Assembly (NCBI GenBank): GCA_028066245.1
Contig: JALCBR010000026.1
Span: 1-48,961 of the forward strand
DNA: 48,961 nt
Direction of reading: 5' to 3'
Source of the DNA: Pirellulales bacterium
GTDB lineage: Bacteria; Planctomycetota; Planctomycetia; Pirellulales; S012-138
Shown in pieces: positions 1 to 48,961 of the stretch. Below the pieces are notes generated by a model, which made no database searches, was not told the origin of the DNA, and was given only the letters and a program-made list of their open reading frames with translations. Positions within the stretch are counted from its first letter, which is position 1; each line of letters opens with the position of its first letter. Both the position numbers and the translations under genes were made by a program.

Positions 1-1194
1 CGGCCGCCCGTTCGCGTCACGGCCCTTTTCATCATCGCCAGGGGGGAGCTTACCCCACACATCATGGAAGTTATGGACAGCGATGCCGATGTCTTGCAGC
101 TGGGAAAGTTTGTCCGCAGTCGCGCTGGCGACTTCGGTGGCCTTGAATGTAGTCCCTAGGTAGGCAATCAACTCGCGTTCGGCCTCGTCATTCAGCTGTG
201 GTAATGCGACTGCGACCATGTTCCCATTCGCAGACGTTGTCACGCTGTTTAGCAACGCCATCAGCATCTCTTGTTGAGCCGGCGTGATTGTACCCTCCGG
301 CGCGGTGGCAAAGACCGTAGGCGCAAGCTGCTTTACCATATTGAGAAGTTGATCGGCGGCGCCCTTAATCTCCACAGCTTCCTCGGCAGACCTTGCTGCC
401 AGCGAGAGCGTCACCACATCGTCTCCGGCGAAGGATAGGGCCAACTCCACCTGTTGGACCTTCTTCAACGTGGGCAGATGCATGGCGATCCCCAACGGAA
501 CGCCCGGGACGCTCTCAACGCCTGTGATCATCTCCGCCAGTGTCTTGGGTCCGGCAATGGTGACCAAGAGTTGGTCGGCAGGAATGGCAGTCAGTCGTTT
601 GGTCCATTCATCACTTGCGCCTGCGGAAAGAACAGTGCGAATCTTGGCTTCCGTCGTTTCGATGTAGACGTTTTCCGCTGGAAACGCACAGCAGGTTTCG
701 AACGCCGGCTCGCGGAAATCCGGTAGGTCAGATTCAGTTGACTTTGCTCGGAAATAACTGCCGCCTTCAACGGTGATCTCCTCCCATTCCGGCGTCAACT
801 CATTGCTAGTCAGCACGCGTTGCGGATCAATCGGCCGGTCGAACACCGCAACCATCAGCGATTGGCTGAAATCAGAATCGGAACCCTCAATCTTCACACT
901 GGCCAGTTGTGCGGAGATGAACGAGGAACACGAGGAGAACGGGACACCAAAACGACCTTCAAACGACGAGGCCAGACTTTGCAGTAGTTCCGGATGATCT
1001 GTGGTCACCTCTTTCACGAAGGCGTCTTGCATGATGGCGCCCGGCCGCATCAGCATCACTGCCTGCGTCTCATCCACGATGTATTTGGCGTATGCCGGCT
1101 GCTGGTCGCTCTCCTGCGCGACGGTAGAGGGCGCCAAGAACGCACCAGAGTAGATCGCGGCCATCAGTACGTGAAACATTGAGAATCGTCGCAT
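1..1194 (-). CDS. Secreted DUF1559-type protein, 3' end beyond window
   Basis: The minus strand is open from an ATG at 1194 to the window edge (398 codons, no stop), so the C terminus is missing. The first ~26 residues form a signal peptide (MRRFSMFHVLMAAIYSGAFL, then small residues and AQ). Residues ~30-370 match no family I can name. They contain repeated amphipathic stretches rich in Ala, Glu and Leu. The last visible residues read DIGIAVHNFHDVWGKLPPG, the N-terminal hallmark of the planctomycete DUF1559 (SBP_bac_10) domain, which normally continues with a WR.LLPYLEQ-like segment. DUF1559 usually follows a pilin-like N terminus; here it lies C-terminal to a long exported region, an arrangement also seen in some planctomycete proteins. 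Function unknown. Transcribed divergently from the ricT-like gene. Confidence 0.85.
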   Translation of the reverse strand, partial: MRRFSMFHVLMAAIYSGAFLAPSTVAQESDQQPAYAKYIVDETQAVMLMRPGAIMQDAFVKEVTTDHPELLQSLASSFEGRFGVPFSSCSSFISAQLASVKIEGSDSDFSQSLMVAVFDRPIDPQRVLTSNELTPEWEEITVEGGSYFRAKSTESDLPDFREPAFETCCAFPAENVYIETTEAKIRTVLSAGASDEWTKRLTAIPADQLLVTIAGPKTLAEMITGVESVPGVPLGIAMHLPTLKKVQQVELALSFAGDDVVTLSLAARSAEEAVEIKGAADQLLNMVKQLAPTVFATAPEGTITPAQQEMLMALLNSVTTSANGNMVAVALPQLNDEAERELIAYLGTTFKATEVASATADKLSQLQDIGIAVHNFHDVWGKLPPGDDEKGRDANGRP

Positions 1195-1496
1195 ATTCGC
1201 CTCGCGGGAAAGGGAAAAGAACGCGGCATGCCTTCACGCGCGGTTGCGGACACGGACGTATTCTCCAGCGCGGATGGCTGCCCCTTAGCGTACGAGCGGC
1301 AGATAGCCACGGCAAGCTTTTGCCACGCGACAGGCGCGAGTGCGATGAGTGTTCGTGCTTTTCCGATGACAACCGCCTTGCTATAAACGAGACATGCCGT
1401 TGAGGTTCGCGCACTGGCGAATTTGACATGTGTGTCCTCAATGGATGTCTTCACCCGCAGCTCCCCTCAAGCGCTGGCTGTCGCCGGTCCTTGACA
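1195..1496. other. Divergent intergenic region
   Basis: This 302-bp gap separates the starts of the DUF1559 gene (minus) and the ricT-like gene (plus), so it should hold both promoters. The best plus-strand candidate is TATAAA at 1382-1387 with a weak TTTTCC 17 bp upstream. Short open frames here have no recognisable protein content. Confidence 0.4.
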
Positions 1497-2450
1497 ATGC
1501 AATACATTCTGCGTTATGGCGCGATGCGCCGGCTTGGCATTTTCGGCAGCAATCGCGAGAAAGAACTCGCTCGCGGCACGCGCGTCATCGCGCGAACTGA
1601 CCGCGGCCTTGAGGTCGGCGAAATCCTCTCCGAGGCGACCGAGGCTGCGATTGCTCACCTTGATGATCCTGTTAAGGGCCCGATCCTACGGGTGATGTCA
1701 GCCGAAGATGAGAACGAGATTTTCCGGCTGCGGTCGCAAGAACGTATCGAGTGGGACAAGTGCCGCGAGCAAGTTACACAGCATGGTCTGGATTTGAAGC
1801 TGATTGATGTCGAGCACATCTTCGGCGGCGAGCGGATCATCATCTACTATCTGGCGGAAGGCCGCATCGACTTCCGGGAATTGGTCCGCGCCCTGGCGGC
1901 CGAGTTTCAAACCCGTATCGAGATGCGGCAGATCGGCGTTCGTGATGAAGCCAAACTGCTGGCCGATTATGGCGACTGCGGCAAGCCGGTCTGTTGCAAT
2001 ACGCATCTGTCTGAGATGCCGCCCGTTTCCATGAAAATGGCCAAGCTGCAGAAAGCCACGCTCGATCCGACCAAGATTTCAGGACGATGCGGACGGCTGA
2101 AGTGCTGCTTGCGATACGAGTACGACACTTACGAAGAACTCAAGAAGGACTTGCCGCCGATTGGTTCTGACGTGGTGACCAACCAAGGTCGTGCCCAAGT
2201 GCTGGCGCAGGAAATCCTTGCGGGACAACTCATGGTGCAGACAGAGGATTCACGCCGCATCTTGATTGACGCCTCGGACGTGCTGACAGTGCTGTCGCGC
2301 GGGAAGGGCCGCAAGCGGAAACCTGCGAAAAAACAGCCTGCAGTCCAGGAGAATCCCGGCAAAGAACCAACCAAGACCAAACGGAAGAAAAAGGAAACGA
2401 CTCGGAAGGACGATAACAAAGACGGGGCTAATCCTGACAAACCCGAGTGA
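1497..2450 (+). CDS. ricT: PSP1-domain protein, RicT (YaaT)-like
   Basis: Encodes 317 residues from ATG 1497; an in-frame GTG at 1428 would add an unconserved leader. Residues ~1-215 are the PSP1/RicT domain. It contains the family's cysteine signature: YGDCGKPVCCNTHL (Cys161, 166, 167) and GRCGRLKCCLRYEYD (Cys198, 203, 204), joined by the very conserved MAKLQKATLDPTKISG stretch. In Bacillus subtilis RicT works with RicA and RicF, carries Fe-S clusters, and affects RNase Y-dependent mRNA processing. No RicA or RicF homologue is visible here, so that role is only inferred. After ~residue 255 the protein becomes a Lys/Arg/Glu/Asp-rich disordered tail of ~60 residues, which could bind RNA. A short imperfect hairpin (ggtggc/gtcacc) follows the stop. 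Confidence 0.88.
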   Translation: MQYILRYGAMRRLGIFGSNREKELARGTRVIARTDRGLEVGEILSEATEAAIAHLDDPVKGPILRVMSAEDENEIFRLRSQERIEWDKCREQVTQHGLDLKLIDVEHIFGGERIIIYYLAEGRIDFRELVRALAAEFQTRIEMRQIGVRDEAKLLADYGDCGKPVCCNTHLSEMPPVSMKMAKLQKATLDPTKISGRCGRLKCCLRYEYDTYEELKKDLPPIGSDVVTNQGRAQVLAQEILAGQLMVQTEDSRRILIDASDVLTVLSRGKGRKRKPAKKQPAVQENPGKEPTKTKRKKKETTRKDDNKDGANPDKPE

Positions 2451-2626
2451 AAAGGTGGCTAAGTCACCGTGGATTTTTCTGCTCGCAACGTGAAGGGGAT
2501 TGACGCGAGCCAATTTGCTGAGTTTGATTGAGCAAAGTGAACGCTCACTCGCAGTCTCATTGTCTGTTTGACCCAACCTTCTTGTCAGCATCATTCGCGA
2601 ACAGCGTGCCACGACACCAGCATATC

Positions 2627-3082
2627 ATGATCGATCCTTCGCATGCCGTCGCGCGGAAGATCCGCCGTAGCGGTCGCTATTCGCTTGAAGCTTATAATTT
2701 CCTCCTGGAAGCGATGGAGTACGCACGGGAGGAATTGGGAATGGGGCGCGAAGCGGCTAGCCAAATGCCGCCGGGTGAATCTCCGGCTCAGATCGCTGCT
2801 AGGACCCAGGGGCAAAAGCATGTCACCGGCCAGCAGCTTTGTGAAGCCACACGGCTGTATGCTCTTCGCCAGTTTGGTCACATGGCGCACTGCGTTTTTC
2901 GCAACTGGGGAATCCAGTCCACTAGTGATATCGGCGAGATCGTTTTCAACATGATCGAGCTCAATGTCATGTTGAAGACCCCGGACGACCGTCGGGAAGA
3001 CTTTGACGACGTCTTCGATCTCCAGCAAGGCTTGAGGTTTGACTTCAGCAAAGCGCTGCGCGACGTAGAACTCGCTAGCTGA
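2627..3082 (+). CDS. Minf_1886 family protein
   Basis: Encodes 151 residues from ATG 2627. A TTG 99 bp upstream is in frame, but its leader looks non-coding. The sequence resembles the Minf_1886 family (conserved uncharacterised proteins of Planctomycetes and Verrucomicrobia). Hallmarks are the N-terminal RYSLEAYNFLLEAMEYAREE helix, a central TGQQLCEATRLYALRQFGHM helix, and the C-terminal block WGIQSTSDIGEIVFNMIE followed by an acidic R-EDFDDVFD stretch. There is no signal peptide, membrane segment or catalytic motif, so it is probably a soluble, mostly helical cytoplasmic protein. It lies 176 bp after the ricT-like gene on the same strand. Function unknown. Confidence 0.82.
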   Translation: MIDPSHAVARKIRRSGRYSLEAYNFLLEAMEYAREELGMGREAASQMPPGESPAQIAARTQGQKHVTGQQLCEATRLYALRQFGHMAHCVFRNWGIQSTSDIGEIVFNMIELNVMLKTPDDRREDFDDVFDLQQGLRFDFSKALRDVELAS

Positions 3083-3332
3083 TTGACCCGCGTCACACTT
3101 CCAAGCGCGCGTATCCGCTCACTTATTGTTCAACGTATGTGTGCTGATGGCGTCTTCTTTGCGCGCTCAACTTTCCCTGCCTGTACAGACACGGCGCATA
3201 ACTTGTTGTGATGGGAGACAGTCCGACCGCAACGTTGTGATTGCCCAAGCGTTGTGCCATATTGTCAACGCGGCGCAGTTGGAAGTGAGTTTCGACGATC
3301 GCTCGTGTGACCTCTCACGACAAGGATGTGCG

Positions 3333-4511
3333 ATGGTGAAAACCAATGCGCAGGACAGTTCTCCTCTTCCCGATGTCCCTCACGGCGGGCGGATTGACTT
3401 CCGCAGCAACACAACACCAACACTCGGCGTTGAACTCGAGTTTGGAATTGTGGATGCCAATTCGATGGCGCTTACCAGCGCCATCGAACCACTTCTGAAC
3501 AAGCTTCCGGATCACGTCTGCGATTTCGTCAAGCCGGAGTTGATTCAGAGTTGCGTTGAGGTCAACACCAAGGTGTGTGCCACCGTTGCCGAAGCGGGAC
3601 AGGATCTGCGCGGCAAGATTGAGGCGGTGGAAGCCGCATGTGATGAGTTGAACCTCGGCTTGTGGTGGGGAGCCACTCATCCGTTTTCGCGCTGTTCTGA
3701 TCAGGAGATCACTCCTAACGAGCGCTATCGCGATTTGGTCGATCTGTTGCAAGAAATGGCACGCCGGCTGGTCTCTTTTGGGCTGCACGTGCATGTCGGT
3801 GTCGATTCGGGCGACAAAGCCATCATGATTTGCGACCGGATCATGCAGCATTTGCCCACCTTGTTGGCGATGACCGTCAGCAGTCCCTTCTTTGAAGGCC
3901 GCGCCACCGGTTTAGCGTCGATTCGATCTAAGATCATGGAGGGATTGCCAACAGCAGGCATGCCCCCTTTGATGCGCAATTGGAGCGAGTATGTCTGGCT
4001 GATCAATCACCTCGTCGATACGGGCTTCATCAACACAATCCGTGAAATTTGGTGGGATGTCCGCCCGCATCATAATTTCGGCACGGTGGAGATCCGCATT
4101 TGCGATATGCCCGGCAACCTGGAGGATGTGCTGGGGGTCACCGCGCTCATTCAGTGTTTGGTCAAGGCGTTGTCAGACATGATCGATCGTGGGGCTTATC
4201 AGCATGATTGCCATCCGATGATGGTTCGCCAGAACAAATGGCGAGCCGCCCGGTATGGCAACTCTGCCCAGTTGGTGGATGCGTTTACGCACGAAGTCCG
4301 CGATCTGAACAGCGTCGTAACGGAGCTTGTGGAACGGCTTTGGCCAACTGCTCAGGAACTTCAGTGCGAAGAACACCTCCGGCACGCTGTCCGGATCACG
4401 GAACTGCCGAGTTGGGCCGAGCGTCAGGAAACGTTACTGAAGGAAACAGACGATCCTGCGGAAGTCACACGCCGTCTCGTCCAGCAATCACGACTTTCCA
4501 TTCCCACGTAG
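3333..4511 (+). CDS. Glutamate-cysteine ligase family 2 (YbdK-like carboxylate-amine ligase)
   Basis: Encodes 392 residues. ATG 3333 is chosen because AAGGA lies 7-8 bp before it and similarity starts soon after; upstream in-frame codons from a TTG at 3126 look non-coding. The N-terminal TPTLGVELEFGIVD is the ATP/metal-binding entry motif of the GCS2 superfamily. Further family blocks are VKPELIQSCVEVNTKVC, LWWGATHPFSRC, SFGLHVHVGV and HHNFGTVEIRICDMPG, where the His and Glu residues bind Mg-ATP. Members form an amide bond between a carboxylate (often glutamate) and an amine. Escherichia coli YbdK has weak glutamate-cysteine ligase activity, but the natural substrate is usually unknown. The length is typical. 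No glutathione synthetase is nearby, so glutathione production is not implied. Confidence 0.87.
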   Translation: MVKTNAQDSSPLPDVPHGGRIDFRSNTTPTLGVELEFGIVDANSMALTSAIEPLLNKLPDHVCDFVKPELIQSCVEVNTKVCATVAEAGQDLRGKIEAVEAACDELNLGLWWGATHPFSRCSDQEITPNERYRDLVDLLQEMARRLVSFGLHVHVGVDSGDKAIMICDRIMQHLPTLLAMTVSSPFFEGRATGLASIRSKIMEGLPTAGMPPLMRNWSEYVWLINHLVDTGFINTIREIWWDVRPHHNFGTVEIRICDMPGNLEDVLGVTALIQCLVKALSDMIDRGAYQHDCHPMMVRQNKWRAARYGNSAQLVDAFTHEVRDLNSVVTELVERLWPTAQELQCEEHLRHAVRITELPSWAERQETLLKETDDPAEVTRRLVQQSRLSIPT

Positions 4512-4654
4512 TTGCACTTTTCACTGGGGACAACGGCACCTGTGCAGATGAACATCTGGCCTCAGAGTTGTCTGCCGCTCAACAATGTCACATCTGACTG
4601 GTGCAATATCTTGTTGATGCCAGCACGCTCGCTGCTCAATGGATGTGACTAAGG

Positions 4655-5521
4655 ATGATGCAGGGCAGATCCTGTTCCATCACAGAAGGCAGTCCCGTTG
4701 CGCAAAATGATTGCGCGCCCGCGCTTTGGCGCTCGGCATCGCATCTTGGCTCGCGATTGATGGATCTCATTCTTGGCCGCGCGTGCTCGTGTTGCGGAAC
4801 GGATGTCCGGCACGGTGAAGACGTCCGGTATACGGAAGATCAAAGTAAAGATCGTTGTAGCCGACTTTGCGAGAACTGCCGCATCCGGTTCAGCTCTGCC
4901 GTGCCAGCGCTGTGTCTCAAGTGTGGTTCACGCGTGTTGCGTCGTGAACCAGGTGTCACGGATTGTCGCCGATGCCGTTCACGAAGATTGTCGTTCTCGC
5001 GATTAATCTGCGCCGGAATGTATGAGGGTGAACTCCGCGAGTTAATTCTGCGGGCAAAGCAAGCCGCAAATCAGCCTTTGGCAGCGGCGCTCGCGGAATT
5101 ACTCTTCTTTACTCAGGGTGACGCCATCAAGGAGGCGAAATGCGACATCATCGTTCCCGTACCCATGCATTGGCGGAGGCGCTGGCAGCGTGGCGTGAAT
5201 CACGCGGAAACCATGTCCGCGGAGCTTGGCAGAAAACTGCGGTTGCCTGTCCGCAGAGCGTTGCGCCGTGTCGTTCCGACCGTTCCCCAAGGCGGACTGT
5301 CCGCCGCGGAACGTCAAACCAACGTACGAGGTGCTTTTGTGCCGCGAAGGCTCTCGCCAATCCGCAACCGATGCGTCCTGCTTGTTGACGACATCGTTAC
5401 AACCGGCGCAACCTGCCTGGAAGCATCTCGAGTACTGAGGGCGGCTGGAGCGAAAGATGTCGTCCTAGGAGTGATTTCACGAGCGGATCGTCCAATTCCC
5501 CAATCCCGGAATCGCCTATAA
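4655..5521 (+). CDS. ComF family phosphoribosyltransferase-like protein
   Basis: Encodes 288 residues from ATG 4655; ATG 4760 (residue 36) would give a length closer to typical ComF proteins (~250), so the start is uncertain. A zinc-ribbon-like region with four cysteine pairs (Cys44/47, 72/75, 87/90, 104/107) is followed by a type I phosphoribosyltransferase fold. Its PRPP loop, VLLVDDIVTTGATC, is at residues 241-254, and the ComF signature VPVPMHWRRRWQRGVNHAE lies upstream. ComF is needed for natural DNA uptake in Bacillus and Haemophilus, but homologues are widespread in non-competent bacteria and the substrate is unknown. No other competence genes are visible. The stop codon overlaps a TATAAT that probably serves the next gene. 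Confidence 0.88.
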   Translation: MMQGRSCSITEGSPVAQNDCAPALWRSASHLGSRLMDLILGRACSCCGTDVRHGEDVRYTEDQSKDRCSRLCENCRIRFSSAVPALCLKCGSRVLRREPGVTDCRRCRSRRLSFSRLICAGMYEGELRELILRAKQAANQPLAAALAELLFFTQGDAIKEAKCDIIVPVPMHWRRRWQRGVNHAETMSAELGRKLRLPVRRALRRVVPTVPQGGLSAAERQTNVRGAFVPRRLSPIRNRCVLLVDDIVTTGATCLEASRVLRAAGAKDVVLGVISRADRPIPQSRNRL

Positions 5522-5522
5522 T
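5517..5522 (+). promoter_or_regulatory. Candidate -10 element for the DUF502 gene
   Basis: A perfect TATAAT overlaps the ComF stop codon and lies ~80 bp before the GTG start of the next gene. No good -35 hexamer is seen at 16-18 bp, so the call rests on the -10 match and position. Confidence 0.35.
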
Positions 5523-5599
5523 AGAGGGGCACGTGTTGGCCGAATTCCCAGGCGGATACGTGGCAGTGGATTGCGACGTCCTCACTCCGAGATACGCCA

Positions 5600-6595
5600 G
5601 TGCCAAGTCAATCCGCACAACATATCAAACCGGTGAAGCCCTTTCGCCGCGCCGTCTTGGGCGGGCTAGGAGTCTTTCTGCCGCCGCTGTTGACGATCTT
5701 GTGCTTCATCTGGGTTGGCACAACGATTCACTACTACGTGATTGATCCCGTCGAGGCAGGAGCCCGAAATCTGATCGCCATCGCCATTGCAGACATTCGT
5801 GAGCCTGAGGATCCAGATTCGACACTGGAAAACGTGACCTTCGATGGCGTTGTCTATCAACACACTGACAACAATCGGTATGTTCCGCAATCTGTCTATG
5901 ATGTCGTCCGCATCCATGACGGGGATAGCCATGCGGGCGAATTGCCCGCGCAGGCCATCTACCGTCGATACGTCGAACTCCAGTTCCTCAAACCCCATCT
6001 CACAGTCCCGCTGATTCTGGCAGTGTTCGTGATCGCGCTCTGGCTTTTGGGGAAACTCTTAGCTGGAGGATTTGGAGGACTCCTGTGGACTGTCTTTGAA
6101 CGCGGCGTCAACCGCATCCCGTTGGTGAGCAATGTGTATTCGTCCGTCAAACAAGTGACAGATTTCTTGGTCCGCGGTAGCGACGTTCCCTACACCAAAG
6201 TCGTCGCTGTGGAGTATCCCCGCAAGCAGACTTGGTCATTGGGGTTTGTGACGGGAGAAAGCCTGCTGGACATCCGCGCGGCGGCGAACGAGCCGGTGCT
6301 CGCCGTGCTCATTCCCACGTCTCCGATGCCGATGACTGGGTTCACTGTCACGGTGCTCAAGAGTGAAGTTCTTGATCTAAACATGACCGTCGATCAGGCG
6401 CTGCAATACCTAGTCAGTTGCGGCGTGGTAGTTCCGTCGCACCAACTTGCCGAAGCCCTGGAAGCCAAGGCGGCGGCCGAAGCAGCGGATACAGACAAGA
6501 AACTTCTCAACCAACGGGATAGTAACGGCCAGCCTGAGGTAAGTGGAGAAAATTCGTCCACCTCAAACGATCCGATTCCGGATGCACGAGACTAA
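5600..6595 (+). CDS. DUF502 inner-membrane protein
   Basis: Encodes 331 residues if translation starts at GTG 5600; a second GTG at 5633 (VKPFRR) is also possible and no SD decides between them. The DUF502 pattern is clear. A basic N terminus (KPFRRAVLGGL) precedes a first membrane segment at ~20-42. A ~90-residue loop follows, then a second hydrophobic segment at ~135-160, and the conserved ERGVNRIPLVSNVYSSVKQV and LGFVTGESLLDI blocks. PTSPMPMTGFTV is another DUF502 hallmark. The C-terminal ~45 residues are polar, Ala/Glu/Asp-rich and probably disordered. DUF502 proteins are widespread in bacteria and plants (LCV-like) but have no established bacterial function. Confidence 0.85.
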   Translation: MPSQSAQHIKPVKPFRRAVLGGLGVFLPPLLTILCFIWVGTTIHYYVIDPVEAGARNLIAIAIADIREPEDPDSTLENVTFDGVVYQHTDNNRYVPQSVYDVVRIHDGDSHAGELPAQAIYRRYVELQFLKPHLTVPLILAVFVIALWLLGKLLAGGFGGLLWTVFERGVNRIPLVSNVYSSVKQVTDFLVRGSDVPYTKVVAVEYPRKQTWSLGFVTGESLLDIRAAANEPVLAVLIPTSPMPMTGFTVTVLKSEVLDLNMTVDQALQYLVSCGVVVPSHQLAEALEAKAAAEAADTDKKLLNQRDSNGQPEVSGENSSTSNDPIPDARD

Positions 6596-6799
6596 GGAGT
6601 CGGTCGAGCGACCTCGCACTTGCGAATCACGGCGTCTTCGTGCCGCGCTGTGATCCTAACAAGCGCAATTCGCGTGGCTGGTTGAGATATCAACAGACCA
6701 CCGTCCCCGCCCTTCCATCTGGCCTGCTTGTCGACTGGCCTTGCGCTGTCTATTCTGCTGCACGGCCGCGCATCACTTGGACATATCGATTCTTTCAGT

Positions 6800-7729
6800 A
6801 TGACGAAACGTGTTTTTCGGATCGGAACTCGGGGTAGTGCCCTGGCCATGTGGCAGGCCAACTGGGTAGCCAACGCATTGCGCGCCCGTGGGCATGAGAT
6901 CGAAGTCGTCAGAATCACCACGTCAGGCGATCAATCACAGACCTCGCCGTTGCGAGGTTTTGGCGGTGTCGGTGTCTTTGTCAAGGAGCTTGAGCAAGCT
7001 CTAGCTAGCGAGAAAGTGGACATGGCCGTTCACAGCCTGAAGGACTTGCCCACTGAGCGTGTTGATGGGCTTTGCTTGGCGGCGATTCCACCACGCGCTG
7101 CCGTTGAAGATGTGCTGATCACTCGCTCAGGAGAGCCCCTTGAGGAACTTCTGCCGGGCGCAAAGGTAGGAACCGGCAGCGCGCGGCGGCGCGCCTTTCT
7201 AACCCATCAACGCGGCGACCTTCGTATGCAAGAGATTCGCGGCAATGTTGATACGCGGCTGGCGAAACTTACCGTGGGAGAGTATGACGCAATCATCCTT
7301 GCTGCTGCCGGTTTGGAGCGGTTGGGCCTGACGGATCGCGTGACGCAACGGCTCTCAACGGAATGGATGCTTCCCGCTGTTGGACAGGGAGCTTTGGGGA
7401 TCGAAGCACGTGCGGAAGACGCTGGAGTGATCGAAATCCTTGGAGCTATCGATCATCCGGCAACGCGCAAGGCAGTGATTGCCGAGCGTACGCTGTTGGC
7501 CGAACTGCGAGCCGGCTGCCTGGCGCCCGTGGGAGCTTGGGCGCGAGCGGGCGATGATGCCACACACATTGCCCTTGATGCCGCGGTTGCCTCAACTGAC
7601 GGGACCAAACGGATCGATGTTTGTGAGGTCGGCGGAGCTGCGTCACCAGTGGAACTTGGCCGCAAGGCAGCCGGAGAACTTCTCCGCAAAGGCGCCGCAG
7701 AAATCATTGCCGCGGAACGCAATTCCTAG
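6800..7729 (+). CDS. hemC: Hydroxymethylbilane synthase (porphobilinogen deaminase)
   Basis: Encodes 309 residues from ATG 6800, which directly precedes the conserved IGTRGSALAMWQA N terminus; a longer in-frame upstream start has no family similarity. The enzyme joins four porphobilinogen molecules into linear hydroxymethylbilane for haem and related tetrapyrroles, in the cytoplasm. Diagnostic features are VDMAVHSLKDLP with the catalytic Asp (D82), TGSARRRAFL and EIRGNVDTRL (Arg residues contacting substrate carboxylates), and LRAGCLAPVGAWA, where Cys240 should carry the dipyrromethane cofactor. Length is normal. No other haem genes adjoin it; it lies between a DUF502 gene and thyX on the same strand, with 200 bp upstream for its own promoter. 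Confidence 0.96.
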   Translation: MTKRVFRIGTRGSALAMWQANWVANALRARGHEIEVVRITTSGDQSQTSPLRGFGGVGVFVKELEQALASEKVDMAVHSLKDLPTERVDGLCLAAIPPRAAVEDVLITRSGEPLEELLPGAKVGTGSARRRAFLTHQRGDLRMQEIRGNVDTRLAKLTVGEYDAIILAAAGLERLGLTDRVTQRLSTEWMLPAVGQGALGIEARAEDAGVIEILGAIDHPATRKAVIAERTLLAELRAGCLAPVGAWARAGDDATHIALDAAVASTDGTKRIDVCEVGGAASPVELGRKAAGELLRKGAAEIIAAERNS

Positions 7730-7872
7730 CGACCACGATCACTTCAACGTTTCACTGTGGCAAATCGAATTCTCGATGGCCGTTACTTGCCGGTAAGTGT
7801 GATTCTGATAGCTTGCTGAAAAGTACGTCGTGGTTGTAGTCGCAAGGTTCTGTTTCTTTCACGTGTCGACAA

Positions 7873-8784
7873 ATGGCTGAACAAAACATCACACTTGAAG
7901 AACTCCGCTGGAAGAAATTCCCTGTCCTTGATGATGGGTTTGTCTGCCTGGTGGACGTGATGGGGAATGATGCGGCGGTCGTGCAAGCGGCACGCGTCAG
8001 CTATGGCAAAGGGACGAAGCATGTCTCTGATGATCGAGGCTTGATTCGCTATCTGTTGCGGCACCGTCATACGACGCCATTTGAGATGGCCGAGGTGAAA
8101 CTACTGGTCCGCGTACCGATGGACTGTTGGCGGCAGTGGATTCGGCACCGCACGGCCAACGTGAACGAGTACAGCACGCGGTATTCACTGGCAATTGACG
8201 CTGCGCAAGCAACCTCGCCGAAAGATTGGCGTTCACAGTCGGCTTCCAATCGTCAAGGTAGCGAAGGTCGACTTGATGTGACGATCGGCGAGAAGCTGAC
8301 TGCCAGCGAGAGCGAGTTTCAGCAACGGGCGCGCGAACTCTACGAACAACGCGTTGAATTGGGGGTCGCTCGAGAGCAGGCGCGGAAGGATCTGCCGTTG
8401 GCGACCTATACGGAAGCCTACTGGAAGGTCGACCTGCATAATCTGCTGCATTTCCTGGCGCTGCGCATGGATTCGCATGCGCAGGAAGAAATCCGAGATT
8501 ACGCCACAACCATTGGTCAAGAGATTATTCGACCATTGTTTCCGCTTGTCTGGGAAGCGTTTGAAGACTACCGCCTGGACGCGATGTTCCTGACTCGGAT
8601 TGATCGTGAGATCATCTTTCGCTTGATGGAGCGCGCTCGATCAGGCGCGGGATTGTCGTTGAATGAAGACGACTTCCTCGCCTGCCAAGATGAATCCTGG
8701 AAGGATCTCCAGCGCAGTCGCGAACGGGATGAATGCCGAGCGAAGTTACAGCGGCTGGGAATACTGCCACAAGTGCCGAAGTAG
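7873..8784 (+). CDS. thyX: FAD-dependent thymidylate synthase
   Basis: Encodes 303 residues from ATG 7873. ThyX makes dTMP from dUMP using methylenetetrahydrofolate as carbon donor and FAD/NADPH as reductant. The signature RHRTANVNEYS (RHR-x7-S; residues 91-101) is intact, and RHRHTTPFEMAE (63-74) forms the FAD/dUMP-binding block. Later conserved stretches include LPLATYTEAYWKVDLHNLLHFL and MDSHAQEEIRDYA. It is longer than the usual ~220-250 residues because of an insertion after the signature (~110-135) and a C-terminal extension of ~50 residues. This gene probably supplies dTMP alone if no thyA exists; that cannot be checked here. Confidence 0.96.
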   Translation: MAEQNITLEELRWKKFPVLDDGFVCLVDVMGNDAAVVQAARVSYGKGTKHVSDDRGLIRYLLRHRHTTPFEMAEVKLLVRVPMDCWRQWIRHRTANVNEYSTRYSLAIDAAQATSPKDWRSQSASNRQGSEGRLDVTIGEKLTASESEFQQRARELYEQRVELGVAREQARKDLPLATYTEAYWKVDLHNLLHFLALRMDSHAQEEIRDYATTIGQEIIRPLFPLVWEAFEDYRLDAMFLTRIDREIIFRLMERARSGAGLSLNEDDFLACQDESWKDLQRSRERDECRAKLQRLGILPQVPK

Positions 8785-8931
8785 TAGCCACGGGCCTACA
8801 CCGGTCTCAGCGGCAATTCCCGCGACCGGATCACACATTGAGTGAGACGTCCTGTGGCAGTTTGATAGAGCTTGAGCGGTGCCGTACTCTGTTCTTCTGA
8901 GAGCCTTGAATCACGCGCGGGCAACTACGCT

Positions 8932-9360
8932 ATGACTCAATTCAAATCCCCTTGGCGTCGCTTTCAGTTTTCAATCGGCCAGCTACTGATACTCGTCTTG
9001 GTCGTCAGCTTGTTGATCGCTCACTTCTTGATGTGGCAACGACTCGCGAAAATCGAAAATCGGATCACCGACTCTGCCACGGGTTTCATCCCACCCGTTT
9101 CCCTTCACGACGTAAAGATTCAGTTCGAAAGCCAGACCTCGGACAGCGGTTTGAAAATCACTGTTGACGATGTTCGATACTCGGAGTCAAAGGATGCCTA
9201 CCGTGTTGACTATACTAGTTTGGATACGGTGTCTGGCCGGAAGGGAGTTTCACACATTGAGCTACAAGGCGACGACTATCAGCTCTATCACGGGCGGTTT
9301 CAGAATCCTCACTATCCGTCAAACATGGCGTACCAGTCCCGGCAGGTGATCATCAAGTGA
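8932..9360 (+). CDS. Small single-pass membrane protein with RRFQFS anchor
   Basis: Encodes 142 residues from ATG 8932. Residues 9-14 read RRFQFS, followed by a strongly hydrophobic segment at ~15-34, so the protein is anchored with its C terminus outside the cytoplasm. The rest (~35-142) is polar and predicted beta-rich (VSLHDVKIQFESQ, GLKITVDDVRYSE, GVSHIELQGDDYQLYHG), with no family I recognise. The same RRFQFS-plus-hydrophobic leader begins the protein at 27495, and related leaders are common in planctomycete hypothetical proteins. It is plus-strand, 147 bp after thyX. Function unknown. Confidence 0.65.
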   Translation: MTQFKSPWRRFQFSIGQLLILVLVVSLLIAHFLMWQRLAKIENRITDSATGFIPPVSLHDVKIQFESQTSDSGLKITVDDVRYSESKDAYRVDYTSLDTVSGRKGVSHIELQGDDYQLYHGRFQNPHYPSNMAYQSRQVIIK

Positions 9361-9957
9361 GTTGGCTTGAACTGGTCTGGAGAATTGAGAACAGGTCTAA
9401 GCGGGGCGATCGGGCAGATTTGGCCCACGTGGATTTCTCAGTCAACGATGCCGTAGATTCGGAGCGGCCACGGCTAAACAGTCATCCCCGCTCGCGGCCG
9501 TTAGCCCAGCCGGGCGTCACCAGTCTGGAAAGACGTCGAATCTAACGATTGTATCGTTTCATCAGCGCGCTGGCGCTTCAATCGCGGCGGCCAAGCCAAT
9601 GGCCTATACTATGTCCAATGGTGGCGGTTGACTTCATAGCGAAAAACCACAGCCAGCGAACTTGCCAGGCATTGGGTTCGTATGAACACAGTTCATCCTG
9701 GACGGACGGCTACGCTCGGCGACGGAGTTTCACCAACAGAGAATCAGACCGCGGCGCGATCTTGCCCTGGAGATTGCTCACGGGATCGGCTTCTCTGCAA
9801 CTTTCCAGTGATTGTGCCGTCGGAGCAGTGTACTGACTGCTGGTGAAATCAGTCTGCCTGGATGGGAAACCCGCAGATCAGCCGCGCCTCAGGTTCACAT
9901 TTCAACTTTGCGTCACAATGGCGTTCCATCATCCCTTCGTTTGAAGTCGCTGCCACG
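9361..9957. other. Non-coding or unrecognised stretch
   Basis: This ~600-bp interval has only short open frames (for example 9549-9836, TTG start) whose translations lack hydrophobic pattern, domain similarity or a ribosome site. No tRNA, hairpin terminator or repeat is visible. It may hold the promoter of the zinc-ribbon gene. Confidence 0.4.
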
Positions 9958-10500
9958 ATGCCTGTGATTTACAACTTGCCGTGCCCTTTTTGCAAAAGCA
10001 AACTGCATGTTGACTCATCTCAGTCTGGCTTGGATTTGCCCTGCCCAGAATGTGGAAAGGCCGTCAATGTTCCCACGTTGCGGGGGCTACAAAAGCTGGA
10101 GGTCGCTTCCCAGGCAGATACACAGCAGGTATGGCGGTGGGGCGCGCGAGAGGGGCTGTTAGTCGTCGCCGTGATTTTGATCCTCACAGGGCTGATCTGC
10201 TCTTACTTCACGGGTGGATTTTCGACAGTGACGATGCAACTGAGTGACTACCCGGCATTTTATCCTGATCCTGAGCTTTCTCTTGAAGAGACGTGGATTT
10301 ACTTTCGCTACCTGGAGAAGGCCGGCCTAAGCAGTGAGCCTGAGCAGCACATTCAAAAAATTGCGATGCAGCACGAGCAAGAAAAATTGATGGCCTGGGC
10401 CTTGTTGAGTGTCGCCGGCGTAGGGTGCATTCTAGCAGTCATTGCCGTGACGATCTTCCGGACCAAAACAGTTGGAAGCGGCCGACGGCGTCGTGCGTGA
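9958..10500 (+). CDS. Zinc-ribbon membrane protein
   Basis: Encodes 180 residues from ATG 9958. The N terminus is a treble-clef/zinc-ribbon with two CxxC knuckles, LPCPFCKSKL (Cys9/12) and LPCPECGKAVNVP (Cys29/32). It is followed by a hydrophobic segment at ~66-84 and a second at ~146-167, then a basic tail ending GRRRRA. The ribbon and tail are thus predicted in the cytoplasm with a ~60-residue outer loop containing paired acidic/aromatic residues. Such ribbon-plus-membrane proteins are numerous in planctomycetes and uncharacterised. The gene ends 62 bp before the convergent DegT gene. Function unknown. Confidence 0.72.
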   Translation: MPVIYNLPCPFCKSKLHVDSSQSGLDLPCPECGKAVNVPTLRGLQKLEVASQADTQQVWRWGAREGLLVVAVILILTGLICSYFTGGFSTVTMQLSDYPAFYPDPELSLEETWIYFRYLEKAGLSSEPEQHIQKIAMQHEQEKLMAWALLSVAGVGCILAVIAVTIFRTKTVGSGRRRRA

Positions 10501-10562
10501 ATAGCGCTTGCGAAGCAGAGCTACGGATCAGTGGCATCCCGCGTAGACTAAGCGCTTCTGCA

Positions 10563-11768
10563 TCATGGGCCACTGCCAAGGGAAAGTAACGCTTCGATCA
10601 CTGCGGTCAGCGTCTGTTCAGGCTCCAACAGCACAGGGTGGTGCAAGATGAGCAGCTCACTGGCCGCCCTGTGGGCCTGGGGCAAGTCTCCTACTTTGCG
10701 GCAGCGGCGTTCACTGCGTCCGGCAAAGCCGCGAAACCCGGTATCAAGCGCCACGCCGGCGGCTCGGGCGGCGGCGGAAAACGCCTCGCGGTCGAGCTTC
10801 CCATCGCCCTGCTGATACCACATTCCCAACTTATAAAACCCTGTCTGATGCCGTTGCGAGGTTGTTCCCGGCGATGACGCTGGCGCCAAGGACGAGCCCT
10901 GCGTACAAACACTTTCTGCGCCGCTGGCCGTTGTTTTCAACGGCTGTAAACTGGAGATTGCGGTAAGTTGACGACACAAAGACTCGGCAGCCTTGTGGCG
11001 GCGGTCATTGTCCGCATCCAACTGTTCAAGCTGCGGACGAAGGACGGCAGCTTGCAGTTCGCTGAGGGGGAAAGCTTCATTACCCCGTTCCCGGAAAACC
11101 TTGGTCCGTTGCAGCGCCGCAGCATCGTCTGTCAGAATTGCTCCACCTCGGCCGGCTGTCAGCAGCTTGCTGCCGCCAAAGCTCAGTACGCCGATGTCTC
11201 CCCAAGTTCCCGCTCGCTTGCCTTGATTCCACGCCCCAGGGCATTGGCAAGCGTCTTCAATGACCTTAAGGTCAGCGCGGTTGGCAATCGCCCGCAATTT
11301 TCGCATCGGAATCATCCCGCCGTGCAGATGAGAAGCGATCACTGCTTTCGTTGAGGGCCCCATGGCATCTTCAACCTGTGAAGTATCGAGATTCACATCA
11401 CTGGCGTTGACATCGATCAGCACAGGCCGCGCGCCGACGGACTCGATCGCGCGAAAATTTCCGGGAAAATCATACGCAGCCAACAAAACTTCATCGCCTG
11501 GACCGATGCCCAGACCTCGCAATGCCAATTCCACGGCGATAGTCCCGGAGGAACACAGGGATGCATGCGCAACTCCGTGGTATGCCGCCAACTCTTCGGA
11601 GAACGCCTGGCATTCCTGGCCATGATATCGTCCCCAATCTCCGGACGAGTACACACGATCTAAAGCCGCGCGGACGCTCTCATCAGCGCGCGGCCAACCC
11701 GGCGGGTGCAAACGCAAACCGGTTTTGTCAGGCAGGGGTGGGTGGGAGTGGCTTTCAGCGGACGTCAT
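10563..11768 (-). CDS. DegT/DnrJ/EryC1/StrS family PLP-dependent aminotransferase
   Basis: Encodes 401 residues from ATG 11768. An in-frame ATG at 11861 would add 31 unconserved residues and leave only 17 bp to the divergent methyltransferase gene. Fold-type I sugar-aminotransferase features are present: SSGTIAVELALRGLGIGPGDEV (phosphate-binding loop), VIEDACQ with the Asp contacting the pyridine nitrogen (D172), and SFGGSKLLTAGRGGAI with the PLP lysine K201. These enzymes aminate keto-sugars for surface polysaccharides or secondary metabolites. GERGNEAFPLSELQAAVL-type sequence further supports the family. The region after ~300 is more variable and contains a Ser/Thr-rich loop. No sugar-nucleotide genes adjoin it, so the substrate is unknown. 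Confidence 0.85.
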   Translation of the reverse strand: MTSAESHSHPPLPDKTGLRLHPPGWPRADESVRAALDRVYSSGDWGRYHGQECQAFSEELAAYHGVAHASLCSSGTIAVELALRGLGIGPGDEVLLAAYDFPGNFRAIESVGARPVLIDVNASDVNLDTSQVEDAMGPSTKAVIASHLHGGMIPMRKLRAIANRADLKVIEDACQCPGAWNQGKRAGTWGDIGVLSFGGSKLLTAGRGGAILTDDAAALQRTKVFRERGNEAFPLSELQAAVLRPQLEQLDADNDRRHKAAESLCRQLTAISSLQPLKTTASGAESVCTQGSSLAPASSPGTTSQRHQTGFYKLGMWYQQGDGKLDREAFSAAARAAGVALDTGFRGFAGRSERRCRKVGDLPQAHRAASELLILHHPVLLEPEQTLTAVIEALLSLGSGP

Positions 11769-11878
11769 CGACAGTGCCTGGTTGTCTTGGCGGCGTAGTT
11801 CCTGGTGTAGGCCTGGAGGAGTATGATTCAAATTATTGTCCGAACGGCTGCCTTCGATCATAACCCAACGTCGATCTG

Positions 11879-12706
11879 ATGAAACTTGGCGATTTCACCG
11901 AGAATGCCGCGATCTATGAAGACGCCCGGCCAAGCTACCCGGACCGGCTTGTGCAAGATCTGATCGCGGATGCCGGCGTCAAATCCGGGAGTTCCATCGC
12001 TGAGATTGGCGCCGGCACGGGGAAATTCACGCGAATGTTGGTCCAACGGGGACTCCGTGTCACGGCGTTGGAACCCAGCGCGGCAATGCGCGACGCCGCC
12101 CCCCAGATGAAGAACGTCACTTGGACTGACGGAACCTTCACGCAGACACGCTTGCCGGGGGAGTCGCAGGATTGGATTGTTGCTGCTCAGTCTTTTCACT
12201 GGGCCAATCCGAAAACAGACCTGCCGGAATTGCGTCGCGTGCTACGATCGGATTGTCGCCTGACGATCTTTTGGAACGATCGACTGAATGATCGCCACCC
12301 CGTTTTGCGTCGCGCCGTCGAGATCATCTCGGAAATCGTACCGAACTTTGACGAGGCCTATCGCCAGTTGAATTGGAGTGAAATCTTGACCAGCAGTGGC
12401 GATTTCTCTGACGTGATCGTCCGCACCCAGGAGCACGTTTTTCCGATGTCCTCCACGCAATTTCTCAACTACTGGCGAAGTCACAACCGCTTCACCGTGA
12501 CAGCAGGCGAAGAGCGTCGGGAACAGGTTCTTCGTGAGCTAAAAGCCTACCTGGATTCACTCAGTGAAACCGAATTGGGCCAAAACGAGAACATCGCCGT
12601 TGTTGGCCAAGGGATGGATTCACAACGCGAACAGAGTGAGCGCGGAAATGCCGTCAAGTTGCACCTGCCGCTGATTTGCCAGTCGTGGAGCGCCAAGCGA
12701 ACCTGA
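11879..12706 (+). CDS. Class I SAM-dependent methyltransferase
   Basis: Encodes 275 residues from ATG 11879. The Rossmann motif I is IAEIGAGTGKFTRML (residues 40-54). Motif II (VTALEPSAAMRDAA) supplies the acidic residue for SAM ribose, and SFHWANP and LRSDCRLTIFWNDR form later motifs. The N terminus, FTENAAIYEDARPSYP, is typical of the UbiE/tam-like small-molecule methyltransferase group (Methyltransf_11). The substrate cannot be read from the sequence. It is divergent from the DegT aminotransferase, with starts ~110 bp apart, so the two could share control. A hairpin at 12899-12922 lies between it and the convergent protease gene. Confidence 0.85.
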   Translation: MKLGDFTENAAIYEDARPSYPDRLVQDLIADAGVKSGSSIAEIGAGTGKFTRMLVQRGLRVTALEPSAAMRDAAPQMKNVTWTDGTFTQTRLPGESQDWIVAAQSFHWANPKTDLPELRRVLRSDCRLTIFWNDRLNDRHPVLRRAVEIISEIVPNFDEAYRQLNWSEILTSSGDFSDVIVRTQEHVFPMSSTQFLNYWRSHNRFTVTAGEERREQVLRELKAYLDSLSETELGQNENIAVVGQGMDSQREQSERGNAVKLHLPLICQSWSAKRT

Positions 12707-12898
12707 CACGCCGCCCGCGAGTCTGCGAGACGGTCATGCCAGATTGTGCTTGGGCAAGAAAAAGGCGACCTGCTCTCTCGTGCTTCGCCTTGTTTCAAGG
12801 AATCTGTCCTCTTCAGAAATGCAAGGTAAGGAATCGCCTTGCATTCCACCGTGGACAAATCCTCAACCAGCGTCACACGATCGATCGGTCGCCCGCGT

Positions 12899-12922
12899 CA
12901 TGCTCAAATTAGTTTGAGCATG
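12899..12922. terminator. Perfect 10-bp stem-loop between convergent genes
   Basis: The sequence catgctcaaa-ttag-tttgagcatg is a perfect inverted repeat with a 4-nt loop. It lies after the methyltransferase stop and 42 bp beyond the stop of the protease gene on the other strand. There is no T-run on either side, so it could be a weak bidirectional terminator or an mRNA 3'-end stabiliser. Confidence 0.45.
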
Positions 12923-12963
12923 GGATCCAAACTGAGCTGACCCGGAGGCCAGTCAAGCTTCGG

Positions 12964-14439
12964 CTATTTCGAATCTCCTTCTTTGGCTTCCGGAAGCTCT
13001 ACGCCAAGCGCTTTGATGCAGAAGTTCGCCGTTTTGTCAAACGTCGCCCATTCAGGGTTATCGAACTTGTAGTCATACAGATCGCGCCAGCCAGATCCGT
13101 CATGATAGTAGCTTTCCCGAGGGTTGGCCTTGGAGATCACTGTTGGGCCAGAGGGACCGGGGTTGCCGAGGAGAACTGGAATTTCCGAAGTTCTGTCGAT
13201 GGCTTGGCCGCCACCAGAAACTTCGAGGTAGACATAGAAGTCTTCATCCTTCTTGAACTTAACTGCATCGTTCAAGTCAACGGTATGAACGCCCGTGACG
13301 TCTGCTCTGCCACGAACGGAGGTCAGCTCATCCAGCAACAAACCATCTTCGAATCGATCGAAGATCTTGACAACGTAGTTGACGTTGTCAGCGCATGTCA
13401 CGAAGTTGACGGCTTGAACTTCGTGGTTGCCAGTGGCTTTGAACGAGTTAAATGCGCGCTTGACGCCCGGAACATCGCCTCGCCAACCGTGATAGTCATG
13501 GTAGTAGAAGACGTTGTACTTCAGTGGCTCGATGTTTCTGAACGAGACAGCACCCAACTCAATGTGTTGGCAAGCATGTTTGTCGAAGTAAGAAATCCAC
13601 ATGTAGCCGTCTTCACCCCGCCGAGTTCCCCAACTGTTTTTGATCAGCCAGGCGCCGGGGAGCGGGGCGCGTTTCTTGTCATCGGATGTGATCTTCGTGT
13701 CATCCCATCCAACGATTGCAACGGAGTGATTGGGCTTGCTGCGGCTTGAAGCGGGTTGGTAGTGGATGTGCTCTTTTGAATTGAAACGACCACCGGAACA
13801 GTAGCAAGTTGCAACTGCGCCTTCTTCCATGATTCTGCGTTTGATCTTGTCGAGGTTCTCCAGGTTTGGTCCAGCGACGAACCATTCGATGTCGCGAACG
13901 AAGTATTTTTGGTAATCGCTGTTATTCTTTTCAGGCGCCTCTCGGAACCAAACACGATCTCCTTTGGAGTCATTGGAATCGGCGCAAAAGACGATGCCAT
14001 CTCCCCGGCTGATGTAGGCAGCGGTTACACGGTAGTCACCGCCTTGGTGAACGGTCATTCCGACCTTCTCGTCCATGTCAGCTTGATCGGAATTGTGAAA
14101 TTTGTTGAACCCATTCCACCAATCAAGGTGGTACTCAGAAAGGTTGGGAACTCCGGTCTGACCACTGGCTTCCCATACACCTTTCATGATCATATTGCTT
14201 TCGATTGAAGCAATTGAGCCATGAGCCCAGCACGTGCCACCTGCCTGTTGTTTCACAGAAGTGACGTGAGAATCTTTGCGCAAGTCAAAGGAAGAGGGAA
14301 TGGATGACTTCGCTACCTCAGAAGCTGCCTCTCCCCTTCTTCCCCTGCTCCGAGATCCAGAGTTCTCCTGGCCATGGGCTGACTGACCAACAGCCAACAC
14401 CATCGTGAGTACCGTCGCCAGTGCGTAAACCTTTTTCAT
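12964..14439 (-). CDS. Secreted C1 family (papain-like) cysteine protease
   Basis: Encodes 491 residues from ATG 14439, with a strong SD (GAGAGGA) 5 bp upstream. Residues 1-23 are a signal peptide ending AHG. A short Ser/Arg-rich segment follows, then the papain fold from ~46 (IPSSFDLRKD). Gln64 (oxyanion hole) and Cys70 lie in VKQQAGGTCWAHGSI, His in NHSVAIVGWDD, and Asn in LIKNSWGTRRGEDGYMWISY, so the catalytic set is complete. Papain's CWAF is CWAH here, and the disulfide cysteine before the nucleophile is replaced by Gly. No long inhibitory propeptide is present. From ~325 a beta-rich domain begins (NHEVQAVNFVTCADNVNYVV), resembling the lectin-like domain found in bacterial C1 proteases. 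Exported; substrates unknown. Confidence 0.88.
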   Translation of the reverse strand: MKKVYALATVLTMVLAVGQSAHGQENSGSRSRGRRGEAASEVAKSSIPSSFDLRKDSHVTSVKQQAGGTCWAHGSIASIESNMIMKGVWEASGQTGVPNLSEYHLDWWNGFNKFHNSDQADMDEKVGMTVHQGGDYRVTAAYISRGDGIVFCADSNDSKGDRVWFREAPEKNNSDYQKYFVRDIEWFVAGPNLENLDKIKRRIMEEGAVATCYCSGGRFNSKEHIHYQPASSRSKPNHSVAIVGWDDTKITSDDKKRAPLPGAWLIKNSWGTRRGEDGYMWISYFDKHACQHIELGAVSFRNIEPLKYNVFYYHDYHGWRGDVPGVKRAFNSFKATGNHEVQAVNFVTCADNVNYVVKIFDRFEDGLLLDELTSVRGRADVTGVHTVDLNDAVKFKKDEDFYVYLEVSGGGQAIDRTSEIPVLLGNPGPSGPTVISKANPRESYYHDGSGWRDLYDYKFDNPEWATFDKTANFCIKALGVELPEAKEGDSK

Positions 14440-14938
14440 TTTTTCCTCTCACTGGTGAATGAAGACAATGTTCAGGTTGATACCTGAATCGATAGATCCC
14501 TGCGAGACAATTGACGCTTTCTTGTTGACGTCTAATTCGCAGGCTACAGGCGGGCTTTGACAGCACGGCGTCAGAATGATTCACGCCATCTAGCTGTCGA
14601 CAAAAAGTTGTCACTTCTTGTTTTTCTTTCGTTCCGATTGTAACACGGCAGAAGCAAGAAATGGAGTCGCGAAAAGCACGAGCATTTCTTGATCGTGGCC
14701 GGCTGCTGATTTATCAACGGCTGGGTGCTTTCGGAGAGGGATTCCAAATCTTTTACGAAGTACCGCGATTTGCGAGGTTCAAACTTACTCTTGGCTCGGA
14801 TTGAAGACGCTAGAGTGGCGTTTTCGACAGACCGGATTGCTCAGGAATTTTAGTCCGTTTTGTAGGACTGATGCCAGCAACTTTGATCGCTTTTTCGAAC
14901 AGAAACGAGCCAATTTTGCGCCTCGCTGATTCCTGACT
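14440..14938. other. Divergent promoter region
   Basis: This ~500-bp gap lies between the starts of the protease gene (minus) and the phosphofructokinase gene (plus). It is more A+T-rich than its surroundings, especially around 14590-14650, and holds no convincing ORF or hairpin. Promoters for both genes are expected, but I cannot place them. Confidence 0.4.
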
Positions 14939-16216
14939 ATGTCTAACCTGATTGTTGCCCAGAGCGGCGGACCCAGCCCTGTCATTAATAATTCGCTCTG
15001 CGGAATTGTGGAAGCGGCGCGAGATCATGCCGTGATTGATCGCGTTTATGGAGCGTTGCATGGCATCGAAGGGGTTCTCAAGGAAGAACTGATTGACCTC
15101 TCCGCGCAACCTCAGGAAGAGATTGCTCTCTTGGGTGTTACGCCAGCGGCCGGATTTATCGGCACTTGCCGCTATAAGCTTCGATCAGAACAGCAACAGG
15201 ATTTCCAGCGCGTGATCGATGTCTTCCGCGCGCACGACATTGGCTACTTCTTGTACATCGGCGGCAATGACTCGATGGACACGGCCGATAAGGTTGCGCA
15301 AGTAGCCCACCAGCGCGGCCTGGATCTTATCTCGATCGGCGTTCCCAAAACGATTGATAACGACATGGGCGACTCAGCGTTCCGGCTGATCGATCACACT
15401 CCCGGCTACGGCTCAACGGCCAAGTATTGGATGCACATGGTGCAATTTGCCGACGAAGAAAATCGCGGCTCCTCTCCAGCCGACCCGGTGTTAGTGCTGC
15501 AAGCAATGGGTCGCAAGATTGGTTTCATTCCCGCCGCCGCACGCTTGGCTGATCCTCACCGCGCACTACCGTTGATAATTTTTCTGGCAGAGCGGGCCTG
15601 TTCGCTCGAGCAATTGGCCGATCATGTGAATGACCAACTGCGGCAATCCGGCCGGGCGATCGTCGTCATCAGCGAGGGGTTCGATGTCGGCAACCTTGGT
15701 GAAGTGAAAGATGCATTCGGCCATACTTCGTTCAGTTCCAGCCACCAGACGGTCGCTGGAACAGTCGTGAACTATCTCAACACCGTCGGCTTGGCCGCTC
15801 GTGGCGCTGCCAGGGGAAACATTCCTGGTACGGACCAGCGGCACAACATGGCGTTCGCCAGCACAGTGGATTTGGCGGAAGCCTACGAAGTTGGTCGTAA
15901 AGCCGTGGAGTTGGCAGCCGCAGGTGAGAGTGGATTCATGGCTACGATTCTGCGCGAGCTCGGCTCGCCCTATCGCGTTCGCTATGACAAAGCTCCGCTT
16001 GCTGAAGTTGCCAACAGGGAACGCGTGTTCCCTGCGGATTGGATCTCGCCTGACGGTACGGATGTGACGGACGCGTTCTTGGAGTACGCAAAGCCGTTGG
16101 TGGGGGAAGAGATGCAACAGCTTCCGCTGGAAGGTGGGCGAATTCGTTTGGCACGGTTGACGCCTGTCTTTGCGGAAAAGCGGTTGGAGCCCTATGAACC
16201 CCAAGCCAATCGCTAG
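14939..16216 (+). CDS. pfp: 6-phosphofructokinase, probably PPi-dependent
   Basis: Encodes 425 residues from ATG 14939. The enzyme phosphorylates fructose-6-phosphate at C1 in glycolysis. The N-terminal QSGGPSPVINNSL is the phosphate-donor loop of group II PFKs. Residues 108-112 read GGNDS and 136-142 PKTIDND. In PPi-using enzymes the second residue of PKTIDND is Lys, whereas ATP enzymes have Gly, so this Lys favours pyrophosphate (known family rule; inference for this protein). The usual GGDDS motif has its first Asp replaced by Asn, which is odd, since that position helps discriminate the donor. TPGYGSTAKYW and GRKIGFIPAAARLA are further group II blocks. No other glycolytic gene adjoins it. 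Confidence 0.86.
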   Translation: MSNLIVAQSGGPSPVINNSLCGIVEAARDHAVIDRVYGALHGIEGVLKEELIDLSAQPQEEIALLGVTPAAGFIGTCRYKLRSEQQQDFQRVIDVFRAHDIGYFLYIGGNDSMDTADKVAQVAHQRGLDLISIGVPKTIDNDMGDSAFRLIDHTPGYGSTAKYWMHMVQFADEENRGSSPADPVLVLQAMGRKIGFIPAAARLADPHRALPLIIFLAERACSLEQLADHVNDQLRQSGRAIVVISEGFDVGNLGEVKDAFGHTSFSSSHQTVAGTVVNYLNTVGLAARGAARGNIPGTDQRHNMAFASTVDLAEAYEVGRKAVELAAAGESGFMATILRELGSPYRVRYDKAPLAEVANRERVFPADWISPDGTDVTDAFLEYAKPLVGEEMQQLPLEGGRIRLARLTPVFAEKRLEPYEPQANR

Positions 16217-16353
16217 AGCATGTCGGGAAAGCTGCCTCCAGTGTTCGATTTCTCGCAAATGAGGGCGATGATTGACCCGTCCATGCGCCCGGCGTATTGT
16301 GACACGCAATAGGCAGTGTCATTTTCTCAAGGACTTCTTCAGGCTTGGCCCCC

Positions 16354-18012
16354 ATGACTCATCAATTCTTGTTCTTGCTGGCGGTTTGCTGTTCAAACTT
16401 TTTTGCATCTGGCAATGCGGTGCAACAAGGTGGGCAGCAGCAGGTCAGCCCTGCCGCCCGAGCAGAAGTTCTCCGCGGGGCGTATGATCGCTCTCGGGCT
16501 AACAATGACCTGTTGTATTACTACCTGAACGTTCGCATTGACCCAGAACGTAAACACATCAGCGGTAAAAACACCATTCGCTTTAAGATGCTGGAAGCGG
16601 ACAATCTCATTCAAATTGACCTGCACGAAGCATTGGGTGTTGAGAAGATCTTGTTTCGAGAGAAGCCGCTGGAGTACACCCGCGAAATGAACGCGGTCTT
16701 TATCCGCTTTCCGCAGTTGCTAAAAGCCGGCGAGACCTACGAGATCGAGTTTCATTATTTCGGCAACCCCAAGAAGCAGGCCCGTTTCGGTGGAATCGCA
16801 TTTCGCGTTGATCCGCAGGGCCGCCCCTGGGTCAACACAGCTTGCCAAGGCGATGGCTCGAGCATGTGGTGGCCTAGCAAGGACCACTGGCGTGACGAAG
16901 TGGAATCGATGGACATCAGTGTCGCCGTGCCGAATGCTCTGACGAACGTTTCCAACGGTCGATTCCAAGGCAAGGTTGATCTAGGCGATGGCTATACACG
17001 ATGGGATTATCACGTCAGCTATCCCATTAACTCTTACTGCGTGTCCTTGAACGTCGGCACGTATGAACACTTCTCTGAAGAGTTCCACGACCTGACGCTT
17101 GACTACTACGTGCTGCCGGAACGCCTGGATGATGCCAAGGCACAGTTCGCGCAGGTCAAGCCCATGATGGAAGCCTTCTATCACTACTTCGGCGAATATC
17201 CTTTTCAGCGCGACGGCTTCAAACTGATTCACGTGCCTTACGCCGGCATGGAACATCAATCGGCCGTGACCTACGGCAACCAATTCACCAACGGCTATCG
17301 CAATCGCGATTGGACTGGCGTGGGCGTAAGCATGAAGTTTGACTTCATCATCATCCATGAGAGTGGCCACGAGTGGTTTGGTAACGCGGTCAGCGCGGCG
17401 GATGTTTCCGATATGTGGATCCACGAAGGCTGGACCACATATTTAGAGTGCATGTATGTGGAGCAGGTTTTTGGATATGAAGACGCGCTCAAGTACACCA
17501 ACGGCTACAAGAACAAGGTTCGCAACCGGCAGCCGATCATTACCAAACGCGGTTTGCATCGCACCCCGCCACAGGATATGTACTTCAAGGGAGCGCTCTT
17601 TCTGCACACACTGCGAAACGTGATGCATGATGACGAGAAATGGTGGGCGCTAGTTCGAGCTACCTATGATCAGTTCAAATACAAAAACATCCTCACGGAA
17701 GAGATGATTGCGCTCTTCAATGAACATTTTGACCGCGACATGACGCCGATCTTTGACGAGTATCTACGGCATGCCCAATTGCCAACGTTGGAACTGCAAT
17801 TCGATGCGGCCGCCGACACAGTCAAGTACCGCTGGCGGGCATCAGAGGAGAGCTTCAACATGCCCATCCGCGTGGGCACCAGCGACGCCTGGCAGACCAT
17901 CCAGCCAACAACTCAATGGCAGAGTATGGAGACAGAGCTTGCCGCGGATGATTTTGCCGTGGCGACTGACTTGTACTATGTGAATGTTGACAAGAAAGAT
18001 GCCGCGAACTGA
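16354..18012 (+). CDS. M1 family zinc aminopeptidase, exported
   Basis: Encodes 552 residues from ATG 16354 (a TTG 9 bp earlier is also in frame). A signal peptide covers ~1-21 (LFLLAVCCSNFFASG). M1 hallmarks are all present. The exopeptidase motif appears as YAGMEHQS (~296-303; classic GAMEN variant). Zinc-binding HESGHEWFGN is at 335-344, and the third ligand Glu358 lies in WIHEGWTTYLE. The N-terminal beta-domain (~50-250) contains HISGKNTIRF. It lacks the C-terminal ERAP1-like helical domain of long M1 enzymes, and therefore resembles the shorter secreted M1 group. It should release N-terminal amino acids outside the cytoplasm, supplying peptides for uptake. It lies 137 bp after the PFK gene. 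Confidence 0.9.
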   Translation: MTHQFLFLLAVCCSNFFASGNAVQQGGQQQVSPAARAEVLRGAYDRSRANNDLLYYYLNVRIDPERKHISGKNTIRFKMLEADNLIQIDLHEALGVEKILFREKPLEYTREMNAVFIRFPQLLKAGETYEIEFHYFGNPKKQARFGGIAFRVDPQGRPWVNTACQGDGSSMWWPSKDHWRDEVESMDISVAVPNALTNVSNGRFQGKVDLGDGYTRWDYHVSYPINSYCVSLNVGTYEHFSEEFHDLTLDYYVLPERLDDAKAQFAQVKPMMEAFYHYFGEYPFQRDGFKLIHVPYAGMEHQSAVTYGNQFTNGYRNRDWTGVGVSMKFDFIIIHESGHEWFGNAVSAADVSDMWIHEGWTTYLECMYVEQVFGYEDALKYTNGYKNKVRNRQPIITKRGLHRTPPQDMYFKGALFLHTLRNVMHDDEKWWALVRATYDQFKYKNILTEEMIALFNEHFDRDMTPIFDEYLRHAQLPTLELQFDAAADTVKYRWRASEESFNMPIRVGTSDAWQTIQPTTQWQSMETELAADDFAVATDLYYVNVDKKDAAN

Positions 18013-18053
18013 CCGGGCAGTCGGTCACGGTCAACAGGCCTGCCGTCCGGCTA

Positions 18054-18332
18054 TCAGGGCTCACAGAGTGGAGCCCGTTTTTCAGTAATCGCTGGCGTGG
18101 CGCGAGCCATTTCCGCGTTGAGAGCGATGAATTCCTGCCACTCTGTAGGCACATCGACATCTTGATAGATCGCTTCGACTGGGCATTCCGGTGCGCAAGC
18201 ACCACAGTCGATACATTCTTCGGGTTCGATGTACAACATCTGCTCCCCTTCATGGAAGCAATCGCAAGGGCAGACTGTAACACAGTCTGTGTACTTGCAG
18301 CCAAAACAGGGCGCTGTGACGACAAAGGGCAT
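18054..18332 (-). CDS. fdxA: 7Fe ferredoxin (FdxA-like)
   Basis: Encodes 92 residues from ATG 18332. The N terminus, PFVVTAPCFGCKYTDCVTVC, closely matches FdxA/Azotobacter ferredoxin I. Cys9, Cys17 and a later Cys should hold a [3Fe-4S] cluster, and Cys21 plus CIDCGACAPECP should hold a [4Fe-4S] cluster; Cys12 corresponds to the free cysteine of the family. The CDCFHEGEQMLYIEPEECIDC stretch is nearly canonical. The protein is a small soluble electron carrier. It lies convergent to the M1 gene and divergent from the sigma-kinase gene; the 166-bp shared upstream region might be jointly controlled. The C-terminal ~25 residues are variable. Confidence 0.92.
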   Translation of the reverse strand: MPFVVTAPCFGCKYTDCVTVCPCDCFHEGEQMLYIEPEECIDCGACAPECPVEAIYQDVDVPTEWQEFIALNAEMARATPAITEKRAPLCEP

Positions 18333-18498
18333 GAGGTTTCCTTCGCAAAGGAGTTGTTCGTACGGACGGTCGAGAGCATCTCTCCCATCGGTTCATGCCT
18401 TTTCCCAGGCACCACGGCCAAAAAACTGAGGATTCGCGTTGGCCGGCGGGGAATTGCCGAGAACAATACAGCGACCACACGTCCTTGGGGATTTCGCC

Positions 18499-19980
18499 AT
18501 GCCCAACGCCGATTCACAACTCCTGCTGCGGCAACTGGCTGGTGAAGACGCAACTGCGGAACAAGAACTCTTTACGCGATACGCCGAGCGGATCCGCGCA
18601 TTGGCCGCAACGAAGCTTTCTCGACATGCAGCCGCCGACACGGATGCTGAAGACATCACGCAGTCCGCGTTGCAGTGCTTTTTTGCTGGTGCAAGAGATG
18701 GTCGATGGACCTATACAAACCCGGGCGACTTATGGCGGTTGCTCGCCGGAATCGTCATCAATAAATGCAAAGCATTCCACCGCCGGCAAATGACTCTGAG
18801 ACGGGACATCCGTCGAGAGCGGCCGCTCAACGTTAGACAGGGTCTGAGCAACGTGGAGTTGAGCCCCCCCGCCAGCCACCCCTCAGATCGCGTCTTGCTG
18901 TGGGAGGCAGCCAGCGTGATCTTTCGCGCGCTCAGCAGCGAGGAACACGAGTTGGTCAAGCTGAAACTCGGCAGCGCCAGCACGGAAGAAATTTCACAAG
19001 CTCTGAACGTGTCTGTCCGCAGCGCGCGCCGTAAGCTGGCCGCGTTGGAACAGAAACTCCGGGAGGTTTTGTCTTCATCGTACGTTGTTACACAGCCGGC
19101 AATCTCACCTAGTGAAGGCGAGGCGGACCAGTCGGATTTCGCGGACGCTTTAGACCAACTCTTCCAACAAGTTGGCAAATTGCGCTACCAGGACTTGCTG
19201 CTGGAACAGCTCGTCGGCTCAGGCGGAATGGGCAAGGTTTTTCGCGCGGTTCTCACAACAAGCGGAGAAACCGTTGCGGTCAAAGCGCTCGCCCGGCGGC
19301 ATCACTCCAATCCCGCAGCAGTGACAGCGTTCCTGAATGAAGTCTCGCTGATGGCACAAATCAACCACCCAGGAATCGTTGCACTCCGAGGGCTGGGACA
19401 ATTCCCGGCTGGGGGGCTCTTTCTGGTGATGGACTTCGTTCGTGGAGAGAACCTTGGGCAGCGGATCGAACGCGCCCCACTTCCGCCTCCAAAAGCGCTG
19501 CAAATTGCCCTCGACGTGGCCAGATCGCTGCATGCTGCTCACACCAGCGGCGTTGTTCACTGTGACTTGAAGCCTGCCAACATTCTGCTTTCAAAGGGAG
19601 GACGAACCTTGGTGACGGATTTCGGCTTCGCGCGGCTGATCGCTCCGCATCGTTTGGGCATGCCGGACCTTCCGCTCAGATTCGCTCCGCTGGGCGGGAC
19701 GCCGGAATTCGCCGCGCCGGAACAATTGGATGGTTTGCCAGACTCACTTGCGCCAACGGTCGACATCTACGCCTTGGGAAAGGTCCTGATGGCGATGTTG
19801 TTGCGTCGCGTTCCCGCGACACACCAGGAAACCCGCGCGGCCCTCGCTGAACTTCAAGGTGCGCCGCGTGCGATCTGTGGGCGGTGCACAAAGGCAAATC
19901 CGGCCGCCCGATATTCTTCCGTCAAAGAATGCGCAGACCAATTGCACAGTGCGTTGCAGAGGATCGACGCCTCGCCTTGA
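18499..19980 (+). CDS. ECF-type sigma factor fused to Ser/Thr protein kinase
   Basis: A single open frame of 493 residues from ATG 18499. Residues ~10-95 look like sigma region 2 (EQELFTRYAERIRALAATKL, then DAEDITQSALQCFF with the conserved DxxQ-like helix, and LWRLLAGIVINKCK). Residues ~135-192 look like region 4, with the helix-turn-helix EEISQALNVSVRSARRKL. After a ~35-residue linker comes a Hanks-type kinase: Gly loop GSGGMG (240-245), Lys262, Glu281, catalytic loop HCDLKPAN (His354, Asp356, Asn361), DFG 374-376 and APE 406-408, then VDIYALG. All catalytic residues are intact. The HRD arginine is replaced by Cys (non-RD kinase). Its C-terminal subdomains are short, ending ~60 residues after the last clear motif. 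Planctomycetes often place STK genes beside ECF genes; here they are one protein. Signal and target promoters unknown. Confidence 0.88.
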   Translation: MPNADSQLLLRQLAGEDATAEQELFTRYAERIRALAATKLSRHAAADTDAEDITQSALQCFFAGARDGRWTYTNPGDLWRLLAGIVINKCKAFHRRQMTLRRDIRRERPLNVRQGLSNVELSPPASHPSDRVLLWEAASVIFRALSSEEHELVKLKLGSASTEEISQALNVSVRSARRKLAALEQKLREVLSSSYVVTQPAISPSEGEADQSDFADALDQLFQQVGKLRYQDLLLEQLVGSGGMGKVFRAVLTTSGETVAVKALARRHHSNPAAVTAFLNEVSLMAQINHPGIVALRGLGQFPAGGLFLVMDFVRGENLGQRIERAPLPPPKALQIALDVARSLHAAHTSGVVHCDLKPANILLSKGGRTLVTDFGFARLIAPHRLGMPDLPLRFAPLGGTPEFAAPEQLDGLPDSLAPTVDIYALGKVLMAMLLRRVPATHQETRAALAELQGAPRAICGRCTKANPAARYSSVKECADQLHSALQRIDASP

Positions 19981-20142
19981 TGATTGCACAAACTAGCGTC
20001 GCGCCTTGGTGCAATCCCGTTGGATTTGCGGTGACCAGCCGTTCTCGGATTTGGGAACAGAATGCGTTATGGTTGCTCCACGGATGTGCTGTCTGCGTTG
20101 GCGCAGACTCTAGCTGCCAGATTTCATACTGAAGAATCAGCC

Positions 20143-20841
20143 ATGACCAACGACCGTGATCGTGTGACGTCGGCCCTGCGAGAAACTCTGGATGATCACC
20201 GGCTCAGTCGCACGGAGCGACGAGCCTTAAGCGCGCTGTTGTCAGAAGCCGATCCGGACGGCGCGCGGCGAGCCGAGTTTCGCGCTGCTGCCTTTGATCT
20301 TGCTCGGGCGGAATTGATCAGCCCAGAGGCAATCTCTGTCTTGGATTGGCTGGAGGCAACTGTCAAAGCCTTGGTTCCGCGTGACGGCCATGACGCAGGC
20401 AGAAACAATCGCCCGGAAGCGTACTTTAGCCCAGAAGATGAGTGCCCTGGGCGGATTGCCGGTTTGATGCAGAGCGCCCAAAAAACCGTGGATATCTGCG
20501 TGTTCACGATTACAGACAACCGGATTGCCGATGCGATTGTGGCGGCCCAACGTCGCGGCATCCGTGTGCGGATCATGACTGATGACGGCAAGGCCGGCGA
20601 TATCGGCTCAGACGTGCATGATCTTCGCGACGCCGGTATCGCCGTGCGCATGGACCGCAGTGGATACCACATGCATCACAAGTACGCCATCTTTGATGAA
20701 GACCGCGTGCTGACCGGAAGCTACAACTGGACACGAAGCGCGGCAGAACACAACGAAGAGAACTTCGTCGTTGTCTATGATGACCGCCTGGTGCGGCAGT
20801 TCGTACGACATTTTGAATCGCTTTGGAAGCGATGGGATTGA
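20143..20841 (+). CDS. Single-HKD phospholipase D-like nuclease
   Basis: Encodes 232 residues from ATG 20143, with no signal peptide. Residues ~1-80 form an Arg/Ala-rich helical region (LSRTERRALSALLSEADPDG) of unknown role. Residues ~92-232 are a PLD fold with one HKD motif: His178, Lys180 and Asp185 in HMHHKYAIFDEDRVLTGSYN. It ends with the family's NEENFVVV stretch and a C-terminal helix. Proteins with one HKD, such as the Nuc endonuclease, act as dimers that form one active site and cleave phosphodiester bonds. The substrate could be nucleic acid or phospholipid. It lies 162 bp after the sigma-kinase gene on the same strand and converges on the membrane sigma gene. Confidence 0.88.
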   Translation: MTNDRDRVTSALRETLDDHRLSRTERRALSALLSEADPDGARRAEFRAAAFDLARAELISPEAISVLDWLEATVKALVPRDGHDAGRNNRPEAYFSPEDECPGRIAGLMQSAQKTVDICVFTITDNRIADAIVAAQRRGIRVRIMTDDGKAGDIGSDVHDLRDAGIAVRMDRSGYHMHHKYAIFDEDRVLTGSYNWTRSAAEHNEENFVVVYDDRLVRQFVRHFESLWKRWD

Positions 20842-20884
20842 CTCAAGAACGACCTAGCTCGTTGTCGTGCTGTGCGTGACTTGG

Positions 20885-22453
20885 CTACTTGATCGTTCCC
20901 CGCCCGTTGGCTGCGCCAGGCTGCTTGACTTCAAATTCCAAGTCGCCTGTTTGCAAGAACCCTGTCCATCCTTGGTCGCCACCGGTGCTAACATCGGGAA
21001 TCCGTAGTTGGAACGCAGCCTTGTATTTTCCGGGGGTGAGCGTGGGGACGTAGACCACGGGGTGTTTGAAGTCTGCGGATTTCATACGGCCGCCAGCAAT
21101 CCCGATGGGACCGGAATCAATCACGGCCTGTTCACCGGGCGCCAGTTTGTAGCGCTTGATGCGTGGAATGCCGGAATACCAGTTGGTCGAAATCTTGTCG
21201 ACGGGTTTGCCATCTGCTCCGGCGACAAAGATACGATCATCCTCGCGCCATTGGGCGCTCTCAAACTCAACTGGCTTGTCGGAAACGTTGCGAATCACAA
21301 ATTCGAAATCGATCGTGTCGCCGAACTCGAATGGCCCAGCCTGTGTTTTATCTTTCAATCGCAATGCCGCTTGCAGGCCGTCCACCTTTTTTCCCCAAGC
21401 CGGTTCGCCGGGGTGAATTTTTTTCTTCTGCTGATCGGATTGATCTTGGCCGTTGGCATTGCTTGCTTGAGAGAGACTCGTGCTGACAAAAACGTCTGCG
21501 GTTTGGCCAGCTGCACTGATCGGATCACTACTAAGGAGTGTAGGACTCGCTGCGACTTGCCCCGGCCCCTCGCTTTGTGCCACAGCTGAACCCATAGCCA
21601 CCCATGCGCAGGCGAGCCCTAACATGACTACAAGCGCGTGGCGAATTGTCGTCGTGAGAGTCATCGATTGAATCACTCCATGAGCGAGTGTGTGAGGAAT
21701 CGCGGCGGCAGCCTCGCTGGCAGCCAAACCCGCTTGGACATGAAACACTGTTTGTGTGCAGGTGTCCGCCAGATGAACCAGCTCAGTCGCGCTCACCCAG
21801 ACCGATTGTTGATGGGGCAAGGCCGTCAGGGCGGCCAGCGAAGCTCCGCAAAGTGCCAGGCGACGGCGAAGTTGGCCACGAGCTTTCTTCAGCCGACCTT
21901 GAACGACCCCAGGCGTGATGCCCAGCCGGACTGCGGTTTCTGCACGGGTGAGTCCTTCAAAGTACGTTAACAACACGGTGCTTCGTAGCGGTTCGGGAAG
22001 CCGGGCGACAGCTTCGTGCACGGCCGCAAAGTTGGCTTGAGCGGAAATGTTGCGGAGTTCTTCACCAGCTGTTTCGGCAACCACATCCAAGGACTGCATC
22101 TTTCGGTCTTGTCTGCGCTTGCGAGCCCGTAGTGAGATTCTCATTGCCACGCGGTGGAGCCAAGCGGCAAGTCCGTTCGCCCGCTGGATGTGGCCAGACT
22201 TACGGGCAAGCACAAAGAAGGTTGCTTGAAAAGCGTCCTCCGCGTCAGCTTCGCTCTGGAGCACGCTACGGCACACCGACATCACAATCCGACCGTGCCG
22301 CAAGACCAACAGGCGAAACGCCTCCTGGCGAGCGGATTCGGGAGAGCCTTCGCTGATACTTGACGTTTCCGTCAACTTGCGGAGGTCTTCTGAGGGTAGT
22401 TCTCCGCGGAAAGTGGCCAGCAATTCGGCGTCACTGAGGTTGGCTCGCGACAT
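20885..22453 (-). CDS. Membrane-tethered ECF sigma factor with C-terminal outer domain
   Basis: Encodes 522 residues from ATG 22453; an in-frame TTG 30 bp upstream is the only alternative. Residues ~40-115 are sigma region 2 (FRLLVLRHGRIVMSVCRSVL, DAEDAFQATFFVLARK, LAAWLHRVAMR) and ~145-200 are region 4 (ARLPEPLRSTVLLTYFEGLT with HTH RAETAVRLGITPGVVQGRLKK). A helical linker with many Ala leads to one hydrophobic span at ~271-293 (HALVVMLGLACAWVAMGSAV). Beyond it lies a Ser/Gln-rich spacer and a beta-rich domain from ~355 (GDTIDFEFVIRNVSDKPVEF), reminiscent of BsuPI-like Ig folds. The sigma part would face the cytoplasm and the beta domain the other side. ECFs with such tails are known in Planctomycetes. 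No anti-sigma gene is adjacent. Confidence 0.88.
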   Translation of the reverse strand: MSRANLSDAELLATFRGELPSEDLRKLTETSSISEGSPESARQEAFRLLVLRHGRIVMSVCRSVLQSEADAEDAFQATFFVLARKSGHIQRANGLAAWLHRVAMRISLRARKRRQDRKMQSLDVVAETAGEELRNISAQANFAAVHEAVARLPEPLRSTVLLTYFEGLTRAETAVRLGITPGVVQGRLKKARGQLRRRLALCGASLAALTALPHQQSVWVSATELVHLADTCTQTVFHVQAGLAASEAAAAIPHTLAHGVIQSMTLTTTIRHALVVMLGLACAWVAMGSAVAQSEGPGQVAASPTLLSSDPISAAGQTADVFVSTSLSQASNANGQDQSDQQKKKIHPGEPAWGKKVDGLQAALRLKDKTQAGPFEFGDTIDFEFVIRNVSDKPVEFESAQWREDDRIFVAGADGKPVDKISTNWYSGIPRIKRYKLAPGEQAVIDSGPIGIAGGRMKSADFKHPVVYVPTLTPGKYKAAFQLRIPDVSTGGDQGWTGFLQTGDLEFEVKQPGAANGRGTIK

Positions 22454-22605
22454 TTCGATAATTTGCGCGCTTTGCACGTTCAATTTCTAACAACGTCACA
22501 AAGAGAGAGACTTATGACGCCATGATCGGGTCAAGAATTCGCACAAAATTTTAGAAGTCAGTCCGCGATGACCAAATCGCGATCAATGCGGTCGGGAATC
22601 CCGCC

Positions 22606-23613
22606 CTATGTTCGCCATTTCTTGGCAAGCCAAGTGAGAAAATCGTGAGGCTGCTTCGCGTAGAGATCACGTCCAATCTGCAGTGCATGCTTTCTCAATC
22701 GAGCAGACTGTTTTTTCAGGATCGCGCGAACGACATGCTTTTCTTGCGCGGTGACCAAATCGTGAGGAACAGCACAGAGGAATTGACCAAGCACGGACAA
22801 GTCATGATCATCGCCCAGGAGTTCGCCCAATTGCTCAGCTTGTTTGCGTAGACGCTGCATCCGCTGCCGGGAAAACTCCCAAAGCAATTGCGCGTGGTAG
22901 CCTAGGTTTTTGACCTGCTTGCGCCATGCATGGAATGAGCTTGCCAACTGTTCTTCCGGGACGTTCTCATTCTTGACGTTTGCGATGGCATCCTTCATTC
23001 GCTTGCGTCCCGCTCGATACGTCCGCTCCAATCCAGCAAACAAGATCCTCTCCTGCATGCTTGCCCCGTTGTTCGAGGCGGTGTTTCCGGTATGGCAAGC
23101 AACGTTGGCATCGCGCTCATTGGCAACGGCGGTGGAGAAGTTCCAATCGCTCAGCCGGTCTCGGGCACATTCGATCACCTGGCGAAATTCACGCAAGCGT
23201 TGGGCAGGATGTTCGTCACCGGAAGGTCTTGCCTGCTTCTCGGCCGTTTGCTTGATGGCATGGCGAATTCGCGTGCAAGCTTCTTTGGATAAGCGGCGCC
23301 GCATGCGAGACTTGAGCTTGGCCAGCGTTTTGGAGCAAACGTCGGCATCGCGCCGCGAAGAGAAACGTTTGGCGGCGTCCTTGAAGCATGTGGATTCAAC
23401 CTTGGCCCGTTCCGGCATCCCAGGACCAATCAGTCGCAGCAACGCCCGAATCCGCTTGGTTCGCTTTCGGACCTGGTGAATGACGGATTCTGCCGCCATC
23501 GACGAATCCGCGATCTCGCCGATGGCCGCCTCAATCTCTTCGCGCGCAATGCGACGAACGCTGCCGATCAAGCCGTCTTTCAAGCCATCGTCCGGGCGAA
23601 TGCGAAAAGCCAT
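22606..23613 (-). CDS. CHAD domain protein
   Basis: Encodes 335 residues from ATG 23613. CHAD domains are all-helical, rich in conserved His, Arg and Lys, and bind polyphosphate granules. The two helical halves are visible: VIHQVRKRTKRIRALLRLIG (residues ~45-65), and SSFHAWRKQVKNLGYHAQLL with LGELLGDDHDLSVLGQFL (~225-280). The protein is strongly basic. The domain occupies almost the whole length and no CYTH domain is attached. It lies 122 bp upstream of the membrane sigma gene's start on the same strand, so cotranscription is possible but unproven. A role in polyphosphate binding is inferred from the family. Confidence 0.88.
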   Translation of the reverse strand: MAFRIRPDDGLKDGLIGSVRRIAREEIEAAIGEIADSSMAAESVIHQVRKRTKRIRALLRLIGPGMPERAKVESTCFKDAAKRFSSRRDADVCSKTLAKLKSRMRRRLSKEACTRIRHAIKQTAEKQARPSGDEHPAQRLREFRQVIECARDRLSDWNFSTAVANERDANVACHTGNTASNNGASMQERILFAGLERTYRAGRKRMKDAIANVKNENVPEEQLASSFHAWRKQVKNLGYHAQLLWEFSRQRMQRLRKQAEQLGELLGDDHDLSVLGQFLCAVPHDLVTAQEKHVVRAILKKQSARLRKHALQIGRDLYAKQPHDFLTWLAKKWRT

Positions 23614-24100
23614 GTCCTTCGGCCAAATTGCGGAGGAAACAGAATCCTTTCCCGGAAACCGTGCAGTCTGAAGATGGACTTCACATGCGGTATTCGCAAG
23701 CGCCTCGCAGAAGACAGGAGTCTACCGCGGCCTTGTTCGAGGGTGTTTTTCTGGGCAATACCGCGATTTGGACAAGCTGGAGGTGAGATTCTTCTCGAAT
23801 CAGCCCATTCCCCGTAAATTCCTTGATTTAGTATCTTTACGTAACTACCATCAGGCTTGGAATACGTGTCTTTCTCGTGCTTTGAGAGCCGCTTAGAGCG
23901 TCCGGTAGCACAATGAGCGAGCGTTCCACAGCCTGAAGCATATCCACCGACTTTTTTTCGGCACCTGCCAGCGTCAGGCTATAATCGACGTCACTTCAGT
24001 TTCGCCTGCAAAGCGTTCGCGCAGGCGAGATCTTGCGGTTATGCACATCAGCCCGATCAGGGTACCAGCCAAATTCGTTGGAACGGAGGAGTCGGACATC
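23614..24100. other. Divergent intergenic region with promoter candidate
   Basis: A ~490-bp gap between the CHAD gene (minus) and the DUF1598 gene (plus). No supported ORF. A+T-rich segments occur around 23815-23850 and a T-run at 23952-23958. The best regulatory feature is the TATAAT at 23980-23985 listed separately. Confidence 0.4.
23980..23985 (+). promoter_or_regulatory. Candidate -10 element for the DUF1598 gene
   Basis: A perfect TATAAT lies ~115 bp before the start codon at 24101. A T-run at 23952-23958 is near the -35 position but there is no good TTGACA. An SD-like GGAGGA at 24084-24089 serves the start codon. Confidence 0.35.
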
Positions 24101-25558
24101 ATGCGTCGACTTGGATTCTTGGCGATTGTCGCCTCAGTGATATTGATGGCCTGCTCAATTCCAGCTTCTGCGCAAGTTGGCGGCGGCGGAGGTGGTGACA
24201 CAGGCGGAGGTGCTGGTGGCGGCCAAGGCGGTGGCGGTCAGGGTGGCGGCGGCAATGTCAACGTTGGTACTCAGACAGCCGGCGTGTTGATTGATGCCAA
24301 TGGCGTTATTCAACTTCGCACATATCCTGACCCTGGCTGGCGACTGACCAACCAGAAGATTCGCGCCCAACTCGCCAAGCTGGATGCCGATGTCGCCAAG
24401 CCCAGCAAACTCCGCAAGATCTCGCTTAACCGGCTAGATGCGGCCGTCAAGGCGAAGCTGGCCGCCGGCGAACAACCCGATGAAGTCATGCAATGCTTGG
24501 CCGGGCTGAAGCGGATCAAGTATGTCTTCTTCTATCCCGAATCCAATGACATCGTTATTGCCGGTCCGGCGGAACCTTGGGTGGAAGACCTCGGTGGTCG
24601 CATGTTGGGCATGCACAGTTCACAGCCCGTCTTGCTGCTGGAAGACCTTGCCGTGGCCATGCGGACTTTCTCACCGGATAAGCATGACAATCCATTGGTT
24701 GGGTGCTCCATCGATCCGACGCAAGAAGGTCTGGCTCGCATGCAGCAATTCCTGCGTCAATGGGGCCGACAAGCTGTCCCCGGTCAAGAGTTGATGCTCG
24801 TCCGCGGTATGCAGCAAAGCCTGGGTGATCAGGTCGTTAGCGTGCTCGGCGTTGCACCGACCACGCACATGGCCAAGGTCATGGTTGAAGCAGACTACCG
24901 CATGAAGCTGATTGGCATTGGCCTGGAACACGTTGCGGCCATGCGGAAAAAGACCTACGTTGACCGCGCAACTCCGTCCATGGTCAGTCGCAACGCAATG
25001 GCTCGCTGGTATTTCGTGCCAGATTACGAATGCGTACGAGTAGCCCAAGATGGCTTCGCAATGGAATTGGTCGGCGATGCTGTCAAGCTCGTGGGCGAAG
25101 ATGAATTGGTCAACGCGGATGGGAGCCGGCGCTCAGGAAAGCGCACGAACCGCGCCAGTCAGATGTGGGTCAAAGATTTCACCAAGAACTACCCCCAGAT
25201 GACCTACCCGCTGCCCGTTTTGGCTCAATTGCGAAACTGCATTGACCTGCTCGTCGCCGCGGCGTTCATCAAAGAGCATGACTACTACGGCAAAGCCAAT
25301 TGGCGGCCAGGAGCTTTGCTCAGTGAGCGGGTGCTGTCGGTCGAAAAGTACAACACTCCTAAAGAAGTTGCGACCGCGGTCAACGCCATTTGGAAAAACA
25401 ATACGTTGATGACACCCATCGGTGGCGGTGTGGAAATCCAACCGTTGGAAGCGCTCAAGAACAGCAACCTGATCAATGATAAAAATGGCAGTGTGGCCGC
25501 CACTCGCGACCAGATTGATGTTTCAAATCTCCCCGCCAATCGTTGGTGGTGGGATTGA
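24101..25558 (+). CDS. Secreted DUF1598 protein
   Basis: Encodes 485 residues from ATG 24101, preceded by GGAGGA. Signal peptide ~1-25 (FLAIVASVILMACSI, then PASAQ). A Gly-rich flexible stretch with Gln/Asp/Thr covers ~26-52. The rest is DUF1598, a family typical of Planctomycetes: GVLIDANGVIQLRTYPDPG, KLRKISLNRLDAAV, LAGLKRIKYVFFYPE, DIVIAGPAEPW, VGCSIDPTQEGLARMQQF and VEADYRMKLIGIGLE are characteristic. No catalytic motif is recognised. It should be exported to the periplasm or cell surface. A strong terminator follows, so this is probably a single-gene unit. Confidence 0.9.
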   Translation: MRRLGFLAIVASVILMACSIPASAQVGGGGGGDTGGGAGGGQGGGGQGGGGNVNVGTQTAGVLIDANGVIQLRTYPDPGWRLTNQKIRAQLAKLDADVAKPSKLRKISLNRLDAAVKAKLAAGEQPDEVMQCLAGLKRIKYVFFYPESNDIVIAGPAEPWVEDLGGRMLGMHSSQPVLLLEDLAVAMRTFSPDKHDNPLVGCSIDPTQEGLARMQQFLRQWGRQAVPGQELMLVRGMQQSLGDQVVSVLGVAPTTHMAKVMVEADYRMKLIGIGLEHVAAMRKKTYVDRATPSMVSRNAMARWYFVPDYECVRVAQDGFAMELVGDAVKLVGEDELVNADGSRRSGKRTNRASQMWVKDFTKNYPQMTYPLPVLAQLRNCIDLLVAAAFIKEHDYYGKANWRPGALLSERVLSVEKYNTPKEVATAVNAIWKNNTLMTPIGGGVEIQPLEALKNSNLINDKNGSVAATRDQIDVSNLPANRWWWD

Positions 25559-25603
25559 TCGTGCGTTAAGGACGTTGTCTGAATAAGACAAGCTCCCAAG
25601 GAC

Positions 25604-25641
25604 CAAGGCCACAGGTGATACACCACCTGTGGCCTTGTTTT
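25604..25641 (+). terminator. Rho-independent terminator of the DUF1598 gene
   Basis: The arms caaggccacaggtg and cacctgtggccttg form a perfect 14-bp GC-rich stem with a 6-nt loop, directly followed by TTTT. It sits 45 bp after the stop codon on the coding strand. This is the clearest terminator in the window. Confidence 0.9.
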
Positions 25642-25900
25642 GTTCAGGATGACTGACGGTCCGTGGCGCGCAATCCGCACCCGAGTGTCGCAACTCGTCG
25701 ACCCCGGCAGCCGCGCCTCCTGAAGAATTCAAGCAGTCTTGCTGAACGGTCTCCCGATACCACGTGCCGCGCTCTCACACGTACGTGCGGAACCGGCCGG
25801 CCCCCCTTTGCCAATCTTGCCGCGGCTGAGAGAATGCACGCTGGCGATTAAATTTTGATCGCAGCATTGGTACCTCTCCGCATTCTGACAGCATCCATCT
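25642..25900. other. Intergenic stretch with unexplained GC-rich structured segment
   Basis: 259 bp between the terminator and the permease gene, without a supported ORF. Around 25757-25805 there is a dense cluster of short complementary words (acgtgccgcgc, cacacgtacgtgcgg, ccggccgg). Read on the minus strand it loosely recalls the 3' end of a group II intron (domain V-like CGCACGTACG followed by TGTGAGAG). This resemblance is from memory only. Confidence 0.35.
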
Positions 25901-26737
25901 ATGTATCGGCCCAACTATCTCCGCGTGTTTTTGACGTTCGCCCGCAATAGCTTGGTGCGGGACATGACGTTCCGCGGGAACTTCATCATTGAGAGCATCT
26001 CTTCACTCTCTTGGATGGCGATGAATTTGGGCTTTTACATCCTGATCTTCAATCAGGTTCCTGAGAACGGCGAACTGTCAGGCGGATGGGGTAAATATGA
26101 GTTCTTTGTTTTTCTCTCCACCACGTTGTTCGTCAACAGCGTGGTGCAGGCGTTCTTCATGCCTAACGCCAATGAATTCAGTGAATTGATCCGCACCGGC
26201 GGCTTGGACTTTGCGCTCTTGAAGCCCATTGACACCCAGTTTCTTATTTCGCTGCAGCGGGTGAACTGGTCGTCGTTGTCGAACTTCTTTTTCGCGATCT
26301 GCCTGCTGGTGTACTCGCTGGTCAAGCTGAACTACGTGCCGAGTGTATTGCAGTGTCTGCTGTACCCGTTTTATGTGGCCTGCGGCGTGGCGATTCTCTA
26401 CAGCTTGATGATCACACTTTCCGCAACGAGCGTCTGGTTGGGCCGCAACCAAACGCTGTACGACTTTTGGTTCTACATCACGAACTTCTCACGGTACCCC
26501 ATGGAGATCTATTCCGGACGATTTGGAAGGCCGCTGCAGATCACGTTCACATATCTCATTCCTATCCTGGTGGTGGTGAACGTGCCGGCCAGAATTCTGT
26601 CTCGTCCGCTTAGCGCCGCCAGGACAGAAACCTGGTGGCTGGCCGGTTTCGCCATCTTGGCGACTGTTGGGAGCTTGCTCGCCTCGCGGTGGATTTTCCG
26701 CCGATCTTTGCTAGCTTACCGCAGCGCAAGCAGCTAA
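25901..26737 (+). CDS. ABC-2 family transporter permease
   Basis: Encodes 278 residues from ATG 25901. There are about six hydrophobic segments, at ~30-50, 65-85, 115-135, 140-165, 180-235 (two) and 243-262, the pattern of the ABC-2 permease group formerly called DUF990 (ABC2_membrane_6). Supporting blocks are RGNFIIESISSLSWMAMNLG, ELIRTGGLDFALLKPID and YPMEIYSGRFGRPLQITFTY. The LLKPID/LRPID motif is typical. Such permeases usually work as a pair with a second permease and an ATP-binding subunit; none is found within the window, so the partners must be encoded elsewhere or beyond reach. Substrate unknown. Confidence 0.87.
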   Translation: MYRPNYLRVFLTFARNSLVRDMTFRGNFIIESISSLSWMAMNLGFYILIFNQVPENGELSGGWGKYEFFVFLSTTLFVNSVVQAFFMPNANEFSELIRTGGLDFALLKPIDTQFLISLQRVNWSSLSNFFFAICLLVYSLVKLNYVPSVLQCLLYPFYVACGVAILYSLMITLSATSVWLGRNQTLYDFWFYITNFSRYPMEIYSGRFGRPLQITFTYLIPILVVVNVPARILSRPLSAARTETWWLAGFAILATVGSLLASRWIFRRSLLAYRSASS

Positions 26738-26775
26738 CGAGACGACCTCTCGTAATCTTGGCACTGGACAGAAAC

Positions 26776-27249
26776 CTATTGCCGTTGATCGGTGTCGGAA
26801 ACGTGACCGGCATAAGACGCGCTCATAGAGACGTGATCGTCAGAGACATCTTCCTCATGGTTGGCCGCCAGCGGTTGGCTGGGATCGACGCCAGGATAAA
26901 AGCGGTCACGATACCGCAGGGCTTCCAGATTGGTGATCAGTCCGTCGCCGTTGGTATCGCAGAGAATAATTTGGTCGTTGTGAATTGCGTTATTGCTGAG
27001 CCTTTCTGAGCGTGCCAAGGCAAGCAGGAACGGGATTCCCAAAAAACTGTCTGACTTGCCTGCCTCCGAGGCATCCGGATGCGCAACGCAAGCCAAGAAG
27101 GTCTCTTCAGCAAGTGGCGACTGAAAACCAACTTCGTAGAGCTGCTCGTCCGCGCGGATAACTCGCTCTGAAGCATGCGTCAACAAGCAGCCACTGGAGG
27201 GAATCAACAGGGCCAGTGCTAGCAGCAATGGTAATGTGCGTGCATTCAT
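26776..27249 (-). CDS. Small putative lipoprotein with one EF-hand loop
   Basis: Encodes 157 residues from ATG 27249; longer in-frame upstream sequence looks non-coding. A signal sequence (LPLLLALALLIP) ends in SSGC, so Cys21 could be lipidated, although Ser at -3 is not ideal. Residues 98-109 form a canonical EF-hand calcium loop: Asp98, Asn100, Asp102, Thr106 and Glu109 in DTNGDGLITNLEAL. The region before it (~60-95) contains hydrophobic helices. The tail is rich in Asp, Ser and His. No family assignment. It converges with the ABC permease (39 bp apart). Function unknown; calcium binding is inferred from the loop. Confidence 0.68.
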   Translation of the reverse strand: MNARTLPLLLALALLIPSSGCLLTHASERVIRADEQLYEVGFQSPLAEETFLACVAHPDASEAGKSDSFLGIPFLLALARSERLSNNAIHNDQIILCDTNGDGLITNLEALRYRDRFYPGVDPSQPLAANHEEDVSDDHVSMSASYAGHVSDTDQRQ

Positions 27250-27494
27250 TCGTTGCAGCCTGCCATGCGAAGACCGAGATCGGGCTCGTGTATATATCGG
27301 CCGTTCCCCAATCCAACAAGATGAACTCTCAAATGGATGAGTGCACCGCAACCTTTCGGGGAGGGCTCCAATCCCGCCAACGATCATCGATTTGAGACCA
27401 GATATTCGCAATTGCCGCTGGAGATCATCGAATACCTGGAAAGCAGCACGACTGTCCACAGTTGACCATTCACGGTTCGATAACTAACCACTCA

Positions 27495-28091
27495 ATGAAG
27501 CCCGCTCTGACACGAAGGTTCCAGTTCAGCGTACGGACGATGTTGTTTGCCGTCTCGCTGATCGCGGGTTTTATCGCGTCCGTTGGACATTATGGCGGAC
27601 CAGGGATCTTCCTGTTTTTGGCCGGCTTGGGAGGGGTACTTGTGGTCAGTTCCATTTGGAACCGGAGCCCAAACCGCGCCACCTTGGGAACAATCCTCAT
27701 GCTGGTGACGCTGCCGTACTTTGGCTCGGCTTCACGGTTCATACACCACACAACCCAGCGTGTGCAGGTGGTGGTCAAAGACGCCCACAGCGGCGAACCA
27801 ATCTCCGGAGCACAGGTGTCGCTCTATCCAACATCGCATAGGAATCCCAGGCTGGTTGCCGCCACCGACCAATACGGAAACGCCCTTTTGCAAGCGCGTT
27901 TCAAGACCAGCAACCATCAGTTGGGTCTTGGCCGCAGCGGAAGGATCTGGCTCTGGGAACACACACTTCAAGTCGAGTCCTTCGGGCACCAGCCGTTGAC
28001 CTGCCCGCTGTATGACATGACCGGCAAAACGCACGACCTATACGGGAGCGAGCTTCCGCCCGTCGTGGTTGAGTTGGCGCGGGCACGGTGA
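27495..28091 (+). CDS. Membrane protein with RRFQFS anchor and carboxypeptidase-regulatory-like domain
   Basis: Encodes 198 residues from ATG 27495. Residues 7-12 are RRFQFS, then hydrophobic spans at ~14-30, 36-54 and 64-78. The C-terminal ~110 residues are beta-rich, with VQVVVKDAHSGEPISGAQVS followed by TDQYGNALLQ, the pattern of carboxypeptidase regulatory-like (transthyretin-like) repeats, usually outside the cytoplasm. The leader matches that of the protein at 8932. The gene is divergent from the EF-hand lipoprotein and converges on hisE. No enzymatic motif. Function unknown. Confidence 0.72.
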   Translation: MKPALTRRFQFSVRTMLFAVSLIAGFIASVGHYGGPGIFLFLAGLGGVLVVSSIWNRSPNRATLGTILMLVTLPYFGSASRFIHHTTQRVQVVVKDAHSGEPISGAQVSLYPTSHRNPRLVAATDQYGNALLQARFKTSNHQLGLGRSGRIWLWEHTLQVESFGHQPLTCPLYDMTGKTHDLYGSELPPVVVELARAR

Positions 28092-28145
28092 GCGGTGTTG
28101 TCCGTGGCAAGCGCATGTCTCAGCATCGACTCGTCAACCGGCACA

Positions 28146-28478
28146 TCATTCCCCACGGCTGCGTTTCTCTTCGAGGCCGGAAACACCAAACCGCCGCGCA
28201 AGTTCCACAGCAACATCACTGGCGTCCGCATCCCGCGCCGCCAGCATGACCAGCAAGTGATAGACGAGATCGGCCGCCTCGCGGATGAGGTGCTGGCGGC
28301 CTTCTTCGCCAGGCTCTGCGGCCGCCTCGATCACTTCGGCGGCCTCCTCCGTAATCTTTCCGGCGATCTTAGCGACCCCGCCAGACAGCAACTTGCACGT
28401 GTAGGAATCGTCGCTGGGGGTCGCTTTGCGATCCGCGATGATCTTGGATAAATCCGCAAATACGGCATCGGCAGGCAT
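28146..28478 (-). CDS. hisE: Phosphoribosyl-ATP pyrophosphatase
   Basis: Encodes 110 residues from ATG 28478; the longer frame to 28598 lacks similarity. HisE hydrolyses phosphoribosyl-ATP to phosphoribosyl-AMP and PPi, the second step of histidine synthesis, in the cytoplasm. The MazG-like motif is intact: KITEEAAEVIEAA supplies the EExxE metal ligands, and REAADLVYHLLVML supplies the ExxD ligands. The N-terminal LSKIIADRKATPSDDSYTCK and C-terminal DVAVELARRFG blocks are also typical. It is a stand-alone HisE, not fused to HisI, and no other his gene is in the window. Confidence 0.94.
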   Translation of the reverse strand: MPADAVFADLSKIIADRKATPSDDSYTCKLLSGGVAKIAGKITEEAAEVIEAAAEPGEEGRQHLIREAADLVYHLLVMLAARDADASDVAVELARRFGVSGLEEKRSRGE

Positions 28479-28716
28479 GACTTCAGCTTCCGCAAGGGCA
28501 GGGCGATAGGAAATCCCGAGTGTATTCCTTGGCAAAGGGCACATCCAGCCGCTAGCTCGGCGTGTTGTGACGCCCCCACACGGCTTGACCCATTCCACTT
28601 GTCAACTCATCGCCACCAGGGCAAGCTATCTTTCCTAAAGTCGTCCGTGCCCACTTTCCCAACGGAACACTTGTTGGGATGCGTCGACCATCGCCTTTTG
28701 CCATAGGTGAATCCCA

Positions 28717-29781
28717 ATGTCTCAAATGGTGAATTGGACGATCTTTGCGATCTGTCCTGTGCTCTTTCTTCTTACGGCAGCCACAATGAGCCAATCTCTC
28801 CACGCCCAAAACGGCCAAGATTCTCAATCGCATGCTGCGGCTGGAAACTCTCAGCAGGAGTCCCATGGACGGTTTCCAGAGTTACCTCAAGGCATAACCA
28901 GCTTCGGCGCGGCTGTGGCGGGCGATTTCGTCTACGTCTATGGCGGAAACCATGAAGACGCTCATCAGTATTCGCGATTGGGGCAATCAAATGAGTTGCT
29001 CCGCATCAGCCTGAGTAATCCCGCGAAATGGGAAACACTTCCTGAGGGTCCGCGGATGCAAGGGCTGGGCATGGTGGCCTATGACGGCAACTTGTACCGT
29101 GTCGGCGGATTCTCTGCGCGCAATGAAAGTGGCGAACCTCAAGACTTGTGGTCGTCCAACAGTTTCGCGCGCTTTCACGTGGAGGAGAACAAATGGGAAG
29201 AACTTGTTCCCTTACCGGAACCGCGCTCTAGCCATGATGCGGCGATGCTGGGAAGTACGCTGTATGTTGTCGGCGGTTGGTCCATGCAGGGTGATGCCGA
29301 AACCGTCTGGCACAAGACCGCTTATGCCATTGACCTGGCCGCAGGGACTTTGGAATGGCGCAAGTTGCCGACGCCTCCTTTCACGCGGCGGGCAATCTCA
29401 ATCGCCCCAGCACGCGGAAAGATCTACGTCATCGGCGGCATGGAGCCCAACGGACCCACGACAAAGGTTGCCTACTATGATCCGGAATCCAACTCGTGGG
29501 AAACCGGCCCCCACCTTCCCGGTGAAGGGATGGAAGGATTCGGTTCAGCCGCCTGCTGGTCCAACGACCAGATGTTTGTCAGCACGTACGGCGGCAATGT
29601 CTACCAGCTCAACTCGGCAGAAGACGATTGGATGAAGCTCGCCACGCTGGAGCCGGGGCGATTCTTCCACCGCATGGTTCCAACCGCCAGTGAGCTTGTG
29701 CTCGTTGGCGGCGCGAACATGGAGATTGGCCGGCTGCGCGAACTCGACATCGTTCCGCTCAGCACAAAAAATAAGCCGTAG
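28717..29781 (+). CDS. Secreted kelch-repeat beta-propeller protein
   Basis: Encodes 354 residues from ATG 28717. A signal peptide occupies ~1-31 (IFAICPVLFLLTAATM, then LHAQ). A Gln/Ser-rich linker precedes kelch-type blades. Each has a glycine pair after hydrophobic residues and a Trp further on: VYVYGGN, LYRVGGF, LYVVGGW, IYVIGGM, MFVSTYGGN and LVLVGGA, with NKWEELVPLPEPRSSH and NSWETGPHLPGEGM as the inter-blade Trp segments. Six blades would fit. Kelch propellers bind proteins or sugars; some (galactose oxidase-like) are enzymes, but no copper ligands are evident. Exported; partner unknown. Confidence 0.85.
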   Translation: MSQMVNWTIFAICPVLFLLTAATMSQSLHAQNGQDSQSHAAAGNSQQESHGRFPELPQGITSFGAAVAGDFVYVYGGNHEDAHQYSRLGQSNELLRISLSNPAKWETLPEGPRMQGLGMVAYDGNLYRVGGFSARNESGEPQDLWSSNSFARFHVEENKWEELVPLPEPRSSHDAAMLGSTLYVVGGWSMQGDAETVWHKTAYAIDLAAGTLEWRKLPTPPFTRRAISIAPARGKIYVIGGMEPNGPTTKVAYYDPESNSWETGPHLPGEGMEGFGSAACWSNDQMFVSTYGGNVYQLNSAEDDWMKLATLEPGRFFHRMVPTASELVLVGGANMEIGRLRELDIVPLSTKNKP

Positions 29782-29814
29782 CCCGGACGACCTTCTCCCT
29801 CAGCGGCAGAGCCG

Positions 29815-30651
29815 TTAGCGAATCGTCATCTTCGTGGGCACGGTAAAGATTGTCCGTGCCGTCCGCTCAGGTTTGGTTCCGATTGAGATTTCTGTCACGT
29901 CCAGTTTGGAAGCCTGGGCAGGCTGGGGGCCATACGCGTCAGCAGCGACATACCCTCCGGCACAGTGGTCACATGACCCGTTGCAGCCCAAGCGGCATCC
30001 CGGCGGATTGGCGCTTCCGTACATTGCGTTGGAACTCGAGCAGCCACAGCAAGCTCTGGCACGACGCGCCAACAACCGTTCCTTATGCCGGGGGAAGAAG
30101 TCGAGCAAGCCAACCCCGTGCTTACGGCAGCACGTTGGCGGTCCTTGCGAACAATCCGGATCGAATCGACAAGTTGGATCAATCACGCCGAACAAGATCT
30201 CATTCCACAGTTCATGGCCAATGTCGCTAATCGTCCACACTTTCAACTTGTACTCGGTCGGGTCGCCGCAAACTGATTCATAGGCACAGCAGGCATCCCA
30301 GGCGACGGCCGCATGCGGGAAATATCCGTCGCCGGCGTTTTGCACATACCGCGGCGCAGGAAGTCCAGACGCCGAATATGCTCCAGGGTCGCTATAGAAA
30401 AAGTCCTGATCGGGATATCCAGGACCCAATCCCGCTTCGTGCGCGACATCGGGAAGGGGATTGGGAACCGGCGGCGGCGCGTCCTGCCAGAAGGAATCCA
30501 CGGCATCCGGCTCGGCAAGGAAGCCTACTTCCGTGACCTGTCGCTTGAGCGGCGGCAGCACCACGGAGTCGGGATCGTCCTGAGCCTTGGCTTGGACACA
30601 GAAGCAGCTGAACAAGAAAGCGGCAAGGGATCCTGCAAATTGAAGCCGCAT
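29815..30651 (-). CDS. Secreted cysteine-rich hypothetical protein
   Basis: Encodes 278 residues from ATG 30651. Signal peptide ~1-23 (MRLQFAGSLAAFLFSCFCVQ, then AKA). The middle holds a Pro/Asp-rich stretch (APPPVPNPLP). Residues ~115-225 contain many cysteines in pairs and clusters (DACCAYESVCGD, PTCRFDPDCSQGPPTCC, RACCGCSSSN, GCRLGCNGSCDHC), suggesting several disulfides outside the cytoplasm. The C-terminal ~40 residues (KLDVTEISIGTKPERTARTI) are without cysteine. I do not recognise a family, though Cys-rich exported proteins are common in planctomycetes, whose walls contain Cys-rich proteins. The gene converges with the kelch gene. Confidence 0.7.
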   Translation of the reverse strand: MRLQFAGSLAAFLFSCFCVQAKAQDDPDSVVLPPLKRQVTEVGFLAEPDAVDSFWQDAPPPVPNPLPDVAHEAGLGPGYPDQDFFYSDPGAYSASGLPAPRYVQNAGDGYFPHAAVAWDACCAYESVCGDPTEYKLKVWTISDIGHELWNEILFGVIDPTCRFDPDCSQGPPTCCRKHGVGLLDFFPRHKERLLARRARACCGCSSSNAMYGSANPPGCRLGCNGSCDHCAGGYVAADAYGPQPAQASKLDVTEISIGTKPERTARTIFTVPTKMTIR

Positions 30652-30982
30652 GGCGATATTCTCCGGCAGTGTTTCTTTGGGTCTTCTAGCGCGGCGCGGT
30701 GAACCGTCAAATGCAGCATCGTCCTCGCACCGGCGGAAGAATCAGGCGAATCATTAGAGCGCATATACTTTGCCCTGCTTGCCGGCTTTCCAACAAAGTG
30801 AATGCATCGCTAGCCGCTGTTGAAAGTCAGCGTGGCGTTTCTCGACAGCAATCGGCTGCTAGCAGTGCGCGCCTAGGCTGGCTGACAGTTGACGCGCGCG
30901 ATCAATTCGCGTCGCCTTGTCGAACGTTCGCGCCTAAGATTCCGGGAAAGCGCATTCCGCTCCCGATAGCGAGGACCGCCAG
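30652..30982. other. Divergent intergenic region
   Basis: A ~330-bp gap between the Cys-rich protein gene (minus) and the Tat protein gene (plus). Only short non-coding-like frames occur. Promoters of both genes are expected, but no motif is convincing. Confidence 0.4.
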
Positions 30983-32608
30983 ATGGTGGCAAATGACGTT
31001 CAACTCGTTCGCAGAGATTTTCTCCGCACAGCGCTGGCATGCGTCCCAGCCGCCGGCATGTGCATGGGGGAGATGCAACACGCTGCCGCGCAGGTCCTTG
31101 CTGCCTCTGCCGCGACATTCGACGGTAAACCCCATCGTGTGGCAGGCGTTCCCGTCTCGCTCGAGTCTGATGACTACACGGTCGCTGGATTGCAACGGAC
31201 ACAGAAAGAAGTACTTGCCGCGTACGGTGTCAGCCACCGTGACCTGCCGTTGGATGCGAAGGCGTCTTACTACGAATGGCAACTGTGGCGCTACCATTTG
31301 ACCAATTGGAACCAAGTTCACCATGCAGCGGATTTGCCAGCCGAACGCGGGGAACACCCCCGCACAGTTCCCGGCTCGGACTCCTCAACGTGGAATGGGG
31401 CTCTGCTGGCCGCGTTGGCTCACAAGTACGCGGTGACGCACGACGCCGAGACCCTCAGGCGCGTGAATCAATTGCTCTGGGGGATGAACTTCTTTTTCGA
31501 AGTGACACGCAAGTCCGGTTTGCCGGCGCGGAACGTTGTGCATGCCGATGGCATGGTGCTGGCAGGCCAAACTCCCTATGACGCGCCTGACGGAAACCGC
31601 TACTTCTATCTGGCTGATCCGGCCAAAGGAACGTTCAACCAGATCGCCATCGGGCTGGCCGCCGTGATGATGTACGTGGAGTCCGATTTGCCGGAGCCAA
31701 CCCGCGCCATGTTGCGAACGCGGCTGGCTGAGTTCGTCTTGCATCTTATCGATCATGATTACCACATCACCGGAGCTGACGGAAAACGAACGTCCTACGG
31801 AGATCTCACTCCGGTCTTTGCTGGTGTTGGGGTTCCGTTCAATGCGCAAGTGGCATTCCACATCATCTACCTGGGACAGATCTTTGCTCCGCAAGACGCC
31901 ACACAACGGCAACGGATTGCCGATCAATACCGACGGCTGCGGGACAAACATCACGTCTACTTCGAGCGACCGTGGAAATCATTGATTCAACCGCAGCGCG
32001 TGGCGGCAAGCCCGATCGTCAAGGGTATGAATGATCGCAATCACGCGATCAATGCTGCGTTCTCCGGCCTGTTGTTGGAGCGGTATCAGGCAGCGCGAGA
32101 TGGCCGTGGCATCGATGAGACTTTCGTCTATCGATTGGGTCAGACGATGTACTGGGGACTGCAGAAGCTGGAACGGTCCGGCAACAGTCTGTGCAATTTC
32201 ATGTATTTGGCATTGCTTGCCGACGATGCGATGTTTTCAGCGATGGCGCCGGAACGTCCAGACCAAACACGAAAGCAGATGACAAGCTTGCTGAGCTCAG
32301 GCATTGAGCAGTTGCGCCGCTTTCCGCTCGATCGCTTCCATCGTCCCGGTGTGACGCACTCCACACGCGAACCAACAGGGATCGACGCTCGGCGCGGCAG
32401 TGACTTCTATTGGAAGGAACCGGAATACGAGGTCTTCCGCGCGACGGGACCCATCAACGGACGAACGAATTGCGGCACGGATTATCTCTACGCCTATTGG
32501 CTGATGCGGCACTTTGAATTGGATAGGTCGGCGGCTGTTTCGCGGCGGCATGGCGGAGTGCTGGAGAGATCACTCAAAGGACGGTCGCTGGGCGAACAGC
32601 GCTTTTGA
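30983..32608 (+). CDS. Tat-exported protein, probable alpha/alpha-barrel
   Basis: Encodes 541 residues from ATG 30983. The N terminus carries a twin-arginine signal (RRDFLRTALACVPAAG, Arg10-Arg11), implying export of a folded or cofactor-loaded protein. The rest is long and mostly helical with regular aromatic residues (YYEWQLWRYHLTNWNQVHH, TWNGALLAALAHKYAVTHD, LLWGMNFFFEVTRKSGLPAR, FNQIAIGLAAVMMYVESDL), as in (alpha/alpha)n toroids of glycosidases, lyases or related enzymes. Repeated H-x-H and D-rich spots (DHDYHITGADGK) could be catalytic, but no family motif is certain. The C terminus is basic. It is a single gene. Function unknown. Confidence 0.7.
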   Translation: MVANDVQLVRRDFLRTALACVPAAGMCMGEMQHAAAQVLAASAATFDGKPHRVAGVPVSLESDDYTVAGLQRTQKEVLAAYGVSHRDLPLDAKASYYEWQLWRYHLTNWNQVHHAADLPAERGEHPRTVPGSDSSTWNGALLAALAHKYAVTHDAETLRRVNQLLWGMNFFFEVTRKSGLPARNVVHADGMVLAGQTPYDAPDGNRYFYLADPAKGTFNQIAIGLAAVMMYVESDLPEPTRAMLRTRLAEFVLHLIDHDYHITGADGKRTSYGDLTPVFAGVGVPFNAQVAFHIIYLGQIFAPQDATQRQRIADQYRRLRDKHHVYFERPWKSLIQPQRVAASPIVKGMNDRNHAINAAFSGLLLERYQAARDGRGIDETFVYRLGQTMYWGLQKLERSGNSLCNFMYLALLADDAMFSAMAPERPDQTRKQMTSLLSSGIEQLRRFPLDRFHRPGVTHSTREPTGIDARRGSDFYWKEPEYEVFRATGPINGRTNCGTDYLYAYWLMRHFELDRSAAVSRRHGGVLERSLKGRSLGEQRF

Positions 32609-32726
32609 ATTGAGAGCAAGAGCTGAGTTCCACGGAACTACCAAGACAAAGCGCTGAGCAGCTGCAAGAGAATTGCATTGTTACTCGTCAACTCGAAAAA
32701 AACGATGTCACGATTCTGCGGAAGCG

Positions 32727-32810
32727 GTTGGCGCCCCTCTGGGAAACACTGTTAGCTCTCCTCCTGGCGCGCCTGTTGGAACCCCTGTTGGCGCGCCTGT
32801 TAGAACTTCC
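32727..32810. repeat. Seven tandem 12-bp degenerate repeats
   Basis: Seven head-to-tail 12-bp units follow the consensus gttggcgcnCCT. Units 1, 4, 5 and 6 (gttggcgcccct, cctggcgcgcct, gttggaacccct, gttggcgcgcct) are closest; 2, 3 and 7 are more diverged. On the plus strand they encode a Val-Gly-Ala-Pro-like tetrapeptide in an open frame 32673-32966 that has only a TTG start. The repeats lie in the ~305-bp convergent gap 32609-32913, which holds no other supported feature. Confidence 0.8.
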
Positions 32811-32913
32811 GCCAAAACCACTCGTCAGAGGGAGGGGAATACGGCTTTTCGGATGTCAGCCAGCCAGCAAAAACGACCCGAGCCGGCGCGACCAAGAAGC
32901 GCCAAAACCTGGC

Positions 32914-33267
32914 TCAAGACTTTGGGATCTGACTGTCTTCCAGCAGTCGCAGCATTTCACGACTAGCAACGCGAGCGACCGCCCTGCGGGCACGGAATTG
33001 CAACAAGCGGTTGATGGCGAAGGCAAAAACGAGTGCCGCCACGATGCCAAAATAACTACAGGACGCGATCGTGAGCATCACGTCTGGGCCCAGGATTGGG
33101 CTGATGATTTGTGAGACGGCATTCCCTTCCGCGGCGACATGATCAAGCATTCCGCCTAGCCCCCCGCCGATCAATCCGCCGACAACGATGGCGATCGCGA
33201 AAGAGACAATCTGATTTCGTCTCAGACGGGAAACATCGGCAGCCCTGTGGAGTTCTCTCTTGCTCAT
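32914..33267 (-). CDS. Small membrane protein with two transmembrane helices
   Basis: Encodes 117 residues from ATG 33267; ATG 33324 in the same frame would add 19 residues (MESRFVCSLANRTLETRKS). A basic N terminus (RLRRNQ) is followed by a Gly-rich hydrophobic span at ~20-40 (IAIVVGGLIGGGLGGM), a loop, a second span at ~63-86, and a basic amphipathic C terminus (RARRAVARVASREMLRLLED). No motif identifies a function. It is convergent with the Tat protein gene and downstream of the S9 peptidase terminator. Probably a real gene because hydrophobicity and charge follow a clear membrane-protein pattern. Confidence 0.6.
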   Translation of the reverse strand: MSKRELHRAADVSRLRRNQIVSFAIAIVVGGLIGGGLGGMLDHVAAEGNAVSQIISPILGPDVMLTIASCSYFGIVAALVFAFAINRLLQFRARRAVARVASREMLRLLEDSQIPKS

Positions 33268-33480
33268 GGACTTGCGTGTTTCAAGAGTTCGATTGGCCAG
33301 CGAACAGACAAACCGAGATTCCATGATGATCGGGATCTCTGCGAATGAACAGCCAAATCCACGGCGCGGAAAATTCGGCCCGTCACTGCAAAGGAACATG
33401 CGCGTCACGACTGCTACGACCGCGCTGGCCCGTCTCAAACCGACCGGCCCGCGCATGTGAAGGCGTTCAACCCCAACAAG

Positions 33481-33518
33481 AAAAAAGCCCCAACCCAGCA
33501 GTATGCCGGGGTTGGGGC
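33481..33518 (-). terminator. Rho-independent terminator of the S9 peptidase gene
   Basis: On the minus strand the arms gccccaaccc and gggttggggc form a 10-bp GC-rich stem with a 12-nt loop, immediately followed by TTTTTT (33486-33481). It lies ~40 bp after the S9 stop at 33560. Confidence 0.9.
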
Positions 33519-33559
33519 AGATTGTCGCTGTTGGCGAAAAGCCGACAGAGAAGCAACGC

Positions 33560-36559
33560 CTATCGATCAAACTCAGCGATGTCTTCTTCTGCTTCGTCCT
33601 CTGTTTCTTCTTCCTGCGACCCTGCGTTCTTGACGTACTTATCCAGCCAGGCCACCCAGCGAGCCCACATGTCAAGCGTGGTCTCCTTGCCGATTGGCCC
33701 GTGATCTTCGTACGGGTACATATACATGGCCGCAGGCTTACCCAACCCATCCAAGACATGGAACATGCGTTCGGAGTTGATGGGGTGAGTGCCGACATTG
33801 GCGTCTTCCGCGCCGTGATACATCAGCAGCGCGCCATTGACCTGATTGGCCCACAACATCGGAGACATGCCAATGTAAACCTCTCGCGCTGACCAGATGT
33901 AGCGTCGCTCACTCTGGAAGGCCATTGGGGTGAGCGTACGGTTGTAGTTGCCATCACCGGCGATTCCCGCCTTGAAGAACGGCGTATGCGCCATCGCATT
34001 AGCTGTCCCGAAGGCGCCGTAGCTATGGCCGCCGATTCCCAATCGATCGCGATCGATGATGTTGCGTTTGTCCAGTTCATCGATCACGGCCCACAAACCG
34101 TTACGCAGGTCAGGCACATAGTTGTCGTTCATACGGCCTTCTGGCCCAACGATTGGCAGATCTGGCTCAACAACCACGTATCCCAATTGAGTCAAATGAG
34201 CCATGGAGCGGCGGGAGGGCTGTCGGAAACGGCCCGGTCCTCGTGTGGAACCTCCTCCCCCGCGACCGCGGTCATACGCTCTCTGATCGGTATACTCACG
34301 CGGATAGAACCAGAACATCGCAGGCAGTTTCTCACCGTGATCCGGATTCTTGGTGACAGAAACCCAAAACTTGAAGCCATCCACGCGTGTCACTTGGAAT
34401 CGCTCTGTCTCCAGTTTCTGGAACCAGGGCGTGAAGTTCTTATTGTTGGTCAGTTTCTGAACGTCATCCTCTCCATGCACATACATGAAGAAGTCGGGCA
34501 CGACGTTCGTGCTTTGCCGTGAGGTGTAGAAGTGATCCAAATCATCCTCACCGCCAGCGGCGACAAAGCTCACCGTCAACTTCGTCATGGGTTCAGATGA
34601 GAAGATCTCTTCCACCTTACCAGAGAGGATGTTGAGCTTCTCGATAACGACGTACCGCGGTCGAGGCTCGTCATCCCCTTCTTCTCGTTCTTTATTGTTC
34701 AACGTCGCGGTGCGTTGGAAGTACACGTCCCCTGCGGGCGAAACTCGAACCACGCGCTCGCCATCAATGGATGTCGTGCTCATCAGTGTCCCGCGAGAGA
34801 CGCCGCGGTTGCGATTCTGGCGGTTATCGTCCTGCTTATCATCGTCCTGTTTGTCGCCGTCCTTGGAGTCGGCATCCTTGTCGTCACCGTCTTGCTTCGC
34901 GTCGTCATCTTTCTTCTGATCATCCTGCTTGGCATCGTCATCCGTCTTTTGATCTTGGACGTCTTGGCGAAGCAGGCCAGCGTTGAATTCATTGTCATTC
35001 CAAGCCCGATTGGCTTCCCAGATTTCTTCCGTGGAGTAATCCCAGGCATAGGAATCCAGCGCGGACTCAGGGTCAACGGACAGTCGTTCTCTGCCTCCCC
35101 GGCGACCACCTCCGCCGCCTGATCCACGACCGCGGAAGATCCGGTATTCCTTGTTATCGTCATTGAGGTCGACAGCATGGATGTTTTGCCGGTTGCGCCC
35201 GGCGCCACGGGTGAGGAACATCCAGCGGCCATCTTGCGAATAGGCGACCGATCGAATCTGTGTGGGACTTTCAAACACAACCTCAACGTCGTCATCGCCG
35301 AAAGGTGGCTTCCATAACATCACCCGGTCCCGCTCGTCGCTTTCTTCTTCATCTTCATCATCGTCACCTTGTGAGCGACGCCCAGACCGACCATTCCCCT
35401 GATCGTCCTTTTCGTCATCCTTTTCCTTCTTCTTGGGAGCCTTTTGGAGGAAGGACATCCCTTTCACGCCGGGTCGCCAGCGCACGTCCCTTCGCGGCGG
35501 CTCACTCTCCTCTTCGTCGTCATCGTCATCGTTTGACTGGCTACGCGCAGGAGCATTGTTTCGTCTCCCATCGCGAAGACGACGATCACTAAACGTGTGC
35601 AGCACATCGCCTTGTCGGTCGATCAAGATTTCTTTGGTGCCAAAACTGCCCATCGGCACGAAATAGCTAAACGGCTTCTTGAGCATGGTCACACGGAAGT
35701 ACGATCCGGAGGGATCAACGTTCAGGCTGCGAATCATCTCCGGTTCGCCGATGTTCTTGACCTTGCCGTTGTCGACATCGATCACTGCCAACTGGCCGAT
35801 GGAAAGGTACTCCAGCAGCTCCATCTCGTAGGGCGATTGCAGCAAGTAGCGATAAGTGCGAGACGGCGTGTTACCTTCGCGCGTTCTGCGGATTGTCGGT
35901 TCCGTGGCCACGGGGCTGGCCACAGGCATGCTGACTTGTTCGGAATCAGGAGCAATGACGGTCACAATGCGCTTACCATCAGCGGTCCACTCATAGCTGG
36001 TGACGTGTGTCGCGACGACGGGGCGCGGTGTGAGTTGCCGCGACTTGCCGCTCTTTGAGGACGCCATGTAGATGTGAGTCGCGTCGGGGAAATGTGCGAA
36101 GAAGGCGATCTGTGATCCATCCGGCGACCATGTTGCATTGCTGACGCGCGCCTCGGCGGGAAGGGAGATATTGGTTGTTTCTCCCGTTTCGGCATTGAAG
36201 ATTTCCAATGCGGCATTGCTGCGCGTGTAAAGCCTTCGCGATCGCTGCGCTTCATGCTCGTAATCACTTTCGGCCAGCCGCCTGTGCGGATTGGCCAAGG
36301 CTTCCAGCGAAGTCATGCCATCGCTACGTTGCAACAGAAAACGGACGCCGTCCGGTCCCAAATTGCTGAGCGATACGTTGGTGTGCCAGGGAGCCGAAAC
36401 CGAATCCAGAATCGGAGACGGGGGTTCCAGGTATGACTCTTTGTCGAGTGCCACTTGCGCCACCGCTGGCGTTGTGCAAGCACTCAGAGCCGCCGCGCCG
36501 AGCGTTAGCCCAACCGCAAGAGTTCTCAGGATCATTCGAGATGTGCGCATAGGTTGCAT
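33560..36559 (-). CDS. Large exported S9 family (prolyl-oligopeptidase-type) serine peptidase
   Basis: Encodes 999 residues from ATG 36559; a GGAAAGGG just before it is better spaced for ATG 36550. The leader (~9-35) is hydrophobic and contains LSAC, so Cys28 could be lipidated; cleavage at AVA-Q is the alternative. Residues ~60-470 form a PD40-type propeller (VSNATWSPDGSQIAFFA, IRSVAYSQDGRWMFLTRG). Three low-complexity inserts rich in Asp, Glu, Lys and Arg occur at ~340-420 and ~530-590. The C-terminal alpha/beta hydrolase holds Ser846 in GIGGHSYGAFG, Asp919 in GAEDANVG and His953 in YEDHGP. It should cleave peptides outside the cytoplasm. Typical S9 enzymes are ~650-750 residues; the excess is mainly the acidic inserts. 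Confidence 0.9.
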   Translation of the reverse strand: MQPMRTSRMILRTLAVGLTLGAAALSACTTPAVAQVALDKESYLEPPSPILDSVSAPWHTNVSLSNLGPDGVRFLLQRSDGMTSLEALANPHRRLAESDYEHEAQRSRRLYTRSNAALEIFNAETGETTNISLPAEARVSNATWSPDGSQIAFFAHFPDATHIYMASSKSGKSRQLTPRPVVATHVTSYEWTADGKRIVTVIAPDSEQVSMPVASPVATEPTIRRTREGNTPSRTYRYLLQSPYEMELLEYLSIGQLAVIDVDNGKVKNIGEPEMIRSLNVDPSGSYFRVTMLKKPFSYFVPMGSFGTKEILIDRQGDVLHTFSDRRLRDGRRNNAPARSQSNDDDDDEEESEPPRRDVRWRPGVKGMSFLQKAPKKKEKDDEKDDQGNGRSGRRSQGDDDEDEEESDERDRVMLWKPPFGDDDVEVVFESPTQIRSVAYSQDGRWMFLTRGAGRNRQNIHAVDLNDDNKEYRIFRGRGSGGGGGRRGGRERLSVDPESALDSYAWDYSTEEIWEANRAWNDNEFNAGLLRQDVQDQKTDDDAKQDDQKKDDDAKQDGDDKDADSKDGDKQDDDKQDDNRQNRNRGVSRGTLMSTTSIDGERVVRVSPAGDVYFQRTATLNNKEREEGDDEPRPRYVVIEKLNILSGKVEEIFSSEPMTKLTVSFVAAGGEDDLDHFYTSRQSTNVVPDFFMYVHGEDDVQKLTNNKNFTPWFQKLETERFQVTRVDGFKFWVSVTKNPDHGEKLPAMFWFYPREYTDQRAYDRGRGGGGSTRGPGRFRQPSRRSMAHLTQLGYVVVEPDLPIVGPEGRMNDNYVPDLRNGLWAVIDELDKRNIIDRDRLGIGGHSYGAFGTANAMAHTPFFKAGIAGDGNYNRTLTPMAFQSERRYIWSAREVYIGMSPMLWANQVNGALLMYHGAEDANVGTHPINSERMFHVLDGLGKPAAMYMYPYEDHGPIGKETTLDMWARWVAWLDKYVKNAGSQEEETEDEAEEDIAEFDR

Positions 36560-36921
36560 CCCTTTCCAGGTTCAATGCCCAACTTGATTCAGTCGACGTG
36601 GCGATGAATGTCCACAAATTCGGCGAAATTGACCCACGATAAAAGCGAGTAGAACCTGGCGCGACGGCCACGGTTCGTTGCGTGCCAGCCGACGGTGGGT
36701 CACTTCCACGGCGAGCGGACGAGTTGCCATTTTATTTGAGGGATCGCCTCCGTCCATCGTTTTGCGCTAGTTCATGCGCTCCAGCACGGCTTTCGTGAAA
36801 AAAATGGCCGCAAAACAACCAGAAGCCGGTGCAATTGAGCCTGAGCCCATTCTCGCGTCGCTTGAGGTATGTTGAAATTGAGCTTGCTCCAAGAGGCATA
36901 CACCCTCAGAACCTGCCAGCG
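36560..36921. other. Divergent intergenic region
   Basis: A ~360-bp gap between the start of the S9 gene (minus) and the M50 gene (plus). The frame open upstream of 36922 (to 36829) is not conserved-looking. No hairpin, repeat or clear promoter is seen. Confidence 0.4.
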
Positions 36922-37950
36922 ATGAAATCCCGCCCTTCCATCTCGATCAGCCAACCGATGCCTGTTCCCAACCCGCAGTTTGAACGGCCGGGGATCTCAA
37001 CAGTCTGGGGCTATGTCTCCCTGCCGGTCATCGAGAAACCGGTAGAACGTCCGGAGACTTGGCCACCACGGCGACGGTATGGCTTGATGGCGTTCATGTT
37101 CCTTCTCACTTGCGGCGCGACGTTTTGGGCGGGAGCGGTTCGCGAGCGGTCCGAAACCATTCTCTACGGCATTGAGGCCATGAAAGAAATCCTCAGCCCT
37201 GGATGGTGGCAGGATGGATTGATCTACATGAGTTGCGTGATGGGCACGTTGCTGGCTCATGAGATGGGGCACTTCGTCATGACCGTACGGTATCGCATTC
37301 GCGCCACGCTCCCGTTGTTTCTTCCGCTGCCGATCACGCCGATTGGGACCATGGGCGCGGTGATTGCCATGCAGGGGTCGGCGGCCAACCGTAAGCAGTT
37401 ATTCGATATTGGCATTGCCGGTCCTTTGGCCGGTTTGGTGATCTGTCTGCCGGTTGTCGTGGCCGGCGTCATGACGGCGGACGTTGTTTCGGTGCAGAGC
37501 GTGCGCACGCTGACCTCGACAAACCAGATTTTGTTTCATGACCCCTTGCTTGTTGAGTGGCTCACCAGCTGGTTGCGACCCGATGTCGGCAGCGACCAGG
37601 TCTTGGAGATGACTTCGCTGCGCCTGGCCGGCTGGTTTGGCCTGATCATCACCGGTCTCAACATGATGCCAATCAGCCAACTGGACGGGGGACACGTGAC
37701 CTACACCATGTTCGGGCGGCGCGCGCACGGGATCTCGGCCATGCTGGTCGTCGCGGCGATTGCGTACGTGGTGGTGACCAACACATTGCCATGGGTGGTG
37801 ATGCTGATCCTGGTCCTGATGATGGGCATCTTCCATCCGCCAACAGCAGACGACAACGTACCACTAGGCCGGCCGCGATATGTGCTGGGGTGGATCTCGC
37901 TGGCCATTCCTCCGCTCTGTTTTTCGCCACGGCTTGTTGAGATCCTCTAG
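36922..37950 (+). CDS. Site-2 protease family (M50) intramembrane metalloprotease
   Basis: Encodes 342 residues from ATG 36922. Residues ~1-52 are a polar, Pro-rich cytoplasmic leader. Six or so hydrophobic spans follow. The zinc motif HEMGH is at 113-117 within a membrane segment (LLAHEMGHFVM), and the second motif NMMPISQLDGGHV (Asn247 to Asp255) gives the third zinc ligand. Between them lie LPLFLPLPITPIGTMGAVI and DIGIAGPLAGLVI, typical of the S2P group with a short loop and no PDZ domain, like plant EGY proteins and cyanobacterial homologues. It should cut membrane-embedded substrates. Which protein it cuts is unknown; the two membrane-bound regulators 14-18 kb away are only possible targets. 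Confidence 0.92.
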   Translation: MKSRPSISISQPMPVPNPQFERPGISTVWGYVSLPVIEKPVERPETWPPRRRYGLMAFMFLLTCGATFWAGAVRERSETILYGIEAMKEILSPGWWQDGLIYMSCVMGTLLAHEMGHFVMTVRYRIRATLPLFLPLPITPIGTMGAVIAMQGSAANRKQLFDIGIAGPLAGLVICLPVVVAGVMTADVVSVQSVRTLTSTNQILFHDPLLVEWLTSWLRPDVGSDQVLEMTSLRLAGWFGLIITGLNMMPISQLDGGHVTYTMFGRRAHGISAMLVVAAIAYVVVTNTLPWVVMLILVLMMGIFHPPTADDNVPLGRPRYVLGWISLAIPPLCFSPRLVEIL

Positions 37951-38141
37951 TCCACACGGCATTCCAGACTGCTGCTCGCCACGCTTGTGGGACTATGATA
38001 CGATCAAGGTTCTCACGCTGACCAGGACCATTGCCTGCCTGTTGGGTTGACGTCCACGTTGGCACACGTCGATATCAAATCACCGCGGAAGTGCCCTGCT
38101 TTTGCGCGATTCAAGACACAGCCTGCGGAACGGACTTAGCC

Positions 38142-40304
38142 ATGGCGATCGATCTGTACTCCATTTGCCCTTGTGGTACTGGCAAGAAGATCAAGTTCTG
38201 CTGCCGTGACCTGGCGCCCGAGATCGAGAAGATTGAGCGCTTGCTGGAAGCGGATCAGCGGCACGCCTGCCTGGAACACATCGAACAGTTGGAAAAGAAG
38301 TTCCCACAGCGCTCCTATCTGGAGATGCGCAAAGCTTCGCTCCTTCGTCAATTGGGCAAAGCCGCGGAAGCTGACTCAATCCTGAAGGAGCTCGTCCACC
38401 GGGATGCTTCTAACCCGGTGGTTTGGGCTGAAGCCGTGTTCCTGGTGCTCGATCGCGAAGATCAGGAATTCCGCGTAGCGATCGAGCTACTGCAACGGGC
38501 GATCGACGCCGCAGGCGATAAGACGCCGCGAGAAGTCCTTGAGGCCATCGCTCTCGTCTCGCAATATGCTCACACGTTGGGGATGCCGCTTGTTTGCCTG
38601 AAGCACATGCTGCTCTACCTGGATCGAGATCCGGAAAATCAAAACGCGTTTGTGGCGCTGCTCCGCTTTCAACAATCTCCGCAGGTCTCGGCATTGTTGA
38701 AAGACACGGGCGCATTGCCTTCTTTGGCGGAAGGGGAATTGCCGGCTGAGCAAGCGCGCATTTTTGAAGCCGTGGCGGCGGATGCGAGTCTTGGACGGAT
38801 TCGTCCGGCGGAACGCCAACTCACGGAATTATCTGAGCAAGCTCCGAAATCACCGGCGGTGTGGAAGGCTTTGGGCCTTGTGCGGGGCTGGCTGGGTGAC
38901 AACCCCGCAGCGGTTGATGCGTTTCGCCGTCTGAGCACGCTCGATATTCCGTTCGACGATGCCGTCGAAGCCGAAGCTCTCGCTCAACTGTTAGACGAGG
39001 ATGAGTCTGAGACGATTGACATTGTCGAATTGAACTTTGTGACGGACGATCTCGATCAGGCACGCAAGCAATTGGAGGATTCGCAGCACGTTCATGAACT
39101 TTCCGGCGAAGTGACCGCCGCAGGTGATGAACCACCGCCGCGCAGTTTGGCGTTGTTGCTGGATCGAGCCATGCCGAAGGACGCGCAGAGTGCGCCCTAT
39201 GAAGAGCTGCCATCAGTGATCGCCCGGCTGGCCTACTTTGGCAAACAGGTTGACCGCGCCGCGCGGGTTGGCTTGATCGCTCATGAAGACAGCCTGGAAG
39301 AAGCAAAGCGACGGCTGTTGGAAATCAGCGGCGGGATGTTGACGGAGGAACCAACTTCAGACGATGAACAAGATCCTCCGCGCGGGCGGAGAGTGGTCGG
39401 CCAGGTTTCCGTCTATGCGGCGCAATTTGCGGAGCGCAAATTCTTGCCGGAAGACACGCCCGCTGACCGCCGCTATGACATCATTCAAGATGACCGTCGC
39501 CACAAATTGCTGGAGGTCTGGCCGCAGGGCAAGTTGCCGCCACTGAGTGGGAAAACACCCAGTGAAGCCGCCAAGGGAACCGCAGAAGACCGGATTCGAT
39601 TGGCCGGCATGGTCCTCAACATGGAGTTGACCAGTCAGCGGGAAACCGTCTCCGCCAACAGCTTTGATGAACTCCGCCAGCAACTTGAACTTCCGGCCGT
39701 TCATGCGCCAGAAAACACACACGTCGAAGACTGGTCACTCGTCCGACTTTCACGGCTTGATCCGACTGGCCTTTCCGATGAAGACCTACTGTTGGCGTTC
39801 ACGCGCGCGGGAACAAACCGTTATCCCGCAGCGATCGTCAATTTGGGGCAAGAAGTCTTGAGCCGCCCGGAGTTGATTTCGGGCGAGAATGCGATCTCAC
39901 CGGAAGAAGTCTGTGGCCAAATTGCTGAGCTGCACGAGGATACCCGGCTGGCTCTAGAATGGAATGAACGGGCTCGCGAGTTCTCGCTCAAGGCAGGCGT
40001 CTCTAACGCCGGCAATGACTTGTTTGAACTCTATGTGCGATTGAACCGCGGCGAGGCGGACAATGCGGTCGAACTCTTGCAACACCTCATGGATGAGCAT
40101 GGCGATGAGCCGGGAGTTCGCAACGCCGTGGCCAAAGTTCTTCAGGAAACCGGACTGATGAACCCTGACGGTACGATGGCCAGATCCAAAGAACCGGCCA
40201 TTGTCACTGCCGGGGGTGAGAGTGAAGCTGGCAAGATCTGGACTCCGGATGAAGCAACTGCCACGACCGGCGGGACTGAATCCAAAATCTGGGTTCCCGA
40301 TTAG
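38142..40304 (+). CDS. SEC-C motif and TPR-like repeat protein
   Basis: Encodes 720 residues from ATG 38142; upstream frame to 38031 looks non-coding. Residues 9-21 are a SEC-C zinc motif (CPCGTGKKIKFCC; CxCx8CC), as found at the SecA C terminus and in many zinc-carrying proteins. Then come helical TPR-like repeats over ~25-300 (SYLEMRKASLLRQLGKAAEA, VWAEAVFLVLDREDQEFR, VWKALGLVRGWLGDNPAAV) and ~600-690. A middle acidic region and YAAQFAERKFLPED separate them. The C-terminal ~26 residues repeat a short motif, KIWTPD and KIWVPD, separated by a Thr/Gly-rich spacer. No signal peptide; cytoplasmic scaffold-type protein. Function unknown. Confidence 0.83.
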   Translation: MAIDLYSICPCGTGKKIKFCCRDLAPEIEKIERLLEADQRHACLEHIEQLEKKFPQRSYLEMRKASLLRQLGKAAEADSILKELVHRDASNPVVWAEAVFLVLDREDQEFRVAIELLQRAIDAAGDKTPREVLEAIALVSQYAHTLGMPLVCLKHMLLYLDRDPENQNAFVALLRFQQSPQVSALLKDTGALPSLAEGELPAEQARIFEAVAADASLGRIRPAERQLTELSEQAPKSPAVWKALGLVRGWLGDNPAAVDAFRRLSTLDIPFDDAVEAEALAQLLDEDESETIDIVELNFVTDDLDQARKQLEDSQHVHELSGEVTAAGDEPPPRSLALLLDRAMPKDAQSAPYEELPSVIARLAYFGKQVDRAARVGLIAHEDSLEEAKRRLLEISGGMLTEEPTSDDEQDPPRGRRVVGQVSVYAAQFAERKFLPEDTPADRRYDIIQDDRRHKLLEVWPQGKLPPLSGKTPSEAAKGTAEDRIRLAGMVLNMELTSQRETVSANSFDELRQQLELPAVHAPENTHVEDWSLVRLSRLDPTGLSDEDLLLAFTRAGTNRYPAAIVNLGQEVLSRPELISGENAISPEEVCGQIAELHEDTRLALEWNERAREFSLKAGVSNAGNDLFELYVRLNRGEADNAVELLQHLMDEHGDEPGVRNAVAKVLQETGLMNPDGTMARSKEPAIVTAGGESEAGKIWTPDEATATTGGTESKIWVPD

Positions 40305-40570
40305 CAATCTGTCAATTATCGGCAGGCTGCGTGAACGTCAGGGATGGGTTTTCTAAATCGTGTCGCCCAATGTGCGAGAGTTGCGCGCCGGGTGAGATTC
40401 ACTCTCGCACGAGCGCAATTGAAGACACCATGACGCCGTCCCGACGATTAATCCACGGTTGGGCACGTCACAGATTGAGCCGTTGGGACAGATTCCGAAG
40501 AATTGACCAGTGGATCGCGCTCACTTAGGCGTGCGGCGCGGTTTCCTACACGTGAGAGTTCTTGTCATCC

Positions 40571-42007
40571 ATGACTGATCGCGACCCCCAAGACCACTAT
40601 GAGAATCCGCTCATCGGCCGATATTCCTCCGCGGAGATGAGCCACCTCTGGAGTCCAAACCGCAAGTTCCAAACCTGGCGACGGCTTTGGATCGCCTTGG
40701 CGGAAGCGGAAGCGGAACTCGGGCTCGATGTTTCTGAGGCGCAGATTCAGGCAATGCGTGACGCGGCTGACGAGATCGATTTCGTCAAAGCGGCGGAATA
40801 TGAACGCAAGTTGCGGCACGATGTCATGGCGCACGTCCACACGTTTCGTGATGCCGCGCCCGCTGCCGGGCCCATCATTCATCTGGGCGCCACCAGTTGC
40901 TTTGTCACAGATAACACAGATCTGCTGCTGCTGCGAGAAAGCCTGATGCTTGTCCGCCAGCGACTGATGGGCGTGATCAATGCTTTGGCGGATTTCGCTC
41001 GCACGCACAAGGCGCTCCCTTGTCTGGCTTTCACACATCTGCAACCCGCCCAGCCAACAACGGTCGGCAAGCGGGCGTGTCTATGGACGTATGACTTGGC
41101 GTTAGATGTTGCGGAGATCGAGCACCGACTGTCAACGCTTCGTTTCCGCAGCGTGAAGGGAACGACAGGAACGCAAGCCAGCTTCTTGGAACTCTTTGCC
41201 GGCGATCATGGCAAAGTCCGCGAGCTGGAACTTCGCGTTGCGAAGAAGATGGGCTTTCCGGAGATTTATCCCGTCACCGGGCAGACGTATTCGCGCAAGA
41301 TTGATTATCAGGTGCTCGCCGCGCTCTCAGGCATCGCGCAAAGCGCGAGCAAGGCCGCCACGGACATCCGCCTGCTGCAAAGTCGTCGTGAAGTGGAAGA
41401 GCCCTTCGCCGCGGACCAAATCGGTTCGTCCGCGATGGCCTACAAACGCAACCCCATGCGGAGCGAGCGCATCTGTGGCATCGGTCGTTACGTGATGTCG
41501 CTGGCGGAGAGCGCCGCCGCGACACAAGCCACCCAGTGGATGGAACGCACGCTTGATGACAGCTCAAACCGTCGCTTGACGTTGCCACAAGCGTTCCTGG
41601 GCATTGATGCCGTTCTACTGCTGTATCGCAACGTCGCCGCGGGCCTTGTCGTCCATCCGGCCGTGATTGAACGTCACCTGGCGGAAGAACTTCCGTTTAT
41701 GGCCACGGAGAACATTTTAATGGCCGGCGTTTCCGCCGGTGGGGACCGGCAAGATCTGCATGAGCGGATTCGCCAACACAGTATCGCCGCGGCGGATGAA
41801 ATCAAAGCCGGCCGGGCCAGTGACTTGATCGAGCGGCTTGCCGGCGACGACGCGTTCGCGGGAATTGATGTTCGCGGCGAGTTGCAGTCCCACCGCTTCA
41901 TCGGCCGTGCTCCGGAACAAGTTGATGACTTTCTTCAAGACGTCGTCGAACCGTTGCAAGCGCAGTTCGGCCGCGGCGAAGACAGCAACGTCGAGCTGCG
42001 CGTATGA
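40571..42007 (+). CDS. purB: Adenylosuccinate lyase
   Basis: Encodes 478 residues from ATG 40571 (TTG 40562 in frame is less likely). The enzyme removes fumarate from SAICAR and from adenylosuccinate in purine synthesis, working as a cytoplasmic tetramer. The fumarase/aspartase superfamily signature is [15 protein letters not shown], with the catalytic Ser in the mobile loop. The catalytic His region is [15 protein letters not shown], and [20 protein letters not shown] is the N-terminal block. The [16 protein letters not shown] and [15 protein letters not shown] segments resemble the longer PurB group related to eukaryotic enzymes. It overlaps pdxA by four bases (ATGA). Confidence 0.95.
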
Positions 42008-43140
42008 CCGCAAGTCAATCAACGGTGGATACTGCGAAGCCTCGCCTGGCGATCACCATGGGCGACGCAGCCGGTGTGGGGCCGGAAGTGATCGCCGCCG
42101 CGTGGAATTTTGCGCAACTGCACCAGACTTGTTCACCGCTTGTTATTGGCGACGCTGACGTCATGCGCCGCGCGTGCCAGCTGCGGACGAGCGGAAACGT
42201 CCACGTCCAGGAAATCGCCACTGGTGTTGAGGCCGCTGCTTCCCGCGAGCGAATGCCCGTTCTTTCGCCGAGCGCTGCGCCAGGTCGTGAGAAGTCGTCC
42301 ACTCCCGTGGACACGCGCGACTTGGCCGAGGTCCGTCCCGGCACCATAGACTCAACTGCCGGCGCGGCCGCTTACGAGGCCATCTGCGCAGCCGCCCAGC
42401 TTGCTCTCGCAGGCGAGGTCGATGGCATCGTCACCGCTCCGATCAACAAAAAGTCGTTTCGCGAGGCGGGGATCGAATTTCCCGGCCACACGGAACTCTT
42501 CGCCCAAATGTGCGGCGTGAACAAGTTCGCCATGATGCTCTACCGGCCCTTCACAGCAAGTCGCCCTGGCCAAGAGCAAGAGGGACCTACCTTGCAGCCA
42601 TCCGGTTTAGGTGTCGCGCATGTCACGTTGCACGTCGCTTTGCGAGATGTCTTTGCGCAGCTGACTGAGGATGAGATTGTTGAAAAGGCCGGACTGCTCC
42701 ACGGCATGTTGAGTGACTTGCACGGCCGTGCTCCGCGGTTGGGGATCGCCGCGCTCAATCCGCACGGGGGCGAAGCGGGGCTTTTCGGGCGTGAAGAGAT
42801 TGAGATCATTTCGCCGGCAGTCGAACGCGCTCGTGCCAATGGCATGAACGTCCGCGGCCCTATTCCGGCCGATACGCTTTTTCGCCATGCCGCCGCGGGA
42901 GACTACGATGGCGTTGTCGCCATGTATCACGATCAAGGGCACATCGCCCTCAAGCTACTGGGAATGCACGATGTTGTTAACGTGACGCTTGGGCTCCCGA
43001 TCGTGCGGACGAGCGTGGCTCACGGAACCGGATTTGACATCGCTTGGCAAGGGACGGCCGCACCCGAGAGCTTGCTGCAGGCGATCGATGTCGCGGCCAG
43101 GTTGGCCAGCCCACCGTCCAACAAGCCAAGAATGAGATGA
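42004..43140 (+). CDS. pdxA: 4-hydroxythreonine-4-phosphate dehydrogenase
   Basis: Encodes 378 residues. Its ATG overlaps the purB TGA (ATGA), indicating translational coupling. PdxA oxidises 4-phosphohydroxy-L-threonine with NAD, on the DXP-dependent route to pyridoxal phosphate (vitamin B6). Conserved blocks are [15 protein letters not shown] (N terminus), [24 protein letters not shown] and [35 protein letters not shown] and [14 protein letters not shown] carry the metal- and phosphate-binding His and Asp residues, and [15 protein letters not shown] completes the set. A Ser/Pro-rich insertion near 75-100 is longer than usual. No pdxJ is seen in the window. Confidence 0.95.
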
Positions 43141-43164
43141 CATCCGCTTCGCTCCCACCAGCAC

Positions 43165-43968
43165 TCATTCCGGCTGTGGCGGGTCCGGTGGGACCAGATG
43201 CTCAAGATCGATTTTTGTGCCCGGTCGATTTCTCTGGAGCTGCTTCAGCGTCACCTTGTTGAGCGTGCCCGCGCGCGAATACAAGAGGTTGCCTCTTGAA
43301 TCCCAGCAGGCTGAATCGACCGCATCATCAAGCAAGTCACCGTAACCCTGGAGAGAGAAGAAGAAACGGAGTCGATCGTAATGCGAATATCCACGATATT
43401 GCATGAGCAGGGCCGGATGTTCTCGCGATGGCTGATTTCGCCACGTCGTGCCAGCCAGTGGCCCGGGGGGCAAGACGATCGTCTGGCCGCTGACGTGCCG
43501 GTCGATCATCTCCCATCCATCGCGTGCCAACTTTGGTAGCAAGACGCCGAAGTCATCCGTGAGTCGTGGTTCCCACTCTTGAAGTCCAAACGGTAGCCGT
43601 TTGCATTCCTTCGGCAAGTACGCGTTCCATCTAAGCAGCTCACGTTCAACCCAATATCCGCCACCGTAGTAAGTGCCCCCATGGTCGACGTGGACGATCG
43701 TCTTGAGAAACGGCAACTCGCACAAGCCGTTCCAGGTTTCTCCCGTGGCTCCCATCGCGAAGTAAATCATATACCTCCCGTCAGGCGAAATATCTGACCG
43801 AAAGGGATAGAGTCGCCCACGAAACCACGACCCATATTCCAAACGATCCCTTCTGGTATCCCAGTGAATGACGTGGGAAACCTTCGTCGGCTTCCGGCGA
43901 ATCACGGCGGCATAGGGCGCGTTCTTGGCCGAAAGCAGACAGATTCGAGCAGGAGATTGTGTCGACAT
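43165..43968 (-). CDS. Hypothetical protein with WD40/PD40-like motif
   Basis: Encodes 267 residues from ATG 43968. No signal peptide is obvious (MSTQSPARICLLSAKNAPYA). It contains SDISPDGRYMIYF, the DG-containing motif of PD40/TolB-type propeller blades, and several aromatic Gly-rich turns (HGGTYYGGGYW, RGYSHYDRLRFFFSL). Beta structure seems dominant. The C terminus is charged and Pro-rich (PPDPPQPE). It is preceded 65 bp upstream on the same strand by a membrane-protein gene, itself next to rhaB, so the three may be cotranscribed. I recognise no enzymatic motif. Function unknown. Confidence 0.7.
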   Translation of the reverse strand: MSTQSPARICLLSAKNAPYAAVIRRKPTKVSHVIHWDTRRDRLEYGSWFRGRLYPFRSDISPDGRYMIYFAMGATGETWNGLCELPFLKTIVHVDHGGTYYGGGYWVERELLRWNAYLPKECKRLPFGLQEWEPRLTDDFGVLLPKLARDGWEMIDRHVSGQTIVLPPGPLAGTTWRNQPSREHPALLMQYRGYSHYDRLRFFFSLQGYGDLLDDAVDSACWDSRGNLLYSRAGTLNKVTLKQLQRNRPGTKIDLEHLVPPDPPQPE

Positions 43969-44033
43969 CGCGTTTCCTTGTTATTGTTCTTCACAATGAC
44001 AATCCACACCTAAACAACAAAGTTCTCAACCAC

Positions 44034-44660
44034 TCAAGCTGTCAGCGACACCGGGAGAAACAACATCGTCAAAAAATCCGTCAGTGCAAAAAGCATCACG
44101 CCAGCGTTGGCAATGCCCAGCTTGCCTTGAGGCATACGTTGATCTCGATGAAGCTCATCGGAAGAGTGCTGGCGCCTCTTGCACACGGCTCGCGTGTGAG
44201 ATGAACGCAGAAAGCCAATCTGGGCTATACACATTGGGACTGCCAGGAGCGCAATGGCCACTCCATAAGGCTTAGAGCCGACAAAGATCGCCATGCACAC
44301 GATTGCGACACTCAAACTGATCTGCACGCAGCACAAGATGATGGCCTGAACTCGTCCAAAGCTAAAACAACTGCGGAGGTCCCAGCCGGTGATCATGTTG
44401 CCGATGCCATACGCGATAAAGGGAAGGCACAACAGCAGCGAATGAGTTGGCGGGAGACTACAAAACGCGATCGAAATCATGAGCCCAGTGATGATCCGCA
44501 CCGTTCCCAAGATCGATAGTGCGGACCGACGGAATTCCCCACTCCGCCAAACGTCTCGCCAACTCATCGGCTCTTTGAGCGTCGTTGCAGCCAGTGGCGA
44601 CGCGTACGGATTGTTGTCTTGCTGACTGTGACTTGCGGGATGGCCACTGGCGGGATCCAC
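44034..44660 (-). CDS. Hypothetical multi-pass membrane protein with NPYASP leader
   Basis: Encodes 208 residues if it starts at GTG 44660, two bases after the rhaB stop region; ATG 44567 is an alternative but would drop the NPYASPLAATTL motif. NPYxSP-type leaders followed by membrane spans are common in planctomycete hypothetical proteins. Four or five hydrophobic spans are visible: ~55-75, 78-92, 105-128, 132-150 and near the C terminus (ANAGVMLFALTDFLTMLFLP). A central His/Arg-rich loop (RRQHSSDELHRDQR) lies between the last two. No motif indicates transport or catalysis. It probably shares a transcript with rhaB. Function unknown. Confidence 0.7.
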   Translation of the reverse strand: MDPASGHPASHSQQDNNPYASPLAATTLKEPMSWRDVWRSGEFRRSALSILGTVRIITGLMISIAFCSLPPTHSLLLCLPFIAYGIGNMITGWDLRSCFSFGRVQAIILCCVQISLSVAIVCMAIFVGSKPYGVAIALLAVPMCIAQIGFLRSSHTRAVCKRRQHSSDELHRDQRMPQGKLGIANAGVMLFALTDFLTMLFLPVSLTA

Positions 44661-44664
44661 GGGC

Positions 44665-46182
44665 TCACACTCCTATCGGTTCCGGCGAGAGTTGCACGAA
44701 CCGCTCAAACGCCTGATCCCAAGCCGCTTTCGCATCCGTCCGCGGTGTGAATTCACGGATGTCGTAGGAATCCCGCACAATCGCCCTGGCTTGTGAGAGA
44801 TCGGCCACGGCGCCGGTGGCGATGGCTTGCACCAGCGCGTTTCCCAATGCCGTGGCTTCCGTTGGCCCTGCGAGCACCCGTCGCCCGCAGGCGTCGGCGG
44901 TTGCCTGATTGAGAGGAGCGTTGTGCGCGCCCCCACCCACGATATGGATCGTAGCGATCTCCCTGCCAATCAATTGCTCCAACCAGCCGAGCACTTGGCG
45001 GTATTTGAGCGCCAAGCTTTCCAAAGCACAGCGGACAACGGCGGCATGATTCGCCGGCTCGGGCTGGCCAGATTCCACGCAAGCTGCCGTGATTTCCGCC
45101 GGCATGTTCCGCGGCGATGCGAACCGAGGACTATCCGGATTGACCAATGACTGTAACGGCGGTGCCGAGGCGGCCATCTCGCACAGCGTTTCCCATTCAT
45201 AGTGGTGACCGTCTCTCACCCAAACACGGCGGCATTCCTGCAACAGCCATAAACCAGCGATGTTCTTGAGCACGCGCCATGTGCCGCACACGCCTCCTTC
45301 GTTGGTGAAATTTAACCGCAGGCAATCATCACTGATGACTGGTGTGCGACTTTCGACGCCCATCAAGCTCCAAGTGCCAGAACTCAAGTAGCACCAGTTG
45401 GGTTGCTCGCTGTCATCCGTTTCCGCCGGCACGGCGACCACGGCACTGGCCGTATCATGCGTCCCGGGAGCGATCACACGGACGGAACTTCCCAGACCAG
45501 TTTGTTCCTGAACTTGTCTGGTCATCGGGCCAATGTCCGTGCTGGGCTCGATCACATCTCCCAGCATGGACGAGTTGATACCAAGTTCTGCCAACAGCTC
45601 TGTCGCCCAAGTGCGCTGTTGCGGATTGAAAAACTGCGTGGTTGTGGCGTTGGTAAATTCATTGGTGGCGACGCCCGTCATCAACCAATGGAACAAATCC
45701 GGGATCATGAGAAAGCGACTCGCCGCCGAAAGAGCCGTGTTGCCGGCGCGGTGCATGCCGACAATTTGATACAGCGTGTTGATCGGCATGAACTGCAAAC
45801 CCGTTTGCTGAAAGATTGACCGACGGGAGATTGCCTCCAGGACAGCCTCCATCACCCCGCTCGTGTGCGGATCACGATAGTGAAACGGGTTGGCGAGCAA
45901 CCGCCCGTCCGCGCCTAGCAGGCAGAAATCGACCCCCCAAGCATCAACGCCGACGGAGGTGATTTCGTGCTGACCGGCTTGCCCTGCGGCGGCGCGCATC
46001 CCTGATTGGATCTCACTCCACAAAGCGAGCACGTCCCAATACATATGCCCGGCGGCGTGGACGGGCCCGTTGACGAAGCGATGGGCTTCTTTGAGTGAGA
46101 TTCGGCCGCCGTCAAACGCAGCGGTCATCACTCGACCACTGGAAGCTCCCAAGTCAACGGCAAGAAAAGTCTGAGCAGTCAC
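44665..46182 (-). CDS. rhaB: Rhamnulokinase (FGGY carbohydrate kinase)
   Basis: Encodes 505 residues from GTG 46182; no ATG is in frame before the conserved LAVDLGASSGRVM phosphate loop. RhaB phosphorylates L-rhamnulose to rhamnulose-1-phosphate in L-rhamnose use. Supporting blocks are VDAWGVDFCLLGADG, HYRDPHTSGVMEAVLE and IPDLFHWLMTGVATNEFTNA. The catalytic Asp lies in APGTHDTASAVVAVPA, and C-terminal FGGY blocks include HIVGGGAHNAPLNQ and GPTEATALGNALVQ. The isomerase (RhaA) and aldolase (RhaD) genes are not in the window, so a full rhamnose operon is not shown. Two hypothetical genes follow on the same strand, the first ~4 bp away. The upstream 240 bp should hold the promoter. Confidence 0.92.
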   Translation of the reverse strand: MTAQTFLAVDLGASSGRVMTAAFDGGRISLKEAHRFVNGPVHAAGHMYWDVLALWSEIQSGMRAAAGQAGQHEITSVGVDAWGVDFCLLGADGRLLANPFHYRDPHTSGVMEAVLEAISRRSIFQQTGLQFMPINTLYQIVGMHRAGNTALSAASRFLMIPDLFHWLMTGVATNEFTNATTTQFFNPQQRTWATELLAELGINSSMLGDVIEPSTDIGPMTRQVQEQTGLGSSVRVIAPGTHDTASAVVAVPAETDDSEQPNWCYLSSGTWSLMGVESRTPVISDDCLRLNFTNEGGVCGTWRVLKNIAGLWLLQECRRVWVRDGHHYEWETLCEMAASAPPLQSLVNPDSPRFASPRNMPAEITAACVESGQPEPANHAAVVRCALESLALKYRQVLGWLEQLIGREIATIHIVGGGAHNAPLNQATADACGRRVLAGPTEATALGNALVQAIATGAVADLSQARAIVRDSYDIREFTPRTDAKAAWDQAFERFVQLSPEPIGV

Positions 46183-46316
46183 GGCGAATATTGCCCAAGA
46201 ATCGGTGCGAAAGCTTTGCGACGTTGACCATTCAGCATCGCGGGATCAACGGCGGCATGCAACCGACTTGCGTTTGAGACGGAAAACAAGAGCGCAGCAA
46301 GTCACGACAAATAGAG

Positions 46317-46349
46317 ACAGGCCCCGCGCGGAAGCCGCGCAGGGCCTGT
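46317..46349 (-). terminator. Long GC-rich hairpin downstream of the thioredoxin-fold gene
   Basis: Arms acaggccccgcgcgg and ccgcgcagggcctgt pair over 15 bp with one G-T, around a 3-nt loop (aag). It lies ~75 bp after the stop of the 46424 gene and between it and the rhaB start. No clean T-run follows on the minus strand (ctctattt), so termination is likely but not classical. Confidence 0.6.
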
Positions 46350-46423
46350 TGATAATTCCCTGTCACTGATCGTACCGCTGGGGGATCTGAAGAGCGACAG
46401 ACCCAACGGCAACTAGGTTCGCT

Positions 46424-48322
46424 CTATTGCTTGATCAGCTTCTTGATCTCGGTTTCCAGCTCCGAGATGTGAATGCTGCGGTTGACTACGCGGCCCTTGT
46501 CATCAATCAGCAGCATCGTGGGCAGCGTGAGTACGCCCAACTCGTTGGCCATGCGACCGTCCAGGCTGCCGGGTTCGTAGATTTGCGGCCAAGAGACTCG
46601 GTTCTCCGTGAGGAACCTTTGCGCTTCAGACTTCTGGTAGTCCAAGCTGATGCCCACTGGCGTGAAGCCGCTGCGTCCATATTTTGCGAACAAGTCTTTG
46701 ATGATCCGCATGTCATTGACGCACGGCTCACACCACGTTGCCCAGTAGTGCAGCACAATCACGCGGCCACGCATCGTTGCCAGGTCAATTCGCTTGCCAT
46801 CAATGGATGTGCCGGCCAAGTTCAGCGGTTGTCCGACAGACTTGATGCGGCGAACGGCACCGGCGGCCTTTTTGGCAGCGGCCGTGTTGGGAAACTGCTT
46901 GGTGATCTTGCCGTACCATTCGGCCGATTTGTCTTCTTGCCCGGCGAATTCCTCCGCCATGGCGAGCTGCAACATCGCCTCGGCCGCGTCAGGGCTGCTG
47001 GGATAGTCGCCAATGAAGCTTTCCAGATCGGCTAGCCACTTGGTGTGAACTTTGGCAAAGTCCACGTTGTCACCGGCCAGGTTGAGCCCGTAGTCAGCCG
47101 AGAGCATGCGGAACTTCACATAGGCGGCCAAGTTTTTGTCGCTCTTGACTTCATCAAAGAGTGACTGCAAATCGGCAACGCCATCAGGATACTCGCCAGA
47201 TTGTGCCGCCGCGCTGACGGTATCGGCCAACTGCTGAAGCCATTGCCGCTTGTCCTCAGCCGTATCGGAAGCTTGTGACAGCTTCCTCAGCACGGCCGTG
47301 CGTTGTTTGTGCAGTTGGGACTTGGCGTTGGAAGTTGTGGCAGCGGCCGACTTGCGGTCCAACTCTTCCAATTGGCTCAGCAACTCTTGCAACTCTTCGC
47401 TGATTCCGCCGGCAATCGCAGTCGGTTGTTGGCTGGGCAGCACGCCGGATGCGCGAAAGAAGAAACCGCGCTCGCCGCTGGCGATCGCAGACTCGGTGTC
47501 AATCTGAGGAAGATCAATCAGCTTCCAACTATTTCCCACTTGAATGATCGTGCCAACGTTGATTTCGCTGGTCTGTCCATCGTTCTCCAGGATGGCGATC
47601 GTGTTTTCATATACGTTAAAGCCCTGAGCATTGCCGGACTCGGCCGTCAGGACCGTACCGGGCTGTGTAGCGCCAAGGTTGAGCCATTTCGTTTGCCGGG
47701 TGATCTTCTTTTGCGAACGAACCAGTTGAGGAAACGTGGACTTGGCCGCTTTGATTTGATCGCGCAGCTCTTTGGATTTCTCGGCATTCAGTCCCAGTTT
47801 GCCGATTTCACTTTCGGTCAGCAGCAGCAAACCAAATCGCGTGGCGTCCGCCTGTGCGATCGCGTCGACAAGTTCGCGGGAGACCTCCTGTGCGGAGATC
47901 GACTTCCAACGGTCAATCTTGCCGTCCTCGTTGGAGTCTTCTGCCCAGCGTGTTCCGGCTGTGTTCAGCCAGCGATGTTGATCCGCTTTGCTGTCGTAAT
48001 CACCATCAATGTCACGATAGACCTCGATGCCATTTTGGAAGTAGCTCCAAACGTCAACGACGTTATCGCCATTGGAATCGACGAATCGACGCAGAATCTG
48101 CCCGGAAGCATTGCGGACAACCCAGCCATTGTGGCCATCAAACTTCTCGGCTTTGATGGTGCACGATGCCTGTTCGGCTGCTTCCGGGGTGTCAATCTCC
48201 ACGCCGGACTTAACAGGCTTGAGTTTTAAAGCGTCCTTGGCGGAAGGGCTTTGCGCCAGAGCAGCGCCCGACAGCACACCTGCGGACAAGAAACCGGAAA
48301 GCAGATAGCGATGAATCCTCAT
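46424..48322 (-). CDS. Exported thioredoxin-fold protein (TlpA/ResA-like) with Asp-rich loops
   Basis: Encodes 632 residues from ATG 48322; longer in-frame upstream sequence looks non-coding. Signal peptide ~1-24 (LLSGFLSAGVLSGAALAQ). Three calcium-type loops follow at ~82-137: DSNGDNVVDVW, DIDGDYDSKAD and DSNEDGKIDRW, resembling EF-hand/dockerin repeats. A long helical region (~300-500; many Ala, Gln, Leu) includes TPR-like segments (FIGDYPSSPDAAEAMLQLAM, WYGKITKQFPNTAAAKKA). The C-terminal thioredoxin domain has WCEPC at 530-534 and cis-Pro601 (LTLPTML), fitting a periplasmic thiol reductase or isomerase. Family members support cytochrome c maturation or stress; no such genes are adjacent. 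Confidence 0.87.
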   Translation of the reverse strand: MRIHRYLLSGFLSAGVLSGAALAQSPSAKDALKLKPVKSGVEIDTPEAAEQASCTIKAEKFDGHNGWVVRNASGQILRRFVDSNGDNVVDVWSYFQNGIEVYRDIDGDYDSKADQHRWLNTAGTRWAEDSNEDGKIDRWKSISAQEVSRELVDAIAQADATRFGLLLLTESEIGKLGLNAEKSKELRDQIKAAKSTFPQLVRSQKKITRQTKWLNLGATQPGTVLTAESGNAQGFNVYENTIAILENDGQTSEINVGTIIQVGNSWKLIDLPQIDTESAIASGERGFFFRASGVLPSQQPTAIAGGISEELQELLSQLEELDRKSAAATTSNAKSQLHKQRTAVLRKLSQASDTAEDKRQWLQQLADTVSAAAQSGEYPDGVADLQSLFDEVKSDKNLAAYVKFRMLSADYGLNLAGDNVDFAKVHTKWLADLESFIGDYPSSPDAAEAMLQLAMAEEFAGQEDKSAEWYGKITKQFPNTAAAKKAAGAVRRIKSVGQPLNLAGTSIDGKRIDLATMRGRVIVLHYWATWCEPCVNDMRIIKDLFAKYGRSGFTPVGISLDYQKSEAQRFLTENRVSWPQIYEPGSLDGRMANELGVLTLPTMLLIDDKGRVVNRSIHISELETEIKKLIKQ

Positions 48323-48698
48323 CGTGGCGAACCTCAATTGGTCTTCAGGGAGTGGAAATGGCGTGACCTGCGGACGGCCTTCAATTGCCGGCGCAATATG
48401 TGGCGAAACGAGGAAGGGTTCCGGCAAGCAGCGTGCCGAAATCTGGTTGACCTTTCCGAATAGCGCGATCATTCGCCCTATCTGTACTTCGGTCCCGTCC
48501 AGCACAACTCATCAGTGGGAAGTCAGCCGATTGCCGACAGCGGTGCTGGCTTGCTGGCGCTGCCACTACGGGTTGCCAGCGTTGATTGAAAAGACTTGCC
48601 TTCTTTGGCAGCAGGCGACGATGAACTCAACAGGAGCAACATGATCCACAGTCGCTCTGCAGAGCAGCGGCGACTCATGCCAAACTTGATAAGAGCTC
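48323..48698. other. Divergent intergenic region
   Basis: A ~375-bp gap between the thioredoxin-fold gene (minus) and the partial gene at the right edge (plus). Open frames here (e.g. 48324-48644) have unlikely compositions. No promoter or hairpin is convincing. Confidence 0.4.
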
Positions 48699-48961
48699 AT
48701 GAACGTTTTGTACCTCATCCTCGCTTGTAGCTTGGGAAACAACGCCGCGCTTGTTGACGGTCATGTCGAGCCTGACGAAGAAATCGTTCGGCACTCCAGC
48801 GGGTTGTTTGCCGCGCCGCAGACGGTGGATGTTCCCGGTGAGGACTTAAGTGACGCCAGCATCTCAGCAGATCTTCAACCGGTCTCTGATACGATCACCG
48901 TCAAAGGAACGTCCGGCTGCGGCTGTGCGTATTGCCTCGGCAGTCACCATCACAGTTGGCC
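48699..48961 (+). CDS. Partial hypothetical protein at right edge
   Basis: Open from ATG 48699 to the window end (87 codons visible, C terminus missing). It starts MNVLYLILACSLGNNAALVD, a short hydrophobic leader that could be a weak signal peptide, then an acidic Ser/Ala-rich stretch. The last visible residues, GCGCAYCLGSHHHSW, combine closely spaced Cys and His, suggesting metal binding or disulfides. No family can be assigned from this fragment. Confidence 0.5.
   Translation, partial: MNVLYLILACSLGNNAALVDGHVEPDEEIVRHSSGLFAAPQTVDVPGEDLSDASISADLQPVSDTITVKGTSGCGCAYCLGSHHHSW

Follow-up and report, generated by a model that had tools for sequence, protein, structure and literature searches.

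A single gene in the window, by which we mean the whole 48,961-nucleotide stretch analysed (contig JALCBR010000026.1 of a Pirellulales bacterium, assembly GCA_028066245.1), encodes a covalent fusion of an ECF sigma factor with a complete Hanks-type Ser/Thr kinase, and lies head-to-head with fdxA, the gene for an FdxA-like ferredoxin of 7Fe type, across an intergenic region that carries a conserved promoter-like motif (Table 1). The fusion protein may be a soluble, sensorless, one-protein phospho-sigma switch that acts in the cytoplasm within a planctomycete fdxA-linked ECF/kinase module and controls fdxA, itself or both, a reading to which we give an even chance. The arrangement points to an undescribed switch by which a kinase would control an iron-sulfur electron carrier. 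The known cases of sigma-factor phosphorylation are a few split ECF/kinase pairs; in this protein, kinase and substrate may be united in one chain.

Table 1. Features of the fdxA/sigma-kinase locus, with positions in the window
Feature	Position	Strand	Basis
fdxA, FdxA-like 7Fe-type ferredoxin, 92 aa	18054..18332	-	best NCBIfam match FdxA_Protbact; head-to-head with the fusion gene
Bipartite promoter-like motif, ATGC-N16-CGGCCA	18395..18420	+	found in 59 of 64 linked loci; missing upstream of almost every unlinked fdxA paralogue
Sigma-kinase fusion gene (P0001), 493 aa	18499..19980	+	open frame; PF07638 and PF00069; 53 distinct fused homologues
ECF sigma part: sigma2 (residues 6-101), disordered linker (105-127), sigma4 (128-195)	18499..19083	+	Pfam; AlphaFold2; sigmaE (1or7) fold match
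Acidic DAED motif of sigma2.2 (residues 49-52), retained unlike in ECF43	18643..18654	+	sequence; alignment columns in 133 relatives
Ser56 codon, in place of the Glu of DxxDxxQE; candidate phosphosite	18664..18666	+	Ser in 133 of 133 relatives
Variable tether linking sigma4 to the kinase, 33-86 aa among homologues	19084..19176	+	low pLDDT at residues 195-207; columns and lengths unconserved
Hanks-type Ser/Thr kinase domain (residues 227-491)	19177..19971	+	Pfam; AlphaFold2; PknB (5u94) fold match
Cys355 codon of HCD (non-RD), catalytic loop HCDLKPAN	19561..19563	+	column counts in 53 fusions

The fusion gene is translated without interruption, and Pfam assigned residues 9-190 of the product to Sigma70_ECF (44.8 bits, cut-off 21.1, E = 1.7e-11) and residues 236-482 to Pkinase (134.4 bits, cut-off 31.7, E = 6e-39), which bears out the one-frame sigma/kinase fusion proposed in a preliminary description of this DNA. 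An AlphaFold2 model, for which 42 fused homologues served as input, was confident as a two-domain structure (mean pLDDT 86.5, pTM 0.66), with a loose tether (residues 195-226) that includes a short helix at residues 211-225. Fold searches of the model returned Mycobacterium tuberculosis PknB as the closest fold for the kinase part and Escherichia coli sigmaE for the sigma part alone. Scores against two narrower NCBIfam models were well under their cut-offs: 44.4 bits against 183.75 for Sig-70_plancto1 (TIGR02984), and 158.9 against 450 bits, over the kinase part only and with no transmembrane segment, for the PASTA kinase Stk1/PknB (NF033483). No membrane segment was found in the fusion protein, the highest 19-residue Kyte-Doolittle mean being 1.56, and the earlier view of the product as soluble is upheld.

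A first scan of genome contigs with six patterns, including HCDLKPAN, recovered nine further single-frame fusions, all from Planctomycetota and with ∼29-35% identity over the best segments. The sigma domain was then used as a profile against the phylum (294 genomes) and the window's class (398 genomes); once 80 regions had been retrieved, the number stood at 53 distinct fused proteins or more. No fewer than 50 of these 398 class genomes encode the fusion, the window's own genome containing one; among the matches listed, fusions spanned eight families of this class and, within the phylum sample, were confined to it. The source genome is a draft in 186 contigs, and such fragmentation would suit an artefact of assembly or sequencing that merged two genes, an outcome named beforehand as able to overturn the fusion. 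That explanation is refuted by the 53 distinct fused homologues, some of them from single-contig genomes, and its probability is negligible.

The fusion is real, but it is not a one-off: the architecture is recurrent, and split versions are intermixed with fusions in the tree. A tree built with quick-tree settings from a concatenated alignment of the sigma and kinase domains, two points that call for caution, placed all fdxA-linked members, fused or split, in one group apart from the 35 unlinked pairs (SH-aLRT 94). The fused/split label required ten changes on this tree, at least seven of them being forced by well-supported branches; when two single-stop splits were left out, seven changes remained in all. 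A single origin, with all fusions in one clade, was rejected (AU p = 2e-44). The kinases of split members and of most tandem unlinked relatives carried an extra N-terminal domain that was found in no fusion; in L030, L033 and L041 this domain is conserved and comprises ∼150-180 aa, and Pfam names only the kinase in L030 and L041. From the changes on the tree and the absence of the domain from every fusion, we infer that a split ancestor gave rise to fusions repeatedly, with loss of the N-terminal domain each time, and occasional re-splitting may also have taken place. Such independent fusions would show, as a natural experiment, which components the pathway can do without. Three fusion-type loci contained one in-frame stop, within sigma in L028 and L224 and between sigma and kinase in L232, and represent recent splits, pseudogenes or assembly errors.

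The partner gene and the motif beside it, the most informative feature of the locus, lie just outside the interval covered by the preliminary description and were missed there. The fdxA product had FdxA_Protbact as its best NCBIfam match (E = 1.5e-35), yet at 121.6 bits it remained under the cut-off of 135; its length and cysteine spacing are those of the seven-iron FdxA family (Azotobacter FdI type), and eight cysteines were invariant in 16 linked FdxA copies. A gap of 166 bp (18333-18498) separates the gene from the fusion. Head-to-head fdxA, at less than 700 bp, accompanied 49 of the 53 fusions, and among the remaining four it lay 1.5-2.2 kb away in two and was not nearby in two. The same arrangement was present with 14 split pairs, whose sigma and kinase are encoded by two genes in tandem, and closely related sigma/kinase pairs without fdxA were common. 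Because an FdxA profile search found the gene in 382 of 398 class genomes, it is the linkage, rather than fdxA itself, that constitutes the signal. The window's own genome has a second fdxA (G000, contig C48, 22434-22706; L343) with neither a sigma-kinase neighbour nor the intergenic motif. Selenocysteine encoded by an in-frame TGA, considered for some fdxA matches, was rejected for both of the matches inspected, in which this stop simply marks the C terminus. Locus L032, considered as fdxA beside a sigma-less kinase, was likewise rejected, since its frame begins inside sigma4 and indicates a truncated or misjoined fusion.

When 64 fdxA-sigma intergenic regions were analysed by expectation-maximisation, one bipartite consensus emerged, ATNC-N16/17-[CT]GGNCA, with a log-likelihood of 335 compared with 47-55 for three shuffled sets. 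The motif scored above the 95th percentile of random windows in 60 of 65 linked upstream regions, five having no clear motif, and the median score of linked regions was 16.0. Second copies of fdxA, the majority from module-bearing genomes, had a median of 3.2, equal to that of random windows, the one clear exception being a copy at a contig edge; other fdxA copies with no sigma neighbour also scored low (median 5.2). The spacer between the motif halves was 16-17 bp, and 18 bp in one locus, a spacing more in keeping with a sigma promoter than with a rigid operator. In the window, 63 bp separate the motif from the start of fdxA and 78 bp from that of the fusion gene. When read toward the fusion, its -35 half often resembles GTGAAT; distances from motif to start are similarly tight for the two genes, so either direction is possible.

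It is probable that the sigma part reads this motif. Alternatively, the motif could be the operator of an unrelated redox regulator of fdxA, with the sigma-kinase gene only a stable neighbour, as its readability in either direction would allow and as its retention at fdxA in L236, where other genes have come between fdxA and the sigma gene, might suggest. This alternative is improbable given that paralogous fdxA copies of the same genomes are devoid of the motif, that the spacer varies as it does in -35/-10 promoters, and that the linkage is maintained across families whether the pair is fused or split. In L218 a transposase gene has come to lie between the two genes and the motif remains with the sigma gene; L236 and L218 thus favour opposite directions for the motif. 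The inserted gene (positions 3237-4551 of that locus, read as IS630 type) lies between the motif and fdxA, beside an intact fusion gene.

Within the sigma part, the DAED motif ends in an Asp (column 52) that was found in 53 of 53 fusions. The sequence DxxDxxQE is a sigma motif that contacts RNA polymerase (RNAP) (PMC13147305), and the invariant replacement of its Glu by serine marks Ser56 as a candidate phosphosite; most other ECFs of the window's genome have Glu, Asp or Ala at this position. The serine is just as invariant where the relative's kinase is split or divergent, and in 22 relatives whose retrieved stretch showed no kinase, and it therefore characterizes a wider kinase-linked ECF subclass and not the fusion. 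Sigma factors of ECF43 have no acidic DAED and need a phosphothreonine as substitute (PMC8999054). Activation of this kind, in which phosphorylation makes up for an absent acidic motif, was rejected for the fusion because DAED is present, and with DAED kept the sigma may bind RNAP in the unphosphorylated state.

The kinase residues named in the preliminary description, Lys262, Glu281, Asp356, Asn361 and Asp374 (of DFG), are all at the positions given there and were invariant in 53 of 53 fusions, which argues that phosphotransfer is under selection. The reported exchange of the HRD Arg for Cys was confirmed, and among the 53 fusions the residue preceding the catalytic Asp was Cys in 37, Gly in 12, Ala in 4 and Arg in none. 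Arg was likewise absent from 13 readable linked split kinases, so that 66 of 66 linked kinases are non-RD (HCD, HGD or HAD) compared with HRD in 39 of 41 unlinked relatives, although these counts are not independent and may reflect a single change on the tree. As HCDLKPAN had been a first-scan pattern, the recount was made on loci obtained mostly from sigma or FdxA profiles. The two unlinked HCD cases are L034, which came from the first scan, and L171, which is at a contig edge and falls inside the fdxA clade. A role for Cys355 as a redox switch is unlikely, Gly or Ala being present in 16 of 53 fusions. The window protein has no Ser or Thr between DFG and GT, and thus has neither the Arg nor the phosphorylatable activation loop of an RD kinase. 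Both features indicate a kinase that is not switched by activation-loop phosphorylation, and the earlier suggestion that activation may proceed without it fits this pattern.

Linked kinases, fused or split, mostly end directly after the kinase domain and have no transmembrane segment; among the unlinked tandem relatives, membrane-like segments are present in half, and long C-terminal parts in many. We identified no sensor domain in the fusion. With no transmembrane segment and almost no sequence past the kinase domain in the linked kinases, the input must be cytoplasmic.

In the scheme that we favour, the flexible tether would join a non-RD Hanks kinase to an ECF sigma of the kinase-linked type, fixing the kinase:sigma stoichiometry and keeping the local concentration high. 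A cytoplasmic trigger would lead the kinase to phosphorylate the sigma part, in cis or between two copies, with Ser56, beside the RNAP-binding acidic motif, as the most plausible site. The phosphorylated sigma would bind core RNAP and initiate at the bipartite promoter between the two genes, driving fdxA, the fusion gene or both. EcfP/PknT and EcfK/PknS provide a precedent, their ECF being phosphorylated directly by the linked kinase on this sigma2.2 surface (PMC8999054, PMC13147305). We lean toward a kinase that modifies its own sigma, most plausibly at Ser56 and, by analogy with EcfP and EcfK, to activating effect.

An opposite sign is conceivable, in which a phosphate on Ser56 or on the sigma2/sigma4 linker makes the sigma bind RNAP less tightly and transcription turns on when the kinase becomes inactive in response to redox state, ATP/ADP or ferredoxin. 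Retention of DAED, by which an unmodified sigma could be active, and the fact that loop phosphorylation is not required to switch on non-RD kinases would accord with such inhibition, but it is rather unlikely because phosphorylation activates the characterized kinase-linked ECFs (PMC8999054, PMC13147305). It is also quite improbable that the kinase domain is mainly a bound regulatory extension that holds the sigma by contact, as in ECF41-type proteins, its catalysis serving another target such as RNAP. The covalent C-terminal position of the kinase and the precedent of ECF-regulating C-terminal extensions (PMC8999054) agree with that arrangement, but the tether (33-86 aa) is unconserved and partly disordered, every catalytic residue is invariant, and pairs are freely split in the same clade.

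Returning to the activating phospho-sigma switch, its signal may, from the partner gene alone, relate to redox or iron-sulfur status, a proposal held at somewhat less than even confidence. A fuller version, in which a widespread, repeatedly and independently fused, sensorless phospho-sigma controls the divergent ferredoxin gene through a dedicated promoter while FdxA or the iron-sulfur/redox state that it reports serves as kinase input in an autoregulatory loop, is tentative and on balance unlikely. The module offers a named candidate phosphosite, a candidate promoter and a candidate target gene in at least 50 genomes, and the working of planctomycete kinase-linked ECFs can thereby be put to direct test using a single purified protein and a DNA fragment of 166 bp.

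Like the ECF43 pairs EcfP-PknT of Vibrio parahaemolyticus and EcfK-PknS of Xanthomonas citri, the module ties an ECF sigma genetically to a PknB-type Hanks kinase and has Ser/Thr at the sigma2.2 surface that contacts RNAP. Unlike them, the fusion is one polypeptide with DAED kept, a soluble non-RD kinase with neither sensor nor transmembrane segment, and a ferredoxin partner gene, whereas ECF43 systems are encoded by separate genes, their DAED is replaced (STTA/QTTA), and PknS is a membrane receptor kinase. Of the characteristics of ECF43, the fusion thus shares the linked cognate Hanks kinase, in covalent form, and not the replacement of DAED. Regulation by an adjacent kinase has been proposed for planctomycete ECF59, ECF61, ECF62 and ECF217 (PMC8999054), and ECF59 and the former ECF60 are reported to have a Ser in or near the sigma2.2 motif; those groups are described by the neighbourhood of separate genes, and the comparison with them is by description only. 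ECF41, ECF42 and planctomycete ECF-WD40 proteins likewise have a regulatory domain covalently behind sigma4, but in the fusion this extension is a complete kinase and not SnoaL, TPR or WD40.

A full-text search, with the founding ECF classification and phosphorylation papers outside its reach, returned no prior report of the covalent fusion, the fdxA link or the promoter. The novelty of the bare fusion is uncertain, as it may already appear in the founding ECF classification, and kinase-associated planctomycete ECFs are already known (PMC8999054). New here are the fdxA linkage, the intergenic motif, the recurrent fusion in one clade, the clade-wide non-RD kinases and the invariant Ser56.

Directly 3' of the fusion gene is a gene for a PLD-like nuclease (PF13091; 20062-20841, + strand). 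Nearby are a gene for another ECF sigma of 532 aa (20885-22483, - strand), which has a long C-terminal extension and of which Pfam covers the sigma only, and a gene for a CHAD-domain protein (22606-23613, - strand). Elsewhere in the same genome (G000), contig C72 (L201) carries a close sigma paralogue, a 315-aa frame divergent from a separate kinase, which forms a sister-type system with no fdxA.
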